Origin: an uncultured bacterium | GTDB lineage: Bacteria > Cyanobacteriota > Vampirovibrionia > Gastranaerophilales > Gastranaerophilaceae | Direction of reading: 5' to 3' | NCBI GenBank assembly: GCA_949296355.1 | Contig: CASFPS010000008.1 | Span: 62,001-126,000 of the forward strand | DNA: 64,000 nucleotides | Shown here: positions 1 to 64,000 of the stretch, piece by piece | Numbering within the stretch: position 1 is the first letter of the stretch | Layout of the letters: each line of letters starts with the position of its first letter | The notes under the pieces: model-generated | Told to the model about the DNA's origin: nothing | Seen by the model: the letters and a program-made list of their open reading frames with translations, nothing else | The model's database searches: none | Made by a program: the position numbers and the translations under genes

Positions 1-747
1 ATAAGTTCTGTCGTTAAAACTGAAAACATTGTAGGACCGTATTTATTGAACAGGTTTAACATGTACCCGTCTATTGTAATCAACGGTAACGCGGCAAACG
101 GAGTAAGTTCAGGTGATGCAATGAAAGCTATGGCAGCGCTTTCTGACAGAATTTTACCGAGGGATATGGACTTTGCGTGGTCGGGAACTTCACTGCAGGA
201 GCAGATGTCATCAGGTCAAATAGGTCCGATTCTTGCTATGGCTCTTACTTTTGTATACCTGTTCCTTGTTGCATTGTATGAAAGCTGGACGCTTCCGGTT
301 GCGGTACTTTTGATATCACCGGTTGCACTTTTAGGCGCGCTTTTCTTCCAATATGTTTCAGGTCTGTCGCTTGATATCTACGCACAGGTAGGACTTGTTA
401 TGTTAATCGGTTTGAGTACAAAGCAGGCTATTTTGATTGTAGAGTTTGCAAAAGACGCTATGGAAAAAGACGGAATGAATTATATTGATGCGGCGCTTCA
501 GGCTGCAAAACTCAGATTCAGAGCCGTTATGATGACAAACATAGCGTTCATTTTAGGTTTGCTGCCGCTTGTTTTTGCAAAAGGCGCAGGCGCCGGAAGT
601 CGTCATTCTATCGGTGTTTCAGTATTCGGCGGTATGCTTGCGGTTGCATTTTTAGGCAGCATTATGGTTCCGGCTTTCTTTGTGCTTACGAACCTTATGA
701 AAGAAAATTTCTATAAGTTTATACAAAATATAAGGAGAAAAAAATGA
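1..747 (+). CDS. RND-family multidrug efflux pump, inner-membrane subunit (C-terminal part)
   Basis: This is the C-terminal end of an AcrB/HAE1-type RND transporter, which exports hydrophobic or amphiphilic compounds across the envelope using proton motive force. The reading frame is open from base 1, so the start lies outside the window. About 248 residues are present of a family length near 1,030. The last transmembrane block is visible: an [17 protein letters not shown] helix, an RND-type [14 protein letters not shown] segment, [16 protein letters not shown], and the closing [22 protein letters not shown] helix. The stop overlaps the next gene's ATG (ATGA), so the pump is co-translated with its TolC-type channel. 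The membrane-fusion adaptor is probably upstream, outside the window. Confidence 0.93.
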
Positions 748-2210
748 TAAGAGCTTTTATTGTTTTTATACTCTCCTTAATGATGTTCATGCCGTCTTGT
801 AATGCTTCTCTCTGGCATAAGGAGAGCAAACTCGGAAATGAAATTAAACAGGAAGAATATCCTGACAGCAAGGATGTTGAGCCTAAAAAATCACAAGAAA
901 ATGATAATCTTGTTATTCAAGGCGGGATTGAAACAGGGATTGATATTACTCTTGAAGAATGTTTAAAATACGCGCTCGGAAATAATCCCCGGATTCAGGC
1001 TGCTATGCAGGATGTGTTTGCATCCGACGCGAGAATACGCCAGACATGGGCGGCTTATTTCCCGCAATTCGGCTGGCAGACCGGTTATACCAAGATTAAG
1101 CAGCTCCAGTTGTCTGATGCATTAGGCAGAAATCTTGTATTCAACTACTGGGTTCTCGGACAAATAAGCGCCTCCCAGATGCTTTATGACTTCGGTGTAA
1201 CACAAAATCAGGTAACAATTAGAAAGTTGGACAATAAAGGGTATAAAATTACTTTAACCGGTACGATTAACGATGTTATATGTGAAGTTAAAAAAGCGTA
1301 TTACAATTTGCAGTATGCAATCGAAGCAAAAAAAGTTGCGGAGGATTCCGTTGCCAGATACGCTGCTTTTTATGATCAGGCAAAAGCCTTCTACAAAGCC
1401 GGTATAAAACCAAAAATTGATGTGACAATTGCAGAGGTTAATTTGAGCAATGCAAAATTAACCCTTATTCAGGCTGAAAACGGGGTTGATGTTGCAATGG
1501 CTAAACTAAATAATATGATGGGGCTTCCTTATACAAACAAATATAAAGTAGCAGAAGAGTTAAGATATGATCCTTGCGATATAACTCTGGAAAAAGCCAT
1601 CGATACCGCGCGGGAATCAAGACCGGAATTCCTTCTTGCAGAGGTAAAGGTTGAAGAGGCAAGACAAAATGTAAAACTGGTTAAAAAATCTTATTTCCCG
1701 CAACTGACAATTGAAGGACAATACCAAATCGGCGGCAAGCACCCGACATCAAATTACGGTTATAATTACGGCGGTTATTTGAATTTTCCTACAATAAACG
1801 GAATGCTTATTAAAAATGAAATTAAAGAGGCGAAAGCGCTTTATTCAAAAGAACAATCTAACGCAATTAATACAATGAATAATATTTATTATGAAGTTCA
1901 GGAATCGTATTATTCTTTAACAGAAAAGAAAAATAAAATTCCGGTTGCAACTTTAGGAGTGAAGCAGGCAAAAGAAAATTATGAACTATCTTTTGGCAGG
2001 TATAAAGTCGGAGTCGGCGACCCGATTGAATTAAAAGAAGCCCAGGTACAATACCAGAATGCCATGCTTACGTATTACCAGACAATGTTTGATTATAATG
2101 CAGCAAAAGCAACTTTAGAAAAAAATATCGGCAGAAATATTGCAAACGGTGAAGTAGAGTTAAAAACAGATGACTGCAAAGGCAAAAAGAAATCTAAAAA
2201 ACATTCTTAA
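744..2210 (+). CDS. TolC-family outer membrane efflux channel
   Basis: The protein (488 aa) is an outer-membrane factor of the TolC/OprM family and forms the exit duct for the RND pump it overlaps by 4 bp. It starts with an export signal ending near CNASL, whose Cys may be a lipidation site. An [17 protein letters not shown] motif follows, typical of the first OEP helix, and then the two long helical OEP repeats, each with Ala/Gln-rich heptads and Leu-Pro (MGLP, SYFPQL) turns. The C-terminus is Lys-rich. Start choice is fixed by the ATGA overlap and the AAGGAG just upstream. No terminator is obvious before the next promoter at about 2224. Confidence 0.93.
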
Positions 2211-2218
2211 TATATATA

Positions 2219-2260
2219 GTGTATTGTATCTTATTTGAATATGTTATATAATCAATACAC
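2219..2260 (+). promoter_or_regulatory. Sigma-70-type promoter framed by an 8-bp inverted repeat
   Basis: TTGTAT (2224-2229) and TATAAT (2247-2252) are separated by 17 bp, a near-consensus housekeeping promoter for the small gene at 2280. The pair is framed by GTGTATTG (2219-2226) and its exact complement CAATACAC (2253-2260). Two half-sites 26 bp apart around a promoter could be an operator or a looping site; that is inference. Confidence 0.55.
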
Positions 2261-2279
2261 AAACATAGGAGAAAGAAGT

Positions 2280-2528
2280 ATGCTGCCAATTATAACAGAG
2301 GATATATCATCGGAAGTCTTTTCCGAAGCATTTCAGGATGTGCAGAACTGGCGGAAAAATATGGTGAAATACCTTAAAGAAGAAAATCCGGAAGTTAACA
2401 GTGCAATTCTTGAAGTTGCAAAACACGACGAAAGTATCGACTTAAAGGCAGTTGCACTCGGAGCCTATCTTTCATACAGATTACTGGAACTCGCTAACGA
2501 AAGTGAAGGCGCTTCTATAGAAGAATAA
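2280..2528 (+). CDS. Small acidic protein of unknown function (82 aa)
   Basis: I do not recognise this family. The ATG at 2280 is chosen over the in-frame codon at 2235 because AGGAG lies 9 bases before it and the promoter at 2224-2252 would otherwise fall inside the gene. The product is acidic and predicted to be mostly helical (SSEVFSEAFQDVQNWRKNMVKYL, then a Leu/Ala-rich segment near the end). It has no signal peptide or membrane segment. It has its own promoter and a strong terminator (2550-2588), so it is a single-gene unit. Confidence 0.75.
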   Translation: MLPIITEDISSEVFSEAFQDVQNWRKNMVKYLKEENPEVNSAILEVAKHDESIDLKAVALGAYLSYRLLELANESEGASIEE

Positions 2529-2549
2529 GTTTTGTGGAATGTAGTATGA

Positions 2550-2588
2550 AAAAGATTTATCAATGTAAAGTTTTGATAAGTCTTTTTC
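2550..2588 (+). terminator. Intrinsic terminator
   Basis: A 15-bp stem (2550-2564 with 2574-2588, one G-U pair) starts in an A-run and ends in TCTTTTT. It ends the 2280 gene and could work in both directions. Confidence 0.8.
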
Positions 2589-2655
2589 GTCTCCCTAGCA
2601 AATTTTATTTTTATGTGTGTTTATGAGATTGTAAGTTAAGAAAGGACAAATTATT

Positions 2656-2931
2656 ATGCAAGTAACAAGAGTATCATTTATGAATTTTAACGGCGGAAAG
2701 AAAATAGCCCCAAAGGATTTGAAAAAAGCAGAAAATCTTATAAAGGAAGAAGCTAACAAAACTCAGGCATTCTTTCCTGATACAGCTTTGATGGGAAATA
2801 TGGATAATGCGGTTGAAGATACTTATGTAAAACAGTATGCAGAAAACCGTGAAGTAATGAAGAAAATAGTTCGTGAAGACTTTGATCCTTCAAAAAACTA
2901 TTTTGCTCCATTTAGACCTACAGAACTTTAA
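2656..2931 (+). CDS. Small protein with an N-terminal F-N-G-G motif, unknown function
   Basis: This is a 91-aa soluble, charged protein with no recognisable domain. The start is supported by AAAGGA about 9 bases upstream. The N-terminus reads SFMNFNGGKK (F11-N-G13), resembling the F-x-G motif found near the starts of several otherwise unrelated proteins in this window (22326, 23049, 54163, 62297). The rest is Lys/Glu-rich helix followed by a Pro/Phe-containing tail. A strong terminator follows at once, so the gene is probably monocistronic. Confidence 0.75.
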   Translation: MQVTRVSFMNFNGGKKIAPKDLKKAENLIKEEANKTQAFFPDTALMGNMDNAVEDTYVKQYAENREVMKKIVREDFDPSKNYFAPFRPTEL

Positions 2932-2945
2932 TATAAAGTGTTTAT

Positions 2946-2979
2946 AAAAAAGAGCACCTTCAATAAGGTGCTCTTTTTT
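2946..2979 (+). terminator. Intrinsic terminator
   Basis: A perfect 15-bp stem (2946-2960 / 2965-2979) with a CAAT loop, A-rich on the left and ending in six Ts, lies just after the 2656 gene. Confidence 0.92.
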
Positions 2980-3051
2980 ATTTTCAAAATTAAGTAAGCT
3001 GGACAATTTATATTACAAATTTTCTGTAAATAATAAATCAGGAGGATAAAT

Positions 3052-3384
3052 ATGTTAAATATAATCTTAAGATGGCTTTTATACGCACTTTTAATAATAT
3101 TTGTTTCGTGGTTAGTTCCGGGGATTGAGGTTGATAATTTTTTAAGCGCGATGTTTGTTTGCATAATTCTTGCGCTTGTTAATGCTTTTATAAAACCGTT
3201 TGTGCAAATAATAACTCTTCCTGTTACGATTTTGACTCTCGGGCTGTTTAGTCTTGTAATTAATGCTTTGATGTTTATGCTTGCAGGATGGATTACACCA
3301 GGATTTGAAGTCGAAGGCTTCTTAAGCGCTCTTTTAGGCTCGCTGCTGCTGTCTCTGTTTTCTCTTGCGGTTAATAAAATTTAA
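3052..3384 (+). CDS. Phage holin family / YvlD-like small membrane protein
   Basis: This 110-aa, four-helix membrane protein belongs to the superfamily IV 'mycobacterial phage holin' / YvlD family (PF04020 type). The family is usually chromosomal and is not evidence of a phage. Visible features are a LLYALLIIFVSWLVPGIEV helix, the IILALVNAFIKPFVQ motif characteristic of the family, TLPVTILTLGLFSLVINALMF, and a second W-x-x-P-G-F-E-V repeat. AGGAGG lies 8 bases before the ATG. The neighbours do not suggest a role. Confidence 0.85.
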   Translation: MLNIILRWLLYALLIIFVSWLVPGIEVDNFLSAMFVCIILALVNAFIKPFVQIITLPVTILTLGLFSLVINALMFMLAGWITPGFEVEGFLSALLGSLLLSLFSLAVNKI

Positions 3385-3394
3385 GATATATTTC

Positions 3395-3403
3395 TGGTAT
3401 AAT
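3395..3403 (+). promoter_or_regulatory. Extended -10 promoter with the start codon 6 nt downstream (probable leaderless mRNA)
   Basis: TGGTATAAT (3395-3403) is a consensus extended -10 element. The ATG of the next gene begins at 3410, where transcription would be expected to start, and there is no Shine-Dalgarno sequence between them. The same arrangement with the same 6-nt gap occurs before hemW (28530-28538). Confidence 0.5.
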
Positions 3404-3409
3404 AATCTT

Positions 3410-4711
3410 ATGAAGAGATTATTTCTGGCAGTGATATTTGTTTTAATGTTACAGCCTTTAATATATGCAGAAACAACCATAAATAAAGTATATTTAAATG
3501 AAGCAATTGATGCTGCATTAAAAAACAATATTGATTTGCAGGCAGCAAGATTAGAGAGAAATATTGCAAAAAATAATATTAAAACTGCCAACCGGCTCCA
3601 AAATCCGTCTTTTGATGCGTTTTATTTTATGGGGGCAGCCGGGAATAATGAGCCTAAGCAGCTTGGTATAAGCGAAAATATTGAAATTGCAAAGAGAAAA
3701 GCACGTAAGAATCTTGCGGAATCTAATTTAAAGCTTGTTGAGAAAAATATCGATTATACGACTTTTGATTTGAAGATGGACGTAAGAGAAGCGTATATAA
3801 ACCTTGTTGCGACAAAGTCTATTTTATTTACTCTGGAGCAGCAAAAGGAATTACAGGAGGAGCTTCTGGATATTGCAAGGAGCCGTGTTAAGAGCCATAA
3901 ATCGCAGGATATTGATGTAATGCAGGCTGAGATTGCGCTTAATCAGATGATTACGCAGGTTAATTCCGCACGCGTGAGCGTAAGTAAGGCTCTTGCGGAT
4001 TTTAATAAAGTAATAAACAATCCTGAAGATGTAACTTATGACAGTATGGATAAATTGTTTACAGAGGAGAATAACTTTGAAGAGATGATGACGCCTCCTC
4101 CTGATTACAATTTTCCTGACTTTGACCGGATTGTACAAAAAGCTATTGATAACCGATTCGACATAAAAATTGCAAAGCAGGAAATAGATGTTGCAGAGAA
4201 AAATATGACTGTAGTTGCAAGGCAGAGAATTCCGGACATACAAATTTCAGGCGGATACGCTTATCAGCTGGGAAGATATACGGATAGCGGAAATTTTAAT
4301 AACGGTGCATATGCAGGCGCAAGTCTTGTTAATATTCCTTTGTTCTACAATTATTCTCCTGAAATCCAAAATGCAGCACTTAAGCTCAAACAGGCTGAAT
4401 TAAAATACACTTCGGTAAAAAACAGAGCTGTAAAAGATGTTTCTGCCGCTTATGAACGATTTTTGACGGCTGCTGATAACTTAAACCATTATGAAAAAAA
4501 GATTATAACGGATTCAGAAAAATTAATTGAGACTTCAAAGGACAGTTATGAAGAAGGAAAATCTGATATAACTGCATTAATTGTTATGAAGCAGTCTTAT
4601 AAATCAATAATTATAGGATATTCTCAGGCTCTTGCAGAATACTATAACAGCTGGACTAATTTTTTAAGAGAAGTCAATGACGAAGATTTTACACTTACGG
4701 AAAATTTATAG
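3410..4711 (+). CDS. TolC/CzcC-like outer membrane efflux protein
   Basis: This 433-aa protein is a second outer-membrane factor, closer to the CzcC type than the one at 744. A clear signal peptide (MKRLFLAVIFVLMLQPLIYA) sets the start at 3410 rather than at the earlier in-frame codon at 3365, which lies inside the preceding gene. The OEP signature VYLNEAIDAALKNNIDL and two helical repeats follow, including the usual RFDIKIAKQEIDVAEK segment opening the second half. No fusion protein or pump is adjacent; an MFS exporter follows 12 bp downstream, so the two may be co-transcribed. The mRNA appears to be leaderless. Confidence 0.88.
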   Translation: MKRLFLAVIFVLMLQPLIYAETTINKVYLNEAIDAALKNNIDLQAARLERNIAKNNIKTANRLQNPSFDAFYFMGAAGNNEPKQLGISENIEIAKRKARKNLAESNLKLVEKNIDYTTFDLKMDVREAYINLVATKSILFTLEQQKELQEELLDIARSRVKSHKSQDIDVMQAEIALNQMITQVNSARVSVSKALADFNKVINNPEDVTYDSMDKLFTEENNFEEMMTPPPDYNFPDFDRIVQKAIDNRFDIKIAKQEIDVAEKNMTVVARQRIPDIQISGGYAYQLGRYTDSGNFNNGAYAGASLVNIPLFYNYSPEIQNAALKLKQAELKYTSVKNRAVKDVSAAYERFLTAADNLNHYEKKIITDSEKLIETSKDSYEEGKSDITALIVMKQSYKSIIIGYSQALAEYYNSWTNFLREVNDEDFTLTENL

Positions 4712-4723
4712 GGAGATTTTTGA

Positions 4724-5884
4724 ATGAGAAAAAGTACATGTCTGCTGCCCCTGGCTCTGGGGACATTTGGATTGGGGTTAACAGAATATGTAATGATGGG
4801 GATTTTGCCTGATACAGCAAAAGCTATGCAGGTAACAATTCCTCAGGCAGGAAATTTTATATCTTTTTACGCTTTAGGAGTTGTTGCCGGCTCAATTTTG
4901 TTGGTACTTATTGCAAGAACAAAACCGTTAAAAACGATTCTTTTGTGGCTGATGTCTATATTTACCGCCGCAAACCTCTTAACTGCTTTTGTTGGAAACT
5001 ATCATTTATTTTGTGTAATAAGATTTATTGCAGGACTTCCTCACGGGGCATTTTTTGGAGTCGGAGCCATTTCTGCAGGAAGATTGTGTGAGAGCGGAAA
5101 AGAAAATCAAGCTGTTGCTACAATGGTTGCAGGAATGACAGTTGCTAATCTTTTTGGTATCCCTTTTGGCACATTTATAAGCCATAATTTATCCTGGCGG
5201 CTTACATTCCTTTTAATAGGGCTTTTTGGCTTTATTATTGTGTATTCTATATACAAATTAATTCCTTATTTAAAACCTCTGCCGGACAGCGGTTTTAGAG
5301 GACAGTTCAAATTCTTGAGAAGCTTAGGACCATGGCTTTTGATTCTTGCGGTAATTATGGGTAATGGCGGCATATTCTGCTGGTACAGTTATATTAACCC
5401 TCTTCTGGTAAAAGTTTCAGGAATTTTGCCAAAATTTGTTTCACTTATAATGATATTAGCAGGTGCCGGTATGTGTGCCGGAAATTATCTGGGCGGCAAA
5501 CTTTCAGATAAATTTTCTCCTGCAATTGTTGCAAGCTTGACGCAACTTACAGCTTGCTTATCATTGATTTTAATATTTTTATTTTCTTCAAATCCGCTAA
5601 TTTCCGTTTTATTAATGTGTCTTTGTACCGGCTGCCTTTTTGCCGTATCAGCCCCGCAGCAGGTTTTGCTGATTGAAAATGCAAAAGGCGGAGAAATGCT
5701 AGGGGCTTCATTTTCTCAGATTTCTTTTAATCTAGGGAATGCAATGGGAGCATATGTCGGCGGACTTCCTATTGAACATGGCTTTACTTATAACTATACG
5801 GCGCTTCCTGGGGCACTATTTGCTTTTGTTGGGTTTTTGATGTTGTTTTATTTCTATAAGAAATATGAAAAGAAAAACGCATAA
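4724..5884 (+). CDS. MFS transporter, AraJ/YdhP-like efflux permease
   Basis: This 386-aa major facilitator has about 12 membrane helices. The opening LALGTFGLGLTEYVMMGILP is characteristic of the AraJ/YdhP/PbuE group of sugar or purine exporters. The loop between TM2 and TM3 (ARTKPLKTILL) and the GARP-like IRFIAGLPHGAFFGVG in TM4/5 also fit. The substrate cannot be read from sequence. GGGAG lies 8 bases before the ATG. The gene follows the TolC-like gene by 12 bp and ends before a strong hairpin terminator. Confidence 0.88.
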   Translation: MRKSTCLLPLALGTFGLGLTEYVMMGILPDTAKAMQVTIPQAGNFISFYALGVVAGSILLVLIARTKPLKTILLWLMSIFTAANLLTAFVGNYHLFCVIRFIAGLPHGAFFGVGAISAGRLCESGKENQAVATMVAGMTVANLFGIPFGTFISHNLSWRLTFLLIGLFGFIIVYSIYKLIPYLKPLPDSGFRGQFKFLRSLGPWLLILAVIMGNGGIFCWYSYINPLLVKVSGILPKFVSLIMILAGAGMCAGNYLGGKLSDKFSPAIVASLTQLTACLSLILIFLFSSNPLISVLLMCLCTGCLFAVSAPQQVLLIENAKGGEMLGASFSQISFNLGNAMGAYVGGLPIEHGFTYNYTALPGALFAFVGFLMLFYFYKKYEKKNA

Positions 5885-5909
5885 TTTATTTAAAAAAAAT
5901 ATTTTCGTA

Positions 5910-5946
5910 AGAAAGGCGGGCAGAGTAAACTCCGCCCGCCTTTCTA
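5910..5946 (+). terminator. Strong hairpin terminator
   Basis: AGAAAGGCGGGC and GCCCGCCTTTCT form a 17-bp stem with one A-C mismatch and a short loop just after the MFS gene. It lies at the left edge of a repeat block. Confidence 0.8.
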
Positions 5947-6296
5947 CTATATTAAACAAGTAAGGTCTGGCTTTAGCCCGACAAAAACTTTATAGGGATT
6001 CTTCGGGCTAAAGCCCACCTGAATGACAGCACACAGGGAAGCAAACCTACAAGTTTACCGTCATTGCGAGGGAGCATCCTTTCAACCCGAAGCAATCCAG
6101 AACGGTGGTAAACCCCTCACCCGCATCCGTAACTTTCGCCTTCCGGCTCAAGAACGGCTGCTCCCTCTCCCACAAAGGGCGAGGGAAAAGAAATGACAAT
6201 TTAATAAAAATGGATTGCGAGAAAATCAAAGATTTTCTCGCAATGACTATGCGTAATCCTACAAGCTTGCCGTCATTCTGGGGGTAAATATATTTG
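5947..6296. repeat. Dispersed-repeat block 1 (non-coding)
   Basis: The 350 bases between the MFS gene and the R3H gene hold only repeat elements. They include a GTCATTGCGAGGGA...CCCGAAGCAATCC element (about 6058-6100), a CCCCTCACCCGCATCCG...CCCTCTCCC element (about 6112-6185), a perfect 14-bp-stem hairpin with an AAA loop (6214-6244), and a GGGGTAAAT copy (6281-6289). Short open frames on both strands here are by-products of the palindromes. Confidence 0.8.
6214..6244. repeat. Palindromic ATTGCGAGAAAATC hairpin element
   Basis: Two perfect 14-bp arms (6214-6227 / 6231-6244) flank AAA. Diverged relatives lie at about 21292-21326, 34260-34299 and 44571-44607, always between genes. Confidence 0.85.
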
Positions 6297-7865
6297 CTAC
6301 CTCTCAATTCTCAAATGTCTGTTCGGCTCTTCTCCGATTGAAGTACTCTGGAGATTGTACTGTTCTACAAGTTCGTGTTGTAATTTTCTGATGTGAGAGT
6401 TTTGAGGCTCCAAGTCCACCATCTGGGCTCCGTCTAAAATTTTCTTAATACCGGCTTTTGCTTCATCAAGAGCCTTTTCTGTTTCATCAGTGTATCCTGT
6501 CAGGGATTCAACATCTCCCGGTTGAATATCAAGAGCATCTTTCAAAACCTTCTGAATTTGCGCCATTGAGTTTGTTTTTACATAGAAAATCTGAACTCTG
6601 TATTCTTTTGCGGTACTCAAAATTTTTGCGCCTCCTTTTGCAAAGTTCTTGTGCGCAATAACAATATCCGCATCCTCAACATTTCTGATAATCTCGGCAT
6701 TCAAATTCAAGCGTTCGATAAGCTTTTCAACAATCGTACGTGATACAGCATAGAGATAAATCTTTCTAAGAGGTTTTGCCTGCTCGACATACTTCTGGCG
6801 GGAGAATGAGAAATTCATCTTATTATCCTCCGGTGTTTCAATTTCAGGCTTATTAACCTCCGGTATAATAACTTTTTCAACATCCTTCTGCTCTACTTTT
6901 CTAATCTCCGGTCTTATCGGCCAGCCTCTGAGAATATAATCAACCGCTTCAGATGTATTTTTATAAACCGCAAGCGTATTTCTGTCTAAGATTTCTATTA
7001 CTATATCAAAAGTTGGCTGCTTTTCTCTTTCCAGAACAGTTTTTTGGGAAGCTCTCCTTTTTGCTTCATCATCGCCTAATGTTACTGACTGAATTCCGCC
7101 TACTAAGTCAGAAAGAGTCGGGTTTTTAATCAAACTTTCAAGACAGTTACCGTGAGCGGTTGCAATAAGCATAACCCCGCGTTCCGCTATTGTTCTTGCC
7201 GCCTGAGCTTCCGCCTCTGTTCCGATTTCATCTACAACAATAACTTCAGGTGTATGATTTTCTACAGCCTCAATCATAATATCTTTTTGCAACTCCGGCT
7301 GAGCTACCTGCATTCTTCTTGCCGAACCAACAGCCGGATGCGGAACATCACCGTCGCCTGCAATTTCATTTGAAGTATCAACTATAACTACACGTTTGCC
7401 GAGTTCGTCTGCAACTAACCTTGAGATTTCTCTGAGTTTTGTGGTTTTACCAACCCCCGGAGGACCTAAAAATAAAATACTTTTACCCTGAGTACAAATA
7501 TCTTTAATACAAGCTATGGTTCCGGTTACAACACGCCCTATGCGGCAGGTAAGCCCGACTACTTTACCCTGACGGTTTCTAATTGCGCTTATTCTGTGCA
7601 AAGTTCCGGGTATGCCAGAGCGGTTATCATGCGTAAATTCCTGCAGGTGAGAGGTTATAAAAGTAATGTCCTCATCATTTACCACGTCGCAGTTTAACTT
7701 TTCAATCTTACCTCCGGAATGCCGCACCTCCGGTACGCGACCTATATCTAATACAATTTCAATAACATCATCAAGTTTTTCACATGACAAATTATTCACA
7801 ACTTTTTGGGGCATGATAGCTAGCAGTCGTTCGAGATCATTTTGAAATTGTAAATTGCTCATCAT
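6297..7865 (-). CDS. R3H-domain AAA ATPase, Ycf45/SpoIIIAA-like
   Basis: This 522-aa protein contains a P-loop ATPase of the SpoIIIAA/Ycf45 type and a C-terminal R3H single-stranded nucleic-acid-binding domain, an architecture conserved in cyanobacteria. Visible motifs are Walker A GPPGVGKTTK, VVIVDTSNEIAGDGD, Walker B EVIVVDEIG, and an ATAHG sensor segment. The last about 60 residues carry the R3H pattern (RKLQHELVEQYNLQSTS ... EPNRHLRI). A middle Lys/Glu-rich linker joins the two. The exact cellular role is unknown; nucleic-acid remodelling is inferred. The N-terminus is MMSN, and either Met could be used. It diverges from the SNF2 gene. Confidence 0.9.
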   Translation of the reverse strand: MMSNLQFQNDLERLLAIMPQKVVNNLSCEKLDDVIEIVLDIGRVPEVRHSGGKIEKLNCDVVNDEDITFITSHLQEFTHDNRSGIPGTLHRISAIRNRQGKVVGLTCRIGRVVTGTIACIKDICTQGKSILFLGPPGVGKTTKLREISRLVADELGKRVVIVDTSNEIAGDGDVPHPAVGSARRMQVAQPELQKDIMIEAVENHTPEVIVVDEIGTEAEAQAARTIAERGVMLIATAHGNCLESLIKNPTLSDLVGGIQSVTLGDDEAKRRASQKTVLEREKQPTFDIVIEILDRNTLAVYKNTSEAVDYILRGWPIRPEIRKVEQKDVEKVIIPEVNKPEIETPEDNKMNFSFSRQKYVEQAKPLRKIYLYAVSRTIVEKLIERLNLNAEIIRNVEDADIVIAHKNFAKGGAKILSTAKEYRVQIFYVKTNSMAQIQKVLKDALDIQPGDVESLTGYTDETEKALDEAKAGIKKILDGAQMVDLEPQNSHIRKLQHELVEQYNLQSTSIGEEPNRHLRIER

Positions 7866-8017
7866 TCTTATATAAAATGCCTTTCTGCTTTCGCATTTGG
7901 CTGATAACGATTCAAACTTGAACTCCTACTTTTATTATATCATAGTTTTTACAGATTTTCAAAGCTTATTATGTTTTTAACTCTTGCATAAAAAATTATT
8001 ATATGTAATAATAATAA

Positions 8018-8160
8018 CAAGGTTGGGAGCCTATAACAGCAAGAATTATGGTTTTAAATAAACCGTTTTCTTTTGTTATATCCGGAAATCAGATAAATTA
8101 AAAACAGATTTCTGACAGAAATTTAAAACCAGCCTGGTCGTAAGTCAAAAAAGGATGAGT
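8018..8160 (+). promoter_or_regulatory. Structured leader or small RNA upstream of the SNF2 gene
   Basis: The 306-bp divergent gap before the helicase holds an 11-bp stem (GGTTTTAAAT at 8050-8059 with 8121-8130) enclosing a second 8-bp stem (8083-8090 / 8107-8114). A 17-codon frame (8048-8101, MVLNKPFSFVISGNQIN) overlaps the first arm. Promoter-like TTGCAT and A/T-rich boxes precede it near 7984. I cannot assign it to a known riboswitch or to 6S RNA. Confidence 0.35.
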
Positions 8161-8171
8161 ACCTCACATTC

Positions 8172-11100
8172 ATGAGTGATTTTAAATTTAATTATGATTT
8201 TTTGAAGAAAAATGCAACTCCCGGAAGCTGGAGACGCGGATACGAATATTACCAGAAAGATATGATTCTGGAGGCTTACCCTGAAAAGAATTTCTATAAA
8301 GGTAAGGTTAAGGGGAATTATCAGGATTTTTATTTAACTGATTTGATTTTTAAAAAGAATAAAATTGAGTCAAGATGCAATTGCCCTTTAAAAGAAGAGT
8401 GGTGTAAACACGCAGTGGCAGTTGCTCTGAAAGCAATTGAAGAGAACGCTTATGAAAACTGGATGTTTGAAAAATACGGCGTTGAGTTTGACCGTTCTGA
8501 TACTGATACAGAATTAAAAACAGAACCAAAAGGCAGCTATATTTTCCATTTTAATCCCAAAAGACGCCAGAACTTTTTCTCGATTCTGGTAAGAGACCGG
8601 GCAACAAACAAGATTGTAAGGTCTCTGGAAAACATTCTTCGTGCGCTTATAGATGTACAGAGAACAGATCCTGATTTTGAACTCAACGATGCACAAAAAT
8701 CTGAACTTGCATTGTTCCAGACCCTGTTAAAAATTGCCAAGCAGGATAAAAAAGCCGGCTGGTACGATATTCCGATTACAAAATTCGCGCCGGTATTTCC
8801 TTTGATGGCAGAGCTGGAAGAAGTTTTAGACGAGAGAACAAAAGAACGTATCCAGTTTACGGATAATGTGTGGAGTCTCAATCTTGATGTTTCTACTACA
8901 AGTATAAACGGCGCTACAAACATTGTTCTGGAACTTTTCTGGACAAGACCGGATAAAGAAGGGATTATACCGTTTGAAGAGGTTAATTATTTTTCAAGGC
9001 AAATTAAGTGGGGAAGATACAAGAATATAATTTTTCCTCTGAACATTGCAATGAATGAACTTCCGCAAAGTATTATAAAATCTACTTTTACTGACTTAAA
9101 AGAAGCTGACGGCGGGAAGTTTGTATACGAAGATTTACCGCATCTTAAAGAAATTATGCCTGTAACAATTGCGGAAAATATAAGCAAACTCCTTTTAGAG
9201 CATAAACCGCCTATAAACGTTGTTACTCTTGGTATTGACTATGATCAGTCGCTTAAAGCATCATTGGAATTTGATTATTCAGGAGTTAGAGTTCCTTATT
9301 CCAAGAGCAAAGACAAATCTCCTTATATTTCTGTTACAAGCAAGGAGGAAGAAGGGTTAGTCTACTGGATTAAAAGGGATTATGAACATGAGCAGATGGC
9401 ATATAATATGCTTCTTGCATGCAAATTTGTTCCGATGCAGACTAATAACCTTGCTCTGGAAAAAGAAAACGCAATTGATTTTTATAATTACTATATCAAG
9501 CAGGCAGGTGACGATTGGAAGTTTGAAGAGCATGATGATATGAGCTTCTTTAAGCTTCTTGATGAACCATTCAAAATGTGTGCAAAAATTGATTTCTCCG
9601 AAGAATCAATTGACAGTATGGAAATCCAGATATACGGTCAGGTCGGGGATGAAATCATAAACTTTGACGATATATATGATACTATTCAGAGCGGTGAAAA
9701 ATATGCCCGTGTAAGAAGCCTCGGTTTTGTTGAGTATCCGGCTCAGAATATTTATCAGATTATGCGCTCATTTAACTCTTTTGATGCATACAGAAACAAC
9801 GAAAACAAATTTCTGGTAAAAACTTACCGTGTAGGTTTGATTACAGAGTTACAGAATCAGGGATTTGAACTTGTCATGAGCGAAAAATTCCAGAAGTTCT
9901 GGGAGCAAATTTCAACCTTCTCAACAACTTCTGACGGCGTTTCTCTGCCGGAAGGGGTTAATGCCGAGTTCCGTGAATACCAGCTTAAAGGTTTCCACTG
10001 GCTCTGGTTCCTGTATCAGTACGGCTTAAACGGAATACTTGCCGACGATATGGGGTTAGGTAAAACTTTACAGGCATTGAGTTTGCTCCAGAAAGCAAAA
10101 GAAGTTGACGGCGCAATGCCGACGCTTGTTGTTGCTCCAACAACAGTCGTATTTAACTGGGAAGCAGAAATTCAGAAATTTACACCGGGCTTAAGCTGTC
10201 TGAAATTAACAGGCGCTGACCGTAAAGAATGGTTTAAACATATTCCGGAATATGATATTGTAATTACAAGTTACGCGCTTGTAAGACGTGATATTGCAAA
10301 GCTTAAAAAACACAATTTCAGATACATTATTCTGGATGAATCCCAGAATATTAAAAACGCAATTTCACAAACTGCTCAGGCGGTAAAAGAATTGCAGTCG
10401 GATCATAAGCTTGCGCTTTCCGGTACGCCTATTGAAAATAAACTTGAAGAGTTGTGGTCGGTATTCGACTTTCTTATGCCGGGCTTCCTGTTTAATGTTG
10501 CTGAATTTAACTATAGATACGTTACTCCGATTATGGAAAGACAGGATAAGACGGTTGAAAAACGTCTGAAACTCCAAATATTCCCGTTTATCCTGAGACG
10601 TATGAAGCGAGATGTTGCGAAAGACTTGCCGGATAAAGTTGAAAACATGGCGTATTGCGAACTTACGGACGAACAGAGAGACTTTTATCTTGAAGTCCTT
10701 GACAGTACAAAAGAAGAACTCTTTAAGAGTATTGAACTTAACGGGCTTGAAAAGAGCAGAATGTCTATATTCTCGGCTCTTCTCAGACTCCGTCAGATTT
10801 GCTGCCACCCTAAACTTTATGACAAAGAACATGTTAAAGGCGTCATGAAATCAGGTAAATTTGAATACCTGAAAGGTATGCTGGAACAGATTATTCAGGA
10901 AAAACACAGAGTTCTTCTGTTCAGCCAGTTTGTTGATATGCTTGATATTATTAAAGCATGGCTTGAAAGAGAAGATATTCCTTACGAATACTTAACCGGT
11001 AAGACAAAAGACCGTCAGGCTGCTGTTGAAAACTTCAATAATAACCCGAATATACCTATATTCCTGATTAGTTTAAAAGCCGGCGGTACAGGTTTGAACC

Positions 11101-11363
11101 TGACGGGTGCGGATTATGTAATCCACTATGACCCTTGGTGGAACCCTGCGGTTGAAGATCAGGCAACCGATAGAGCTTACCGTATCGGTCAGACTAAGAA
11201 AGTATTTGTCTACAGGCTTATTACAAAGAATACGGTTGAAGAAAAAATTCAGAAGATTAAAGGACGTAAACGCGACCTTGTTGACAGCGTAGTTTCTATC
11301 GACAGAAATATTACAAAATCACTTACAATGGAAGATTTGAAAGATATCTTCTCGATAGATTAA
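8172..11363 (+). CDS. SNF2-family helicase with N-terminal SWIM zinc finger
   Basis: This 1,063-aa DNA-dependent ATPase is of the SNF2/Rad54-like (bacterial HepA-type) group. A SWIM zinc finger is seen at C69-x-C71-x6-C78-x-H80, followed by a long middle region and then the two RecA-like lobes. Lobe motifs are GILADDMGLGKT near residue 630 (motif I), ILDESQ near 721 (motif II, where DEAH is more usual), LSGTPIENKLEELWS (III), FSQFVDMLDII, LKAGGTGLNLTGADYV (V) and DRAYRIGQTKKV (VI). It probably remodels protein-DNA complexes or RNA polymerase complexes; that is inferred from the family. The ATG is preceded by AAGGA about 14 bases upstream. No terminator was seen after it. Confidence 0.93.
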   Translation: MSDFKFNYDFLKKNATPGSWRRGYEYYQKDMILEAYPEKNFYKGKVKGNYQDFYLTDLIFKKNKIESRCNCPLKEEWCKHAVAVALKAIEENAYENWMFEKYGVEFDRSDTDTELKTEPKGSYIFHFNPKRRQNFFSILVRDRATNKIVRSLENILRALIDVQRTDPDFELNDAQKSELALFQTLLKIAKQDKKAGWYDIPITKFAPVFPLMAELEEVLDERTKERIQFTDNVWSLNLDVSTTSINGATNIVLELFWTRPDKEGIIPFEEVNYFSRQIKWGRYKNIIFPLNIAMNELPQSIIKSTFTDLKEADGGKFVYEDLPHLKEIMPVTIAENISKLLLEHKPPINVVTLGIDYDQSLKASLEFDYSGVRVPYSKSKDKSPYISVTSKEEEGLVYWIKRDYEHEQMAYNMLLACKFVPMQTNNLALEKENAIDFYNYYIKQAGDDWKFEEHDDMSFFKLLDEPFKMCAKIDFSEESIDSMEIQIYGQVGDEIINFDDIYDTIQSGEKYARVRSLGFVEYPAQNIYQIMRSFNSFDAYRNNENKFLVKTYRVGLITELQNQGFELVMSEKFQKFWEQISTFSTTSDGVSLPEGVNAEFREYQLKGFHWLWFLYQYGLNGILADDMGLGKTLQALSLLQKAKEVDGAMPTLVVAPTTVVFNWEAEIQKFTPGLSCLKLTGADRKEWFKHIPEYDIVITSYALVRRDIAKLKKHNFRYIILDESQNIKNAISQTAQAVKELQSDHKLALSGTPIENKLEELWSVFDFLMPGFLFNVAEFNYRYVTPIMERQDKTVEKRLKLQIFPFILRRMKRDVAKDLPDKVENMAYCELTDEQRDFYLEVLDSTKEELFKSIELNGLEKSRMSIFSALLRLRQICCHPKLYDKEHVKGVMKSGKFEYLKGMLEQIIQEKHRVLLFSQFVDMLDIIKAWLEREDIPYEYLTGKTKDRQAAVENFNNNPNIPIFLISLKAGGTGLNLTGADYVIHYDPWWNPAVEDQATDRAYRIGQTKKVFVYRLITKNTVEEKIQKIKGRKRDLVDSVVSIDRNITKSLTMEDLKDIFSID

Positions 11364-11401
11364 TTGCGCTTTAAAAACCGGTAATTAATATAAAATCTAA
11401 A

Positions 11402-11887
11402 TTATTTTATTTCAAAATCAATACTTGAATTCTGGTTATTTTCTTTTTTTACACCGGTAATAAGTTCGTACACATAGGCTGTAACCAATCCTGAAAATGC
11501 ATTAAACAGGGCACTTATTCCTGCCATAAGAATCATCAGCAGTACCATTACAACAAAAGAGCCGAAACTTGTCAGGAAAAACCTCAAAAATCCCTGCGTA
11601 TAAGCCGGAAATAACCAGCCAAGAAGCATACTGAGCGGAGTATACACAACAGAAAAAGCTATAAAAGATACAAACCCCACAAGAGCACCGAATATACATC
11701 CTTCTCTTACGCTAATTATACCGATTAAATCATTCTGTTTAAGATAAACAATTACAAAAGCGGAAAGACAGATTATAAGCAGCATAAAACTCAGAAAACT
11801 CAGGTATGGAACAATAGTAATAAATCCGAGAATTGCACCTGCAAATATGCTTATTAGTGATATTTGTTTTAATAGTAATAAATTCAT
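11402..11887 (-). CDS. Small polytopic membrane protein, unknown function
   Basis: This 161-aa protein has about four transmembrane helices (ISIFAGAILGFITIVPYL, a second Leu/Ile-rich helix, REGCIFGALVGFVSFIAFSVVY, and a long MVLLMILMAGISALF helix) and a polar tail. The family is not recognised; it resembles generic DUF4199-like four-helix proteins. AGAGGTG lies before the ATG. It lies 12 bp after leuC on the same strand and is probably co-transcribed with it, though a functional link is not evident. Confidence 0.75.
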   Translation of the reverse strand: MNLLLLKQISLISIFAGAILGFITIVPYLSFLSFMLLIICLSAFVIVYLKQNDLIGIISVREGCIFGALVGFVSFIAFSVVYTPLSMLLGWLFPAYTQGFLRFFLTSFGSFVVMVLLMILMAGISALFNAFSGLVTAYVYELITGVKKENNQNSSIDFEIK

Positions 11888-11899
11888 ATTAACACCTCT

Positions 11900-13141
11900 T
11901 TATTCCGCCGAGATATAACCTCTTAAAGCGGTATAAGCCGCAATATAAGGGGATGCCAGATAAATAAAACCTTTAGTATTTCCCATTCTCCCCTGAAAAT
12001 TTCTGTTCTGGGTTGCAAGACAGACTTCTCCGTCACCTAATATACCGGCATGAACGCCGACACAAGGACCGCAGCCCGGAGCTAGTATTGCAGCATTTGC
12101 TTCTACAAAAATATCAATCAAACCTTCTTTCAGAGCCTGTTTAAAGACATCTTTTGAAGCCGGAGAAATAAGCATTCTGACATCAGGGTGAACTGTTTTT
12201 CCTTTAAGAATCTCTGCTACGGTTCTCAAATCCTCAATTCTTCCGTTTGTGCATGTGCCGACATATACCTGATTAACTTTTACATCCTTAAGCTCTTCGA
12301 CCGTCTTTGTATTATCAACTGTATGCGGGCAGGAAACCGTATGAGGAACATCTTCCGCATTAATTTCTATAACTCTTTCATATACTGCATCCTTGTCAGG
12401 CAGAATTTGTCTGAATTTATCTTCCCTACCTCTTTCGCGTAAAAATTCTTTTGTTTTTTCATCTGCAACAAACAAACCGCATTTTGCTCCTGCTTCCACC
12501 GCCATATTTGCAAGAGTAAATCTTTCAGACATTGACATATTCTCAATTGTATCGCCGCAAAATTCCAAAGCCTTATAAGTCGCTCCGTCAGCGCCTATCA
12601 TTCCTATAAGATAAAGCATTAAATCTTTAGAACAAATTCCCTGTTTAAACTTTCCTCTTACAACAATTTTGTATGTAGCAGGAACCTTAAGCCAGGTTTT
12701 TCCAAGAGCCATTGCAACAGCAACGTCAGTAGAGCCCATGCCGGTTGCAAACGCGCCGAGCGCGCCCGATGTGCAGGTATGAGAATCAGCTCCTACCAGA
12801 ACTTCGCCCGGATTTACAAAAGTTTCAATAAGTCTCTGGTGACAGACCCCTGCTCCGACATCGGAAAGCACAGCTCCATATTCCTTATGAAACTCTCTTA
12901 AAACCATGTGGGTATTAGATAATTCTTTTCTCGGACTCGGAGAAGCATGGTCAATAAACAGAATAGTTCTCTGGGGATTATTTAATTTACTCTTTCCAAG
13001 CTTTTTGAATTCCTGCACTGTTAAAGGACCTGTTCCATCCTGTACTGCAGTTACATCCACCTTTGATATAACAAGTTCTCCGGCATGAACTTCTTTTCCT
13101 GCGTGTTCCGAAATTATTTTTTCTGCTAAAGTCAGACCCAT
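11900..13141 (-). CDS. leuC: 3-isopropylmalate dehydratase large subunit (aconitase superfamily)
   Basis: This 413-aa enzyme is the shorter bacterial/archaeal LeuC form, which isomerises 2- to 3-isopropylmalate in leucine synthesis with a [4Fe-4S] cluster. Cluster ligands are visible in VGTCTNGR and APGCGPCVG. The substrate segments VGADSHTCTSGALGAFATGMGSTD and the N-terminal LAEKIISEHAG also match. Homoaconitase-type relatives cannot be fully excluded. The small subunit leuD, leuB and leuA are not next to it. Its ribosome site lies in a run of nine Gs on the coding strand (13146-13154), an unusual sequence prone to slippage. Confidence 0.92.
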   Translation of the reverse strand: MGLTLAEKIISEHAGKEVHAGELVISKVDVTAVQDGTGPLTVQEFKKLGKSKLNNPQRTILFIDHASPSPRKELSNTHMVLREFHKEYGAVLSDVGAGVCHQRLIETFVNPGEVLVGADSHTCTSGALGAFATGMGSTDVAVAMALGKTWLKVPATYKIVVRGKFKQGICSKDLMLYLIGMIGADGATYKALEFCGDTIENMSMSERFTLANMAVEAGAKCGLFVADEKTKEFLRERGREDKFRQILPDKDAVYERVIEINAEDVPHTVSCPHTVDNTKTVEELKDVKVNQVYVGTCTNGRIEDLRTVAEILKGKTVHPDVRMLISPASKDVFKQALKEGLIDIFVEANAAILAPGCGPCVGVHAGILGDGEVCLATQNRNFQGRMGNTKGFIYLASPYIAAYTALRGYISAE

Positions 13142-13145
13142 TTCT

Positions 13146-13154
13146 CCCCCCCCC
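13146..13154 (-). promoter_or_regulatory. G9 tract forming the leuC ribosome binding site
   Basis: Nine consecutive Cs on the + strand give GGGGGGGGGAGAAATG on the coding strand, placing the purine tract within 5 bases of the leuC ATG. Length changes here would alter Shine-Dalgarno strength and spacing. Confidence 0.55.
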
Positions 13155-13277
13155 TTTGTAAATTTAGTACCTTCATTTTATCACAATTAGAGATTTTTGT
13201 TATAAAATAAAGGGGTAAAATAATATAATTTTACATATTTAATGTTTTTTGGGATAAATTAACGGAGGAGTAAGAGT

Positions 13278-14780
13278 TTGGCTATAAATATTCAAAAGAT
13301 TAAGAGTAGAAAAGTCTTATTCTACCTGACTTTAGGACTCTTCTGTTTATTTTTATCCTGTCTTTGCACTAACTATGATTTTGATTTATTTGCCAGATTA
13401 ATTGTCGGCGAAAGATTTATTGAGCATGGCATATTGCCTTTCAAAGATTTTTTGTCATATACGCCGACTCATCCGTGGTATGACCATGAATGGGGCTCCG
13501 GTGTCGTGTTTTACCTGCTGGTAAAACATCTTAATGCAATAGGATTACTGCTTTTTCAGGCTTTAATGATGTTTTTGACAGCCTTTTTTGTAATACAAAC
13601 ACAAAAGCTGCAAAAACATGCCTACCCTGCCTCATTAACATTTATGGCAATATTTCTTGTAATATATTTAAGGCTCAACCCGGCATTAGTCAGATGCCAG
13701 TTGTTCAGTTTCCTGTTTTTCGCGTTTTTTCTCTATGTGCTTGAAGGAACAAGAAGAGGAAAGTTCAAAAACTTAATCTGGCTTCTTCCTCCGGTTGTAA
13801 TTTTCTGGAACAATGTACACGGAGGCGTTGTTTCCGGACTCGGGCTTATTGCAATGTATTTTGCAGGAGCTATTCTGGAGAAAAAACCGTGGAAAAAATA
13901 TCTCGGAGCTTTGATATTATCAGGTCTGCTGCTTGTTATAAACCCTTACGGCATAAAATATCTGGATTTCTTATTCTCTGCAGCAACAAAGCAAAGAAAA
14001 TATGTTGTAGAATGGTGGCCATTCTATGCAGCAAGACATATTTTATACTATCTGCCGCCAAGTATATTTGCGGCATTCGGATTTATTTGTTCTTTTTTAA
14101 GGAAAAAGAAACCTGATATCACAAAAACAATAATACTTGTTGTTACGCTCTATATGGGACTTGCTCACGTAAAACTGCTTTCACTGTCTGTAATTGCAGC
14201 AGCTTCGCTTTGTTATAATGATATTGCTTCACTATTTACACGGTACAAAAAAGTTTTAAGGAAGCTGGAAAAAAGCATTTATGCATCAATCATTGTACTT
14301 GCCTTTCTTATACCCCTATTCTCGCCGCTGGCTGCAAGGGCAGATTTTACTAAATTTCCTTTATATGAAATAGAATTTCTGAAAATTAATAATATAAAAG
14401 GAAATATGGTTGTTCCTTTCGGTATGGGAAGCTATGCATCTTATAAATTATATCCTGATAACTTAATATATATGGACGGAAGGTATGAAGAAGTCTATAA
14501 TGACAAAGAATTTCTGACTTTAAGGGATTTTGAACTTGTGGAGCCTAACTGGAAAGACATACTAAAAAATTATCCGACTGAAATTCTTATGCCGACAAGA
14601 GGCAGTGCTGCTTATGCTGCTTTAACAAAAGAGCCGGAGTGGATTCATATTTTTGACGGCAGGCTCTGCGGTATTTTTATAAAAAAAGGACAAGAAAAAT
14701 TTTCATATTTTGAACCTGAATACGATATTGATTATTATAGAGACACAATGTTTAAACATGGAGATTTCACAGATGACTAA
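13278..14780 (+). CDS. Polytopic membrane protein, possibly a GT-C-type glycosyltransferase
   Basis: This 500-aa protein has about ten transmembrane helices and a soluble C-terminal part of about 120 residues. After the first helix it reads NYDFDLFARLIVGERFIEHG and SYTPTHPWYDHEWGS. An acidic/aromatic first luminal loop of this kind resembles GT-C glycosyltransferases (PMT/GT39-like), but I cannot assign a donor or acceptor. The start is a TTG, chosen because GGAGGAG lies just before it. The last codons overlap the patatin gene (ATGACTAA), so the two are translationally coupled. Confidence 0.65.
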   Translation: MAINIQKIKSRKVLFYLTLGLFCLFLSCLCTNYDFDLFARLIVGERFIEHGILPFKDFLSYTPTHPWYDHEWGSGVVFYLLVKHLNAIGLLLFQALMMFLTAFFVIQTQKLQKHAYPASLTFMAIFLVIYLRLNPALVRCQLFSFLFFAFFLYVLEGTRRGKFKNLIWLLPPVVIFWNNVHGGVVSGLGLIAMYFAGAILEKKPWKKYLGALILSGLLLVINPYGIKYLDFLFSAATKQRKYVVEWWPFYAARHILYYLPPSIFAAFGFICSFLRKKKPDITKTIILVVTLYMGLAHVKLLSLSVIAAASLCYNDIASLFTRYKKVLRKLEKSIYASIIVLAFLIPLFSPLAARADFTKFPLYEIEFLKINNIKGNMVVPFGMGSYASYKLYPDNLIYMDGRYEEVYNDKEFLTLRDFELVEPNWKDILKNYPTEILMPTRGSAAYAALTKEPEWIHIFDGRLCGIFIKKGQEKFSYFEPEYDIDYYRDTMFKHGDFTDD

Positions 14781-15966
14781 CCCGTTAAAATATACCTGCC
14801 TGTTCGGAGGCGGTGCAATAAGAGGAATGGCATACATTGGAACAATAAGGGCTTTAGAAGAGCTGGGAATTGAATACGATATAATCGGCGGCTCATCTGT
14901 CGGTTCGGTAATGGCAGCATTAATTGCAAGCGGTTACAAGTCATACGAACTAGAAAACTTGTTTATGAAAGTAAATTTTGATCTTTTTAAAGACATCCAT
15001 CTGGGATTTGGCAGTTCTTTTGCTATAAGTAAAGGTGAAATCTTCATGGATTGGCTCAATGAACTTTTACAGAAAAAACACGGAAATATTAAAAACAGAA
15101 ATGTAACCTTTCAAGATATTGAAAAAAAGCTGGTTATTATTACAACTAATCTGACAAAATTCTGCAATCAGGAATTTTCAAATATTCAGACTCCTGAGTT
15201 TGAAGTTGCAAAGGCTATTAAAGTTTCTTCGAGTATGCCCGGCTTAATGGCTCCTTATAAGTACAAAGAATGCTATCTGGTAGACGGAGATTTGCAAAAA
15301 GCTTCACCTATGTGGAGATTATCGGAGACTTTAAACAATTCTGAAAGCAGAATACTTGAATTCAGACTTGAAGGAGATTACAGCAAAGACGAAAAGAATC
15401 CGATATCATTTATTAACACTATATATAGCTGCGTTACAGATATTGCGACAGATTTTGTAACAGAATTATACGGGAAAAATGACCGGTATGACTGCGTTAG
15501 AATAAATACCGGAGACATCTTCTTTGCAGATTTTAACCTTAATAAGGAAGAGAGACGAAAATTAATTGATATAGGGTATAACCAGACAATGCATTATTTT
15601 AGAAGCGTACTTCCGGCAAAAAAACAAAGGCTGGAAGCAATATATTCTAAAATTCTCACATACCTAAAAAAAGCATTGAAAGGTCTAAAAGCCAATAATG
15701 TTGAAGAAGTGCAGTGGTGGTTCGGAGATATATTTACAGTACTTTGTGAAAATAAAGAAATAATAGACCCTGTAATCTACCGGAAAATCCTTGATTTAAA
15801 AAACTCGCTTGCCAAAGGCTCTACTTCAATTTTGAAATTTTATACTTGCTTTAAAGGAGCAAAAAGGCTGGAGGCTGAGATGAAAGACGTCATAATGACC
15901 GTAAACACACGGGTTAACGACCTTAAATTATACCTTCAGGATTTTCCAGATTGTAAATTTATGTAA
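14773..15966 (+). CDS. Patatin-like phospholipase
   Basis: This 397-aa protein has a patatin domain: the oxyanion-hole motif GGGAIRG at residues 12-18, the nucleophile elbow GSSVG at 40-44, and the catalytic Asp in DGD near residue 172. It should hydrolyse acyl esters of membrane lipids through a Ser-Asp dyad. The C-terminal about 150 residues are helical and of unknown role. The start at 14773 is preferred over 14710 because GGAG precedes it and the patatin fold begins directly after it. It overlaps the preceding membrane protein by 8 bp, which suggests a joint role in envelope lipid or glycolipid processing (inference). Confidence 0.9.
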   Translation: MTNPLKYTCLFGGGAIRGMAYIGTIRALEELGIEYDIIGGSSVGSVMAALIASGYKSYELENLFMKVNFDLFKDIHLGFGSSFAISKGEIFMDWLNELLQKKHGNIKNRNVTFQDIEKKLVIITTNLTKFCNQEFSNIQTPEFEVAKAIKVSSSMPGLMAPYKYKECYLVDGDLQKASPMWRLSETLNNSESRILEFRLEGDYSKDEKNPISFINTIYSCVTDIATDFVTELYGKNDRYDCVRINTGDIFFADFNLNKEERRKLIDIGYNQTMHYFRSVLPAKKQRLEAIYSKILTYLKKALKGLKANNVEEVQWWFGDIFTVLCENKEIIDPVIYRKILDLKNSLAKGSTSILKFYTCFKGAKRLEAEMKDVIMTVNTRVNDLKLYLQDFPDCKFM

Positions 15967-16015
15967 AGATTTTCAAAAAATCGGGGTATTTTTGTAATAT
16001 TTCTTAACAAAAGTA

Positions 16016-16044
16016 TTGAACTTTATATACTTTTAATATATCAT
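16016..16044 (+). promoter_or_regulatory. Sigma-70-type promoter upstream of the sigma factor gene
   Basis: TTGAAC (16016-16021) and TATCAT (16039-16044) are 17 bp apart. Transcription from here would give a leader of about 430 nt with a short frame and tandem repeats before the sigma gene at 16478. Confidence 0.5.
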
Positions 16045-16066
16045 AAGTATATAAGGATTATTTGTT

Positions 16067-16192
16067 ATGTGTTCGTCAATCCTTATAAAAAACGGTAAAT
16101 TGAAATTGATAGTCGCGACATCTTATTCAATCTTCCGCAGGACATTAAACCGGCAGACTAACTTTCCAGAGTGCAGTCATTCCGGGGCGTAA
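16067..16192 (+). CDS. Possible 41-codon leader ORF (MCSSILIKNG...)
   Basis: A short frame with AAGGATT about 10 bases upstream begins just after the 16016 promoter and runs into the repeat block, where its last codons are repeat sequence. The product starts MCSSILIKNGKLKLIVATS. It could be a leader peptide, a tiny protein, or chance. Confidence is low because the 3' third is repeat-derived. Confidence 0.25.
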   Translation: MCSSILIKNGKLKLIVATSYSIFRRTLNRQTNFPECSHSGA

Positions 16193-16465
16193 GCCCGAAG
16201 AATCGCTATAACTTTTGTAAAATTTTCTATTCACAAGTTAAAGAGATTCTTCACCCCTAAATTGCTGCCGGGTTCAGAATGACGGCAAACTAGTAGTCTA
16301 AACCTACCTACCCCTAAAATGTCAGGCTAGTAGGCTAACCCACAAGACAAGTTACATCCCCCCCCCCTACGTCAAACTAGTAGCATAAACCTACCAACCA
16401 AGTTACATTTACCCCTACGTCAGACTAGTAGCCGAAACCTACCAACCAAATTACATTTACCCCAG
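16170..16465. repeat. Dispersed-repeat block 2, with tandem ~55-bp units
   Basis: A GTCATTC-type element near 16175-16290 is followed by degenerate tandem copies of CTAGTAG...AAACCTACC...ACATTTACCCC in the reverse orientation of the GGGGTAAATG unit seen elsewhere. Exact ATTTACCCC copies are at 16407-16415 and 16455-16463, and there is a run of ten Cs at 16358-16367. The final copy abuts the AGGAG of the sigma gene, so repeats have spread right up to its ribosome site. Confidence 0.75.
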
Positions 16466-16477
16466 GAGTTTAACAGT

Positions 16478-17365
16478 ATGAAAGAAACAACAATTAAAAT
16501 GAAAAAAACAACAAATCCTTCAAGAAACAGCTTCGCAGCTTTTTGCGGAGAGGATATGAGCAATTACATCAAAAAAGTTAATTCGTTTAAATCACTTAAC
16601 AGTGATGAAGAAAAAGAAATTGCAAGACTTGCAAAATCAGGCGATAAGGAAGCTAAAAAGGCTTTAGTACAGTCCAATTTAAAATTAGTTTTAACTATTG
16701 CAAGAAAAGCTATCCATGTATCAAAGATTCCTATGATTGATTTAATTCAGGAGGGCAACTTAGGTTTAATGGTTGCGGTTGAAAAATTCAATCCTGAATT
16801 GGGATACAGATTTTCCACTTACGCAAGCTGGTGGATTAAACAGGCAATGTTTAAAGCTATTTCAGAACAATCCTGCTGTATGAAAATTCCTGTTTATATT
16901 CAGGAAACTTTATCAAGATTCTCCAAACTCAAAACAGAGATGGAGAGAGCATACAATTGTCAGGTTACAAACAAAGATGTTGCCGAGAAAATGAATCTGG
17001 AGCCGGAAAAAATTGATACATTTTTGTCTGCGTACACTACAACAGTATCAATTGAAGGCAGCTTTGACGGCAAAAACGGAAGCGAATTAAATGTTGCTGA
17101 TGTTTTAGAAGATGAAAAATGCAATGTTGAAGAATCAATTGAGTATGAAGAATTAAAAAAAGAAATTGCAAATGTTGTTTCAACTCTTAAAGAGCGCGAA
17201 CAGACAGTTATCAAGATGAGATTCGGGTTAGAAAATTTTGCAAAAACAACATTGGAAGACATTGGTAAATTATACGGCGTAACAAAAGAGTGCATCCGCC
17301 AAACAGAGATGAGAGCTATAAACAAGCTTAGAGGGAGCTTTACATTAAGCTGTTATGCTGACTAA
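16478..17365 (+). CDS. Sigma-70 family RNA polymerase sigma factor (RpoD-like, short)
   Basis: This 295-aa sigma factor lacks region 1.1. Region 1.2 starts near YIKKVNSFKSLN. Region 2 contains NLKLVLTIARK, DLIQEGNLGLMVAVEKFNPE and RFSTYASWWIKQAM. Region 3 follows SEQSCCMKIPVYIQ, and region 4 has LKEREQTVIKMRFGLE and LEDIGKLYGVTKECIRQTE. It could be the primary or a group-2 sigma; the short N-terminus favours an alternative RpoD-like factor. AGGAG precedes the ATG. An AFCGED motif at residues 21-26 resembles the F-x-G motif seen in other proteins here, possibly by chance. A terminator follows. Confidence 0.9.
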   Translation: MKETTIKMKKTTNPSRNSFAAFCGEDMSNYIKKVNSFKSLNSDEEKEIARLAKSGDKEAKKALVQSNLKLVLTIARKAIHVSKIPMIDLIQEGNLGLMVAVEKFNPELGYRFSTYASWWIKQAMFKAISEQSCCMKIPVYIQETLSRFSKLKTEMERAYNCQVTNKDVAEKMNLEPEKIDTFLSAYTTTVSIEGSFDGKNGSELNVADVLEDEKCNVEESIEYEELKKEIANVVSTLKEREQTVIKMRFGLENFAKTTLEDIGKLYGVTKECIRQTEMRAINKLRGSFTLSCYAD

Positions 17366-17371
17366 TAAAAT

Positions 17372-17403
17372 AAATCCCGCTTCCGGATTTGAAGGCGGGA
17401 TTT
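17372..17403 (+). terminator. Intrinsic terminator after the sigma factor gene
   Basis: AAATCCCGC (17372-17380) pairs with GCGGGATTT (17395-17403), followed by more Ts. It separates the sigma gene from the convergent 17407 gene. Confidence 0.85.
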
Positions 17404-17406
17404 TTA

Positions 17407-18606
17407 TTAACTCTGCAACTGAGCACGTTTTGCATTCTCATACCGTTTTTTCGTAAAATAATTAGTCATTCCTGCTACAAAGAAGCCCATTACTCCTATG
17501 GAGAATATGTACGGAAGTCCGGAAATTAAGACTTTTTGTTTTACCAGAGATTTGTACTCATTTTCAACTGTAGTTTTTCTTTCTTTTGCAAGTTTTTGAG
17601 CTAAATCTCCCAGTTCATCAAATTTTGGGACGCTTGAATCTTTGCCCAGAATATCCTTGCATTTACCCATTTTGTGCAAAAGTTTTCTGAATCCTTTTTC
17701 GACAAGTTCGCTTCCTGTAATAACATATAGAGCAACGAGCGGAAATCTTGTTGCAGTTTCTTTGAAGTTTTCTTTACCTCTGTCGGCGGAGGCGCCGAAA
17801 TATCCGGCACCGCCTACTAGCACGCAGGTTGTTAACTGCCCTTTGCTTAAACATAACTTTCCGTTCTGACTGTTAAAATCCATATTTGTATACTTGTTAA
17901 AGAAATTTTTGGCTTTTGGCGAATTTTTGAAGAGCTTTGAGCCCGGAGCAACAATAAACTCTGATATATGTTGAAGGATTTTAGAATCTTTGCCTTTTGT
18001 AGCAAGAAGTCCTGCAAGCCCTAAGCATCCGGCGTACAATCCTGCAGCCAGTCCAATATGCCTTTGTGCACTCTTTTTAACTTTCTCCTGATGCTTTTTA
18101 TCCTCTTGCGTTTCTTCAAGTGAAGCAATATTTTTAAAATCACTTTTCTTAAAGAGTTTTAAAGTCATCAAATTTTTTATATAATTTAGTGAAAACTCTG
18201 TTAAAGGTATTGCCATAGCTGCCAAAGCAATTGCAGCCTTTACCGGAATAACACGCTTATTATTTTTTCCGCCTTTTTCTAATAATTCAACACCTGTAGT
18301 TGCAACTTCTTTCTTTAAATCGTTATTCAAACCTTTTGAGAAAACTTTTCTTGCGACTCGCTCTCCTAAAATCGTCGGAACAAAATAGATTAAAGCTTCT
18401 TCCGAGGTTTCAAGAAAAGTGTTTTCCGTTAAGTCTGCAAGGCTTCTTGAAAAAACAACTTTCGGAATCAGGCAGGTCGTTGCATCCTGAATAAATCTGG
18501 ACGTAGAAAGTCCTGACGCCTGCTCCTGATGACGTACAAATTTTGCGGCAGGCTTCAATGTTTTCGGCAAAGTATTAATTAAAATTTTGTTGTTATTTGA
18601 TGACAT
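17407..18606 (-). CDS. Multi-pass membrane protein of unknown function under an apparent Trp attenuator
   Basis: This 399-aa protein has about five hydrophobic helices (VKAAIALAAMAIPLTEF, HIGLAAGLYAGCLGLAGLLA, LTTCVLVGGAGYFGAS, FPLVALYVITG, YIFSIGVMGFFVAGMTNYF). It opens with a soluble segment in which DATTCLIPKVVFSRSLADL and ALIYFVPTILGERVARKVF stand out. It distantly resembles the 35899 protein in layout. It contains no tryptophan at all. The 245-nt leader carries a consensus promoter, a palindromic operator candidate and a WWRW leader peptide. This suggests control by tryptophan and makes a Trp-linked transporter or envelope role possible but unproven. AGGA lies 9 bases before the ATG. Confidence 0.75.
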   Translation of the reverse strand: MSSNNNKILINTLPKTLKPAAKFVRHQEQASGLSTSRFIQDATTCLIPKVVFSRSLADLTENTFLETSEEALIYFVPTILGERVARKVFSKGLNNDLKKEVATTGVELLEKGGKNNKRVIPVKAAIALAAMAIPLTEFSLNYIKNLMTLKLFKKSDFKNIASLEETQEDKKHQEKVKKSAQRHIGLAAGLYAGCLGLAGLLATKGKDSKILQHISEFIVAPGSKLFKNSPKAKNFFNKYTNMDFNSQNGKLCLSKGQLTTCVLVGGAGYFGASADRGKENFKETATRFPLVALYVITGSELVEKGFRKLLHKMGKCKDILGKDSSVPKFDELGDLAQKLAKERKTTVENEYKSLVKQKVLISGLPYIFSIGVMGFFVAGMTNYFTKKRYENAKRAQLQS

Positions 18607-18623
18607 AATTCACATTCCTAAAA

Positions 18624-18821
18624 CTTGTAAAGACTAAAAATTGCTTATCCTGAAAGGTTTTGTTTACAAATTTTAACTTTTACAAGCCGGAAAATGAGCA
18701 GACAAAACCTTAAGGCTTTAACTGCCCGATGTAAAAATCCCAATACGTGACTACATGCCGGCAGTTAAGCTAACCAGCGCCACCAAAATAAATTGAGATT
18801 TTTTAAAACTTGTTTGTTCAT
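18624..18821 (-). promoter_or_regulatory. Putative tryptophan attenuator (leader RNA with alternative stems)
   Basis: Downstream of the WWRW leader peptide three pairings can be drawn. Stem 1 is TTAACTGCC (18718-18726) with 18760-18768, extended outward, and its 5' arm on the minus strand includes the leader's stop codon. Stem 2 is a perfect 10-bp match, 18702-18711 with 18654-18663. Stem 3 is 8 bp, 18679-18686 with 18624-18631, ending just before the gene's ribosome site. Stems 2 and 3 interleave and stem 1 abuts stem 2, so they would compete. A classical U-rich terminator is not obvious; control might instead act on translation. Confidence 0.6.
18765..18821 (-). CDS. Trp-rich leader peptide (18 aa)
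   Basis: The frame reads MNKQVLKNLNLFWWRWLA and stops. Three of the last six residues are Trp, the signature of leader peptides of trp-type attenuators (E. coli TrpL has adjacent Trp codons followed by Arg). AGGG lies about 7 bases before the ATG, and the promoter at 18857-18885 lies just upstream. The stop codon falls in the 5' arm of the first hairpin, the geometry needed for ribosome stalling to change folding. The downstream gene is not a known trp gene. Confidence 0.7.
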   Translation of the reverse strand: MNKQVLKNLNLFWWRWLA

Positions 18822-18828
18822 AATTTCC

Positions 18829-18854
18829 CTTTGTATCGATATATCGATACAAAG
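18829..18854. promoter_or_regulatory. 26-bp perfect palindrome, operator candidate
   Basis: CTTTGTATCGATA is followed directly by its exact complement. It sits at the expected transcription start of the minus-strand Trp-leader transcript. A dimeric repressor site is the simplest reading; I do not recognise the regulator, and it does not match the E. coli TrpR operator sequence. Confidence 0.7.
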
Positions 18855-18856
18855 TT

Positions 18857-18885
18857 ATAATAAAACAGTTTTGTCTTTATGTCAA
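18857..18885 (-). promoter_or_regulatory. Consensus sigma-70 promoter of the Trp-leader transcript
   Basis: On the minus strand TTGACA (18880-18885) and TATTAT (18857-18862) are separated by exactly 17 bp. Start of transcription would fall within the 18829-18854 palindrome. Confidence 0.75.
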
Positions 18886-18888
18886 TAG

Positions 18889-18917
18889 TTTACCTTCGCC
18901 TGTCTTTTTGTTATCCT
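18889..18917 (+). promoter_or_regulatory. Probable tyrS promoter
   Basis: TTTACC (18889-18894) and TATCCT (18912-18917) with a 17-bp spacer place the start about 30 bases before the tyrS ATG. It is back to back with the Trp-leader promoter. No T-box is visible in the short leader. Confidence 0.5.
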
Positions 18918-18951
18918 AAAGACAACTAGAATATTAAAGAGGAGTATAAAA

Positions 18952-20184
18952 ATGAGTAAAATAAGACAGGAATTTATAGATCAGGCAATCCAGCTTACAA
19001 GAAACGCCGAGGTTTTACCGGGCGGAGCAGCCGGAGGAGTACAGGAGCTTGCGGCAAAATTGCAGCACGCAGCAGATACTAAAACGCCTTTGAGAATAAA
19101 GCTCGGTATGGATCCGACAAGACCGGATTTACACCTCGGACATACTGTTGTTATGAGAAAACTCAAGGAGTTTCAGAAACTCGGACATAAAATTGTACTT
19201 CTTGTTGGCGGCGCTACCGCAATGATAGGCGACCCTTCCGGAAAATCAGAAACAAGACCTGCTCTTACAAAAGAACAGGTTGAAGAAAATGCAAAAACTT
19301 ATTTTGCCCAGATGGGGAAAGTTCTTGATGTATCTAAAGCAGAAGTTGTAAATAACGCTGACTGGCTTCACAAAATGACTTTTACAGAACTATTGCAATT
19401 AGCCGGTAAAGTTACAGTTGCTCAGATGATGACAAGAGATGATTTTGCTAAACGTTATGCAGAAGGTAAACCGATTGCAATTCACGAATTTTTCTACCCG
19501 CTCATGCAGGCGTATGACTCTGTTGCAATTGATGCAGATATTGAACTCGGCGGTACCGACCAGAGATTTAATACACTTCTCGGGCGTGATATTCAGGCAG
19601 CTTACGGCAAGAAATACCCGCAGCTTGTTATGATGCTTCCGCTCCTTGAAGGAACGGACGGTGTGGTTAAAATGTCAAAAACTTATCCTGAACACTGTAT
19701 TTCACTTACCGACAGCGCAAAAGACATGTTCGGGAAGCTTATGAGCATTCCGGATACACTGATTACCCGCTACTACTCGCTTCTTACAGACGTAAGTCAG
19801 GAAGAACTTGTTAAAATGGATAAGGAAATTGAATCAGGTTCAATTAATCCGCGTGATATAAAAATGAAACTTGCTCATTTGATAACCGAAGAATACCACG
19901 GAAAAGACGGAGCCGACAAAGCGCAGGAAGAGTTTATCAATGTTGTATCCAACAAGGGAATTCCGGAGGATATCGAAAGTGTTAAAATTGATGCTGAGAA
20001 AAGTATCTTAGACTTGTTGGTTGAGCTTTCTTTTGTACAAAGCAAAGGCGAAGCCAAACGTCTTATTCAGGGCGGAGGAGTTAAACTTGACGGCGAAAAA
20101 CTTTCGGATATGGCTTATACGGTTAAACCGGGTATGGATGTGGTATTACAGGCAGGCAAAAGGAAGTTTGCGAAGTTAGTATAA
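18952..20184 (+). CDS. tyrS: Tyrosine--tRNA ligase
   Basis: This 410-aa class I aminoacyl-tRNA synthetase charges tRNA-Tyr. DPTRPDLHLGHTVVM carries the HIGH-like motif (HLGH, near residue 63) and KMSKT near residue 241 is the KMSKS motif. The tyrosine pocket (FFYPLMQAYDSVA and ELGGTDQRFN) is intact. An S4 RNA-binding domain closes the protein (SFVQSKGEAKRLIQGGGVKLD). It is the TyrZ-like form. GAGGAG precedes the ATG. cysK follows 42 bp later, possibly on the same transcript. Confidence 0.97.
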   Translation: MSKIRQEFIDQAIQLTRNAEVLPGGAAGGVQELAAKLQHAADTKTPLRIKLGMDPTRPDLHLGHTVVMRKLKEFQKLGHKIVLLVGGATAMIGDPSGKSETRPALTKEQVEENAKTYFAQMGKVLDVSKAEVVNNADWLHKMTFTELLQLAGKVTVAQMMTRDDFAKRYAEGKPIAIHEFFYPLMQAYDSVAIDADIELGGTDQRFNTLLGRDIQAAYGKKYPQLVMMLPLLEGTDGVVKMSKTYPEHCISLTDSAKDMFGKLMSIPDTLITRYYSLLTDVSQEELVKMDKEIESGSINPRDIKMKLAHLITEEYHGKDGADKAQEEFINVVSNKGIPEDIESVKIDAEKSILDLLVELSFVQSKGEAKRLIQGGGVKLDGEKLSDMAYTVKPGMDVVLQAGKRKFAKLV

Positions 20185-20226
20185 TTTTATCCCTCTCCCG
20201 CAAGAAGCGAGGGGAAAGAGGTCAAT

Positions 20227-21093
20227 ATGATTTATAACAACGTATTAGAACTAATAGGCAAAACGCCGATTGTCAGATATAAAGACAATATTTGCCTGAA
20301 GCTGGAATACTTCAATCCCTCCGGCTCGATAAAAGACAGAGCTTCGTTTTCAATGATAAATGAAGCGCTTGCAAGAGGTGAAATTAACAAAGATACTGTA
20401 ATAATTGAACCTACAAGCGGAAATACCGGAATCGGGCTTGCAATGGTTTGTGCGGTTCTCGGGATGAAACTCATTATCTGCATGCCTGAAAATATGTCGG
20501 AGGAGCGCAAAAAAAATATTGCAGCGTACGGAGCGGAACTTGTTTTAACCCCGAAAGAAGCCGGAATGCAAGGTTCAGTCGATAAAGCGGAAGAATTAAA
20601 AAAACTTTATCCGAACAGCTTTATTCCGATGCAATTTTCTAATCCTGATAACACAAAAGCTCACCTTCAAACTGCAAAAGAAATAGAAGAAGCCGTTAAT
20701 GGTAAAGAGGTTGTAATAACTGCCGGAATCGGAACCGGAGGAACCGCTTACGGGCTTAAAAAGTATTTAGAAAATGCAATCGTCTACGGTATTGAGCCGG
20801 AAGAAAGCCCTTTATTTACAAAAGGTTATGCAGGAGCTCACAAAATTCAGGGTATCGGGGCTAATTTTATACCGGAAATTGCTAAAAACGGGGAGTTAGA
20901 CGGAATATTAACCGTAAAAGGAGATGATGCGATATTACAAGCAAAAGAATTGGCACAAAAACACGGAGTTTTTTGCGGAATATCAGGCGGAGCTAATGTA
21001 GCTGCGGCGCTTGAACTTGAGAAAAAATATCCGGACAAACTCATAATTGCAATTATTCCGGACAGCGGAGAAAGGTATCTGTCTGTATGGTAG
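20227..21093 (+). CDS. cysK: Cysteine synthase (O-acetylserine sulfhydrylase)
   Basis: This 288-aa PLP enzyme of the beta-replacement family makes cysteine from O-acetylserine and sulfide. The PLP lysine lies in NPSGSIKDRAS, the phosphate/substrate loop is EPTSGNTGIGLA, and the Gly-rich cofactor loop is GIGTGGTAYG. It is slightly shorter than the usual about 300-310 aa. A CysM-type specificity cannot be excluded. The ribosome site (GAAAGAGG) lies in a repeat-derived CCCTCTCCC...GAGGGG segment between tyrS and cysK. Its partner cysE is downstream beyond a repeat block, consistent with a cysteine biosynthesis cluster. Confidence 0.93.
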   Translation: MIYNNVLELIGKTPIVRYKDNICLKLEYFNPSGSIKDRASFSMINEALARGEINKDTVIIEPTSGNTGIGLAMVCAVLGMKLIICMPENMSEERKKNIAAYGAELVLTPKEAGMQGSVDKAEELKKLYPNSFIPMQFSNPDNTKAHLQTAKEIEEAVNGKEVVITAGIGTGGTAYGLKKYLENAIVYGIEPEESPLFTKGYAGAHKIQGIGANFIPEIAKNGELDGILTVKGDDAILQAKELAQKHGVFCGISGGANVAAALELEKKYPDKLIIAIIPDSGERYLSVW

Positions 21094-21593
21094 GAGTAAA
21101 TGTATATTACCGGTGACTTAGTGATTAAGAACAAAGCTAATGTTGGGTTGGTAAACCCAACCTACATTGATAAAAGCAGAATTTGATAATAAGAAAATAT
21201 CTATTCACTATTCACTGCTCACTATTCACCAGAAAAATACAGCTCAGGTTTTACCTGACATTAACCGTTTGACAATTAAATAAAAAAATGGATTGCCGCG
21301 AAAATCAGAGATTTTCTCGCAATGACCAGATGTGAGACTATAAACTTGACGTCATTCTGAACCCTATATCAATTCAGGGGTGAAGAATCTCTTAAACTTA
21401 ATATCCCTCTCCCACAAGGGGCGAGGGAATAGCGAGGGAGACTTTTGCCCCCCTTGCGGGGGAAATGTCACGGAGTGACAAAGGGGGGTAAGGTAAATAT
21501 ATCAAGCTCAGTATCATTATGAGCAGAGAGCAAAGACAGCCCGAAGCAATCCATCATATAAAAATTTCATAGAATAAAATAAAGAAGGTTCTG
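21094..21593. repeat. Dispersed-repeat block 3 (non-coding)
   Basis: The 500 bases between cysK and cysE hold repeats only. A TGTTGGGTTGGTAAACCCAACC hairpin lies at about 21141-21164. An ATTGC-CGCGAAAATC...GATTTTCTCGCAAT hairpin follows at 21292-21326. After these come a GTCATTCTGAACCC...GGGGTGAAGAATCTC element, CCCTCTCCCACAAGGGGCGAGGG near 21405, a CCCCCTTGCGGGGG...AAGGGGGG element near 21448-21488, and a partial CCCGAAGCAATCC near 21540. Confidence 0.75.
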
Positions 21594-22241
21594 ATGTTAA
21601 TACGTGCAATAAAAAAAATAAAAGAAGACATTCAAGTAATTTACGAAAAAGATCCGGCAGCAACAAACCTTGCCGAGGTCTTATTCTGTTATCCGGGTTT
21701 GCAGGCGCTGATTTCGCATAGGATTGCGCATAAGCTTGCTTACTGGGGAATTCCTTTTATCCCGAGGCTGATTTCTTACTGGACACGAATTTTTACAGGG
21801 ATTGAAATTCATCCGAAAGCCAGAATTGGGCGCCGATTTTTTATTGACCACGGAGAAGGTGTTGTAATCGGAGAAACCACAATTATCGGGGATGATGTTC
21901 TAATATACCAGCAGGTTACTTTAGGCGGAACCGGTAATGAGCACGGGAAGCGCCACCCGACTATCGGAAACAATGTCATTATAGGCGCAGGAGCGAAAAT
22001 CCTCGGAAATATTACAATCGGAGATAACACACGAGTAGGCGCCGGCTCCGTTGTTGTGGATAATGTTCCTGAACATTGCACTGTAGTCGGTATTCCGGGA
22101 AGAGTTGTACAGCAAAAATTCTTTAATCAGGACGGTATTTTAATGCACAACAGGATTCCTGACCCTGTAAAATGCGAATTGAACAGACTTAAATACGAAG
22201 TTCAGGCTCTCAGAGAAGAAATTGAAGCAAAAAAGCTTTGA
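21594..22241 (+). CDS. cysE: Serine O-acetyltransferase
   Basis: This 215-aa left-handed beta-helix (hexapeptide) acetyltransferase transfers acetyl from acetyl-CoA to serine, the first step of cysteine synthesis. The N-terminal helical domain ends at SRIAHKLAYWGIPFIPRL-like sequence. The SAT signature IEIHPKARIGRRFFIDHGEGVVIGE contains the catalytic Asp-His, followed by hexapeptide coils (ADGARIGN-type) and a CysK-interaction-type tail that here continues into a coiled coil. AAGAAGG precedes the ATG. Confidence 0.95.
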   Translation: MLIRAIKKIKEDIQVIYEKDPAATNLAEVLFCYPGLQALISHRIAHKLAYWGIPFIPRLISYWTRIFTGIEIHPKARIGRRFFIDHGEGVVIGETTIIGDDVLIYQQVTLGGTGNEHGKRHPTIGNNVIIGAGAKILGNITIGDNTRVGAGSVVVDNVPEHCTVVGIPGRVVQQKFFNQDGILMHNRIPDPVKCELNRLKYEVQALREEIEAKKL

Positions 22242-22325
22242 TAATGTAACAAAATCGTTACAAAAAGGCAAAAAATATACTGTACAAGACTTTATATAAT
22301 TGTGTGAAATGAAAGGATTTAGTGT

Positions 22326-23045
22326 ATGTCATTATCTATTAACAATATTCAACCGGCTGCAGGAGAAGCAACAAAACCCGCATTTAAAGGAAAGTGGAGT
22401 AAAACAGAAGAAGGAAATCCTTATTATAAAACCAATACCGGAGCAGTTGCAGGCGGCATAATGGCAATACCGGCAGCTTTAAGCTGGATTGATAAACTTA
22501 CACTTCCGACTACAGAAGCAGAAGTACAAAAAAGATATGATAAAATAAAAGATAGCTTTCTGAAACACATGGATAAAGATAGTGCGGGAATATTCACCGA
22601 AGGCTTTGATAATGGACTAAAACAGGAAAAAGATAATATTATAAAGCAACTCGAAAAAAATAAAAAAATAAAATCTTTGGCAATTCCTTTTGCGATAATT
22701 GCGGCAGGTTTAACTGCCGGATGCGGTATTTTAGTTGATCATCTGAGAAATAAAAAAGCTAAAGAAGCGGCAGATACAGTAAAGCAGGTCGGTGTAAAAA
22801 ATGCTGTAATGCAAAATGATAAAATTCAGCTTTCTAATAAAGGAAGAGCTTATTATGAATCCAATCAGGGGGTAAAATACGGAGCACTCTTAGGTGCTGC
22901 ATGTGGTGTTGTTCATAGTGCTATGAGCGGTTTAAAGAAACCTGGAGCATATATTGCAGGTGCTCTCATGTATGGTTTGGGCGGCTTAATCATGGGTAAA
23001 ATTGCCGATTCTACAGCAAACAAAGACGCAAGAAAGCACGCATAA
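22326..23045 (+). CDS. Membrane protein with N-terminal F-K-G-K motif, unknown function
   Basis: The 239-aa product begins with about 18 low-complexity residues followed by PAFKGKWSK (F20-x-G22). It then has several Gly/Ala-rich hydrophobic segments (TGAVAGGIMAIPAALSW, AIPFAIIAAGLTAGCGILV, and a GALLGAACGVVHSAMSG / GALMYGLGGLIMGKI pair). The second half seems to repeat the first in outline (YYKTNTGAVAGG versus YYESNQGVKYGALLGA). The family is not recognised. GAAAGGA precedes the ATG. Its upstream region shares CGTTACAAAAA, GGC, 19 bases and ACTTTATATA with the 55284 gene. Confidence 0.75.
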   Translation: MSLSINNIQPAAGEATKPAFKGKWSKTEEGNPYYKTNTGAVAGGIMAIPAALSWIDKLTLPTTEAEVQKRYDKIKDSFLKHMDKDSAGIFTEGFDNGLKQEKDNIIKQLEKNKKIKSLAIPFAIIAAGLTAGCGILVDHLRNKKAKEAADTVKQVGVKNAVMQNDKIQLSNKGRAYYESNQGVKYGALLGAACGVVHSAMSGLKKPGAYIAGALMYGLGGLIMGKIADSTANKDARKHA

Positions 23046-23048
23046 GAT

Positions 23049-23708
23049 TTAAACCAGTTTATTTTTAGGTTTTACCAGAGATAAATCTGCAAACAGTTTT
23101 TGAAAAATAAGACTTATTGTATTTGAGGTCTTGCTATACCAGATCATATTGTCTCTGCGATTTTTAATATCTTTACACTCATATACATTTGGAACTAAAA
23201 AGAAATAACGTCCTTCTGCAGTCCTTCTTCCTGTTTTACTGTTACGCACAAAACTCAGAGAATTTAATTTAGTATCCAATTCACCATTAATCATTCTGCC
23301 GTCTTTATTATCTAAAATTATATCCATCGTTTGAGGCCAGATGTATTCTTCATTAACCCTTTCATACATTCCTGCTTTGGGGGAAACATAAGTAGAAGCG
23401 TCTGAATAAGCAACAATATTTATTTTTGTTTTTCCTTTTCCTGTTTTATCCATCATTATATCAACGGGAGTCTCTGCTATTTTTGTCGTTATAGGTTTTA
23501 ATGTTTTTGAATCCTGCCCCAAAATTTTATTTATAAACCTGATTTTACTTACAAGTTTCGTCAAACCGTCTGCTACATCGGCTTCGGAAGTCTTAGACAA
23601 TTCTTCAATTTGCTTCAATGTATATAATTTATTGCCACAAAAATTTAGATTCCGGCGCCTGTTATTAGATACTGAATTATAATACGGGGTTATTCCTGAA
23701 ATATTCAT
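23049..23708 (-). CDS. Protein with N-terminal F-C-G-N motif, unknown function
   Basis: This 219-aa soluble protein opens MNISGITPYYNSV, then a basic stretch and LNFCGNKLYT (F23-x-G25). The remainder is mixed alpha/beta with Lys-rich segments and no recognised domain. It converges on the 22326 gene with only 3 bp between stops. The shared F-x-G pattern and adjacency suggest both belong to the same lineage-specific protein set. It sits directly upstream of, and divergent from, the murC operon. Confidence 0.7.
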   Translation of the reverse strand: MNISGITPYYNSVSNNRRRNLNFCGNKLYTLKQIEELSKTSEADVADGLTKLVSKIRFINKILGQDSKTLKPITTKIAETPVDIMMDKTGKGKTKINIVAYSDASTYVSPKAGMYERVNEEYIWPQTMDIILDNKDGRMINGELDTKLNSLSFVRNSKTGRRTAEGRYFFLVPNVYECKDIKNRRDNMIWYSKTSNTISLIFQKLFADLSLVKPKNKLV

Positions 23709-23839
23709 TTTGCCTTCCTGTATAGTGTCATTTAATACAAAAACTCAGAAAAAATTTTTTTTGCTGTTTTTACAATTATAAAGTTGTATATTTACTACTC
23801 TTTATAATATAATAATTACTGAAATTTGAGAGGTTTAAA

Positions 23840-25231
23840 GTGAGTAAATATCATTTTATAGCAATCGGCGGAATAGGGATGAGCGGACTCGCAAAATATT
23901 TGCTGGAGGACGGCCATACCGTTACAGGGTCAGACATTGCCGATTCTAAATATATAGCAAAATTAAAGGATTTAGGCGCGGGGGTAAATATTGGACATAG
24001 TGAAGATAATTTACCTGATGACACCGATATTGTAATAAAAAGCAGCGCAATAAGAGACGATAATCCGGAATTAGTTAAAGCCAAAAGGCTTGGTATACCT
24101 GTTTATCATAGGTCTGATTTGCTGGAAGAAATAGCAAAATCAGCGCAGGATAGCGGCAAATGCTTCATCGGTTTTTCCGGAACCCACGGCAAAACAACAA
24201 CAAGCGGCTTGGCTTCTTATGTTTTAGAAAAAGCAGGTTTGGAGCCTTCGTTCGTTGACGGCGGGATTATTCCTGAAATAAACACTAATGCCCAGCACAA
24301 AAGCGGTAAATATTTTATAGCAGAGCTGGACGAGAGCGACGGAACAATCATCAAATATTATCCGGACATTCTCGTTATCAACAATCTTGAAGAGGATCAT
24401 ATTGATTTTTACAAAAACGGTATGCCTGATTTAATCAAGACATTTAATCAAGCCGTTTCGCAGGCTAAAAAAGTTTTGATTAACAACGATAATGAAGGGA
24501 CTTTGAAGCTTACAGGCAACTTTATAACCTTCGGTCTGAAAAACGCTGATTATACTGCAAAAAGTATTGATTCTGAAACAATAGAAATTTTCTATAAAGG
24601 TGCTCCGCTTGTAACAGTCAAAACTCAGCTTGCCGGAATTCACAATGTTTACAATATTCTGGCAGTTGTTGCCGCATTGAATGAAGCCGGGGTGGGGGTA
24701 AATTCTCATGGGGTAAATCCTCTGGGGGAAAATAGCGAAAAAGTAAGTCTTGCACAAGTTACTCAATATATTTACCCCTTCACCGGCATGGGAAGACGCT
24801 TCCAGAAGGTTTGCGACATAAACGGGATTCAGGTTTATGACGATTATGCGCATCATCCGACTGAAATCAAAGCAACACTTCAAGCTGCGGCTTCTAAATT
24901 CGGGAAAGAAAATATTGTTGCAGTATTCCAGCCGCATAGATATACAAGGCTTCAATCTCTCTGGGAGGAATTTAAAGGCGCATTTTCTAATGCAGGAAGA
25001 GTAATTGTTACGGATGTTTATGCAGCGTCAGAGGATCCGATTGAAGGAATCAGCGGAGAACATTTTGCGCTTGAACTTCCGGAGAGCGAATACATTTCCG
25101 GTAATATGGAAGAAGTTGCAGAGAAATTGATGCCTTCTTTGAAAAAAGGTAATATTGTAATAGGGCTCGGAGCGGGAACAATAACTGCTCTTGGCAAAAA
25201 CTTAGAGAAAGCAGGCTGCGTTGCAAGTTAA
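23840..25231 (+). CDS. murC: UDP-N-acetylmuramate--L-alanine ligase
   Basis: This 463-aa Mur ligase adds L-Ala to UDP-MurNAc in peptidoglycan precursor synthesis. The N-terminal FIAIGGIGMSGLAKYLL is the UDP-binding Rossmann start. The ATP loop GFSGTHGKTTTSG, IAELDESDGT, and VYDDYAHHPTEI are all present. The start is GTG with GAGAGG upstream. Between NEAGV and FTGMGRRF there is a loop (about residues 283-310) that I judge about 15 residues longer than usual; it contains GVNSHGVNPLGENSEK, encoded by two GGGGTAAAT repeats. It is first in a murC-murB-ddl-ftsQ operon. Confidence 0.95.
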   Translation: MSKYHFIAIGGIGMSGLAKYLLEDGHTVTGSDIADSKYIAKLKDLGAGVNIGHSEDNLPDDTDIVIKSSAIRDDNPELVKAKRLGIPVYHRSDLLEEIAKSAQDSGKCFIGFSGTHGKTTTSGLASYVLEKAGLEPSFVDGGIIPEINTNAQHKSGKYFIAELDESDGTIIKYYPDILVINNLEEDHIDFYKNGMPDLIKTFNQAVSQAKKVLINNDNEGTLKLTGNFITFGLKNADYTAKSIDSETIEIFYKGAPLVTVKTQLAGIHNVYNILAVVAALNEAGVGVNSHGVNPLGENSEKVSLAQVTQYIYPFTGMGRRFQKVCDINGIQVYDDYAHHPTEIKATLQAAASKFGKENIVAVFQPHRYTRLQSLWEEFKGAFSNAGRVIVTDVYAASEDPIEGISGEHFALELPESEYISGNMEEVAEKLMPSLKKGNIVIGLGAGTITALGKNLEKAGCVAS

Positions 25232-26132
25232 AGAGAATTTTGAAATAAAACCGCTCACTACATACAAAATCGGCGGAAAAGTCAGCAAATTGTATTTACC
25301 GGAAACTTTAGAAGAGTTTACGGGACTATTAAGAGAGCTTGATAACTATATAGTTCTCGGAAGCTGCTCCAATGTAATTTTTTCTTCTAACGGTTATAGC
25401 GGAAACGTTATTCTTACAACAGAGATGAAAAATTATGAAATAAAAGGAACAAGAGTTTACGCCGATTGCGGAGTAAAAGATCCTTTGCTTTCGCAAAAAG
25501 TAAGCGAGCTTTCTTTAAGCGGTCTGGAGTTTTTAATCGGGCTTCCCGGAACAATCGGAGGAGCGGTTTATATGAATGCAGGCGCTCACGGTCAGTGCAT
25601 AGCGGATGTTCTTGTATCCTGCTGCCTGTTTGACAGAGTTACAAAAGAAATTGTATTCAAGCAAAAAGCGGAGATGGAATTTTCTTACAGGCATTCTATT
25701 CTTGACAGCGGAAGATTTATTGTTTTATCTGCCGAATTTGAACTTAAAAAAGCTCCGCTGGAAGAAATTAAAGAGCTTATGGACAGAAATCTGAATTTCA
25801 GAAAAACAATCCAGCCGTCTTTAGCTAACCCTAATGCCGGCAGTGTTTTCAAAAATCCTGAAAATGATTCAGCAGGAAGGCTGCTTGAAAAAGCCGGAGC
25901 TAAAACCTTTGATATGGACAGAGTTAAAGTCTGGGATAAGCACGCAAATTTTATTGTAAACAAAGGTGATGCAACATCGGAGGATGTACTTGAACTTATG
26001 GTAAAAATGTACAATGCGGTAAAACAAATGTACACAATAGAATTGACTCCGGAACAAATATTTATCGGAGATAAAACAGAAAAAGAGGAAGAATTATGCA
26101 ATATACTATACAGGACAAAAGCGCAAAAATAG
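25221..26132 (+). CDS. murB: UDP-N-acetylenolpyruvoylglucosamine reductase
   Basis: This 303-aa FAD enzyme reduces UDP-GlcNAc-enolpyruvate to UDP-MurNAc. TTYKIGGKV, LGSCSNVIFSS and GLPGTIGGAVYMNAGAHG form the FAD site. MEFSYRHS and NPNAGSVFKNP, the latter with the catalytic Ser, are also present. The order murC-murB is the usual one even though MurB acts first. The start appears to be a TTG overlapping the end of murC by 11 bp, with no better candidate; ddl overlaps its 3' end by 37 bp, so the operon is tightly packed. Confidence 0.95.
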   Translation: MQVKENFEIKPLTTYKIGGKVSKLYLPETLEEFTGLLRELDNYIVLGSCSNVIFSSNGYSGNVILTTEMKNYEIKGTRVYADCGVKDPLLSQKVSELSLSGLEFLIGLPGTIGGAVYMNAGAHGQCIADVLVSCCLFDRVTKEIVFKQKAEMEFSYRHSILDSGRFIVLSAEFELKKAPLEEIKELMDRNLNFRKTIQPSLANPNAGSVFKNPENDSAGRLLEKAGAKTFDMDRVKVWDKHANFIVNKGDATSEDVLELMVKMYNAVKQMYTIELTPEQIFIGDKTEKEEELCNILYRTKAQK

Positions 26133-27037
26133 CAGTGCTTTGCGGCGGTATGTCGTCAGAACGGGAAGTTTCTTTAAGGTCGGGTAAAAATATTCTTGAA
26201 GCACTCCATAGGCTCGGATATAAAAATGCAGAAATTGTAGACGTAACTTCGAATATTATGGAGGACTTAAAAGGCTTTGAATACGCTTATAACACTCTTC
26301 ACGGAAAATACGGCGAAGACGGCTGCATTCAGGGGGTTCTGGAAATTCTTAAAATTCCTTATACCGGCTGCGGAGTTATGGCAAGTGCAATTTGTATGAA
26401 CAAAGAGTACACAAAGCGCATTCTTAAAAACTCGGAAGTTCCTTTAATTAAGTCAGTATATCTTCTTCCGGGCGAGGATCCGGTTAAAAAAGTAATGCAT
26501 ACTCTTGAATATCCGCTTATGGTAAAACCTGTCTCGGAAGGTTCAAGCTACGGTATGAGTAAAGTTATTTGCGACGGCGAATTGTATGACGCCGTTAAAG
26601 AAGCCCGCAAATACAATGATGAAGTTCTTATTGAAGAATACATAGACGGATTTTTTGTAACTGTAGGTGTGCTTGAAAAAGACGGAAAAGCTTTTGCAAC
26701 AGAGATTCTTGAAATAAGAACCAAAACAGAATGGTATGATTTAGATGCAAAATACACGAAAGGTCTTTCGGAATTTATAGTTCCTGCAACAGGTTTATCT
26801 AAAGAAGCAACGGAATTAACAAAGAAAATCGCTGTAAAAGCACACGAACTTGCAGGTTGTTCAGGTGTTTCAAGAGTTGATTTTATGATAAAAGATGATA
26901 AACCGTATTTCTTAGAAATCAATACAAATCCGGGAATGACCGATGTAAGCGATCTTCCGGCGCAGGCAAAAGCGTGCGGAATCGATTATGATAATTTAGT
27001 TTTAATGATACTAAACAGTGTAGGTTTGAATAAGTAA
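26096..27037 (+). CDS. ddl: D-alanine--D-alanine ligase
   Basis: This 313-aa ATP-grasp enzyme makes D-Ala-D-Ala. The N-terminal AVLCGGMSSEREVSLRSG, the ATP loop KPVSEGSSYGMSKV, EEYIDG and FLEINTNPGMTDVS are all intact. Ddl with Alr (41437) supplies the dipeptide for the wall. GAGGAAG precedes the ATG inside the murB end. The stop overlaps the ftsQ start (TAATG). Confidence 0.95.
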   Translation: MQYTIQDKSAKIAVLCGGMSSEREVSLRSGKNILEALHRLGYKNAEIVDVTSNIMEDLKGFEYAYNTLHGKYGEDGCIQGVLEILKIPYTGCGVMASAICMNKEYTKRILKNSEVPLIKSVYLLPGEDPVKKVMHTLEYPLMVKPVSEGSSYGMSKVICDGELYDAVKEARKYNDEVLIEEYIDGFFVTVGVLEKDGKAFATEILEIRTKTEWYDLDAKYTKGLSEFIVPATGLSKEATELTKKIAVKAHELAGCSGVSRVDFMIKDDKPYFLEINTNPGMTDVSDLPAQAKACGIDYDNLVLMILNSVGLNK

Positions 27038-27885
27038 TGTCAAACGAAGAGCATCCGAGATACCATCAGAACCGAAGATTGCAGCAGGCAAGAATGCAAA
27101 GACAGGTCAGGCGCACACAAAGGCGGCTCAATCAATTGCGCACTCTCTGGAAGCTCTTTATAATCGTATTTTTAATTGCTCTGGGGGTTGGTATCCTAAA
27201 AATGCCGCAGTGGAGGCTGCATAAAAATGCGTTTGACAGTCTTAACAGTCCTGCTCTTGAAATTCTTAATAACCACATAGTTCCGGCGCAGAAAATATTA
27301 TCGGCGCTCAGAAGAAATCAGGTTAATACAAGACCCATTTTTCTTGTAAAAACAGATAATTTAAAGAAAAGCATTATGCAGCTGGAACCTGTTAGAGATG
27401 TTTATATAAGACGTTTCTGGTTTCCGGCAAGGCTTCAAATTATTATAATCGAAAGGACTCCGGCTATTACCATTTCTCCGGATATTGATGTTCCTCCGAT
27501 AGCGTTTTTCTCTGCTGACGGAAAACTTATCGGACGTGATTATATGCCTTTAAGCCCTGAGTTTAAAACCGTTAAAGTTATTACCTACGGAAGCGGAGAC
27601 GATTACAGGAATTGGGATAAAACAAAAGTAAACAACTTCAAAAGGCTTGCCGCAACCGTTGAGATGGATTCAGGAGAAACGGTTGAATATATTGATTACA
27701 GAAATCCGAAAGATGTTTACGTAAAAATTCCTACAGTAAATATAAGGCTTGGAAGCTTTAATTCCGGAACAATTGAAAAAATTCACAGAATTCCGTCGCT
27801 TCTTCCTCAGGTTAAAATGCTTAATAAAAAGGTTAAATACATAGACCTCAGGTGGGATACGAATTATATTAAACTGGATGAGTAA
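27037..27885 (+). CDS. ftsQ: Cell division protein FtsQ (POTRA domain)
   Basis: The 282-aa single-pass inner-membrane protein has a basic N-terminal segment (QNRRLQQARMQRQVRRTQRR), one transmembrane helix (WKLFIIVFLIALGVGIL) and a POTRA/FtsQ domain with the FWFPARLQIIIIERTPAI motif. It ends with a beta-rich tail (VKYIDLRWDTNYIKL). In the divisome it links early and late proteins. The position after ddl matches the usual dcw order; FtsA/FtsZ are not present afterwards because a repeat block follows. Confidence 0.9.
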   Translation: MSNEEHPRYHQNRRLQQARMQRQVRRTQRRLNQLRTLWKLFIIVFLIALGVGILKMPQWRLHKNAFDSLNSPALEILNNHIVPAQKILSALRRNQVNTRPIFLVKTDNLKKSIMQLEPVRDVYIRRFWFPARLQIIIIERTPAITISPDIDVPPIAFFSADGKLIGRDYMPLSPEFKTVKVITYGSGDDYRNWDKTKVNNFKRLAATVEMDSGETVEYIDYRNPKDVYVKIPTVNIRLGSFNSGTIEKIHRIPSLLPQVKMLNKKVKYIDLRWDTNYIKLDE

Positions 27886-28500
27886 AGTTTTATTGTCGGG
27901 CTGAAGCCCTCTGAATGGCGGCAGACCTGAAAGTTTCGCCTCCACGTTCATGCGGGGGTAAATAAATTAGATTGGTAAGTAAACCTACCGGTTTGGCGTC
28001 ATTGCGGGGGTAAATGTTTTTGGCTGGCAGGTGAGACTACAAGTTTGGTGTCATTGCGAGGGAACAACCATTTAGCCCGAAGCACCTCTCCCTAACCCTC
28101 TCCCCAAAGGGGCACAGCTGTCCTTGATAATTTTAGGTATTAAAATTACTGACGTAATGTCTGTATAAAACCCCTCCCCGAAATCAAAGATTTCTACCCT
28201 CCCACAAGGGGAGGGTTGGCTGAACGCAAAGCGTGATGGTTTCCTCGCCCCTTGCGGGAGAGGGAAGAATTTCAAGTTGAGCTAAGGCGAAACTTAGAAA
28301 TTCGGGTGAGGGGTCTGTTTTTATATCCAGATATCATTAAATATAACGCAAGCAAGAATATGTGGTAGTATATGGCTTTCGTTTATATGATTATCATGGA
28401 CAGTTGTGCCCAAAGGGTAGAGGGAACACGCGCTGCCGTTCAATTATTGGTCAGGCTTCTGATTAATAAGCCATGCTTCTGCCCGACAATAACTAAAGTC
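27886..28500. repeat. Dispersed-repeat block 4 (non-coding)
   Basis: About 615 bases follow ftsQ. Two GGGGTAAAT-start units lie at 27955 and 28007, each followed by ...AAACTACAAGTTTGGTGTCATTGCGAGGG-type sequence. A CATTGCGAGGGAACAACCATTTAGCCCGAAGCA element is at about 28050-28085. Several CCTCTCCC/GGGAGGG elements occur between 28085 and 28270. Two TCTGCCCGACAATAACT motifs lie near 28450-28512. No gene is visible. Confidence 0.75.
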
Positions 28501-28529
28501 TGACAATAACTTAAACATAACCTATTTTA

Positions 28530-28538
28530 TGGTAACAT
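28530..28538 (+). promoter_or_regulatory. Extended -10 promoter of hemW, probable leaderless mRNA
   Basis: TGGTAACAT (28530-28538) is an extended -10 element ending 6 bases before the ATG at 28545, with no Shine-Dalgarno sequence. This is the same layout as the 3410 gene. Confidence 0.45.
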
Positions 28539-28544
28539 ATATAA

Positions 28545-29666
28545 ATGACCACAAGCGCTTACATTCACATACCGTTTTGCAAATCAAAATGCAAATATTG
28601 TTCTTTTGTTTCTTATACAAAGCCTGATTTAATAACCGGGTACATTTATGCGCTTTTAAAAGATATTTCTGATAATTATAAAAAAGAAGATTTAAAAACC
28701 CTGTATTTTGGCGGCGGAACCCCCTCATTAATACCGGCTGAATTATTAGATAAAGTTATAAAGAAATTTAATTTTCAGAAAGATTATGAACTGACCGTAG
28801 AAGTTAATCCTGACGATTGTACTCCGGAATACCTGCAAACTCTCATAAAGCTTGGAGTTAATCGGTTAAGTATCGGCTCGCAAACCTTTGACGATAATAT
28901 TTTAAAACTCATTGGCAGAAGGCATAATTCAAATGACATTGTAAAAACTGTAGAGTACGCAAAGGCAGCCGGCTTTGACAATATAAGCGTTGATTTAATC
29001 TACGGGCTTCCGACACAAACAATTGACGGGCTTAAAAGAGATTTAGAACAATTTTTAAAACTTGATATCCGGCATATCTCAACGTACGGCTTGAAGATAG
29101 AGGAAGAATCGTTTTGGGGAAAGTTTTATAATAAAGAAACCAACCGTCTGGTAATTCCTGATACAAACCGGATATATTTACCTCCTGATGACGATACACA
29201 GGCTGATATGTATGAGAGGGTAAATGATGTACTCGAACATAACGGGTTCTACAGATATGAAGTGAGTAATTTTGCTAAAAAAGGGTATGAGTCAAAACAC
29301 AACTTAAATTACTGGGATAATAATGAATACTACGGATTTGGCGCTGCTGCCCACGGGTATGTCGACGGAGTAAGATTTTATAATTATTCCGAACTTGAAA
29401 AGTATATGGAAAAACCTTCCACGCATGAATACGGAAAAACTCTTACAGAAGATGAAAAGCTGGAAGAGGAAATTTTTCTGGGATTCAGAAAACGCGAAGG
29501 GGTAAATGTTTCAAAGATTGACAAAAAATACAGAATTGATTTTGGAAGTAAATATAGACATATTCTTGACAAATACTCGGATTTTATTGAAAAAACACCT
29601 TCCGGATATACTTTTAATCTTAAAGGTACACTTATTAGTAATATAATACTTTCCGAATTTATATGA
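28545..29666 (+). CDS. hemW: Radical SAM heme chaperone HemW
   Basis: This 373-aa member of the HemN/HemW family delivers heme to target proteins. The radical SAM cluster motif is HIPFCKSKCKYCSFVSY (C-x3-C-x2-C), GGGTPSLIP follows, and the C-terminal HemN_C-like LGFRKREGVNVSKID is present. HemN-specific substrate-binding Cys features are not apparent, which favours HemW over coproporphyrinogen oxidase. Codons for EGVN are a GGGGTAAAT copy (29499-29507), but here GV is usual for the family. It overlaps fliA tail to tail by 8 bp. Confidence 0.93.
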   Translation: MTTSAYIHIPFCKSKCKYCSFVSYTKPDLITGYIYALLKDISDNYKKEDLKTLYFGGGTPSLIPAELLDKVIKKFNFQKDYELTVEVNPDDCTPEYLQTLIKLGVNRLSIGSQTFDDNILKLIGRRHNSNDIVKTVEYAKAAGFDNISVDLIYGLPTQTIDGLKRDLEQFLKLDIRHISTYGLKIEEESFWGKFYNKETNRLVIPDTNRIYLPPDDDTQADMYERVNDVLEHNGFYRYEVSNFAKKGYESKHNLNYWDNNEYYGFGAAAHGYVDGVRFYNYSELEKYMEKPSTHEYGKTLTEDEKLEEEIFLGFRKREGVNVSKIDKKYRIDFGSKYRHILDKYSDFIEKTPSGYTFNLKGTLISNIILSEFI

Positions 29667-30474
29667 TGCTTCTTTTTAATCTTTCAGATCTATTTTCGCT
29701 CAGAAGATTTTTAAGTTTCATAATTGCCTGAGCATGAAGCTGTGATATACGTGATTCAGATACGTTAATAGCTTCTCCGATTTCTTTTAGGGTCATGTTT
29801 TCATGGTAATAAAGAACCATAATAGTTCTTTCTCTTTCCGGCAGTCTTTTCAATGCTTTCTCCAATTCTTTCTTTACATCTTTTTCTTCTAACTTCTCGT
29901 GTGGATTTAGGGCTTGGGCATCCTGTATGGTATCGATAATCTCTAAATCCCCTTCTGAGGAACCTTTTTTGTCATATATTGATGTAATAGTAGTATCGTC
30001 AGACAACAATTGTTCGACTTTTTCTTTTTCTATACCGAGGAAATCCGCAACTTCAGTATCAGTAGCAGCTCTTCCAAATTGTTTTTTCAGCTCTTCCTGC
30101 GCTTCTTTAACATCTTTAATCTTTCTTCTTACGCTTCTTGGCAGAAAATCCTGAGAACGAATTTTATCAATAATATTTCCTCTGATTCTTACAAGAGCGT
30201 AAGTTTCAAATCTGGCGCCCATTTTAGGTGTAAACTTTTCTATAGCGTCAATAAGACCTTCAACGCCGTAGCTTGCAATATCCTCGTAGGAGAATGTCGG
30301 CGGCAGGGCAACTTTAACACGTCCCACAACATATCTTGTAAGGTAAATATATTGCAAAATCAGAGCATCTCTTAATTCTTTATTATCATGATCAGCAAAA
30401 TATTGAGCCCACATTTCTGTCAACTCAGCGTTTGAAACCCTTTTTATTTTATTGTAAGAAATGTCCTGTTCCAT
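29659..30474 (-). CDS. fliA: Flagellar sigma factor (sigma-28)
   Basis: This 271-aa FliA/WhiG sigma factor drives late flagellar genes. Region 2 has YVVGRVKVALPPTFSYEDIASYGVEGLIDAIEKFTPKMGARFETYA. FLPRSVRRKIK in region 3 is a hallmark of the FliA group, and region 4 has LPERERTIMVLYYHENMTLKEIGEAINVSESRISQLHAQAI. The ATG at 30474 is chosen because GAGGA precedes it and the homology begins there; the longer frame to 30558 is unlikely. At least one candidate sigma-28 promoter lies in the window (62239-62266). Confidence 0.93.
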   Translation of the reverse strand: MEQDISYNKIKRVSNAELTEMWAQYFADHDNKELRDALILQYIYLTRYVVGRVKVALPPTFSYEDIASYGVEGLIDAIEKFTPKMGARFETYALVRIRGNIIDKIRSQDFLPRSVRRKIKDVKEAQEELKKQFGRAATDTEVADFLGIEKEKVEQLLSDDTTITSIYDKKGSSEGDLEIIDTIQDAQALNPHEKLEEKDVKKELEKALKRLPERERTIMVLYYHENMTLKEIGEAINVSESRISQLHAQAIMKLKNLLSENRSERLKRSII

Positions 30475-30586
30475 TCCTCTTTCCCAATAACACGTCATTA
30501 ATATTGTAACGTTTTGTAACAAAATCGTTATCATATATATAGATGAATTATTCAGCATTCAATTTAAGAGAGTTGAAATAACCCTA

Positions 30587-30615
30587 TTTACATTTATCCC
30601 GCCCTGCGGTATCAT
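30587..30615 (+). promoter_or_regulatory. Probable pheS promoter
   Basis: TTTACA (30587-30592) and TATCAT (30610-30615) with a 17-bp spacer lie 20 bases before the pheS ATG. The resulting leader is too short for an attenuator. Confidence 0.55.
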
Positions 30616-30634
30616 TTTTTTAAGGGAGAAAAGT

Positions 30635-31669
30635 ATGAAAGAACAGTTGGAAAACATTTATAATTCAGCAAAGAGCGATATTGAAAAAGCTCAAACACTA
30701 AATGATATTGATGAAATAAGATTAAAATATTTAAGCCGTAAGGGAGAATTTAATTCCATAAAAAAAGGACTTAAAGATTTGTCAGACGAAGATAAACGTA
30801 TTGTAGGAGCTTTCGCAAACACAATAACGCAGGAACTTGAAGGATTATTAAAAGAAAAGTACGACATTTTTTACAGAAAAGAATTAAATGAAAAACTTCA
30901 GCATGACAGAATAGATATTACACTGAGCGGAAAATATATTCCGCAGGGAAAAGTTCATCCGCTTACACTTACAACAAATGAAATTGTATCAATTTTCCAA
31001 AATCTTGGATTTTCAGTCGTATCTTCCGAGCTTTCACCGGAAGTTGAAACAGAATATTATAACTTTGACATGCTGAATGTTCCGAAAGACCATCCGGCAA
31101 GAGATGTTCAGGATACTTTTTATGTTAAAGATATGGATGGTGTTGTTTTAAGAAGCCAGACTTCCGGCGCACAAATTCATGCCATGGAGAATCAGAAACC
31201 TCCTATTAAAGTTATTGCTCCGGGAAGAGTTTACAGAAACGAAAATATTAATGCCAGAAAAAACAACTTTTTCCACCAGATAGAAGGGCTTTATATTGAT
31301 AAAGGCATTACTTTCGGAGACTTGAAAGGTGTTTTAAACGAATTTATCAGACTGTATTTTGGTGCTTCCCGCCCGACAAGATTCAGAAGCAGTTTCTTTC
31401 CGTTTACGGAACCGTCTGCAGAATTGGATGTTCAATGTATTATGTGCCACGGAGAAGGCTGCAGAATATGCGGCGGAACAGGCTGGCTGGAAATCCTCGG
31501 CTGCGGTATGGTTGACGTAAATGTACTGAAAGGCGTAGGAATCGATCCGGATGTTTATTCAGGTTTTGCTTTCGGCATGGGTGTAGAAAGACTCGCTATG
31601 CTTAAATACGCAGTAGACGATATAAGATTATTCTTTAACAATGACAAAAGGTTTTTAGAACAATTTTAG
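30635..31669 (+). CDS. pheS: Phenylalanine--tRNA ligase alpha subunit
   Basis: This 344-aa class II synthetase alpha chain charges tRNA-Phe with PheT. Motif 1 lies around GFSVVSSELSPEVETEYYNFD. Motif 2 covers IKVIAPGRVYRNENINARKNNFFHQIEGLYID, and motif 3 is GFAFGMGVERLAMLKY. The N-terminal coiled coil is intact. pheT does not follow (the next gene is a protease), so the two subunits are unlinked here. AGGGAG precedes the ATG. Confidence 0.96.
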   Translation: MKEQLENIYNSAKSDIEKAQTLNDIDEIRLKYLSRKGEFNSIKKGLKDLSDEDKRIVGAFANTITQELEGLLKEKYDIFYRKELNEKLQHDRIDITLSGKYIPQGKVHPLTLTTNEIVSIFQNLGFSVVSSELSPEVETEYYNFDMLNVPKDHPARDVQDTFYVKDMDGVVLRSQTSGAQIHAMENQKPPIKVIAPGRVYRNENINARKNNFFHQIEGLYIDKGITFGDLKGVLNEFIRLYFGASRPTRFRSSFFPFTEPSAELDVQCIMCHGEGCRICGGTGWLEILGCGMVDVNVLKGVGIDPDVYSGFAFGMGVERLAMLKYAVDDIRLFFNNDKRFLEQF

Positions 31670-31678
31670 GATTAAAGT

Positions 31679-32380
31679 ATGAAAAAGATTTTAATATTAT
31701 TATTTGTGCTTTGCATGACTGGCATATCAACGGTTCTTGCAACAACATATTCTCTTTTGACAACTACAAAAGAGATGGAAGTCATGCAGCAGCATATTAG
31801 TGAAGTCGGTTATAACATATTAAATTCAAACGGCATTGACAAGAGAATGATTTTTATATTTGACAATTCAGCTAAAACAATAGATGCCGGAACATCTCTT
31901 TTCAACCGCAGCATATACCTGAACAGGGGCATGTATAATATGCTGGAGGGTAATGATGAATTGGCAGCTGTTTTAGCCCATGAAATTTCACACGGGGTTG
32001 ACAGTTATGACGGAATTTTTAAAGGCGTATTTTCCGGATGCCGTTACTTTTTCACTCCGAGAAAATATGAATATAAAGCTGATAAACGAGCAGTCGATTA
32101 TATGGTAAATGCCGGTTATAACCCTGTTGCAATGATTGTTGTATTGAACAAAGCCGGTACACAGACAAGATATGACTGGTGGTTTACATATCCTCTTACA
32201 AGCAGAAGAATGATGCAGGTTTACGAATATATTTATACAAAATATCCGGAATATCTCGCAAATAACAAATACAAGAACAACCTTTACTATCAAAACTTTT
32301 TATTAACCTCAAAGGAAAACCGTGCAAAATTCCAGGAAAAAGTCAAAACTAAATCAACAAAGAAAGTTAAATATCAATAA
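31679..32380 (+). CDS. M48-family zinc metalloprotease, secreted
   Basis: This 233-aa protein has an N-terminal signal (MKKILILLFVLCMTGISTVLAT) and the zinc motif AAVLAHEISHGVD with the downstream glutamate in EYKADKRAVDYMVNAGY. It belongs to the BepA/LoiP-like periplasmic M48 proteases that degrade misfolded envelope proteins. There is no TPR domain, so it is closer to the minimal LoiP type. It starts 10 bp after pheS, and the next gene overlaps its 3' end by 59 bp. Confidence 0.9.
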   Translation: MKKILILLFVLCMTGISTVLATTYSLLTTTKEMEVMQQHISEVGYNILNSNGIDKRMIFIFDNSAKTIDAGTSLFNRSIYLNRGMYNMLEGNDELAAVLAHEISHGVDSYDGIFKGVFSGCRYFFTPRKYEYKADKRAVDYMVNAGYNPVAMIVVLNKAGTQTRYDWWFTYPLTSRRMMQVYEYIYTKYPEYLANNKYKNNLYYQNFLLTSKENRAKFQEKVKTKSTKKVKYQ

Positions 32381-33029
32381 GAAATTATCTGCGCTTTGTC
32401 TAAGTCTTTTAATCGGTCTTTCGCCTGCATTATCTGTTACGATTACAGATGATTTTGTAGAACAGACTTTAGATAAGAATTTAAAGATAAAGGAATATAA
32501 AGCGCCTGTAATTATAGATACATTTGCAGAGTCTAATAAGAATAAATCTGCTCCGAGGAAAGTTGTGCAAAAGCCGGAGGAGGTTTTACCGAAAGTTGTA
32601 AAACCTTATAAGCCTAGAAAATATGTTATAACCGAGGAATTCCGTCCGTCTGTCCCTATAAGAATTGTTAATTATTTTACAACCGGAAAAAATCCGCAAG
32701 AAGGTTCTTATATAGATTTTGTAACGGCATCTGATGTTGAATATAAAGGGAAAGTTATTCCGGCAGGAACAAAGGTTAGAGGCAGAATTGAAACAGTTTC
32801 TGCAAACGCAATGAACGGAGATCCTGCAAATGTTGTAATCGGAAGTTTTGATATGAACGGAGTTCCGCTCTACGGGGAAATCTCTAAAACCGGAGCAGAC
32901 CGTATGCTATGGGTAAAACCGCTTTCTTTTGCAGTAGGTATTTTTGGCATTCCCGGATTTGCTCTGATGTTTATAAGAGGCGGACATGCTAAAATCAAAC
33001 CCAGAGAAATCTACACAATCTATTTTTAA
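32322..33029 (+). CDS. Secreted basic protein of unknown function
   Basis: This 235-aa protein has a basic N-region, a hydrophobic signal segment (LSALCLSLLIGLSPALSV) and a cleavable-looking site. The mature part has a Pro/Lys-rich linker and then a beta-rich domain (EGSYIDFVTASDVEYKGKVIPAGTKVRGRIETVSA). That domain resembles the barrel-like folds seen in some periplasmic conjugation or VirB10-type proteins; the resemblance is weak. The start is a GTG with AAGGA 5-6 bases before it, 59 bp inside the protease gene, implying translational coupling. The family is not recognised. Confidence 0.7.
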   Translation: MQNSRKKSKLNQQRKLNINKKLSALCLSLLIGLSPALSVTITDDFVEQTLDKNLKIKEYKAPVIIDTFAESNKNKSAPRKVVQKPEEVLPKVVKPYKPRKYVITEEFRPSVPIRIVNYFTTGKNPQEGSYIDFVTASDVEYKGKVIPAGTKVRGRIETVSANAMNGDPANVVIGSFDMNGVPLYGEISKTGADRMLWVKPLSFAVGIFGIPGFALMFIRGGHAKIKPREIYTIYF

Positions 33030-33041
33030 AACCGGCTAATT

Positions 33042-33857
33042 ATGTTTTATACAACTATCGGAATCCTTATCAGAATATTTTCTAATTCCTACCTGAATGT
33101 TTTTCAAAAGATTTTGACGCATAAAGGGGAAAAATCATCTGTCGTAAATTTTTATACTTATTTAGGGCTCACTCTTATTAGTGTCTGGTTTTTAAAAGAT
33201 ATTTCATTAAGCATACTTCCGCTTATACTTATAATGGGACTGCTCGGCGCCGGCGGAAATTATTTCATTATAAAAGCTTTATCAATAGGCGAACTCTCAA
33301 CTCTTGCGCCGATAAACTCTTATAAACCTGTAGTTGCTCTATTTTTCGGAATATTTTTCTTAAAAGAAATACCTTCTGTATCTGCAATTTTAGCTATTTT
33401 GCTTATTATTGCCGGAACTTATTTTGTACTTGAAGTTAACGGTAAAGCCGGCAAACTTGCAATTCTCTACAGAGTAATTGCACTGATTTGCTCGGGAACG
33501 GAAGCTGTTTTTATAAAAAAGATAATTCTTTTATGCGGCGCTAATAATTGTTTTATTCTCTGGGCGCTTTCAGGCTTAATTTTTTCTTCTGCTTTTGTTC
33601 TTATATCCAAACACAAACCTGTAATAAAAGATTACAAATATCAGATTTTATTAATCCTTGCAGTCGGAATTATGCAGTATTCAACCAATTTTGTTTTTGC
33701 AAGAATGAACGTCTCGTACGCTCTTGCCCTATTTCAATTATCCACACTTTTAAGCGTATTTCTCGGCGCAAATATATTTCACGAAAAAAACTTCAAAAAG
33801 AAAATCATTGGTTCTTTAATAATGATATCCGGTGCAGTAATACTGATTCTTTTATGA
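33042..33857 (+). CDS. EamA/DMT-family transporter
   Basis: This 271-aa protein has about ten transmembrane helices and the two EamA repeats of the drug/metabolite transporter superfamily. LGAGGNYFIIKALSIGELSTLAPINSYKPVVALFFGIFFLKE closes repeat 1 and MNVSYALALFQLSTLLSVFLGANIFHEKN closes repeat 2, both standard EamA hallmarks. The substrate is unknown; relatives export metabolites or amino acids. It follows the secreted protein by 12 bp. Confidence 0.87.
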   Translation: MFYTTIGILIRIFSNSYLNVFQKILTHKGEKSSVVNFYTYLGLTLISVWFLKDISLSILPLILIMGLLGAGGNYFIIKALSIGELSTLAPINSYKPVVALFFGIFFLKEIPSVSAILAILLIIAGTYFVLEVNGKAGKLAILYRVIALICSGTEAVFIKKIILLCGANNCFILWALSGLIFSSAFVLISKHKPVIKDYKYQILLILAVGIMQYSTNFVFARMNVSYALALFQLSTLLSVFLGANIFHEKNFKKKIIGSLIMISGAVILILL

Positions 33858-34405
33858 AGTTATTGTAAGATTGGTAAATCTAACCTTTTTAATTGTGAGA
33901 GCATGTTAATATTTTATCAATCCATAAATACACCAGATTAACAAATTTTACTTTTTTCAATGTAGGTTGGATGAAACCCAACAAAAACTTTTTCCGGTGG
34001 GAACACTGACGCTTTTCCCACCCTACACCGACTACAAGTCGGGCGTCATTGCGGGGGTAAATGTTTGATTTGGCAGGTAAAACTACCAGCTGGGTGTCAT
34101 TGCGAGGGTAAATGTTTGATTTGGCAGGTAAAACTACCAGCTGGGTGTCATTGCTACCAGCTGGGTGTCATTGCGAGGGTAAATGAATTAGCTTAGTAAG
34201 TGAGACTACAAGTCGGGCGTCATTGCGAGGCGCGTGAGCGCCGTGGCAATCCATTAACTGTCATTGCGAGAAAATCTTTGATTTTCGTGGCAATCCATTC
34301 TATTTAATTATCATATTTATTCTGGATTGCTTCGGGCTAAATGGCTGTTCCCTCGCAATGACGTACCGGTAAAAATATCGGTCGTGCTTCAGCCCGACAA
34401 TAATT
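33858..34405. repeat. Dispersed-repeat block 5, with tandem duplication
   Basis: About 550 bases of repeats. They comprise a GTAGGTTGGATGAAACCCAAC element near 33963, a GTGGGAACACTGACGCTTTTCCCACCC hairpin near 33998-34024, and a GGGGTAAATG unit at 34054 followed by two further copies with partial tandem duplication up to about 34195. A GTCATTGCGAGAAAATCTTTGATTTTCGTGGCAATCC hairpin is at 34260-34299, and a GGATTGCTTCGGGCTAAATGG...CCCTCGCAATGACG element at 34322-34364. No gene is visible. Confidence 0.75.
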
Positions 34406-34409
34406 TAAG

Positions 34410-35258
34410 TTAAACTTCCGGAAACTCATCCAGAATAAATAACCCCAAACGTCCTTCTCTGAAATCTTTTAATACATAAATTGCCGTCCGCTCAGTATCC
34501 GGAGATTCGCCTTTTATAATCCATTTTCGTGCAAGCGCAATATTTTCAAGCGTCAAATTATCAACTTTATAATAATCTTTAACTTCCTGTTTATCAGCCA
34601 GCATATTCAAAAGCGCCTTTGCAACATGCTCGGGAGAATACGCGTTTTCCGACACAGAACTTACAAACGCAAGCTTAGCTGCCTGTTCCTGATCATCCTG
34701 ACGGGTCGGAATTATCCCCGGAGTATCCAGAAGGTCCAGTTTAGGATTAATCCTGACCCACTGCTGCTGACGCGTAACTCCTGCCTTTGCCCCAATCTTT
34801 GTCTTGGAAGATTTTGTAAGCTTATTAATCACGCTGGATTTCCCGACATTCGGCATTCCGACCACCATAGCCCTTGCCGGTCGTCTCAAAAGCCCTTTTG
34901 CCATAAGCGCCTGAATCTTCGGCTCACTTAATTCTACCGCCGTTTTAACTACCAGATTTAAGTCCTTGTTTCCTTTTGCTTCCGTAACAATAACAGGACA
35001 TTCTGTTGTTTTTTTAAGATATTCTACCCATTTTTTAAGCTCGTTTTTATCAACAAGATCTGCTTTATTCAACAAAAGAAGCCTTGGTTTATCACCCAAG
35101 AGCTTCTTAATGTTTGAATAACTGCTTGATAGAGGTAATCTGCTGTCACGTACTTCTATAATTACATCAACTAAATTTAATTTTTCTTTAAGCTGACGTT
35201 CTGCTTTTGCAATATGACCGGGATACCAGTGAATATGCAAGTTTGATTTACTCACCAT
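34410..35258 (-). CDS. rbgA: Ribosome biogenesis GTPase (YlqF/RbgA)
   Basis: This 282-aa circularly permuted GTPase needed for 50S assembly has motifs in the order G4 (LLNKADLVDK), G1 (GMPNVGKSSVINKL), G3 (LLDTPGII), which identifies the YlqF class. WYPGHIAKA near the N-terminus is the family's opening, so the start is placed at 35258 (AGGGGG before it); a TTG start at 35318 would add 20 uncharacteristic residues. It lies downstream of rplS on the same strand, the usual neighbourhood. The last residues FILDEFPEV are intact. Confidence 0.92.
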   Translation of the reverse strand: MVSKSNLHIHWYPGHIAKAERQLKEKLNLVDVIIEVRDSRLPLSSSYSNIKKLLGDKPRLLLLNKADLVDKNELKKWVEYLKKTTECPVIVTEAKGNKDLNLVVKTAVELSEPKIQALMAKGLLRRPARAMVVGMPNVGKSSVINKLTKSSKTKIGAKAGVTRQQQWVRINPKLDLLDTPGIIPTRQDDQEQAAKLAFVSSVSENAYSPEHVAKALLNMLADKQEVKDYYKVDNLTLENIALARKWIIKGESPDTERTAIYVLKDFREGRLGLFILDEFPEV

Positions 35259-35341
35259 TTCCCCCTTTTGCTGACTTTCCGGAATAATGACAACAGGCTG
35301 GCTAGTTTCAATTACCAATCCTGTACATTACCCCTTTACCA

Positions 35342-35692
35342 TTATCTTTTTTCGATTTTTTCCTTAATACGTGTAGCTTTGCCTGAACGTTCTCTTAAAT
35401 AGTACAATTTAGCGCGTTTTACATCACCTTTTCTCTGAACAGTGATTTTATCAATACGCGGAGAGTGTACTAAGAATACACGTTCTACACCAACGCCCTG
35501 GAATACTTTTCTTACCGTAATAGTTTTATTAATACCTGAACCGTGTTCAGCAATAATAGTACCTTCGTAAGCCTGTATTCTTTCTTTGTTACCTTCAATA
35601 ATTTTAACGAATACACGGACAGTGTCGCCGGGATTCATATCCGGCAATTCTCTTGTTGTATATTCTGCTTCTAAATTCTTAATAATAGGATT
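35342..35692 (-). CDS. rplS: 50S ribosomal protein L19
   Basis: This 116-aa L19 lies at the 30S-50S interface. The family pattern is complete: [63 protein letters not shown], then [24 protein letters not shown]. The ATG at 35692 has AAGGA 9 bases before it; the longer frame to 35767 is rejected. It is followed by rbgA. Confidence 0.97.
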
Positions 35693-35898
35693 CATTTTGC
35701 TATTCCTTATATTTTGACTAACTGTACATTTTACATTTATCATAAATAAAACAAAATCTAAATACAAGTAGTTTTAGAGATTTTTAAAACAATTGTAAAC
35801 ATTTTTTTACTTTTGTAACATTTTGTTCTAGAATTAACAAAAAGAAATCTTTACAATTTTTATAACACTGACCGAATATAAATTGAAAGGGTTTTATT

Positions 35899-37341
35899 TT
35901 GAATCCGATTGTATCAGGGAAATTTACGACAGCACTGACCAAAATGACAAAAGCTGACGCTCTTGCGCCGATTGTTGCGTTAGAGGGTACTGTTGTTGCC
36001 GGAAGAACTTATCAGGCTTACAAAAGAGGCAAGTGGGACGAGGCAAGGGAGCGTTTTATTGAAGAAACAATGGGTTCTATAGTCTGGTTATGCGGTGTCG
36101 GAGCAATGAATAAACTCGGGGATAAAGTTGTTGCAAAAATTCTAAAATCCGGGGGCAAAAATTTTGATGTCGGAACGGATAAAATCCTCAGAACGCCGTT
36201 TGAAAACTTTATGACCAAAGTTGCTCCGAAAGGCTTTAATTCAAAACAGGTTGCATTAATTAAAGGAGCAAAAGTTCTTACAAGTATTATTATAACCAAC
36301 CTGTTTATAGGATTTGTAGTTCCGAAAGTAAATCAGGCACTTACAAGACACGTTATTCATAACAGAAATAATGCTGCCGAAAATAAATCTTCTCAAAATC
36401 CTTCATTTAAAGGCGGCGGAATTAGTGCAATAAATGCTTTTACAAACGCTATAGAAAATACTAATACAGGAAAACTCCTTTCAAGCGATGTCGGGATTGC
36501 CGGCGGCAGAATGTATAATGCCAGAACAAAAGAAGAAAGAAGAGAAGTTGCAATACGTGATATCGGCTCTATTTATTTCTATATGTGGGCACAGGGGCAT
36601 GTTATCAATTTGATGAACCTTGTAGAGTCCGGAAAAGCCTCAAGACTTAATCCGTCAACTGCCCAGCTTCTGACCGGTCATCTTGCAGAATTTTTACAGG
36701 ACAGGGAAATGAGTGTTGAAGAATTCAGAAAAGCTGTACTGGGACAAAATGTAACACTTCCTGCCGGATTTGAATTTGAAACGGCTAAGCAATCAGGCTG
36801 GGATAAATTCCTAAAGAAACAGCCGCTTGAAGTTATTAAGCTGAGTGAAGTGGAAAAAACAGAAAAGAATCCGGAAATTTTATCAAGAGCAAGAGAGATG
36901 GCAAAATTGCAGCCTGAGAGAGTCGGCGAAGCCGTACTTACAAAGCAGCAGTTAATTGATGTATATAATAAAGCTGAAATAAACAAACCGGAATTGCTGG
37001 ACAAAATTTTCACGGAATTTACGGGCGGAGCGCACAAAGAAGAATACCGGTATATTTCAAATAAAAAGCTTTACAAATTAAAATCCGAGATGGAGCAATA
37101 TGTGGATACCCTATGCAAATCCGCAAAAGACGGGAAAATCACGAAGGAAGTTCTTTCAAAAGCGCAGAAGAAAAACCTTGGTTTAAGCTGTCTGAATTTC
37201 ATTACAGGTTTTGGATTTGCAGCAGCAATGCTTTCAACATATATTCCTAAAATCCAGTATTATGTAACCAAAAAGACTACAGGTGTAGACGCATTCCCCG
37301 GAACTTATAATTACAAAGAGCATAAAGTTATGGATGCATAA
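35899..37341 (+). CDS. Membrane-associated protein with duplicated module and F-K-G-G motif, unknown function
   Basis: The 480-aa product has two related halves. AGRTYQAYKRGKWDEARERF...MGSIVWLCGVGAMNKL (about 33-73) parallels AGGRMYNARTKEERREVAIRDIGSIYFYMW (about 201-230), and SFKGGG (169-174) sits between them. Hydrophobic segments include SIIITNLFIGFVVPKV and the C-terminal FITGFGFAAAMLSTYIP. The start is TTG with AAAGGG upstream. Layout and Gly/Lys-rich segments recall the 17407 protein, so the two may be distant paralogs (inference). The function is unknown. Confidence 0.7.
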   Translation: MNPIVSGKFTTALTKMTKADALAPIVALEGTVVAGRTYQAYKRGKWDEARERFIEETMGSIVWLCGVGAMNKLGDKVVAKILKSGGKNFDVGTDKILRTPFENFMTKVAPKGFNSKQVALIKGAKVLTSIIITNLFIGFVVPKVNQALTRHVIHNRNNAAENKSSQNPSFKGGGISAINAFTNAIENTNTGKLLSSDVGIAGGRMYNARTKEERREVAIRDIGSIYFYMWAQGHVINLMNLVESGKASRLNPSTAQLLTGHLAEFLQDREMSVEEFRKAVLGQNVTLPAGFEFETAKQSGWDKFLKKQPLEVIKLSEVEKTEKNPEILSRAREMAKLQPERVGEAVLTKQQLIDVYNKAEINKPELLDKIFTEFTGGAHKEEYRYISNKKLYKLKSEMEQYVDTLCKSAKDGKITKEVLSKAQKKNLGLSCLNFITGFGFAAAMLSTYIPKIQYYVTKKTTGVDAFPGTYNYKEHKVMDA

Positions 37342-37860
37342 CCGTTATCTTAGTAATTTCCTAGTTTCCTAAAGACCATTTCAGTTTATTGATAGACTAA
37401 ATCTACGCTGCTCACTGACTGCCAGTGCACCTCCCCTCACCCCTTGTGGGAGAGGGTTAGGGAGAGGGGCTGAACAATAGAATGACAATACGCATTCCTT
37501 CCATTTTGAGGGAAGCGGATTGTCGGCAGAGAGCGGAGGAACTTTGCGTGAGCAAAGTCCGTAGGCTCGTTTATTGCCGACAAACAAGCAGGTTAGGATG
37601 GGTGATAACTATGTAATTACTATCACCCTCTCCAGCTCTCCCTCATTGAGGGAGAGTGTGCGGCAGCGTTCTTTGGTCTCGGCAATAACAGAGCGACAAC
37701 GCGCATTCCTTCCCTTTTGAGGGAAGGTTAGGATGGGTGATTGTTAGAATGATATTCTACCCCTCACCCGCATCTGTAGCTTTCGCGCAGCTCAAGCACA
37801 TCTGCTCCCTCTCCCCAATGGGGCGAGGGGAAATGCGTTAATCAAACGTCAGCGCGTATT
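37342..37860. repeat. Dispersed-repeat block 6 (non-coding)
   Basis: About 520 bases of CCCCTCACCCCTTGTGGGAGAGGGTTAGGGAGAGGGG-type elements (37428-37468), a CCCTCTCCAGCTCTCCCTCATTGAGGGAGAG element near 37627-37655, two CATTCCTTCC..TTTTGAGGGAAG copies (about 37491-37512 and 37704-37725), and CCCCTCACCCGCATCTG...CCCTCTCCCC...GGGGCGAGGGG (37761-37830). There is no GGGGTAAAT unit here and no gene. Confidence 0.7.
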
Positions 37861-37897
37861 CTTATTAAATTATTTATTCTTTTGTAAACAATTGTAA

Positions 37898-37935
37898 AGA
37901 AAAAAACAAGTCGTGAAATCGGGCTTGTTTTTTTT
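37898..37935 (+). terminator. Terminator-like hairpin in the repeat block
   Basis: AAAAAACAAG with CTTGTTTTTTTT forms a stem around GTGAAATC, followed by a T-run. It lies about 560 bp after the 35899 gene and just before the promoter region of the 37977 peptide, so it insulates the peptide gene. Confidence 0.7.
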
Positions 37936-37976
37936 ACTTTATATATGTGTAAACACAATTAGTAAGGATTAAGGTT

Positions 37977-38333
37977 ATGCTAACAGTAAGTTCTTCAGAC
38001 GAAAAACAAAGCACCTGCTTCAAATTCATCGGGGCAGACTCTACTCCTAAGACAACTCATTTGATTTCAAATAACACATCGCTCATCAGCTCAACCCCGG
38101 AGGGCGGCGGTGCTGATACCTGCAGTTTTTATTCAGGTCCGAGTGATGCAACAATTATGGCATTTGGAGAAAGCTGTGAGACAATCGGAGCAATAGCTTA
38201 TTCAGGAGCTGAATCCTGCGGCTCAATTGCATACTCAGGAGGCGCTGAGTCTTGCGGATCTATAGCTTCTGCATCGGTTTCGGTTTCCTCCGGCGGAGGC
38301 TTCTCCGGAGGAGGATGCAGCTACTCTTGCTAA
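37977..38333 (+). CDS. Cys/Ser/Gly-rich repeat peptide, RiPP-precursor-like
   Basis: The 118-aa product has a charged N-terminal third and a C-terminal half made of related units: GESCETIGAIAYSG, GAESCGSIAYSG, GAESCGSIASAS. It closes with a Gly/Ser-rich tail, GGGFSGGGCSYSC. There are eight Cys residues, no membrane segment and no signal peptide. A leader followed by a Cys/Ser/Thr-rich core resembles ribosomally made modified peptide precursors, but no modification enzyme is nearby, so this is only a resemblance. AAGGATTAAGG precedes the ATG and an own terminator follows. A TGTGTAAACACA palindrome lies about 25 bases upstream. Confidence 0.6.
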   Translation: MLTVSSSDEKQSTCFKFIGADSTPKTTHLISNNTSLISSTPEGGGADTCSFYSGPSDATIMAFGESCETIGAIAYSGAESCGSIAYSGGAESCGSIASASVSVSSGGGFSGGGCSYSC

Positions 38334-38367
38334 TCAAGACTTCTAATCAACTTAATTTGTTATACAG

Positions 38368-38395
38368 CCGGTATAAAAAACCGGTTTCTTTTTTT
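38368..38395 (+). terminator. Intrinsic terminator after the Cys-rich peptide
   Basis: CCGGT (38368-38372) pairs with ACCGG (38380-38384), followed by TTTCTTTTTTT. It separates the peptide from pilT. Confidence 0.75.
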
Positions 38396-38455
38396 GTAAA
38401 GTTATTGTCAAAATAAAAAAATAATGTTACGATTTAATATATAGAGGAGAGATGT

Positions 38456-39553
38456 ATGGAAGAGATTTTTAGCATTATACAGTTTTTAAAACAGGCAGTT
38501 AAAACAGGTGCTTCAGACGAGCATTTGATGGTAGGGCATTCACCGTATTTAAGGATTAACGGCTTTATTAAGAAGGCAAACACCACGCCGTTAACAAAAG
38601 AAGATATTGATAATGCAATATTGGACATTGCTCCTACTACAATCCGGGATAAAATTTTAACCCTGTGTGACGTTGACTTTATGTATGAAATAAAGGGCTA
38701 TTCCCGATTCAGAATCAATTATAACAGACAGCTTGGCATGCCGGCGCTTGTTATAAGAAATATTCCATACAAAATACCTTCACTCAAAGATTTGAATCTG
38801 CCGGATGTAATGCCAAACATTATTGATCATCCAAACGGTATCATTCTGGTTACAGGTCCTACAGGCTGCGGTAAATCCACAACAATTGCTTCTTTAATTA
38901 ACCATATTAATGAAACCAAAGCAAAACATATTATCACTCTTGAAGATCCGGTTGAATATGTTTTTGAATGCAGAAACAGTATTATTTCCCAGCGTCAATT
39001 AGGTATTGATACCAGAACATTTACCGACGGTATAAAATATGCCTTAAGACAAGACCCTGATATACTCTTTATTGGTGAAATTCGAGACAGAGAAACGATG
39101 GCTGCCGCATTAAAAGCAGCAGAAACAGGGCACTTAGTACTTTCAACCCTGCATACAAATGACGCAGTACAAACAATCAACAGGGTTGTTAACATGTTTG
39201 ACGAAGCAAACAGGCATCTTATCAGAAGACAGCTTTCCGAAACATTAAGAGCAACAATTGCTCAAAAACTGGTATACTCTGAAAGACTGCAAAAACGTTT
39301 CCCTGCATGTGAAATTATGGTAGTTACTTCTACTGTCAAAGATTATCTGGTTAAGGATAATACTGAAAAGATTTATGATATTTTAAGAGAAAATACCGTT
39401 GATGATATGGTTACAATGAACTCTTCACTGGCAACACTGGTAAATAAAGAGTTTATTACACAACAAGAAGCCATCAACAATTCTAATGATGTTCCGGAAC
39501 TTGAAAAAATCTTCAGAGGCGTATACCTGGGTACAAAAGCTTATTATGAATAA
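38456..39553 (+). CDS. pilT: Type IV pilus retraction ATPase PilT
   Basis: This 365-aa hexameric ATPase depolymerises type IV pili for twitching or DNA uptake. GASDEHLMVGHSPYLRING is the family start. The P-loop is GPTGCGKSTTIA, with an Asp box TLEDPVEY, Walker B QDPDILFIGEIRD, and a His box TGHLVLSTLHTNDA. The retraction signature AIRNLIRE is not exact; a related EIMVVTSTVKDYLVKD segment is in its place, so a twitching-motility ATPase of the PilT/PilU group is the safest call. AGGAGAG precedes the ATG. recO overlaps it by 8 bp. Confidence 0.92.
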   Translation: MEEIFSIIQFLKQAVKTGASDEHLMVGHSPYLRINGFIKKANTTPLTKEDIDNAILDIAPTTIRDKILTLCDVDFMYEIKGYSRFRINYNRQLGMPALVIRNIPYKIPSLKDLNLPDVMPNIIDHPNGIILVTGPTGCGKSTTIASLINHINETKAKHIITLEDPVEYVFECRNSIISQRQLGIDTRTFTDGIKYALRQDPDILFIGEIRDRETMAAALKAAETGHLVLSTLHTNDAVQTINRVVNMFDEANRHLIRRQLSETLRATIAQKLVYSERLQKRFPACEIMVVTSTVKDYLVKDNTEKIYDILRENTVDDMVTMNSSLATLVNKEFITQQEAINNSNDVPELEKIFRGVYLGTKAYYE

Positions 39554-40310
39554 TTACGTTACGGAAGCAATTAACTTAAAATCATACAATTTAAACGATG
39601 CAGATAAAATCATTGTAATGTATTCCAAAGAAAACGGACTTATTAAAGGTGTTGCTAAAGGCATTAAAAAGCCTAAGAGCAAGCTTGGAGCCCGGATGGA
39701 TTTGCTCGTTGCAAATTCTCTGCAGCTTATAAAAGGTCGTTCAATGGATACAATTGTTCAGGCTCAGACTGTTAACCATTTTCGAAAAACCAGAGAAAAT
39801 ATGGATAAACTTATATTATCCTCTTATATTTCCGAGGTTGTTATGAATTTTGGGGAAGGCTCGGAATCCGCTTCAAAAGAAATTTATGAACTTTTGTATA
39901 AAGCCCTTGCAAGAATTGCGGAAGCTAAAGAAAAAAAGGACATGCTTATTGCAGCAATTAAATTTCAGCTTAAAATGCTTCTTATTATGGGATTCTGCGT
40001 TGAACTTGACACCTGCCTTTGCTGCCGTGAGCAAGTATTAGACGAAGAAATGTATTTTTCATCATCTATGGGCGGAATTATTTGCAAAGAATGCAATGAA
40101 CACCTTGGAGTCAGGTTAAAAATGCATAGTAAAATAAGAGATTTTTTGCAGGCAATGCTCCAGTTTGATTTTAATTATGAAAGCGACTATGACAGGAAAG
40201 CAACAGAAAAAATTTGTCAGGTTTGTTTTGACCTATTAGATGATTATATAAAAATTCACACAAATAAGCGCCAGAAGTCAGTAAAGCTGGTACATGAAAT
40301 GGCAGGCTAG
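39546..40310 (+). CDS. recO: DNA repair protein RecO
   Basis: This 254-aa recombination mediator loads RecA with RecR. An OB-fold N-terminus (VTEAINLKSYNLNDADKIIVMYSKENGLIKGVAKGIKKPKSKLGARMD) is followed by a helical domain and a four-Cys zinc site formed by CLCCREQ and ICKEC. The ATG at 39546 overlaps the last bases of pilT, which fixes the start. gatD follows 2 bp later. Confidence 0.92.
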   Translation: MNNYVTEAINLKSYNLNDADKIIVMYSKENGLIKGVAKGIKKPKSKLGARMDLLVANSLQLIKGRSMDTIVQAQTVNHFRKTRENMDKLILSSYISEVVMNFGEGSESASKEIYELLYKALARIAEAKEKKDMLIAAIKFQLKMLLIMGFCVELDTCLCCREQVLDEEMYFSSSMGGIICKECNEHLGVRLKMHSKIRDFLQAMLQFDFNYESDYDRKATEKICQVCFDLLDDYIKIHTNKRQKSVKLVHEMAG

Positions 40311-40312
40311 TT

Positions 40313-41017
40313 ATGAAAAAACTCAAACTTGCGCATTTGTATCCTAAACTTTTAAATATTTACGGAGATATCGGGAATATAATTACCATGAAAAAGCGCT
40401 GCGAATGGCGCGGAATAGAACTTGAAGTTAATGAAATAAATATTGGTGACACAATTGGCGGGCATGATATTTATTTTATCGGCGGCGGTCAGGACAGGGA
40501 GCAAATAGAGGTTTCTAAAGAATTACAGAAACATAAAAGTTTTTTGCAATCCGAACGTGACAGAATGGCGGTTTTTTTAGGAATTTGCGGCGGGTATCAG
40601 CTAATGGGGCATTATTACCAGCCTCATAAGGGTGATAAACTTTTGGGAATCAGCCTTCTTGATGCGTATACAGTTGCAGGCAATAAGCGCTTTATCGGAA
40701 ATGTTACAATAAAAACCGGGCTTGTAGAGCCGGATACATTAGTCGGTTTTGAAAACCATAGCGGACTTACCTATTTAGAAGGCTCAACCGAACCTATTGG
40801 CAAAGTTATTATTGGTAATGGCAATAACGGTCAGGACAATACAGAAGGTGCACGTTACAAGAACGTATTCGGAACTTATATGCATGGCTCTTTTCTGCCT
40901 AAAAACCCGCAATTTGCAGATTATCTTCTGGAGCTTGCACTCGGTTCTAAACCGGAGCCGTTGGAGGATACAATAGAAAATCTGGCTCACGCTTCACTTG
41001 TCGGAAAGAAATACTAA
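40313..41017 (+). CDS. gatD: Lipid II isoglutaminyl synthase, glutaminase subunit GatD
   Basis: This 234-aa class I glutamine amidotransferase is of the GatD (CobB/CobQ-like) type. With MurT it amidates the D-Glu of lipid II. The nucleophile elbow is FLGICGGYQLMG with the catalytic Cys, and FGTYMHGSFLPKNP provides the catalytic His. The usual neighbour murT is absent from the window, so it must lie elsewhere, or the partner differs. It is probably co-transcribed with recO. It converges on the TonB-domain gene with a 4-bp overlap. Confidence 0.85.
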   Translation: MKKLKLAHLYPKLLNIYGDIGNIITMKKRCEWRGIELEVNEINIGDTIGGHDIYFIGGGQDREQIEVSKELQKHKSFLQSERDRMAVFLGICGGYQLMGHYYQPHKGDKLLGISLLDAYTVAGNKRFIGNVTIKTGLVEPDTLVGFENHSGLTYLEGSTEPIGKVIIGNGNNGQDNTEGARYKNVFGTYMHGSFLPKNPQFADYLLELALGSKPEPLEDTIENLAHASLVGKKY

Positions 41018-41415
41018 TTTTTTATGTATCTCAATTCGACCTGCGTATTTACGCTATCACCCGGAAATTTTGCCGGCAGCGGTTTATAAGGAGCGCCAGT
41101 TTTAACTGCGTTAAGAACTGATGCATTAGCTTTTTCGTTAGTTGATTTAACAATAACAGGCTCAGTAATTTCACCGTTCTTTTTAACACGGAACTGGACA
41201 GTTACTTCATAATTAGTATTAGCTTTATACGGAGTCCAGTTATTGTGAACAGCATTAGGAAGGTATTCAAAATACTGGTTCAGGTTTTGAATTTCCGTTT
41301 GCTGTACAGCCTCCTTTGTCCTTTCAGATTTTGGAGGAATTACAATCTCTTCCGCCATTAATGATAACGGCATTATTAAAGCTGCTGCTAATAAAATAAA
41401 TTTAAGTTTTGACAT
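41014..41415 (-). CDS. Secreted TonB/TolA C-terminal-domain protein
   Basis: This 133-aa protein has a signal peptide (MSKLKFILLAAALIMPLSLMAEE), a charged linker, and a TonB C-terminal-like domain (YLPNAVHNNWTPYKANTNYEVTVQFRVKKNGEITEPVIVKSTNE ... AVKTGAPYKPLPAKFP). It lacks the Pro-rich periplasmic span and N-terminal anchor of true TonB, so a TolA-domain-like periplasmic protein is more likely. AGGAGG lies 9 bases before the ATG. Alr follows upstream on the same strand. Confidence 0.8.
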   Translation of the reverse strand: MSKLKFILLAAALIMPLSLMAEEIVIPPKSERTKEAVQQTEIQNLNQYFEYLPNAVHNNWTPYKANTNYEVTVQFRVKKNGEITEPVIVKSTNEKANASVLNAVKTGAPYKPLPAKFPGDSVNTQVELRYIKN

Positions 41416-41436
41416 CGCTTTTCCTCCTATATAATT

Positions 41437-42558
41437 TTATCTTACATAAATTCTCGGCAATCTTACCTTGAGCCTGCAGGTTAGTTCATAATTAATAGTA
41501 TGCAATATTTCTGCCCAACTATCAAGGGATAAATTTGAATCATCTAAAAGCGTGATTACATCGCCGACTTGAGCGTCCGCTTCTCCAAGGTCAAACATCA
41601 TCTGATCCATTGTAATATTTCCAATTTGTCTAACCTTTTGCCCGTTAATAAGCCCGTAAATCTTATTGGAAAGATTTCTGGAAACCCCGTCAGCGTAACC
41701 AATAGGTATTGTTGCGACCCTTGTCGGTTCGTAGGCAATAAATTTATGGGAATAACTTACGCCCTCACCCGCTTTTACCTCGTGAATATTGGTTATACGA
41801 CCTTTAAGTCCCATTACCTGCTTTAATTTAGGCTTGTAGTTAACCTCCGGAGGCAAATCCGGATAAAGCCCGTAAAGTGAAATTCCTACACGAACCATAT
41901 TTGATTTTATATCATAAGCAAAAGTTGCGGCAGTGTTTTGTATATGCAACAGAAGCCCTGTTGTATCAATATTGTCAATAACATTATGCCAGCGCTCAAT
42001 TTGTTTTTGGGTTTCCTCCGGCTCCTCGGCTGAAGCTAAATGCGTAAAAACACCTTCAAAGCTTACATAATCAGACTTGCGTACTTTTTCTATAAATTCT
42101 ACACCATCTTCAGAGCGCACACCGATTCTGTTCATGCCGGTATCTAGTTTAACATGGACTTTCGGTTTGATTCCGGTTCTTTCATAAACATCTTTGCAAG
42201 CTTCTAAATGCTCCGCATTAAATATTGAAAAAGCTATGTCGTTTTGGGCAGCAGATTCAATTGCCCAGAGCGGAATAGCGCCGACGACAAGAATCGGAGC
42301 GGTGATTTTTACTTTCCTTAAATCCAGCCCTTCATCAACTGATGAAACACCGAACGCGTCCACTCCTGATGCCAGCATAGTTTTTGCAATCATAGAAGCG
42401 CCGTGTCCATAGGCGTCTGCTTTTACGATAGCTAAAAACTTCTTATTTTTTGGAATCCCTTTTTTGATTTCCTGAATATTTTGCGCAAGAGACTCAAGAT
42501 TAATCTCAACCCACGCATCCTTGTGAATATTTACATTTGATTGTCTGACATTTTTCAT
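41437..42558 (-). CDS. alr: Alanine racemase
   Basis: This 373-aa PLP enzyme interconverts L- and D-Ala for peptidoglycan. The PLP lysine is in FLAIVKADAYGHGA near residue 46 and the second catalytic Tyr is in GEGVSYSHKF. The C-terminal beta domain (IPIGYADGVSRNLS and GNITMDQMMFDLG) is complete. It feeds Ddl (26096). The ATG overlaps the miaB stop by 4 bp, so miaB-alr form one operon read leftward. Confidence 0.96.
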   Translation of the reverse strand: MKNVRQSNVNIHKDAWVEINLESLAQNIQEIKKGIPKNKKFLAIVKADAYGHGASMIAKTMLASGVDAFGVSSVDEGLDLRKVKITAPILVVGAIPLWAIESAAQNDIAFSIFNAEHLEACKDVYERTGIKPKVHVKLDTGMNRIGVRSEDGVEFIEKVRKSDYVSFEGVFTHLASAEEPEETQKQIERWHNVIDNIDTTGLLLHIQNTAATFAYDIKSNMVRVGISLYGLYPDLPPEVNYKPKLKQVMGLKGRITNIHEVKAGEGVSYSHKFIAYEPTRVATIPIGYADGVSRNLSNKIYGLINGQKVRQIGNITMDQMMFDLGEADAQVGDVITLLDDSNLSLDSWAEILHTINYELTCRLKVRLPRIYVR

Positions 42559-43865
42559 TCAATCATCTCCCCTCTTAAATACCAGGTTCGGGCAGAAGAT
42601 ATTTTTACATTTACAAACTCGCCTGTAATATCCTTATCATAAGGTATATGAACTATTTTGTTATTCCGTGTGCGTCCTGTTATAATGCTTTGACCATCAT
42701 GATTCTCCAGTTTCTCAACCAGAACTTCCATCTCTCGTTCGATATATTTTTGGTTTGATTTTAAACAACATTCCCTGTTGTGTTCATTGAGCCTTGCCAG
42801 ACGCTCGGTCTTAATATCCTCGGGTATATACAAATCAACCCACCTGGCTGCAACAGTCTTTTCACGAGGAGAATAGGCAGCCGTATTTGAATAATCTAAC
42901 TCCAACTCTGTCATAGCTTTCAGAGTATTTTCAAACTGTTCTTCCGTCTCACCCGGGAACCCCGCTATAAAATCACTTGTTATCGTAACATCAGGAATGC
43001 GGCTTCTTATATTGTCGCAAATCTTTTTATAAGTCGCATAATCGTACCTACGGTTCATTCGCTTCAAAACCTCGTCATCACCGGACTGCATTGGAATATG
43101 AAAATACTCGCAGACTTTATCCAGCTCAATCACCGTATCAATCAATTCTTCGGTTATATCCGTAGGGTAAGATGTCACAAAACGGATTCGGAATTTCCCC
43201 TCCAGTGCATTTATCTGCCTTAAAAGCCACGAAAGGTTTTCGCCCTCATTTTCTCCTTTGTAGCTGTCAACGTTCTGCCCCAGAAGAGTAATTTCTTTAA
43301 ATCCTTCCGATAAAGCTTTTTTCGCTTCATTTATAATAAGTTCTGCCTTCCTCGAACGCTCACGCCCCCTTGTATAAGGTACAATACAGTAAGTACAGAA
43401 GTTATTACACCCCTCCATAATCGGAATCCAGGCGTTAACACTCTTTACACGGTTTATTTTTATTTCCCGCTCCGGATACGGAACTTCCTCTACTGAAACA
43501 AGCCTTTCTCCTGCTTCAATGCGCTTTATAAGTTCGGGAAGTTCATATACTCTCTGCGTTCCGAGAACTAAATCCACATACGGCGCTCTTTTTAAAATAC
43601 TTTCTCCTGCCTGCTGCGCAACACATCCGAAAAATACAATCTTTAAATCCGGCTTGTTCTTTTTCCACTTGCCCCAAACCCCAATTGCACTGTAAGCTTT
43701 ATCTTCCGAAAGCTGCCTGACGGAACAGGTATTAATGATTAATAAATCAGCCTCCTTAGGGTTTTCGGTCTCTGTATACCCTAAATACTCAAGCATTCCG
43801 TACATCCGCTCCGCATCAGATTTATTCATCTGGCAGCCCATTACCTCTATATAAACTTTTTTCAT
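42555..43865 (-). CDS. miaB: tRNA-2-methylthio-N6-dimethylallyladenosine synthase MiaB
   Basis: This 436-aa methylthiotransferase modifies A37 of tRNAs. The N-terminal UPF0004 domain carries C11 (EVMGCQMNKSDAERM), LIINTCSVR and FFGCVAQQ, the three ligands of the auxiliary cluster. The radical SAM triad is EGCNNFCTYCIVPYTRG, and a TRAM domain closes the protein. The start has AAGGGG just upstream. It is followed by alr. Confidence 0.96.
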   Translation of the reverse strand: MKKVYIEVMGCQMNKSDAERMYGMLEYLGYTETENPKEADLLIINTCSVRQLSEDKAYSAIGVWGKWKKNKPDLKIVFFGCVAQQAGESILKRAPYVDLVLGTQRVYELPELIKRIEAGERLVSVEEVPYPEREIKINRVKSVNAWIPIMEGCNNFCTYCIVPYTRGRERSRKAELIINEAKKALSEGFKEITLLGQNVDSYKGENEGENLSWLLRQINALEGKFRIRFVTSYPTDITEELIDTVIELDKVCEYFHIPMQSGDDEVLKRMNRRYDYATYKKICDNIRSRIPDVTITSDFIAGFPGETEEQFENTLKAMTELELDYSNTAAYSPREKTVAARWVDLYIPEDIKTERLARLNEHNRECCLKSNQKYIEREMEVLVEKLENHDGQSIITGRTRNNKIVHIPYDKDITGEFVNVKISSARTWYLRGEMIE

Positions 43866-44955
43866 AATTCCCCTTAATTAAATGTATATAAGTTATTTTA
43901 TTACAAACATATGTTCCGGGGGAGGGGTAAATGATTTCAGTAATGAAGTAAACCTACAAGCCCGACGTAATTGCGGGGGGTAAATGATTTTGGTTGTGAA
44001 GTAAACCTACAAGTCGGGCGTCATTGCGAGGGGGGGTAAATGATTTTGGTTGAGAAGAAATTCAGATTGGGTAAAACCATACATTAATTAAGTTTTTGTC
44101 TGGCTTCAGCCCGAGCTATTTACTCTCAGCCCCTCTCCCTAACCCTCTCCCCAAGGGGGCGAGGGAACGTGCGTTGTCGCTCAATTAACACATATCTTCC
44201 GCCCTGTAAAAATCACGTCATTACGGGGGTAAATGATTTTGGTTATGAAGTAAGCCTACAAGTCGGGCATCATTGCGGGGGTAAATGTATCGGGCTTGTA
44301 TTAAGACTTCCCAGAGTGCAGTCATTGTGAGGGTAAATGATTCTAGTTGTGAAGTAAACCGACAAGCCGAGTGTCATTGCGAGGGAATAGCCATTTAGCC
44401 CGAAGCAATCCTGAACGAATTTTGCAATAAAAAACGTCGGTTGAGGGAACCCAACAGTAACTAAATGGATTGCCACGTCGCTTTCGCTCCTCGCAATGAC
44501 GCCCAAATGGTAGCCCGACAATAACTTTTGCGGAGCAAGCTCCACACTACTGCTGATACGGTAAACCTTGTCATTGCGAGAAAATCTTTGATTTTAGCGG
44601 CAATCCATTTAGTTAATGTTGGGCAAGTATGCCCAACCTACTATTCTATCTTATATATCTTCATTTTTTCTTCTTTGTTTTTCAAAGAAGAAAAAACGAA
44701 GCAAAAAAGAAGAAAACTTGTTGTTTTGAATGCTCTACGAGCATAGGATTAAACGGCTGTTGCGGGCAAAGCCCGCACATCGCCCCTCGCTAAAAACGCT
44801 CGGTAGGGCTTCGCCGCTGTTAATAATGTGGTGCTTGCTCCACAAAAGTTGTATAAGTAAGTGTAGGGTGGGAAAAGCGTCAGCGTTCCCACCGGAATAG
44901 AAAAGTAAGCTTACTCCACAACTATCATGTAAAAATTTAACCGGTTTTATATAAA
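43866..44955. repeat. Dispersed-repeat block 7, the largest (~1.1 kb)
   Basis: This block holds at least five GGGGTAAATG(A/T)...GTAAACCTACAAG(C/T)C(C/G)GGCGTCATTGCG units (43924, 43977, 44033, 44226, 44278). It also has CCCTCTCCCTAACCCTCTCCCC (44131 onward), a GTCATTGCGAGGGAATAGCCATTTAGCCCGAAGCAATCC element (44373-44411), a TTGCCACGTCGCTTTCGCTCCTCGCAATGACG element (44470-44502), and a GTCATTGCGAGAAAATC hairpin (44571-44607). A 19-bp inverted repeat with one mismatch and a TTTTT loop (44659-44701) and a GCGGGCAAAGCCCGC hairpin near 44765 are followed by a GTGGGAAAAGCGTCAGCGTTCCCAC hairpin near 44869. No gene is visible. Confidence 0.8.
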
Positions 44956-45501
44956 TTAAACTTTGGTAAGGAGTGCATCAAAGCCATTAGCCAGCGCTTT
45001 TTCATTAAGAGGAAGCAAATCTTTTTTCTTTTCTCCAAGAACTTTTTCTACACCTTTTGCAAGATACTCTTTTGAAACGATATTGCATACAGACGAGAGA
45101 ACACCTAAAGATACAACATTTGTAACTTTACTTGTACCTAAAGAGTTAGCTATATCACCCATAGGAGCAAACACATAATTTATATCATTTCTGGGCTTAG
45201 ATTCAGCAACAAGCGTAGAATTAGCAATAATTGTACCGCCTTTTTTAACTCTTTGTACAAATCTGTCAAAAGACTGTTGGTTCAAAACCAATGCATAATC
45301 CGTATCCTGCTTGTGAACCGAACTTACTTCCGTATCAGAGACAACTACCTCACAATTAACGGTTCCGCCTCTCATTTCTGCGCCGTAACACGGATACCAT
45401 GTTACATTTTTACCTTCAAGCATAAACGCATTTGCAAGAACAGTTCCCGCAAGCAAAATTCCCTGACCGCCAAAACCTGCTAATATAAAATTTGTTTCCA
45501 T
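44956..45501 (-). CDS. vorC: 2-oxoacid:ferredoxin oxidoreductase gamma subunit
   Basis: This 181-aa gamma chain of the vor/kor/por family has the opening METNFILAGFGGQGILLAGTVLANA and the family motif WYPCYGAEMRGGTVNCEVVVSD. It completes the catalytic oxidoreductase that decarboxylates branched-chain (or related) 2-oxoacids to acyl-CoA, reducing ferredoxin. The start at 45501 (AGGTG upstream) fits the homology; longer frames are rejected. It is the last gene of fdx-vorB-vorA-vorC. The name Vor rather than Por/Kor is a family judgement. Confidence 0.85.
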   Translation of the reverse strand: METNFILAGFGGQGILLAGTVLANAFMLEGKNVTWYPCYGAEMRGGTVNCEVVVSDTEVSSVHKQDTDYALVLNQQSFDRFVQRVKKGGTIIANSTLVAESKPRNDINYVFAPMGDIANSLGTSKVTNVVSLGVLSSVCNIVSKEYLAKGVEKVLGEKKKDLLPLNEKALANGFDALLTKV

Positions 45502-45613
45502 TATACACCTATCTTTACTAATATTACTTATCCTCATCCGGATTTCTAAATTCACACAGATCATTAAGAGATCCTGCCCTCGCCGCATTCCGCTCACGCT
45601 GTCCGGAGAGGGA

Positions 45614-46417
45614 TTAGGCGCTTACATCTTTAAATACGCCGAGCGGAAATACTTTAATCATTTCGTTTCTGACTCTTTCGTGCGCCTCTTCCGGTGTCAT
45701 GTGCCAGTTTGTAGGGCAGGAAGAAAGAATTTCAACAAACCCGAACCCCAGCCCGTCGAGCTGAACCTGAAAAGCTTTTTTGATAGCTTTTTTTGCTTCA
45801 TTAATATGCGGAACAGAATCCAGCGCAACCCTTGCAGAATAGGCAGTTCCGTCACAAAGCGCAATATGTTCCGCAACTTTTATAGGATAGCCAAAGTATT
45901 CTTTGTTTCTTCCGGTCGGAGATGTCGTAGTAACCTGACCCATCATTGTTGTAGGTCCAAGCTGCCCGCCTGTCATACCGTATGTTGTGTTATTTATACA
46001 AAAACTTGTTACTTTTTCACCCCTCAAAGCTGTATGCATAGATTCCGCTAGCCCGATTGAAGCAAAATCACCGTCACCGGAATATGTGAATACAACTTTA
46101 TCCGGTCTTGCTCTTTTAACACCTGTTGCAGAAGCCAGAGCTCTTCCGTGAGGAGCTTCTACACAATCAACCTCCAGAAAGTCATATAAAAATACGGCAC
46201 AACCTACAGAAGTTGAAGAAATAATATCTTCTCTTATTCCAAGCTCATCTATAACCTCTGCCACAAGCCTGATTGCAATACCGTGATCGCATCCCGGGCA
46301 AAAGGTATATCTAAAATTTTCTTTCATTGATTTAGGAATACTAAAAACTTGTACCATACCTTTTTCCCCTGCATTTACCCCTATATTTACCCCTTCTTTA
46401 AGCTCTTGCTGCTGCAT
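45614..46417 (-). CDS. vorA: 2-oxoacid:ferredoxin oxidoreductase beta subunit (TPP-binding)
   Basis: This 267-aa subunit holds thiamine diphosphate and the 2-oxoacid. YTFCPGCDHGIAIRL, YSGDGDFASIGLAE (the GDG-type TPP/Mg site), INNTTYGMTGGQLGPTT and CPTNWHMTPEEAHERV are all typical of VorA-like proteins. AGGAGG lies 7 bases before the ATG at 46417, inside the end of vorB. The first about 20 residues include GVNIGVNAGEKG, encoded by two copies of GGGGTAAAT; the core family sequence seems to begin only at MVQVFSIP, so this N-terminus looks like repeat-derived extra sequence. Confidence 0.87.
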   Translation of the reverse strand: MQQQELKEGVNIGVNAGEKGMVQVFSIPKSMKENFRYTFCPGCDHGIAIRLVAEVIDELGIREDIISSTSVGCAVFLYDFLEVDCVEAPHGRALASATGVKRARPDKVVFTYSGDGDFASIGLAESMHTALRGEKVTSFCINNTTYGMTGGQLGPTTMMGQVTTTSPTGRNKEYFGYPIKVAEHIALCDGTAYSARVALDSVPHINEAKKAIKKAFQVQLDGLGFGFVEILSSCPTNWHMTPEEAHERVRNEMIKVFPLGVFKDVSA

Positions 46418-47528
46418 AGCTTACCTCCTTTACGCTGCCCGGTTGAATTGATTTAGAGGTATTAGAAACCATAATATCTTCTACAGCATCAACGATTTCT
46501 TCAACACTCAGCCACTCACCGCAAGGTCTGCTTACAAAGCTGACATTAACCTTGCCTTCTACTGCGTATTTGACATCTTTAAGCATCTGCCCCATGTTCA
46601 TTTCAACAACAACAAGGTCTTTACCTTTATCCGCAAGAGATTTTAAAGCTTTATAAGGGAACGGTGAAAGTGTTACCGGTCTAAAGCAGCCGACTTTCTT
46701 TCCTTTAGCCCTTAATACATTCATAGCTGCTTTTATATTTCTTGTCATAGATCCGAATGCAACCAGAACTATATCAGCGTCCTCCGTATTAAATTCTTCG
46801 TAAGTTGTTTCGTTTTCAGCAATAACTTCAAACTTTTTATGCAAATCATAAATATGCTGAATTTGTTTTTTCTCATCAGTCGCAACGGAATAAATTTTTC
46901 TGGCATCTCTTCCTTTAGCTCCTGTTAAAGCCCACGAAGAAACATCAACCTCCGGATAAGGATATTCGCCGAAGCTTGCCGGCTCCATCATCTGTCCCAG
47001 AAGTCCGTCTGCAAGAATCATGGTCGGATTTCTGTATTTTTGTGCAAGGTAAAAAGCTCTATACGTCAAATCGACACATTCCTGAACAGTAGACGGAGCA
47101 AGCACTATAAGCTTATAGTCTCCGTTTCCTCCGCCATAGACTGCCTGATTATAGTCTCCCTGAGCAGGATAAATATAACCCAGTCCCGGACCTGTTCTCA
47201 TAACGTTTACGAGAACAACCGGAAGTTCATCGGAAGAGGCGTAAGACAAAGCCTCCTGCATAAGAGAAACTGCGCAGGAAGAAGATGAAGTCATTGCCTT
47301 AACACCTGTAGATACGGCTCCCATAACCATATTTATTGCGCCCAGTTCGCTCTCTGCACAAACATAAGCCCTGCCTAATTCCTGCATTTTTCCGCTCAAA
47401 TACTCGCCGATTTCAGTCTGCGGTGTTATCGGATACCCGAAATAACACTGGCAGCCTGCATTTATAGCTGCCTGAGCTATTGCATAATTTCCTTTTATTA
47501 AAACTTTTTCATTACTTTTATCAGCCAT
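46398..47528 (-). CDS. vorB: 2-oxoacid:ferredoxin oxidoreductase alpha subunit
   Basis: This 376-aa alpha chain belongs to the VorB group (3-methyl-2-oxobutanoate type). The opening LIKGNYAIAQAAINAGCQCYFGYPITPQTEIGEYLS is the group signature. AMTSSSSCAVSLMQEALSYA, VVLVNVMRTGPGLGYIYPAQGDYNQAVYGGGNGDYKLIVLAPST and LADGLLGQMMEP are also diagnostic. The C-terminal domain is complete. It overlaps vorA by 20 bp and follows the ferredoxin gene by 25 bp. Confidence 0.9.
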   Translation of the reverse strand: MADKSNEKVLIKGNYAIAQAAINAGCQCYFGYPITPQTEIGEYLSGKMQELGRAYVCAESELGAINMVMGAVSTGVKAMTSSSSCAVSLMQEALSYASSDELPVVLVNVMRTGPGLGYIYPAQGDYNQAVYGGGNGDYKLIVLAPSTVQECVDLTYRAFYLAQKYRNPTMILADGLLGQMMEPASFGEYPYPEVDVSSWALTGAKGRDARKIYSVATDEKKQIQHIYDLHKKFEVIAENETTYEEFNTEDADIVLVAFGSMTRNIKAAMNVLRAKGKKVGCFRPVTLSPFPYKALKSLADKGKDLVVVEMNMGQMLKDVKYAVEGKVNVSFVSRPCGEWLSVEEIVDAVEDIMVSNTSKSIQPGSVKEVSYAAARA

Positions 47529-47553
47529 TTATTCCCCTTTAATCACTTAGTCA

Positions 47554-47763
47554 CTACCTGTAGACTTCCGTTATTGCCATATCCGGACATCTTTTTGCAC
47601 ACATTGCACACCCTATACATTCGCCTTTAGGATCATCAAATTCCACCATGTAATCCCCGAGCCTGTTTGTTTTGCTGCTTTTTTTAATAAGTCCTTTAGG
47701 ACATGTTGTAGTGCAAATATAACATGATTTGCAACGATTGTTATCAATAATTATCTTTCCCAT
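47554..47763 (-). CDS. 4Fe-4S dicluster ferredoxin-like subunit (vor operon)
   Basis: This 69-aa protein has two CxxCxxCxxxC-type cluster motifs (CKSCYICTTTCPK and CIGCAMCAKRCPD). It passes electrons from the Vor enzyme to other ferredoxins, the role of VorD/PorD-like subunits. The ATG at 47763 with GGGAG upstream is preferred over 47778. It is the first gene of the operon, whose promoter should lie in the 164-bp gap shared with the flagellin gene. Confidence 0.9.
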   Translation of the reverse strand: MGKIIIDNNRCKSCYICTTTCPKGLIKKSSKTNRLGDYMVEFDDPKGECIGCAMCAKRCPDMAITEVYR

Positions 47764-47894
47764 CAGTATTACTCCCATTTATAAAATTATAGCATTAACA
47801 AGTATTTTAGCCTCATATTGTAACAAATTGTAAATTTATTAATCCAAAAGCGTTATTAATTCTGAAAATGTGGAATTAAACAAATATAAAGACA

Positions 47895-47920
47895 AATGCA
47901 AGGACGCATTCGTAGGATGT
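47895..47920 (+). promoter_or_regulatory. CsrA-like binding sites in the flagellin leader
   Basis: AATGC (47895-47899) and GCATT (47906-47910) form a hairpin whose loop carries GGA (47902-47904). A second GTAGGATGT at 47912-47920 closely matches the CsrA consensus ACARGGAUGU, about 12 bases before the ribosome site. Two GGA sites around a flagellin start resemble the B. subtilis hag leader. The role is inferred. Confidence 0.45.
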
Positions 47921-47942
47921 GATCGCCAGAAAGGAGTAAAAA

Positions 47943-48809
47943 ATGGCACTAACAATTAACACAAACATTTCATCCCTCATTGTTCAATCAAACTTGAGCA
48001 AGGCAACCAATTCCCTGAATCAGGCAATTGAAAGAATGACCACCGGTTACAAAATTAACCACGCAGCAGACAACGCAGCAGGTTATTCAATTGCAACAAA
48101 CTGGGAAACCCAATTAGGCTCATTAGATGTAGCCGCAGACAACGCAGCAACAGGTGCTGACATGTTAACCACACTGGAAGACACTTATGCATTGGTATCA
48201 TCTCACTTACAGCGTGTAAGAGATTTGACCGAACAGGCTGCAAACGGAACTTACGGTTCTCAATCATTAAAAGCAATCCAATCAGAAATCACTGCAAGAC
48301 TTGAAGAAATTGATCGTATTGCTGCCAACTGTGAATTTAACGGACTTCACATGATGGACGGCTCTATGAACAACGATATTGCTTTGCAGGTTGGCTTATA
48401 CGGAGACGATTCCAGCCAGATAGCACTGGATGCATCATTATTTAAAGCCGGTGATGTTGACTCTCTATTCGGTGAAGCAATTGATGAAGTTGCTAAAAAA
48501 TGTTCAGGATATGACGGTACTACAATTACAGGCGGTCAGGCAGACATGCTTGATAAAATTGATGAAGTAATTAACGAGATTTCTGCAAGAACAACCACAT
48601 TAGGTGCCGCTCAAAACAGAATTGAATCAGCTATTGAATCAATCGGGGTTCAATCTGAAAACATCTTGTCATCATTATCAACATTAAGAGACGCTGATGT
48701 TGCGGAAGAATCTTCAAATTACATTCAGGCACAAATCTTGCAGCAGGCTTCAGCTACATTACTTGCAACTGCAAACCAGACACCAAGTATTGCACTGAAC
48801 TTGTTATAA
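47943..48809 (+). CDS. fliC: Flagellin
   Basis: This 288-aa filament protein has the conserved N-terminal D0/D1 (MALTINTNISSLIVQSNLSKATNSLNQAIERMTTGYKINHAADNAAGYSIA) and C-terminal D1/D0 (LRDADVAEESSNYIQAQILQQASATLLATANQTPSIALNLL). The middle is short, so domains D2/D3 are reduced. AAGGAG precedes the ATG. I find no convincing sigma-28 box upstream (the best TAAA-N15-GCGTTATT is poor). The leader carries two CsrA-like GGA sites. A terminator follows. Confidence 0.96.
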   Translation: MALTINTNISSLIVQSNLSKATNSLNQAIERMTTGYKINHAADNAAGYSIATNWETQLGSLDVAADNAATGADMLTTLEDTYALVSSHLQRVRDLTEQAANGTYGSQSLKAIQSEITARLEEIDRIAANCEFNGLHMMDGSMNNDIALQVGLYGDDSSQIALDASLFKAGDVDSLFGEAIDEVAKKCSGYDGTTITGGQADMLDKIDEVINEISARTTTLGAAQNRIESAIESIGVQSENILSSLSTLRDADVAEESSNYIQAQILQQASATLLATANQTPSIALNLL

Positions 48810-48846
48810 TAAATAATAAAAAAGATTTGGGATACATTACCCTGAA

Positions 48847-48892
48847 AAAAGCAAGGAGAGTTTACCTAAAAGTTTACCCCCTCCTTGCTTTT
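48847..48892 (+). terminator. Terminator after flagellin
   Basis: AAAAGCAAGGAG (48847-48858) pairs with CTCCTTGCTTTT (48881-48892), a 12-bp stem with an inner loop containing a further AGTTTACC / AGTTTACCCC direct repeat. Outer GGGATACA/TGTATCC pairing adds stability. Confidence 0.85.
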
Positions 48893-49007
48893 GTGTATCC
48901 TATAATAAGCGGTTTTAAATTTATCTTTACATTTCTTTATAATATGGCAAATTATTGCGATTTTGGGTGTTTATAAATATAATGGAAGAAAGTGTGAAGG
49001 TGGTTTT

Positions 49008-49520
49008 ATGGTTGACATATTTAATACTGGCTCTACCGGCTTTAAACAAAATTCGTATGGCAACATTCAGAGAATAGGAACAACTCCTAACGGCAGAGCT
49101 ATTTACAGAGTAATTGACTCGCAGGGAGAGGAGTCAGGGAAATTAAGCGTACCGCAAAACCAGGTCGATAAATTTGAATCTGCTTACAGAGATGTTATGG
49201 ATACAGCCCCGCAAATACAAAAATTTGTTCTTGAAAACTCTTCTGAACAGGATATAAAAAAAAGGAGGAACAAATCCCGCGCCATTGTTGCAACAGGCGG
49301 TATTATAGGTGCTGCAGTTCCAATAGCTTTAACTAAAAATGTTTCACGTGTAAAATCCATACTTGCAACAGTCGCCGGTATAATTGTCGGCATCTCCGCC
49401 GGATTTGCAGCCTCACTTGCAGCCACAACACCTCCGGGAACTTATAAATTTGCAAAAGCAACAAGAACTTTTTCAAAACTTGATATTCAACCGGTAATAG
49501 AAAATAACGAAAATACATAA
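49008..49520 (+). CDS. Small membrane protein of unknown function
   Basis: This 170-aa protein begins MVDIFNTGSTGFKQNSYG. It has a soluble N-terminal half and two hydrophobic helices (AIVATGGIIGAAVPIALT and SILATVAGIIVGISAGFAASLAA) and a polar tail. The start at 49008 is chosen because GAAGGTGG precedes it; the longer TTG frame is less likely. TGGTTGACA-like boxes upstream suggest an own promoter near 48920-48950. The family is not recognised; the GFK near the N-terminus is not a true F-x-G match. Confidence 0.7.
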   Translation: MVDIFNTGSTGFKQNSYGNIQRIGTTPNGRAIYRVIDSQGEESGKLSVPQNQVDKFESAYRDVMDTAPQIQKFVLENSSEQDIKKRRNKSRAIVATGGIIGAAVPIALTKNVSRVKSILATVAGIIVGISAGFAASLAATTPPGTYKFAKATRTFSKLDIQPVIENNENT

Positions 49521-49568
49521 CGCTTATGTAAATATTTACAACTTTTCCACTTTTCAACCTGTTTTGTT

Positions 49569-49636
49569 TATACTATTATTATTAAGAATAAAAATAGTAT
49601 AACTTAATGGAAGAATTCGGCTTTCGAGCAGCCGGA
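49569..49636 (+). promoter_or_regulatory. Two hairpins in the pnp leader
   Basis: TATACTATT (49569-49577) pairs exactly with AATAGTATA (49593-49601). CGGCT (49618-49622) pairs with AGCCG (49630-49634). Stable leader stems of pnp are RNase III targets for autoregulation in other bacteria; whether that applies here is inference. Confidence 0.4.
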
Positions 49637-49649
49637 GAAAGAAGGAAAA

Positions 49650-51794
49650 ATGTTACCGGAAACAAAAAGTTTTCAATTGGAAATCGGCGGCAAGACCGTC
49701 ACTGTAGAGACAGGAAAGTATGCACGTTCCGCTAACGGCAGTGTTACCGTAAGATGCGGAGATACAATGTTATTTGTTCACTGCTGCGTAAGCAAAGAAC
49801 CGAGAGTCGGAATCGACTTTTTCCCTCTGCTTATTGATTATGAAGAAAGAATGTCCTCTATAGGCAGAATTCCGGGCGGATACAACCGTACGGAAGGTAA
49901 GGCAAGCGACAAGGCAATACTTGTTTCACGTTTAATAGACAGACCTATAAGACCGCTTTTCCCTAAGGGATACAGAAACGATATTCAAATCGTTGCTCAG
50001 TTATTCAGCTATGACCAGCAAAATCAACCTGACACTTTGGCAATGTTAGGCGCTTCTTGCGCTTTAATGCTTTCAGGCGCTCCTTTTGAAGGTCCAATCG
50101 GCGCAGTAAGAGTTTCTAAACTCGACGGGCAATTAATTGCTAACCCGACCCACCAGCAGGCTGACAAATCTAATTTAGATATTGTTGTTGCAGGTACACA
50201 CGACAGTGTAATTATGGTTGAAGCAGGCTGCAAGTTCGTAACAGAAGATGAAATTATGGAAGCTGTTGAATTTGCGCAAGTTGAAATCAGAAAACAGTGT
50301 GAAGCTCAGGTTGAGTTTGCAAAAGCTTGCGGTGTTGAAAGAGAAGAATTTGTAAACCCTTATGACACAACAGAACTTAAGAATATAATTGACGAAGTTG
50401 CTCACGATATGATTTTCGATGCGTATCACAACTTTGACAGAGAATACAGACAAAACAAGCTTGAAGAAGCTAAGAAACTTGTTAAAGAACGCGTTGAAGC
50501 TCTTCCTGAAGATCATTATATCCATCAGATTATGGAAGAAACAGGCATTGACTTTGTTGCAGAAGAATTTAAGGCTGCAGAAAAGAAAATTATGCGTGCA
50601 ATGATTCTTGACGAAGGCGTCAGAGCAGACGGCAGAAAACCAAATGAAGTCCGCCCTATCTGGTGTGAAGTCGGTGTAATTCCGCGTGCTCACGGCTCTG
50701 CTGTATTCACAAGAGGTCAAACCCAGATTCTTTCTGTTGCAACTCTTGCAGGTCCCGGCATGAAACAGGAACTCGACGGGGTTGATCCTGAAACAGAAAA
50801 AACTTATATGCACAAATATATTTTCCCCGGCTTCTCCGTTGGCGAAGTTAAACCTCTAAGAGGTCCCGGAAGACGTGAAGTAGGGCACGGAAATCTTGCT
50901 GAAAGAGCTAACGTTCCGGCACTTCCTTCTCAGGAAGAGTTCGGATACACAATCCGCGTAACATCTGACGTTCTTGAATCAAACGGTTCAACCTCAATGG
51001 GTTCAACCTGCGGCTCTTCAATGGCTCTTATGAATGCCGGTGTTCCTGTAAAATGCATGATCGGCGGTGTTGCAATGGGTATGATAACAGAACCGGGAAG
51101 AGAACCCGTTGTTTTAACCGACATTCAGGGTATTGAAGACTTTTTAGGCGATATGGACTTCAAAGTTACAGGTAACGATGACGGTATTACTGCTCTTCAA
51201 ATGGATATGAAAGCTAAAGGTATAGCAAATGATACTTTAAGAAGAGCGTTAGCTCAGGCAAAAGAAGGCAGACTGCATATCTTAGGCGAGATGAGAAAGG
51301 TTATCACAAAACCTGCTGATCACTTATCACCATACGCTCCGAGCATCACAACAATGAATATTCCTGTAGAAGATATCGGAACTGTAATCGGACCCGGCGG
51401 AAAACAAATCAGAGCGATTATTGAAGCCTCCGGTGCAGAAATCGATATTCAGGATAACGGCGTTGTAACAATTACATCAAACGATCAGGAAGGCGCAGCT
51501 ATTGCTAAGAAAATGATTAACGACCTGACCTTCAAGCCGGAAGTCGGCATGGTAATCAAAGGCAAGGTTGTAAGAATTATTCCTATCGGCGCTTTTGTTG
51601 AACTCGGCGGCGGAAAAGACGGTATGGTTCACATTTCACAAATTTGTCAGGAAAGAATTGAGACAATCGAGCCTCACGTAAATATCGGAGATGAAGTTGT
51701 TGTCAAAGTTATCAAAATTGATGATAAAGGCAGAATTAATCTGACAATAAAAGGTGTAACCGAAGAAGATAAAGCTAAGATTATAAATGCTTAA
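49650..51794 (+). CDS. pnp: Polyribonucleotide nucleotidyltransferase (PNPase)
   Basis: This 714-aa 3'-5' phosphorolytic exoribonuclease has two RNase PH domains (ARSANGSVTVRCGDT with FPLLIDYEERMSSIGRIPGG..., and the second near ILSVATLAGP ... DGRKPNEVRPIW). A helical linker, a KH domain (GPGGKQIRAIIEASGAEIDI) and an S1 domain (GKVVRIIPIGAFVELGGGKDGMVHISQI) follow. The active-site region GSSMALMNAGVPVKCMIGGVAMGM is intact. GAAGGAAAAATG gives the start. A strong terminator follows. Confidence 0.97.
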   Translation: MLPETKSFQLEIGGKTVTVETGKYARSANGSVTVRCGDTMLFVHCCVSKEPRVGIDFFPLLIDYEERMSSIGRIPGGYNRTEGKASDKAILVSRLIDRPIRPLFPKGYRNDIQIVAQLFSYDQQNQPDTLAMLGASCALMLSGAPFEGPIGAVRVSKLDGQLIANPTHQQADKSNLDIVVAGTHDSVIMVEAGCKFVTEDEIMEAVEFAQVEIRKQCEAQVEFAKACGVEREEFVNPYDTTELKNIIDEVAHDMIFDAYHNFDREYRQNKLEEAKKLVKERVEALPEDHYIHQIMEETGIDFVAEEFKAAEKKIMRAMILDEGVRADGRKPNEVRPIWCEVGVIPRAHGSAVFTRGQTQILSVATLAGPGMKQELDGVDPETEKTYMHKYIFPGFSVGEVKPLRGPGRREVGHGNLAERANVPALPSQEEFGYTIRVTSDVLESNGSTSMGSTCGSSMALMNAGVPVKCMIGGVAMGMITEPGREPVVLTDIQGIEDFLGDMDFKVTGNDDGITALQMDMKAKGIANDTLRRALAQAKEGRLHILGEMRKVITKPADHLSPYAPSITTMNIPVEDIGTVIGPGGKQIRAIIEASGAEIDIQDNGVVTITSNDQEGAAIAKKMINDLTFKPEVGMVIKGKVVRIIPIGAFVELGGGKDGMVHISQICQERIETIEPHVNIGDEVVVKVIKIDDKGRINLTIKGVTEEDKAKIINA

Positions 51795-51806
51795 ACAAAG
51801 AAAAAT

Positions 51807-51844
51807 AAAAAGCTCCGGAGATTAAAATCTCCGGAGCTTTTTTT
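51807..51844 (+). terminator. Intrinsic terminator after pnp
   Basis: AAAAAGCTCCGGAGATT pairs with AATCTCCGGAGCTTTTTTT, a perfect stem of about 17 bp with a 2-base loop and a T-run. This is the clearest terminator in the window. Confidence 0.95.
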
Positions 51845-51906
51845 ACATTCTTTCATAAAATGAGCCATCTGCTTCATCCAAAAGCAAACAACCCGGATAT
51901 GTCCTG

Positions 51907-53097
51907 CTATGCTCCGACGATTGCCTTATATATGAGGCTTGATGCTTTTACAATAAAATCTTTACCCTGCGGGGCGTTATGAGGACGGTTTGCAAGAATT
52001 ACAACAATGTATTTCTTGCCGTTTTGTGCGTATACAATACCGGCATCACCAAGCATTGAGCCGATATCTCCGGTTTTATGCACAAACAATGCTCCGTCTC
52101 CGAGTCCTGCAGCTATGAGTCTGTTATTTTTAACGTGGCTCATATAGTCAATAATATATTCTCTTGAATTTATGTTTAAAAATCCCGGATTATCAAGATT
52201 ATAAAGAATTTTTGCCATATCTTTTGCGGTAGTTTTATTAGTACCTTTAAGATCCGGAAGCCAGGTTCTTACATAAGTTTTAGAAATACCCCAGTCTCTC
52301 AGCCCGATATTAATATCATCCATGCCGCCGAGTTTTGACATAATCATATTTGTAGAAGTGTTGTCAGAATCCTGAATCATTACTTTTGCAAGCTGATCAA
52401 TTGTATATTTTCTGCCGGTCTGGGCATATTGCAGGCTTCCTGAGCCTGAGGATTGGTAATAATCAGTTAATAACATATCATCATAAATTGTAAGCTGTCC
52501 TGCTTCTATTGATTTAAATAAACGAACCAGTACCGGAAGTTTAATTATACTTGCGGCAGGGTAAATTTGATCCCCGTTTATATCAACAAACCGCCCGTTT
52601 TCATATTCCCAAACATAAATTGCAGGCTTTATTGTCGGATATTCACGCATAAGAGAAATCAACTGAGATTTCAGCCCTTTCATCTCGTTTGTATGGTACA
52701 TAGTAGTGACTTCGCTATGAGTCTTTTGTATGGTAGGGGTTAGCAAAAGTCGATTCATAAACAAATCATTACTCAAATAATTTGTAGTAGGGTTTGCTAT
52801 AGAATACATTTCAGCAGCAGCCGGTCTTGTGTAATCTATTTTTGCCATATTGTACTGTTCTGCAATGTTTACAGGAATTTTAACAGGGAAAAACACATTT
52901 TTAATCAGCCTGCTGAAAGATGTCGGAAGGACAAAATACGCAAATGACAAAAGAAAAGCCATTACAACTATAAGCCTTAATAAGTTTACAAAACGATTCG
53001 TTTTCCTGCGTACAGGCTTTAAAACTCTTGCTCTTCTATCCGGTACAACATGCAGCCTTCTCGGACTAGCTGTCGTTTGTTGTTGATATGCGTACAA
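51907..53097 (-). CDS. Membrane-anchored class A beta-lactamase-fold serine hydrolase
   Basis: The 396-aa protein has a basic N-terminus (RRLHVVPDRRARVLKPVRRKTNR), one transmembrane anchor (LIVVMAFLLSFAYFVLP), a spacer, and a class A beta-lactamase/transpeptidase-like domain: SxxK in AASIIKLP, SDN in DSDN, and KTG in HKTGDIG. It probably acts on peptidoglycan or beta-lactams at the outer face of the inner membrane. Relatives are common in cyanobacteria and Firmicutes. The start is a TTG at 53097 preceded by GGAGGAG; the apparent longer frame would place the promoter box TATAAT inside the coding region. Confidence 0.85.
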   Translation of the reverse strand: MYAYQQQTTASPRRLHVVPDRRARVLKPVRRKTNRFVNLLRLIVVMAFLLSFAYFVLPTSFSRLIKNVFFPVKIPVNIAEQYNMAKIDYTRPAAAEMYSIANPTTNYLSNDLFMNRLLLTPTIQKTHSEVTTMYHTNEMKGLKSQLISLMREYPTIKPAIYVWEYENGRFVDINGDQIYPAASIIKLPVLVRLFKSIEAGQLTIYDDMLLTDYYQSSGSGSLQYAQTGRKYTIDQLAKVMIQDSDNTSTNMIMSKLGGMDDINIGLRDWGISKTYVRTWLPDLKGTNKTTAKDMAKILYNLDNPGFLNINSREYIIDYMSHVKNNRLIAAGLGDGALFVHKTGDIGSMLGDAGIVYAQNGKKYIVVILANRPHNAPQGKDFIVKASSLIYKAIVGA

Positions 53098-53266
53098 TGA
53101 AATCTCCTCCACAATCCCGTTTACTAATATTATACTACCATCATACACATAATAATTTCATCCATCAAATAATGTAAAGTTTTCCAAACGGTCGATTCTT
53201 ACTAGGACATTTGGCTAATGTTATCCGGCTTCAATATTTTAAAATGAAATAGAAAAGGAGATTTCT

Positions 53267-53581
53267 ATGAAAAAGTTTTTAATAATAAGTGTATTATTTT
53301 CTCTAATGCCTGTTTATGCAATGTGTCCTGTTGAAGACGGTGCAACAGTATGTACTTTACCCGGATTTAGAGAGCAGCTTCCGCCGACATATTCTCAAAA
53401 AACAAACATAAATGAATTTGCAGAGAGTCCGGAAGTCAGACTCAATCCGATACAAAGAGATGATATTCAGGAACAGACGCGGGAATTTGCTCCGGTTGAA
53501 AGTAATTACAGCTATAATTCAAGCTGTCAGTTCGGAGTTTGCATGCAAAACAGGATGAAACCGCTGTTTCAGCAAAGATAA
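53267..53581 (+). CDS. Small secreted Cys-containing protein
   Basis: This 104-aa protein has a signal peptide (MKKFLIISVLFSLMPVYA) followed by a mature part starting MCPVEDGATVCTLPGF. Four Cys residues occur in two pairs (about 20/29 and near the C-terminus CQFGVC), which could form disulfides in the periplasm. The middle is Pro/Glu/Arg-rich. The family is not recognised. AAAAGGAG precedes the ATG. It shares a bidirectional terminator with the convergent 53611 gene. Confidence 0.75.
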   Translation: MKKFLIISVLFSLMPVYAMCPVEDGATVCTLPGFREQLPPTYSQKTNINEFAESPEVRLNPIQRDDIQEQTREFAPVESNYSYNSSCQFGVCMQNRMKPLFQQR

Positions 53582-53613
53582 AAAAATCCGGCTTTGTCAG
53601 CCGGACTTTTTTA
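53582..53613. terminator. Bidirectional terminator
   Basis: TCCGGCT (53588-53594) pairs with AGCCGGA (53600-53606), flanked by A6 on the left and T6 on the right. It serves both the 53267 and 53611 genes. Confidence 0.9.
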
Positions 53614-54006
53614 TAACATATTTTTTCTGATTTTTTCTTTTGCCTTATCGATTTCTTTAATACGCTTTTCTATTGATGAAACCTGTTTCTTCAAAGCTTT
53701 TCTTTCGGTTTTAATAAGTTTATACTGGGCATCGACATCTGCATATTTTGTCTTGCAATTTAACAGGTCATTTCTGATATCAACCTGAGCATTGTCAAGC
53801 TGTTGAATTGCGTTTTGAATATTGCCGTTTCCTACACCATCCGGGTCTGTTGTAGAGTATGAAGTACCTGTCTTTGTTACTCCTGTTGATTGGGTTGTGC
53901 CATATTGTGTATCATTAAAATCCAACGGTGTAAAAGCATTACCGTCTGCCAAAGCCGCACAATTTACTGCAGCTAACAATCCTATTGTTAAAACTATTCT
54001 CTTCAT
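53611..54006 (-). CDS. Secreted coiled-coil protein of unknown function
   Basis: The 131-aa product has a signal peptide (MKRIVLTIGLLAAVNCAALA), a Thr/Ser/Gly-rich middle (GTTQSTGVTKTGTSYSTTDPDGVGNG) and a C-terminal coiled coil of charged heptads (IQNAIQQLDNAQVDIRNDLL...ERKALKKQVSSIEKRIKEIDKAKEKIRKNML). One Cys (in LLNCKTKY) lies in the coil. The family is not recognised; a periplasmic or envelope scaffold is plausible. GGAGAG precedes the ATG. Confidence 0.7.
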   Translation of the reverse strand: MKRIVLTIGLLAAVNCAALADGNAFTPLDFNDTQYGTTQSTGVTKTGTSYSTTDPDGVGNGNIQNAIQQLDNAQVDIRNDLLNCKTKYADVDAQYKLIKTERKALKKQVSSIEKRIKEIDKAKEKIRKNML

Positions 54007-54162
54007 ATCAGCTCTCCTTCCAATTTAATTATAATAGTATAATAATACACATTTAATCCTTTGCCAATACTGTATTAAATGTATTATTATAAATTTTTCA
54101 GGTGTTGAACAAATGTAAAAACAATTGTTTAATATGTAGCTGTTTCAGACTGCGCAATGTGC

Positions 54163-55137
54163 TTATACAATTTTATTAAAATGGTTATTTTTTAACATTT
54201 TTTTACAGTTTCTGTAAAAAATTCTGCTTATAAGTTTGTTTGCATCATCTCCACAATTTTCTTTTATTGCTTTTTTGATGTTTCTGATATTCTCATCATA
54301 AGCTCCTTCACGTTTTAACGCTTTTTCTCCAAACACTCCGAGCGGTGCATCGGTTCCGAATAATAAGCGCTCTGTCATATCGCCTTTAGATGTGTGCTGT
54401 AATTTATCAATTGCTTCTATAATGTGAGGTTTAGCAGGATTATCCCAGTCAACCCACGCCAGATCTGCATATAGTTTTGCATCTCCTTTTTCTATAGCAT
54501 TTATAAGTGTGTCTATGGCGGCTTCATTCGCCTTACCGCCTCCCAATCCCATATGTCCTAATATTACCGGAACATTCGGAAATTTTCTTGCAGTTTCGTA
54601 TATATATTCAGGATCTGAAACCCCGTTTCTTAACAAGCGACCGTTACTGTCTGATAAAATTTCGCTATGAAAAAGGCAGGGTTTATTATATTTTGCAGCT
54701 AATTTCATATATGGCAGGTATCTGATATCGTTTGCGGCAAGATTTAAACATGCCGGATGGAATTTCAACCCTCCTATAACGTCAAGATACTTTATCAAAA
54801 GCAATTCTATATTTTCTGCTGCTCCAAAACCCGGCTGACAAACAAGAAAAGGTACAATCTTTTTATTTTTAATTGCAGATTTTATTAAAGAGATATTTCC
54901 ACTTATTTCATCCTTTAGCGGCTTATTGTTTCTGCCGCTTTTTATACAATCAAGGTTAGAAATTATAATTCTGTCAACGTAGTCTCTTCCGCCATTAAAT
55001 TTTTTATTGAAAATTTTCAACACCTCGTTGCAAGGAAATTTATCAAAATTCCATTGTCCGCAGTGCACATGTGAATCAATAATTTTTCCTCTAAAAACAG
55101 GTACAGCGTTGATGTTTTGTATATTATTTACAAGCAT
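54163..55137 (-). CDS. Amidohydrolase-family metal-dependent hydrolase with N-terminal F-R-G-K motif
   Basis: This 324-aa TIM-barrel hydrolase is of the amidohydro_2 type (PF04909-like). VFRGKIIDSHVHCGQWN includes the metal-binding HxH (HVH). GGLKFHPACLNLA, CLFHSEIL (a His), ILGHMGLGGGKANE (a His) and RLLFGTDAPLG (the Asp) complete the metal site. The substrate is unknown; relatives include decarboxylases and lactonases. F15-R-G17-K matches the F-x-G motif seen near other N-termini here, placed directly before the barrel's first strand, so in this case the match could also be part of the fold. Confidence 0.8.
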   Translation of the reverse strand: MLVNNIQNINAVPVFRGKIIDSHVHCGQWNFDKFPCNEVLKIFNKKFNGGRDYVDRIIISNLDCIKSGRNNKPLKDEISGNISLIKSAIKNKKIVPFLVCQPGFGAAENIELLLIKYLDVIGGLKFHPACLNLAANDIRYLPYMKLAAKYNKPCLFHSEILSDSNGRLLRNGVSDPEYIYETARKFPNVPVILGHMGLGGGKANEAAIDTLINAIEKGDAKLYADLAWVDWDNPAKPHIIEAIDKLQHTSKGDMTERLLFGTDAPLGVFGEKALKREGAYDENIRNIKKAIKENCGDDANKLISRIFYRNCKKMLKNNHFNKIV

Positions 55138-55283
55138 AATAAATTAACCCGTTCTAATAATTTGAATAATATTTTAAGTCACGTAAAAATATTAATTGTC
55201 TTTTTAAAAAAAATATCTTTACATTTCGTTACAAAAAAGGCAATAATATCTTATTTATATACTTTATATATTTAAGGACTATT

Positions 55284-56063
55284 ATGACAGTATACGATAA
55301 CTTTGCAAAACTGAATACAGATTATCTGACCGTACAGACAAACTGGTTTTCCGGGTTCACGTCATTTATGCCGGCAAATTTTACTTTTCAAATGCCGACG
55401 TTATTTAACTGGAATTTTCCGCCGCTGCCGTCTTTTGACTTAAGCTCGCTGGATTTTTCAAAAATATTCCCGACAAACTGGGAGGCACAAAGTATTAATT
55501 ATAATTTTAATAATAATTTTGGCAATGTTTTCAGCGGTTATAATTTCAGCACTCCGGAAATTGGCGACACATTTACTTCTACAAGGCGCAAAAGCAGTAC
55601 TTCTCTGCAATTAAATCTTGCTGATAATGCAAAAAGCTATCTGGGCAGAGTTAACTCCGACACTGAAGGAAACAGATTGTTTTCAAACGGAGTGAACCAG
55701 CCATGGTGCGCGGACTTTGTTTCGCACGTTACAAAAGAAACCTTTGGAAGCAAGCTTCCTTCTTCATTCCAAAACTTTTCATCGGTAAGCAGCCTACGGC
55801 AATGGGGCAGAAATAACGGCTGCTACAGCGAGGTTCCGACAAGCGGTAAAGCTGACTTTATTGCACAAAATGTCAAAGTCGGAGACATTATGATTGAAAA
55901 AGACGGTGGAAAATCACATACCGGCATTGTTACGAAGGTAAACTCCGACGGTTCATTTGAAACAGTAGAAGGAAACTGCGGAAACAAAGTTGCAACTCAG
56001 CATTATACGGCAGACAGCCCGACATTAAGCGGATTTATCTCGCTTGACAGATACACCGCCTAA
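55284..56063 (+). CDS. CHAP-domain peptidoglycan hydrolase/amidase-like protein
   Basis: The 259-aa protein has an N-terminal 90-residue Phe/Asn/Pro-rich region with no signal peptide, then a CHAP domain with Cys142 in PWCADFV, His212 in SHTGIV and Asn231 in EGNCG, the Cys-His-Asn triad of NlpC/P60-superfamily amidases. It probably cleaves peptide bonds or amides in peptidoglycan. Absence of an export signal is odd for such an enzyme; secretion by a flagellar/type III-like or other route, or a phage-type holin, are options. It shares an upstream motif with the 22326 gene. Confidence 0.8.
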   Translation: MTVYDNFAKLNTDYLTVQTNWFSGFTSFMPANFTFQMPTLFNWNFPPLPSFDLSSLDFSKIFPTNWEAQSINYNFNNNFGNVFSGYNFSTPEIGDTFTSTRRKSSTSLQLNLADNAKSYLGRVNSDTEGNRLFSNGVNQPWCADFVSHVTKETFGSKLPSSFQNFSSVSSLRQWGRNNGCYSEVPTSGKADFIAQNVKVGDIMIEKDGGKSHTGIVTKVNSDGSFETVEGNCGNKVATQHYTADSPTLSGFISLDRYTA

Positions 56064-57217
56064 AGTATAACCTGAGTTCCGAGTATTATTCTATGAGAGT
56101 CTTCAAATAAATCGTTCTGACAAAAAACATAGTTTAACATTAGTTTTAGCGCCTGCCCTTTTATAAAATAATTTATGCCGGCAGAGTATTCGCGTCTTAT
56201 ATCATCCTGAAAGTTTTTATCCGGCGTATACTGATCATATCTGGCAAGGAGCTGCAGCTTTGGAGTAATTTTATACCCGACAGTTGAATAAAACCCCTCT
56301 GCTTTGTTTGTAGAAATTGTTCTTGCGCCGTTATAACCGTCAGCGTAAGCGTATTCAAAATTTGCCATAAAGTTTTTATACTCATACCCGGCGTACAAAC
56401 CTGAAACAGTATAGCTTGTATTGTTTTCTCCCGTTGTAACACCGCCTCCGAGATTTAATTTACCCCACTTTCCGTTTGTTTTACCAAGAGGTTTCAAAGT
56501 AAGCCAGCCGGAGAATTCAGTTCCCGGGAAAAAACTTCTGAAATAGGTGTCCGAACTATATCCGCCGATATCATACTCAAGCAGGTCGTAGTTCCCTTTC
56601 ACCCTCAAGCCGAGTTTGCGGGTGTTGCCAAAATTTCTTGAAATTTGCGCTCTGGCTACAAAAGGAATAATTGTATCAGATCTTGAACCTTCATAACCGG
56701 TGGGCGTTCTTGTGTTCCCCAGAATAATAGTATGATGCGGTATAGAAGCGTTTGCGACATAAATATCAATCGGCAGCGCCTGCATAAAAGAATAACCGTC
56801 CTGACGGTCAAACCTGAATCTTGCTTCGTAGAAATTCTGTCCGCCCCTGAATTTCCCGTTTATACCGGCTTGAATTGCACTAAAATCATATAAAGTATCT
56901 CCGCCTTCCGAAACATCAATATCTGCAGCTCCTCTATAGTAGCCAAACAGGTGCATTGTCTCAAATATACCTGTCTCAAACTTTTTTGTTAAAATTCCGT
57001 CCAAAAGATACGCGGAACTATCCGTATTTTTAACCTCTTTTGCTTTGATATCCTGAATTCTCTCGTATAAAGTATATTCACCGTCTTCTTCAAACACTTT
57101 ATTGACATTCTGAGAAGGCGTTGCATTATCGTCAACTTCCAAAAGAACTTCTTCTATTGCACAGCAGGAAGATTGAAAAAATAACAGGAAGCTAAAAAGG
57201 TAAAGTAAAAATCTCAT
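56060..57217 (-). CDS. Outer membrane beta-barrel protein, porin O/P-like
   Basis: The 385-aa protein has a signal peptide ending at ...QSSCCAIEE and then alternating short beta strands with aromatic-rich ends (FETGIFETMHLFGYYRGAADI, GGQNFYEARFRFDRQDGY, ISRNFGNTRKLGLRVKGNYDLLEYDIGGYSSDTYF, FMANFEYAYADGYNG). The final strand TQVIL is typical of porins. It resembles phosphate-selective porin O/P-like proteins; the specificity is not known. It converges on the CHAP gene with a 4-bp overlap. Confidence 0.78.
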   Translation of the reverse strand: MRFLLYLFSFLLFFQSSCCAIEEVLLEVDDNATPSQNVNKVFEEDGEYTLYERIQDIKAKEVKNTDSSAYLLDGILTKKFETGIFETMHLFGYYRGAADIDVSEGGDTLYDFSAIQAGINGKFRGGQNFYEARFRFDRQDGYSFMQALPIDIYVANASIPHHTIILGNTRTPTGYEGSRSDTIIPFVARAQISRNFGNTRKLGLRVKGNYDLLEYDIGGYSSDTYFRSFFPGTEFSGWLTLKPLGKTNGKWGKLNLGGGVTTGENNTSYTVSGLYAGYEYKNFMANFEYAYADGYNGARTISTNKAEGFYSTVGYKITPKLQLLARYDQYTPDKNFQDDIRREYSAGINYFIKGQALKLMLNYVFCQNDLFEDSHRIILGTQVIL

Positions 57218-57397
57218 TTGTTGATTGTACCATATTTGTATGATTTATTGAAGAGCAGCTACATCAAATATACGAATTTTGTATTTCGGGTTTATTAAAA
57301 ATTGTAAAAATACTATATAATGATATTGTGGAGAATTGACTTTTTACAATATCCCGTTAAAACAAGTACAGAATCAACATAAATAGGAGATACCGCT

Positions 57398-59116
57398 ATG
57401 GGTATGGCAGCTTCGCAAGCCAGATATCTGGCTCTTGTTGCAAGAAAATCAAATTGTGAATATGAAGGACAGCAGATAAATCAGGCAAGAATGGTTCTGT
57501 CAAACCAATCTGCGAATTTGTTTACCCAGATGCTCGGTCTGCAGGTTCCTATCCCACCAAGTACGCAGGATTACACAAAACAACAGTATTCCTTCTCTGA
57601 CGGTATTAATGATTTTACAATCGACAGCTGGCAGCAGCTTGCGACACCGGAAGAAGATTATAACTATGTAGTTACTTACCACTATTATGAAGATGTCTAC
57701 ACGGGTTCAGAAAAGAAAAGAAATGACCCGAAGGTTCAGTTTGCAAGCGGGGAAAGTGCAAGCGTTGACCAGATTGAGACTGCCTTAAGGCTTATTACAA
57801 GTACGAAACAGGAATACGAAGAGGCAAAAGCCGCAACCAAAGCAAAACAGGATGAAGCAGCTGCATTATCAAATTATGCAGATACTGACTCTTTTACCGG
57901 AGTTTCAGGAAGCGAATATGATACAGAAAATGATGTTTACAATGTAACACAAACAATTGTAGAACATACTGCAGACGGAGATCCTATCTATACTGATGCC
58001 GGCGGAACACAATACTACCTGCGCGATGGCAAATATTATAGTGTTGCAGACTCTTCTGAATATACCGGCGCTGTCGGAGACTTAACGCTTTCCACCACAA
58101 CAGAAGGTCCTACAGCATTCACCGGATACGGAAAACTTGATTCAGCAACGCAGGAGATAGTAAAAAATGCTATCGATAAACTTGTTGCCGAAGGCGCTCT
58201 TGATGATTCAATACAGGCAGACTATGCAAGCGTATATTATGATACCGCGAGCGGTGCAATTGCCTTCCGTGGTGATTTAAGAAATTTATACGGAGGCTCC
58301 TCTGGCGGAACACAAACCGTTTTACCGGTTTACAACACACAAGGCGCCAACACTATTACAACAATAGCAGAACAATATGATGCACAAATTTCTGCATTGC
58401 AAGCCGTAGAGTTTCAGGCATTGCAAACCTATCAGGAAGCAGAAAAAGCTTATGAAGGTTTAATGAGACCGACATACGTTGGAAACTGCGAGTTAACTCT
58501 GCTTACGGATTTGACGGAAGATCAAAAAGCTGAATTAAAACAAATTGTAACAGATATGAAAGATCAGAATATAGATGCTGCAATCATTGATTGTTTTAAT
58601 TCTAATGACGAGTACGTAGGCGGCGTTTATCAATTTACAATGAACGGCGTTACATATTACACAACTTTTGAAGATTTAAACCGTTCTTATCAAAGCGGTA
58701 CAGGCATAAATCATATTGACAGTCAGGATAAACTTTCATATTACAATGCTTCCTATGTTTCCACTAAAAAAGAAACAACAGAAAAAGCATTACTGGAAAC
58801 CGACGGAAATGGCAGATTCACCTCTGTAAGGTTTGAGAATGACTCTGTAAAATATGAACTTAACGTTGAAACAATAACAGATGATGAAGCATACAAAGAT
58901 GCCATGAACCAGTACAATTATGAAAATGCCTTATACGACAAAATGGTTCAGGATATAAACGCTAAAACATCTTTAATACAGCAGGAAGATCAGATGCTGG
59001 AACTCAGGCTTAAACAATTAGATACGGAACAAAATGCCCTTTCTACTGAAATTGATGCTGTATCTAAGGTTGTTAAAGATAATATTGAAGACTCCTTCAA
59101 GACCTTCGGCGGCTAG
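57398..59116 (+). CDS. Large lineage-specific protein with MGMAASQAR N-terminus and coiled coils
   Basis: The 572-aa product begins MGMAASQARYLALVARKSN and then a helix (EGQQINQARMVLSNQSANLF). It has long Ala/Glu/Lys coiled-coil stretches and beta-hairpin-like segments (YYLRDGKYYSVADSS) in between, ending in a coiled coil (LIQQEDQMLELRLKQLDTEQNALSTEIDAVSKVVKDNIEDSFK). It has no signal peptide. The N-terminal pattern MGxxASxxR...L recurs in the 60904 product, and the layout recalls filament or secreted-surface proteins, but I know no function. AGGAG precedes the ATG. It heads a five-gene run to 61236. Confidence 0.7.
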   Translation: MGMAASQARYLALVARKSNCEYEGQQINQARMVLSNQSANLFTQMLGLQVPIPPSTQDYTKQQYSFSDGINDFTIDSWQQLATPEEDYNYVVTYHYYEDVYTGSEKKRNDPKVQFASGESASVDQIETALRLITSTKQEYEEAKAATKAKQDEAAALSNYADTDSFTGVSGSEYDTENDVYNVTQTIVEHTADGDPIYTDAGGTQYYLRDGKYYSVADSSEYTGAVGDLTLSTTTEGPTAFTGYGKLDSATQEIVKNAIDKLVAEGALDDSIQADYASVYYDTASGAIAFRGDLRNLYGGSSGGTQTVLPVYNTQGANTITTIAEQYDAQISALQAVEFQALQTYQEAEKAYEGLMRPTYVGNCELTLLTDLTEDQKAELKQIVTDMKDQNIDAAIIDCFNSNDEYVGGVYQFTMNGVTYYTTFEDLNRSYQSGTGINHIDSQDKLSYYNASYVSTKKETTEKALLETDGNGRFTSVRFENDSVKYELNVETITDDEAYKDAMNQYNYENALYDKMVQDINAKTSLIQQEDQMLELRLKQLDTEQNALSTEIDAVSKVVKDNIEDSFKTFGG

Positions 59117-59208
59117 GGCTAAAGGGGTAAAACCCAAAAGAAGTAAATTCCGCCGATTGAAATGGCGGATGTTTCTACCCAAAAGAAACAATAAAACAAG
59201 AGGTTTTT

Positions 59209-60066
59209 ATGTCATACAAAAACGATGGATACTTAGTTATAGCAAACAAATACGGTGCAGCTTCTGCAGATGCAAAAGTAATGCTCTACGAAACCTACGA
59301 CAGGCTGCGTGATTTAACCGTTGCAGGTTCCGGAAGCTCCGGTACCGGTTTTGAAGCCGCTGGCGGATTTTTATACCAGCTTGCGAGTTTGTTTGCTCCG
59401 TCAGCTTTTATGACAACACTGGGCGGTACTACCGCTATGAATATTCCGGGAACTTCTTACTGGACACAATACTCGGGCGGTGCCGGAGGAACAACCGGTA
59501 CATATTCTTCCTTCGGAGTTAATTCTCTCGGCAATTACTCGGGGTTCCCGAGCGGATATGCTGCAAACTTCGGCTACAGGCAGAGCGGTTACACAACCGG
59601 CGGCGCTTCAGGTATAGGTGATTTATTATCCGGTTTTGGTTCTTCTGACGGCGCGACAACCGGCTACGCTTCAGGAATCGGAAGTATTGCTGATATTGCA
59701 AGTACAGCAGCTTACGGATTAGGAACTGCAAACGGTTACGGAATCGGTGCCGCTAACATATTAATGCCGCTTGCCGGTATCGTATCCGGATGGGGCGGAA
59801 TTATGACCGCTGCAGCCCCTTATTTAGGTGAATTCGGGCTTCCTGCCGTTGTTATGGGTAACTTAATGCAAGGTACAACATCTGCTGCACTTTCAGCTTA
59901 TCAGACAGTTTCAAGTAATGTAATCTCTAATGCTGATACAATTCTTTCACAAAAAGTTGCAAACATTGAAACCGTATGTAAAATGCTTGATACGCAGAGC
60001 GATGTTGTAAGAAAAATGCTTAAAGATGATATTGAATCCGCAAGCAAAGACATTCAAGACTTATAG
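59209..60066 (+). CDS. Gly/Tyr/Ser-rich protein of unknown function
   Basis: The 285-aa product opens MSYKNDGYLVIANKYGAAS, then is dominated by Gly/Ser/Thr/Tyr-rich sequence (SGSSGTGFEAAGGF, TTGGASGIGDLLSGFGSSDGATTGYASGIGS), with hydrophobic helices (NILMPLAGIVSGWGGIMTAAAPYL) and a C-terminal helix (CKMLDTQSDVVRKMLKDDIESASKDIQDL). No signal peptide is visible. The Gly/Tyr-rich repeats recall secreted or surface-layer proteins. It lies 92 bp after the 57398 gene; a CCGCC...GGCGG hairpin lies between them near 59149-59167. AGAGG precedes the ATG. Confidence 0.65.
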   Translation: MSYKNDGYLVIANKYGAASADAKVMLYETYDRLRDLTVAGSGSSGTGFEAAGGFLYQLASLFAPSAFMTTLGGTTAMNIPGTSYWTQYSGGAGGTTGTYSSFGVNSLGNYSGFPSGYAANFGYRQSGYTTGGASGIGDLLSGFGSSDGATTGYASGIGSIADIASTAAYGLGTANGYGIGAANILMPLAGIVSGWGGIMTAAAPYLGEFGLPAVVMGNLMQGTTSAALSAYQTVSSNVISNADTILSQKVANIETVCKMLDTQSDVVRKMLKDDIESASKDIQDL

Positions 60067-60069
60067 TGC

Positions 60070-60261
60070 TACGCACGTAGCCTAATAGTCGGGCAGTAAT
60101 CGTACAGTTACAAGATAGAATAGAAACACCAAACTGCCCTCAATGGCATAACTACAAGATAGATGCTGACGAATACGCACGTAGCCTAATGGTCGGGCAG
60201 TAACCGTACAATTACAAGATAGAATAGAAACACCAAACTGCCCTCAATGGCATAACTACAA
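60070..60261. repeat. Direct 88-bp duplication
   Basis: Two near-identical copies (60070-60157 and 60174-60261, 104 bp apart, four or so differences) start TACGCACGTAGCCTAAT and end GGCATAACTACAA. They lie in the 226-bp gap between the 59209 and 60293 genes and share a TCGGGCAGTAA segment with other repeat blocks. Confidence 0.9.
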
Positions 60262-60292
60262 TAAATTTCAACCCAAAATAAAGAGAGAAACA

Positions 60293-60520
60293 ATGCAGGG
60301 ACGCACATTTTTCAGAGTAATGCTGGATATAATTTTGAATAACGCTCTAATAAGAGCTATAGCTTCCTTTGTAAATTTTTGTAACGAATTACGGTATTAT
60401 AACAGAAAAGAGCTAAAGTTTTTGAAAAAAATGCCGATAAATAATATTGTAAAAGAAAATTATTACAAAAAAAGGTTTGTCTTTAACAGTATCACCAGCA
60501 ACAGAACCGGGTCTAAATAA
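60293..60520 (+). CDS. Small basic protein of unknown function
   Basis: This 75-aa Lys/Asn/Arg-rich protein is predicted to be helical at the start (MQGRTFFRVMLDIILNNALIRAIASFVNF) and basic at the end. AGAGA precedes the ATG. Given its context in the 57.4-61.2 kb run it may be part of the same system, but it could also be spurious; the preceding repeat could have produced the frame. Confidence 0.45.
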   Translation: MQGRTFFRVMLDIILNNALIRAIASFVNFCNELRYYNRKELKFLKKMPINNIVKENYYKKRFVFNSITSNRTGSK

Positions 60521-60621
60521 TATGTTAACAATTGTAACAAACAATATCAAAAACAGGCAATTATTTAAGTTCACATGTTTTATAATACATGTAGGCTTAG
60601 ATCGTGTAGGAGTAAAAGCTT

Positions 60622-60891
60622 ATGCGTGAAGAACTACAAGCAAGTATAAAACGGCTAGTGAATTTTTTGAATTTTACCAGATCGTTCTTTAAACGGAAAA
60701 ATCCATTTAAGGCACTGGCTGTAAGTTTACTTTCAAGTCTTAAGGATATGCTTACTATCAGGCAAAAGCTAAAGATGGCAAAGTACAGGGTAAACTATCA
60801 CAAACATCAGCTTCATAAAATGGAAAGCTTGATAGCGGAAAGTAATGAACACACATTCCTGAAAGGCAAGAATTTAAACGAAACAAGGTAG
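60622..60891 (+). CDS. Small basic helical protein of unknown function
   Basis: The 89-aa product is predicted almost all helical with many Lys/Arg/His (ELQASIKRLVNFLNFTRSFFKRKNPFKALAVSLLSSLKDMLTIRQKLKMAKYRVNYHKHQLHK). AGGAG precedes the ATG, and TATAAT with a spaced upstream CAATTA box lies near 60560-60595. It is 12 bp before the 60904 gene, probably co-transcribed. Confidence 0.65.
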   Translation: MREELQASIKRLVNFLNFTRSFFKRKNPFKALAVSLLSSLKDMLTIRQKLKMAKYRVNYHKHQLHKMESLIAESNEHTFLKGKNLNETR

Positions 60892-60903
60892 AAGGAACAG
60901 ATT

Positions 60904-61236
60904 ATGGGATTAATTGCCTCCAGTTTCAGAATGATGTATCTTACAGCGTACAAAATAACGCTGGAAACTAAGATTCAGTGGATAGCTTCTGCAAAAATGG
61001 AGCTTGTTGCATCTTCTGATGAGATTATGGCTCTCGGAAATGATCTGGATCCGGAAAACCCTGCGGTTAAACAATTAGAAGCACGAAGAGACAAGCTTAT
61101 TATTTTAGAGAAAAAACTGGATCTACAAATGCAGGAATACCAGAACAGACTTAAGATGGTTGACGCTGAAATGCAATCTGCCCAAGGGGCTGTTGATGCG
61201 GCAATTCAGCGCTCATTTACCTATAATTTTCAATAA
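60904..61236 (+). CDS. Coiled-coil protein with MGxxASxxR N-terminus
   Basis: The 110-aa product begins MGLIASSFRMMYLTAYKITLETKIQWIASAKMELVASS, matching the 57398 start (MGMAASQARYLALVARKSNCEYEGQQINQARMVLSNQS) in the positions of M, G, AS, R, L and the following helix. The rest is coiled coil (LEARRDKLIILEKKLDLQMQEYQNRLKMVDAEMQ). It is probably a small paralog or partner of the large protein. AAGGA precedes the ATG. Confidence 0.7.
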   Translation: MGLIASSFRMMYLTAYKITLETKIQWIASAKMELVASSDEIMALGNDLDPENPAVKQLEARRDKLIILEKKLDLQMQEYQNRLKMVDAEMQSAQGAVDAAIQRSFTYNFQ

Positions 61237-61315
61237 TTAACTAATTAGCTCCAATGTTTTGTCGGATAATAACAGGCTATTTGCAGACTTTTCCCTCTGC
61301 AAAAGAGATTAATTA

Positions 61316-62164
61316 TCAAAACTTAGCGTATGAACCGATAATTCTCACACTCTGAGCCTGCGGCTCCAGATCGCTTATAAGATTTTTAATTATTTCATCA
61401 TCCTTATGTCCGTCAAAATCAATAAATACAGCTTGTTCTTCCGCGTTATTATTCATCATCTTGGAATTAATCTGGGTGATATTTATATGATACTTAACAA
61501 ACACCTGGACTATATCCAGCAAAGCTCCCTGACGATCGTTTAGGAAAAGCACAATACTTGTTTTATCATGACCGGTCGGACTTGTCGAAGAATCACCTAT
61601 CACAATAAAACGGCGTTTATTATTCTTATCGTCTTCAATATGCTCTCTTAAAACATTCAAGTTATAAATTTCAGCAGTTTTGTGAGTCCCGATTATGGAA
61701 TAGGTTAAATTATAGTTATTCAACAATCTTGCTGCCTCATCCATGCTCTCTGCCACAACAATATTAAGTTGTCTCGGCATTTCATCCCTGACAAAAATCT
61801 TGCTCTTGGCTAGAGCATTCGGATTTGCTATGAGTCCTGTAAGGCTGTAAAACTCGGTTGTTTTGGATAAAATACAATCGTTAACGGGAACAATAGTCTC
61901 CGCCAGAATCTGTATATTCTGATTCTTTGTCATAATAAGATTATCTATTGTCTCTCTTATAATCCCTTTATACGTTGTCTCCACGGGCAATACTGCTATT
62001 GCATTACAATTTTCGTCCACATAATCAATACACTCTTTTATTGAATTCAAAGACCTTTGGTACAAATACAAATCATAAGCCTTAAAAAGTTCATCTTTTG
62101 CAATCTCTGAATATGAGCCGCCCATACCGAGACATATAACTTCATTAAACTCTTCAAACATCAT
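61316..62164 (-). CDS. Prephenate dehydratase-like protein with ACT domain, catalytic motifs diverged
   Basis: The 282-aa protein aligns with prephenate dehydratase (PheA) plus a C-terminal ACT regulatory domain. However, LGMGGSYSE replaces GPxGTYSxxA, LPVETTYKG replaces PxENSxxG, and NNKRRFIVIG replaces NxTRFxVI, so the catalytic Thr is Arg. The ACT ESRP motif is NSKM, though the GALL segment remains. It may be inactive, altered in substrate, or a regulator. The start could be either of the two adjacent Met codons (62164 or 62161). It is a single gene between coding units on the other strand. Confidence 0.75.
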   Translation of the reverse strand: MMFEEFNEVICLGMGGSYSEIAKDELFKAYDLYLYQRSLNSIKECIDYVDENCNAIAVLPVETTYKGIIRETIDNLIMTKNQNIQILAETIVPVNDCILSKTTEFYSLTGLIANPNALAKSKIFVRDEMPRQLNIVVAESMDEAARLLNNYNLTYSIIGTHKTAEIYNLNVLREHIEDDKNNKRRFIVIGDSSTSPTGHDKTSIVLFLNDRQGALLDIVQVFVKYHINITQINSKMMNNNAEEQAVFIDFDGHKDDEIIKNLISDLEPQAQSVRIIGSYAKF

Positions 62165-62238
62165 AAACTCCGTTTTTCTTCAATTATATAATAAATGTAT
62201 TCTTATGTAAATTTTTGTAAAATTTTCTTCAAAAACTC

Positions 62239-62266
62239 TAAAGTTTTGTCAGTCTTGTGCCGATAT
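62239..62266 (+). promoter_or_regulatory. Candidate sigma-28 (FliA) promoter
   Basis: TAAA (62239-62242) followed after 16 bases by GCCGATAT (62259-62266) closely matches the FliA consensus TAAA-N15-GCCGATAA. It lies about 30 bases before the 62297 gene's ATG, which would give a short leader with GGAG. Confidence 0.65.
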
Positions 62267-62296
62267 ATTATGATATAAAACATATAAGGAGAAATT

Positions 62297-63547
62297 ATGA
62301 ACATAGACGGAATCGGATTTCAGGGAGTACACGGAAATAGCGGAGTTAACGGCAAAGGCGGTTCAAACAAAACCGGTGAAACCCCATCTGCCGGAGAAGC
62401 TACATCAACCTCCGGAGCAGCAGCTCCTCAGGACAACAACATTGATAAGGTTCAGGAATTCTATCTAAAGTTTAAAGCAGGAGTTCTATCTTTCGAAGAA
62501 TTATGCAGCAGACTGCAAAGCCTCGGAGTGGAGCTTCAATTCCAAAAAGATAATGAAGGGAATAATATTGTAGGTGTAACCTTCCGGACTAATGACGGAG
62601 ATGTTTACTGCTCGGCAGACGGAAGCTGCAGCGCGGCTTCTGCAACAGAATCTGCTAATGTTACAACCGAAGACGAAAACGGATTAACTGTAACAATCAA
62701 AAAGCATTCTGACGGAAGTTCCACTATTACACGCAAAGACGAAAACGGAAATCTCGTAGAAGTTGAAGAACGAAATGCAGAAGGTCAAACCACAAGACTT
62801 ACAAGATATAACGAAGCCGGAAAAGTTCAGGATATCACAGAATTTGAATACAATGCAGACGGCTCATATCTGGAAACCGTTAAGAATGCCTCCGGGCAAG
62901 TTGTTTCTAAGACAGAGGTCAGTGCTGACGGCAAAACAAGAAATGATGTGACGCCAAATTATGCCGGAAGTATTCTAAACGGACAGCTTTTCTCTATGGA
63001 TGATATTATTGATGCCGGCTTTAATTCAGTGGATATTGCAAAATATTTCACAATAATAAAAGGTAACGACGGCAATTTTTACTACGAACTTAAAACATCA
63101 GCAGGTGATGCTGAGTCACTTGAAGATTTTCACAATGACATTATGCAGTCAAAGGCTGATGAAGTTATTGCAAAATATGAATCCGGCTCAATTACCTTTG
63201 TAGAAATTATACAGGAATTGAAGCTTCTGGGCTTTACCAATATTCACGGAAAAAACAGTGCGGACGGTAGCAATGTTATTTACTATCAATGCGGAAACAA
63301 CACATATACAGTAGAAGATACCACGATGAGAGACATCAATAAAGAATGGGCATCATGCGTAAGTAACGGCGACAATGTTGAAGCTTTTGCCAAAACTCTT
63401 GAAAGTTTCCGCGGAGTTACGGATGTTGAATATTCTAAAACAGATTACGGTACAGAAAAAATCGCATTCAAACTTGATGGTATTCTCCATACATTTACTT
63501 CTATACCGGCAAATACAGAGCTGCCGGAGGAAGAATCAGAAGAATAA
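62297..63547 (+). CDS. YD-repeat-like protein of unknown function under a sigma-28-type promoter
   Basis: The 416-aa product begins MNIDGIGFQGVHGNSG (F8-Q-G10), with a Gly/Ser-rich stretch. It has several Rhs/YD-like beta repeats (ADGSSTITRKDENGNLVEVEERNAEGQTTRLTRYNEAGKVQDITEFEYNADGSY...) and two SDD/ELQ-like regions that share the pattern FE(E/I)L...LGV/LGF (about 57-75 and 300-320). It has no signal peptide. The sigma-28 promoter and the convergent flgC suggest a flagellar or flagellum-secreted role. GGAG precedes the ATG. Confidence 0.72.
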   Translation: MNIDGIGFQGVHGNSGVNGKGGSNKTGETPSAGEATSTSGAAAPQDNNIDKVQEFYLKFKAGVLSFEELCSRLQSLGVELQFQKDNEGNNIVGVTFRTNDGDVYCSADGSCSAASATESANVTTEDENGLTVTIKKHSDGSSTITRKDENGNLVEVEERNAEGQTTRLTRYNEAGKVQDITEFEYNADGSYLETVKNASGQVVSKTEVSADGKTRNDVTPNYAGSILNGQLFSMDDIIDAGFNSVDIAKYFTIIKGNDGNFYYELKTSAGDAESLEDFHNDIMQSKADEVIAKYESGSITFVEIIQELKLLGFTNIHGKNSADGSNVIYYQCGNNTYTVEDTTMRDINKEWASCVSNGDNVEAFAKTLESFRGVTDVEYSKTDYGTEKIAFKLDGILHTFTSIPANTELPEEESEE

Positions 63548-63548
63548 A

Positions 63549-63995
63549 TTAAGCACGTCCGATTTCTGTTGCTCTTGAAGCCATTGATTTTGAGATGTTA
63601 ACCAGCGCAAGGTTAGCTTCGTAAGCTCTCTGTGCCATAATAGCATCTGCCATATCTACCATGGCATTAACGTTAGAGGCTCTAATGTATCCGTTAGCAT
63701 CTGCATCAGGATGTCCCGGAGAATATATTCTCTCTCCTACAGTCGGGTCTTCAACGCATCCGTTAAAAACAACACCGCCCTGAAGATACGGAAGAGTGCC
63801 TGTACCAAAAACATCGTTTTTCATAACGTTCATTAAACCGTGGAAAGAAATATCTTCAGAAGCATTAAGAACAGGAATGCGTCTTACATAATTCGGCGTA
63901 TCAACGTTTGCAATGTTTTTTGCGTGGATATCCAATCTTAAACCGTGTGCCTGAAGAGCATTTGCGCCTATATTTATTGATTCTAATATACTCAT
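63549..63995 (-). CDS. flgC: Flagellar basal-body rod protein FlgC
   Basis: This 148-aa rod protein has the N-terminal MSILESINIGANALQAHGLRLDIHAKNIANVDTPNY, conserved in FlgB/C/F/G, and C-terminal ASNVNAMVDMADAIMAQRAYEANLALVNISKSMASRATEIGRA characteristic of FlgC. It forms the proximal rod with FlgB and FlgF. The gene is complete; flgB would be expected upstream, beyond the right edge. It converges on the 62297 gene. Confidence 0.95.
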   Translation of the reverse strand: MSILESINIGANALQAHGLRLDIHAKNIANVDTPNYVRRIPVLNASEDISFHGLMNVMKNDVFGTGTLPYLQGGVVFNGCVEDPTVGERIYSPGHPDADANGYIRASNVNAMVDMADAIMAQRAYEANLALVNISKSMASRATEIGRA

Positions 63996-64000
63996 TCTGA

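Follow-up and report, generated by a model that had tools for sequence, protein, structure and literature searches.

At 17407..18606 on the minus strand lies a gene for a 399-aa helical membrane protein without a single tryptophan (Trp), and ahead of it stands a short reading frame with two adjacent Trp codons; we were interested whether this arrangement is a Trp attenuator and what it would control in front of such a gene. The window (the whole stretch of 64,000 nucleotides that was analysed) lies on contig C8 of a Gastranaerophilales MAG with a genome of 2.09 Mb and 99% completeness, and the relatives named below are also Gastranaerophilales MAGs, among them Adamsella, Gastranaerophilus and Avigastranaerophilus. 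Along the minus strand a promoter is followed by a palindrome, a leader reading frame with its ribosome site, a strongly folding RNA stretch of about 160 nt and the Trp-free gene. The TTGACA-N17-TATTAT promoter, the 26-bp palindrome, the leader with its ribosome site and the Trp-free gene named in an earlier sequence-only reading were all found there. The −35 box TTGACA (18880..18885, minus strand) is kept in relatives, and the −10 box TATTAT (18857..18862, minus strand), reached over a 17-nt spacer, corresponds to TATACT or TATAAT in them.

The leader MNKQVLKNLNLFWWRWLA (18765..18821, minus strand; 18 codons, ribosome-binding site AAAGGGA) carries the tandem Trp codons, the predicted sensor, at 18780..18785 (minus strand) and a third Trp, W16, and it alone encodes WW among the 481 ATG reading frames of 10–30 codons in the window. 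Its region aligned at the DNA level in 48 of 65 genomes of the genus. The protein is encoded at 64 named loci; in four of these the contig ends at or close to the start of the gene, and a WW leader preceded the 17407-family gene at each of the remaining 60, which have enough upstream sequence. WW was also kept in 45 of 47 sampled orthologs, mostly from other genera and with protein identities as low as about 50%; the remaining two have the leader SWRSL with one Trp. A conserved leader reading frame, a ribosome-binding site and tandem codons for the sensed amino acid, as expected of a ribosome-mediated attenuator, are hence present, and the conservation of the leader is, judged from these alignments, far beyond chance. 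Of the WWRW codons emphasized earlier, the tandem WW is conserved and the third Trp is not, the genus consensus being LNRxWWRGLV. Outside WW the leader differs in other genera (WWRL or WWxLxxxTGxxCWR), and WWRGLV, WWCS and WWWLANSASGFCWR are further variants across genera. In other genera (L195-L216) the leader extends beyond the 1:2 hairpin described below, and an extra Trp codon stands at its end, within CWR or SWR ahead of the stop. Gene neighbours vary between loci, which indicates that the leader moves with its gene, and the two are kept together in many genera without shared synteny.

The leader RNA (254 nt) folds with −70.4 kcal/mol (z = −5.5; none of 200 shuffles was as good). On the minus strand, segment A (18792..18803), made up of leader codons 5′ of WW, pairs with A′ (18733..18744) according to the fold and to covariation in relatives. 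Segment 2 (TTAACTGCC; 18760..18768) overlaps the leader stop and has as its partner either the leader segment 1 or segment 3 (GGGCAGTTAAAGCC; 18714..18727), which itself may pair with segment 2 or with segment 4 (GGTTTTGTCTGCTC; 18696..18709). The 3:4 helix is the counterpart of a terminator hairpin and is followed by ATTTTCC, without a full U-tract, and segment 5 (ACAAAACC; 18656..18663) is able to pair with segment 4 (GGTTTTGT). In the long-form alignment of the window's genus (21 sequences), the OFF set (A:A′, 1:2 and 3:4) had 90.7% of cells paired with 26 two-sided changes and the ON set (2:3 and 4:5) had 95.5% with 14, and none of 500 shuffles was as high in either case; these shuffles ignore relatedness, and sliding the partners by 1–3 columns, which keeps it, lowered the values strongly wherever a set was supported. 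The two-sided changes of the ON set fall in 2:3 only, and the 4:5 pairing (94.6% of cells paired in the long form, zero two-sided changes) is suggestive only. The short-form alignment comprised 16 sequences, in which the helices A:A′ and CAAUAUAAAC:GUUUAUAUUG together gave 96% paired cells with 17 two-sided changes, and 2:3 was without covariation support in this subclade. For other genera, 1:2 and 3:4 reached 96.8% with 33 two-sided changes, and 2:3 reached 94.9% with 16. The sequence-only reading had pointed to the Trp codons and the stems as the parts whose loss in relatives would speak against attenuation; WW is kept and the stems covary, with 1:2, 2:3 and 3:4 as mutually exclusive alternatives, the pattern expected of an attenuator. 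Rfam searches of the window and the leader (Trp leader, T-box and other models) gave nothing at the gathering score, and the same search of six relatives gave tRNA and sub-threshold noise only.

The effect of a translating ribosome was modelled by masking its footprint out of the folding, with the ribosome size and equilibrium folding as assumptions. For the 21 long-form sequences, the mean P(2:3) was 0.00 both for the free RNA and for a ribosome at the stop, and it rose to 0.93 or 0.91 when the ribosome occupied the first or second Trp codon, the computed gain being seen in 21/21; P(3:4) dropped at the same time from 0.77 to 0.21 or 0.28, respectively. When the footprint was moved codon by codon through 26 leaders, P(2:3) was highest on the tandem Trp codons, with 0.90 and 0.89, and had fallen to 0.14 three codons past the first of them. 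Among 31 terminator-type sequences, P(3:4) was 0.93 at the stop and fell by more than 0.1 upon stalling in 23, with a rise in none and no clear switch in this simple model for eight. Computed stalling at the cognate codons thus leads to the antiterminator and a ribosome at the stop to 3:4, as in known attenuators. Therefore, from the anatomy of the leader, the covariation and the codon-specific switch, attenuation at Trp codons is the best explanation, and the earlier attenuator reading is largely borne out by a WW that is near-invariant across the order, competing stems that covary and a modelled stall that switches the helices. We consider it very probable that this Trp auxotroph has a Trp-free membrane protein under the control of a ribosome-mediated Trp attenuator. 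With plentiful Trp-tRNA, the ribosome at the leader stop would cover segment 2 and 3:4 would form (OFF); with Trp-tRNA in short supply, a ribosome stalled on the two Trp codons would cover segments A and 1, so that 2:3 forms and 3:4 is blocked (ON). We infer that expression depends on Trp in this direction.

The step on which this switch acts appears to differ between lineages. Most other genera have at 3:4 a classical intrinsic terminator with a U-run, e.g. AGCCTGTTTC..GAAGCAGGCTATTTTTT, which would act as such. The U-tract is reduced in the window's genus, and neither the window nor its nearest relatives L073 and L074 has an intrinsic terminator with a U-run at 3:4; the description of a complete-looking Trp attenuator consequently holds for the WW leader and the competing stems, and not for a canonical U-tract behind the 3:4 hairpin of the window. 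In the short-form subclade of this genus, the covarying helix noted above reaches up to and into the Shine-Dalgarno sequence and may hide it as the alternative helix. Folding of the whole UTR at equilibrium gave no consistent change of Shine-Dalgarno accessibility in the long form, which is that of the window, and several TGGAGA-type short forms (L102, L111, L112 and L135) opened on stalling. For the window's form, weak termination, translation initiation or both, via segment 5 and a module adjoining the Shine-Dalgarno sequence, are candidate outputs. This module (18619..18690, minus strand) is related to copies elsewhere in the genome, namely at 60520-60582 on the plus strand of the window and at G000 C5:21511-21573 (pattern TTGTAA..AGGCAATTTT..TTYACA.GTTTTA), and weaker copies are located directly upstream of other genes of the genome. 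The module may serve as a promoter or protein site or form an RNA structure, and its copies possibly represent a shared promoter or regulator site; RNAalifold returned no pair for a consensus structure of the module.

The perfect palindrome CTTTGTATCGATATATCGATACAAAG (26 bp; 18829..18854, minus strand) coincides with the predicted start site and was seen in the window's genus only. It is a possible operator or 5′ hairpin. There is one site in this genome and nearly always one per genome in the genus, and the perfect palindrome measures 12 to 42 bp in most of the genus sequences compared, the 42 bp being reached among L033, L022, L019 and L014. The outer arms vary among lineages yet remain complementary, and in some sequences the −10 box lies inside the palindrome, which is therefore not simply an RNA hairpin; both an operator and arm-matching by template switching are possible origins of such a pattern. 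A regulon operator was rejected, there being a single site per genome save isolated 3-mismatch matches in two genomes. TrpR, for whose like a search had been suggested, found no match in this genome, in a search that matched 2/14 control genomes including E. coli, and was therefore rejected as reader of the palindrome. As the ribosome site of the leader overlaps the 3′ arm (18821-18835, minus strand), a 5′ hairpin could also limit translation of the leader. No paper on the palindrome was found.

The regulated protein had no sequence match in Pfam, NCBIfam or the PDB, and its AlphaFold model, nearly all-helical and confident (pLDDT 87.9, pTM 0.85), gave no significant fold match in PDB or viral libraries. 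Hydropathy suggests roughly three clear membrane segments, with as many as three further, weaker ones. That the gene is no trp enzyme and encodes no Trp, as stated before, was confirmed with 0 Trp in 399 aa and no match in the two family databases. Since the mean Trp content of the window's proteins is 0.69% and 2/22 reading frames of at least 350 aa have 0 Trp, a single protein without Trp would hardly be remarkable. Among 47 orthologs, 45 of them behind a WW leader, there are 3 Trp in 19,121 residues (0.02%), compared to 39 in 5,751 residues (0.68%) of 13 leaderless paralogs; as these sequences are related and not independent, no P value is given for this contrast, which holds across lineages at about 50% identity. 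Other residue frequencies are mostly alike in both groups, with differences for His and Cys. The leaderless paralog family (L224-L236; about 420-460 aa, normal Trp content) occurs in many genomes of the order, and orthologs and paralogs together were found in 156/286 order genomes. A few complete genomes of the genus are without the gene, which is accordingly dispensable. The near-absence of Trp in the orthologs fits selection for synthesis under Trp starvation: the protein would be made during starvation and would have been cleared of Trp so that its synthesis is then possible.

TrpA was absent from all 63 genomes searched in the genus (control positive in 14/14) and over the cut-off in 42/286 genomes of the order. 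In this genome no TrpB was over the cut-off, PLP-fold relatives being the only matches, and TrpS is present; no WW leader was found on trpS. What follows the leader in relatives, a comparison proposed by the sequence-only reading, is the same gene family in many genera and a trp operon in one sister-genus genome, L253 (148-310), where MTKNFKNNLFWWCLY is the leader and a terminator accompanies the same helices. A gene for Trp synthesis thus stands downstream in L253 alone and not here. An attenuator-model search gave strong matches only ahead of family orthologs and of the L253 trp operon, the sole match with E < 1e-5 away from a family gene; the L253 genome is not among the order genomes listed with a family match. 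Weaker matches away from the gene (E > 1e-4) had no convincing WW leader. As a general feature of trp operons the WW leader was rejected, being found at 1/20 TrpA loci examined, several of which end early.

These comparisons also bear on other explanations of the locus. The leader could be a relic of a lost trp operon, left by accident ahead of an unrelated gene, and the absence of TrpA from the genus as well as the L253 operon would agree with this. Leader and gene nevertheless stay together in many genera despite different neighbours, the stems show covariation, and the protein contains far less Trp than its leaderless paralogs, which makes an accidental relic extremely improbable. This suggestion of the earlier reading is thus unsupported for the present state, as leader and gene keep together across many genera without shared synteny; descent of the leader from a trp-operon leader is possible, because one sister genome has it on a trp operon.

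A different sensor would be an arrest peptide or a general translation-stress sensor of the TnaC or antibiotic-leader type, in which the WWR nascent chain would stall the ribosome upon binding of a ligand and not upon a shortage of charged Trp-tRNA. TnaC is likewise Trp-dependent, and many leaders of the genus have a near-constant RGLV after WW, which would be in line with such a peptide. Apart from WW, however, the peptide is entirely different from genus to genus (WWRGLV, WWCS, WWRL, WWWLANSASGFCWR), and this speaks against a specific arrest peptide. The formation of 2:3 is moreover favoured most by a stall on the Trp codons, and we regard this sensor as very improbable. The leader peptide or the released attenuator RNA might also act in trans, with the cis effect being secondary, as reported for peTrpL of Sinorhizobium meliloti (PMC7298713). 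This precedent and the conserved WW would be in line with a trans-acting product, but the rest of the peptide changes fast between genera and the leader is strictly linked to a single downstream gene, so that we think it very improbable.

In trpL of E. coli and other proteobacteria, tandem Trp codons lie a few codons before the stop, segment 2 is at the stop, and 1:2, 2:3 and 3:4 exclude each other. The locus described here shares the short leader, the tandem Trp near the stop, segment 2 at the stop and the exclusive 1:2/2:3/3:4 helices, as well as, in other genera of the order, a 3:4 terminator with a U-run. It differs by a Trp-free membrane protein instead of a trp gene downstream, by an organism without TrpA and TrpB, by the window's 3:4 without a full U-tract, by the extra A:A′ helix 5′ of the Trp codons and by the lack of an Rfam model match. 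In translation attenuators of the ermC type, stalling in the leader frees a sequestered Shine-Dalgarno sequence, and the short-form helix covering the start of this sequence is comparable; here, however, the sensor is Trp codons and not an antibiotic-arrested peptide, and the window's form is without a consistent change of Shine-Dalgarno accessibility. With regard to the protein, 'Down-Trp' selection in Chlamydia has been described for low-Trp proteins in Trp starvation (PMC3937554), and biosynthetic enzymes are biased towards low content of their cognate residue (PMC4209129). As in Chlamydia, a protein needed in Trp shortage would here be Trp-depleted; unlike there, almost no Trp is left, the paralogs used for comparison contain Trp, and the depletion coincides with a Trp-codon attenuator and concerns a family without a match.

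The links of the protein to Trp are its regulation and its composition only. Most likely it relieves Trp shortage by uptake or salvage, or adapts the envelope to the shortage; acquisition of Trp would be the simplest guess in an auxotroph, and a role in the envelope or in dormancy is equally compatible with the evidence. No paper was found on Trp attenuation in this lineage, and the data suggest a dedicated, undescribed Trp-starvation response across the order. More tentatively, and with somewhat less than even confidence, we propose that the 17407 family founds a new membrane-protein fold for acquisition of Trp, indole or Trp peptides, or for survival without Trp, in Trp-auxotrophic gut bacteria, and that it is controlled by a stand-alone Trp attenuator of ancient origin, which within one genus has changed its output from transcription termination to translation control. 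For a protein family without a homolog of known function, the attenuator would tell when it is made, namely in Trp shortage, and the composition that it must be made then. A trp-type attenuator would in this case have outlived the trp operon and serve an auxotroph, and the genera of the order would form a natural series of different outputs driven by a common sensor, the two Trp codons. Competition for Trp by a poorly cultured gut lineage would thereby become testable.
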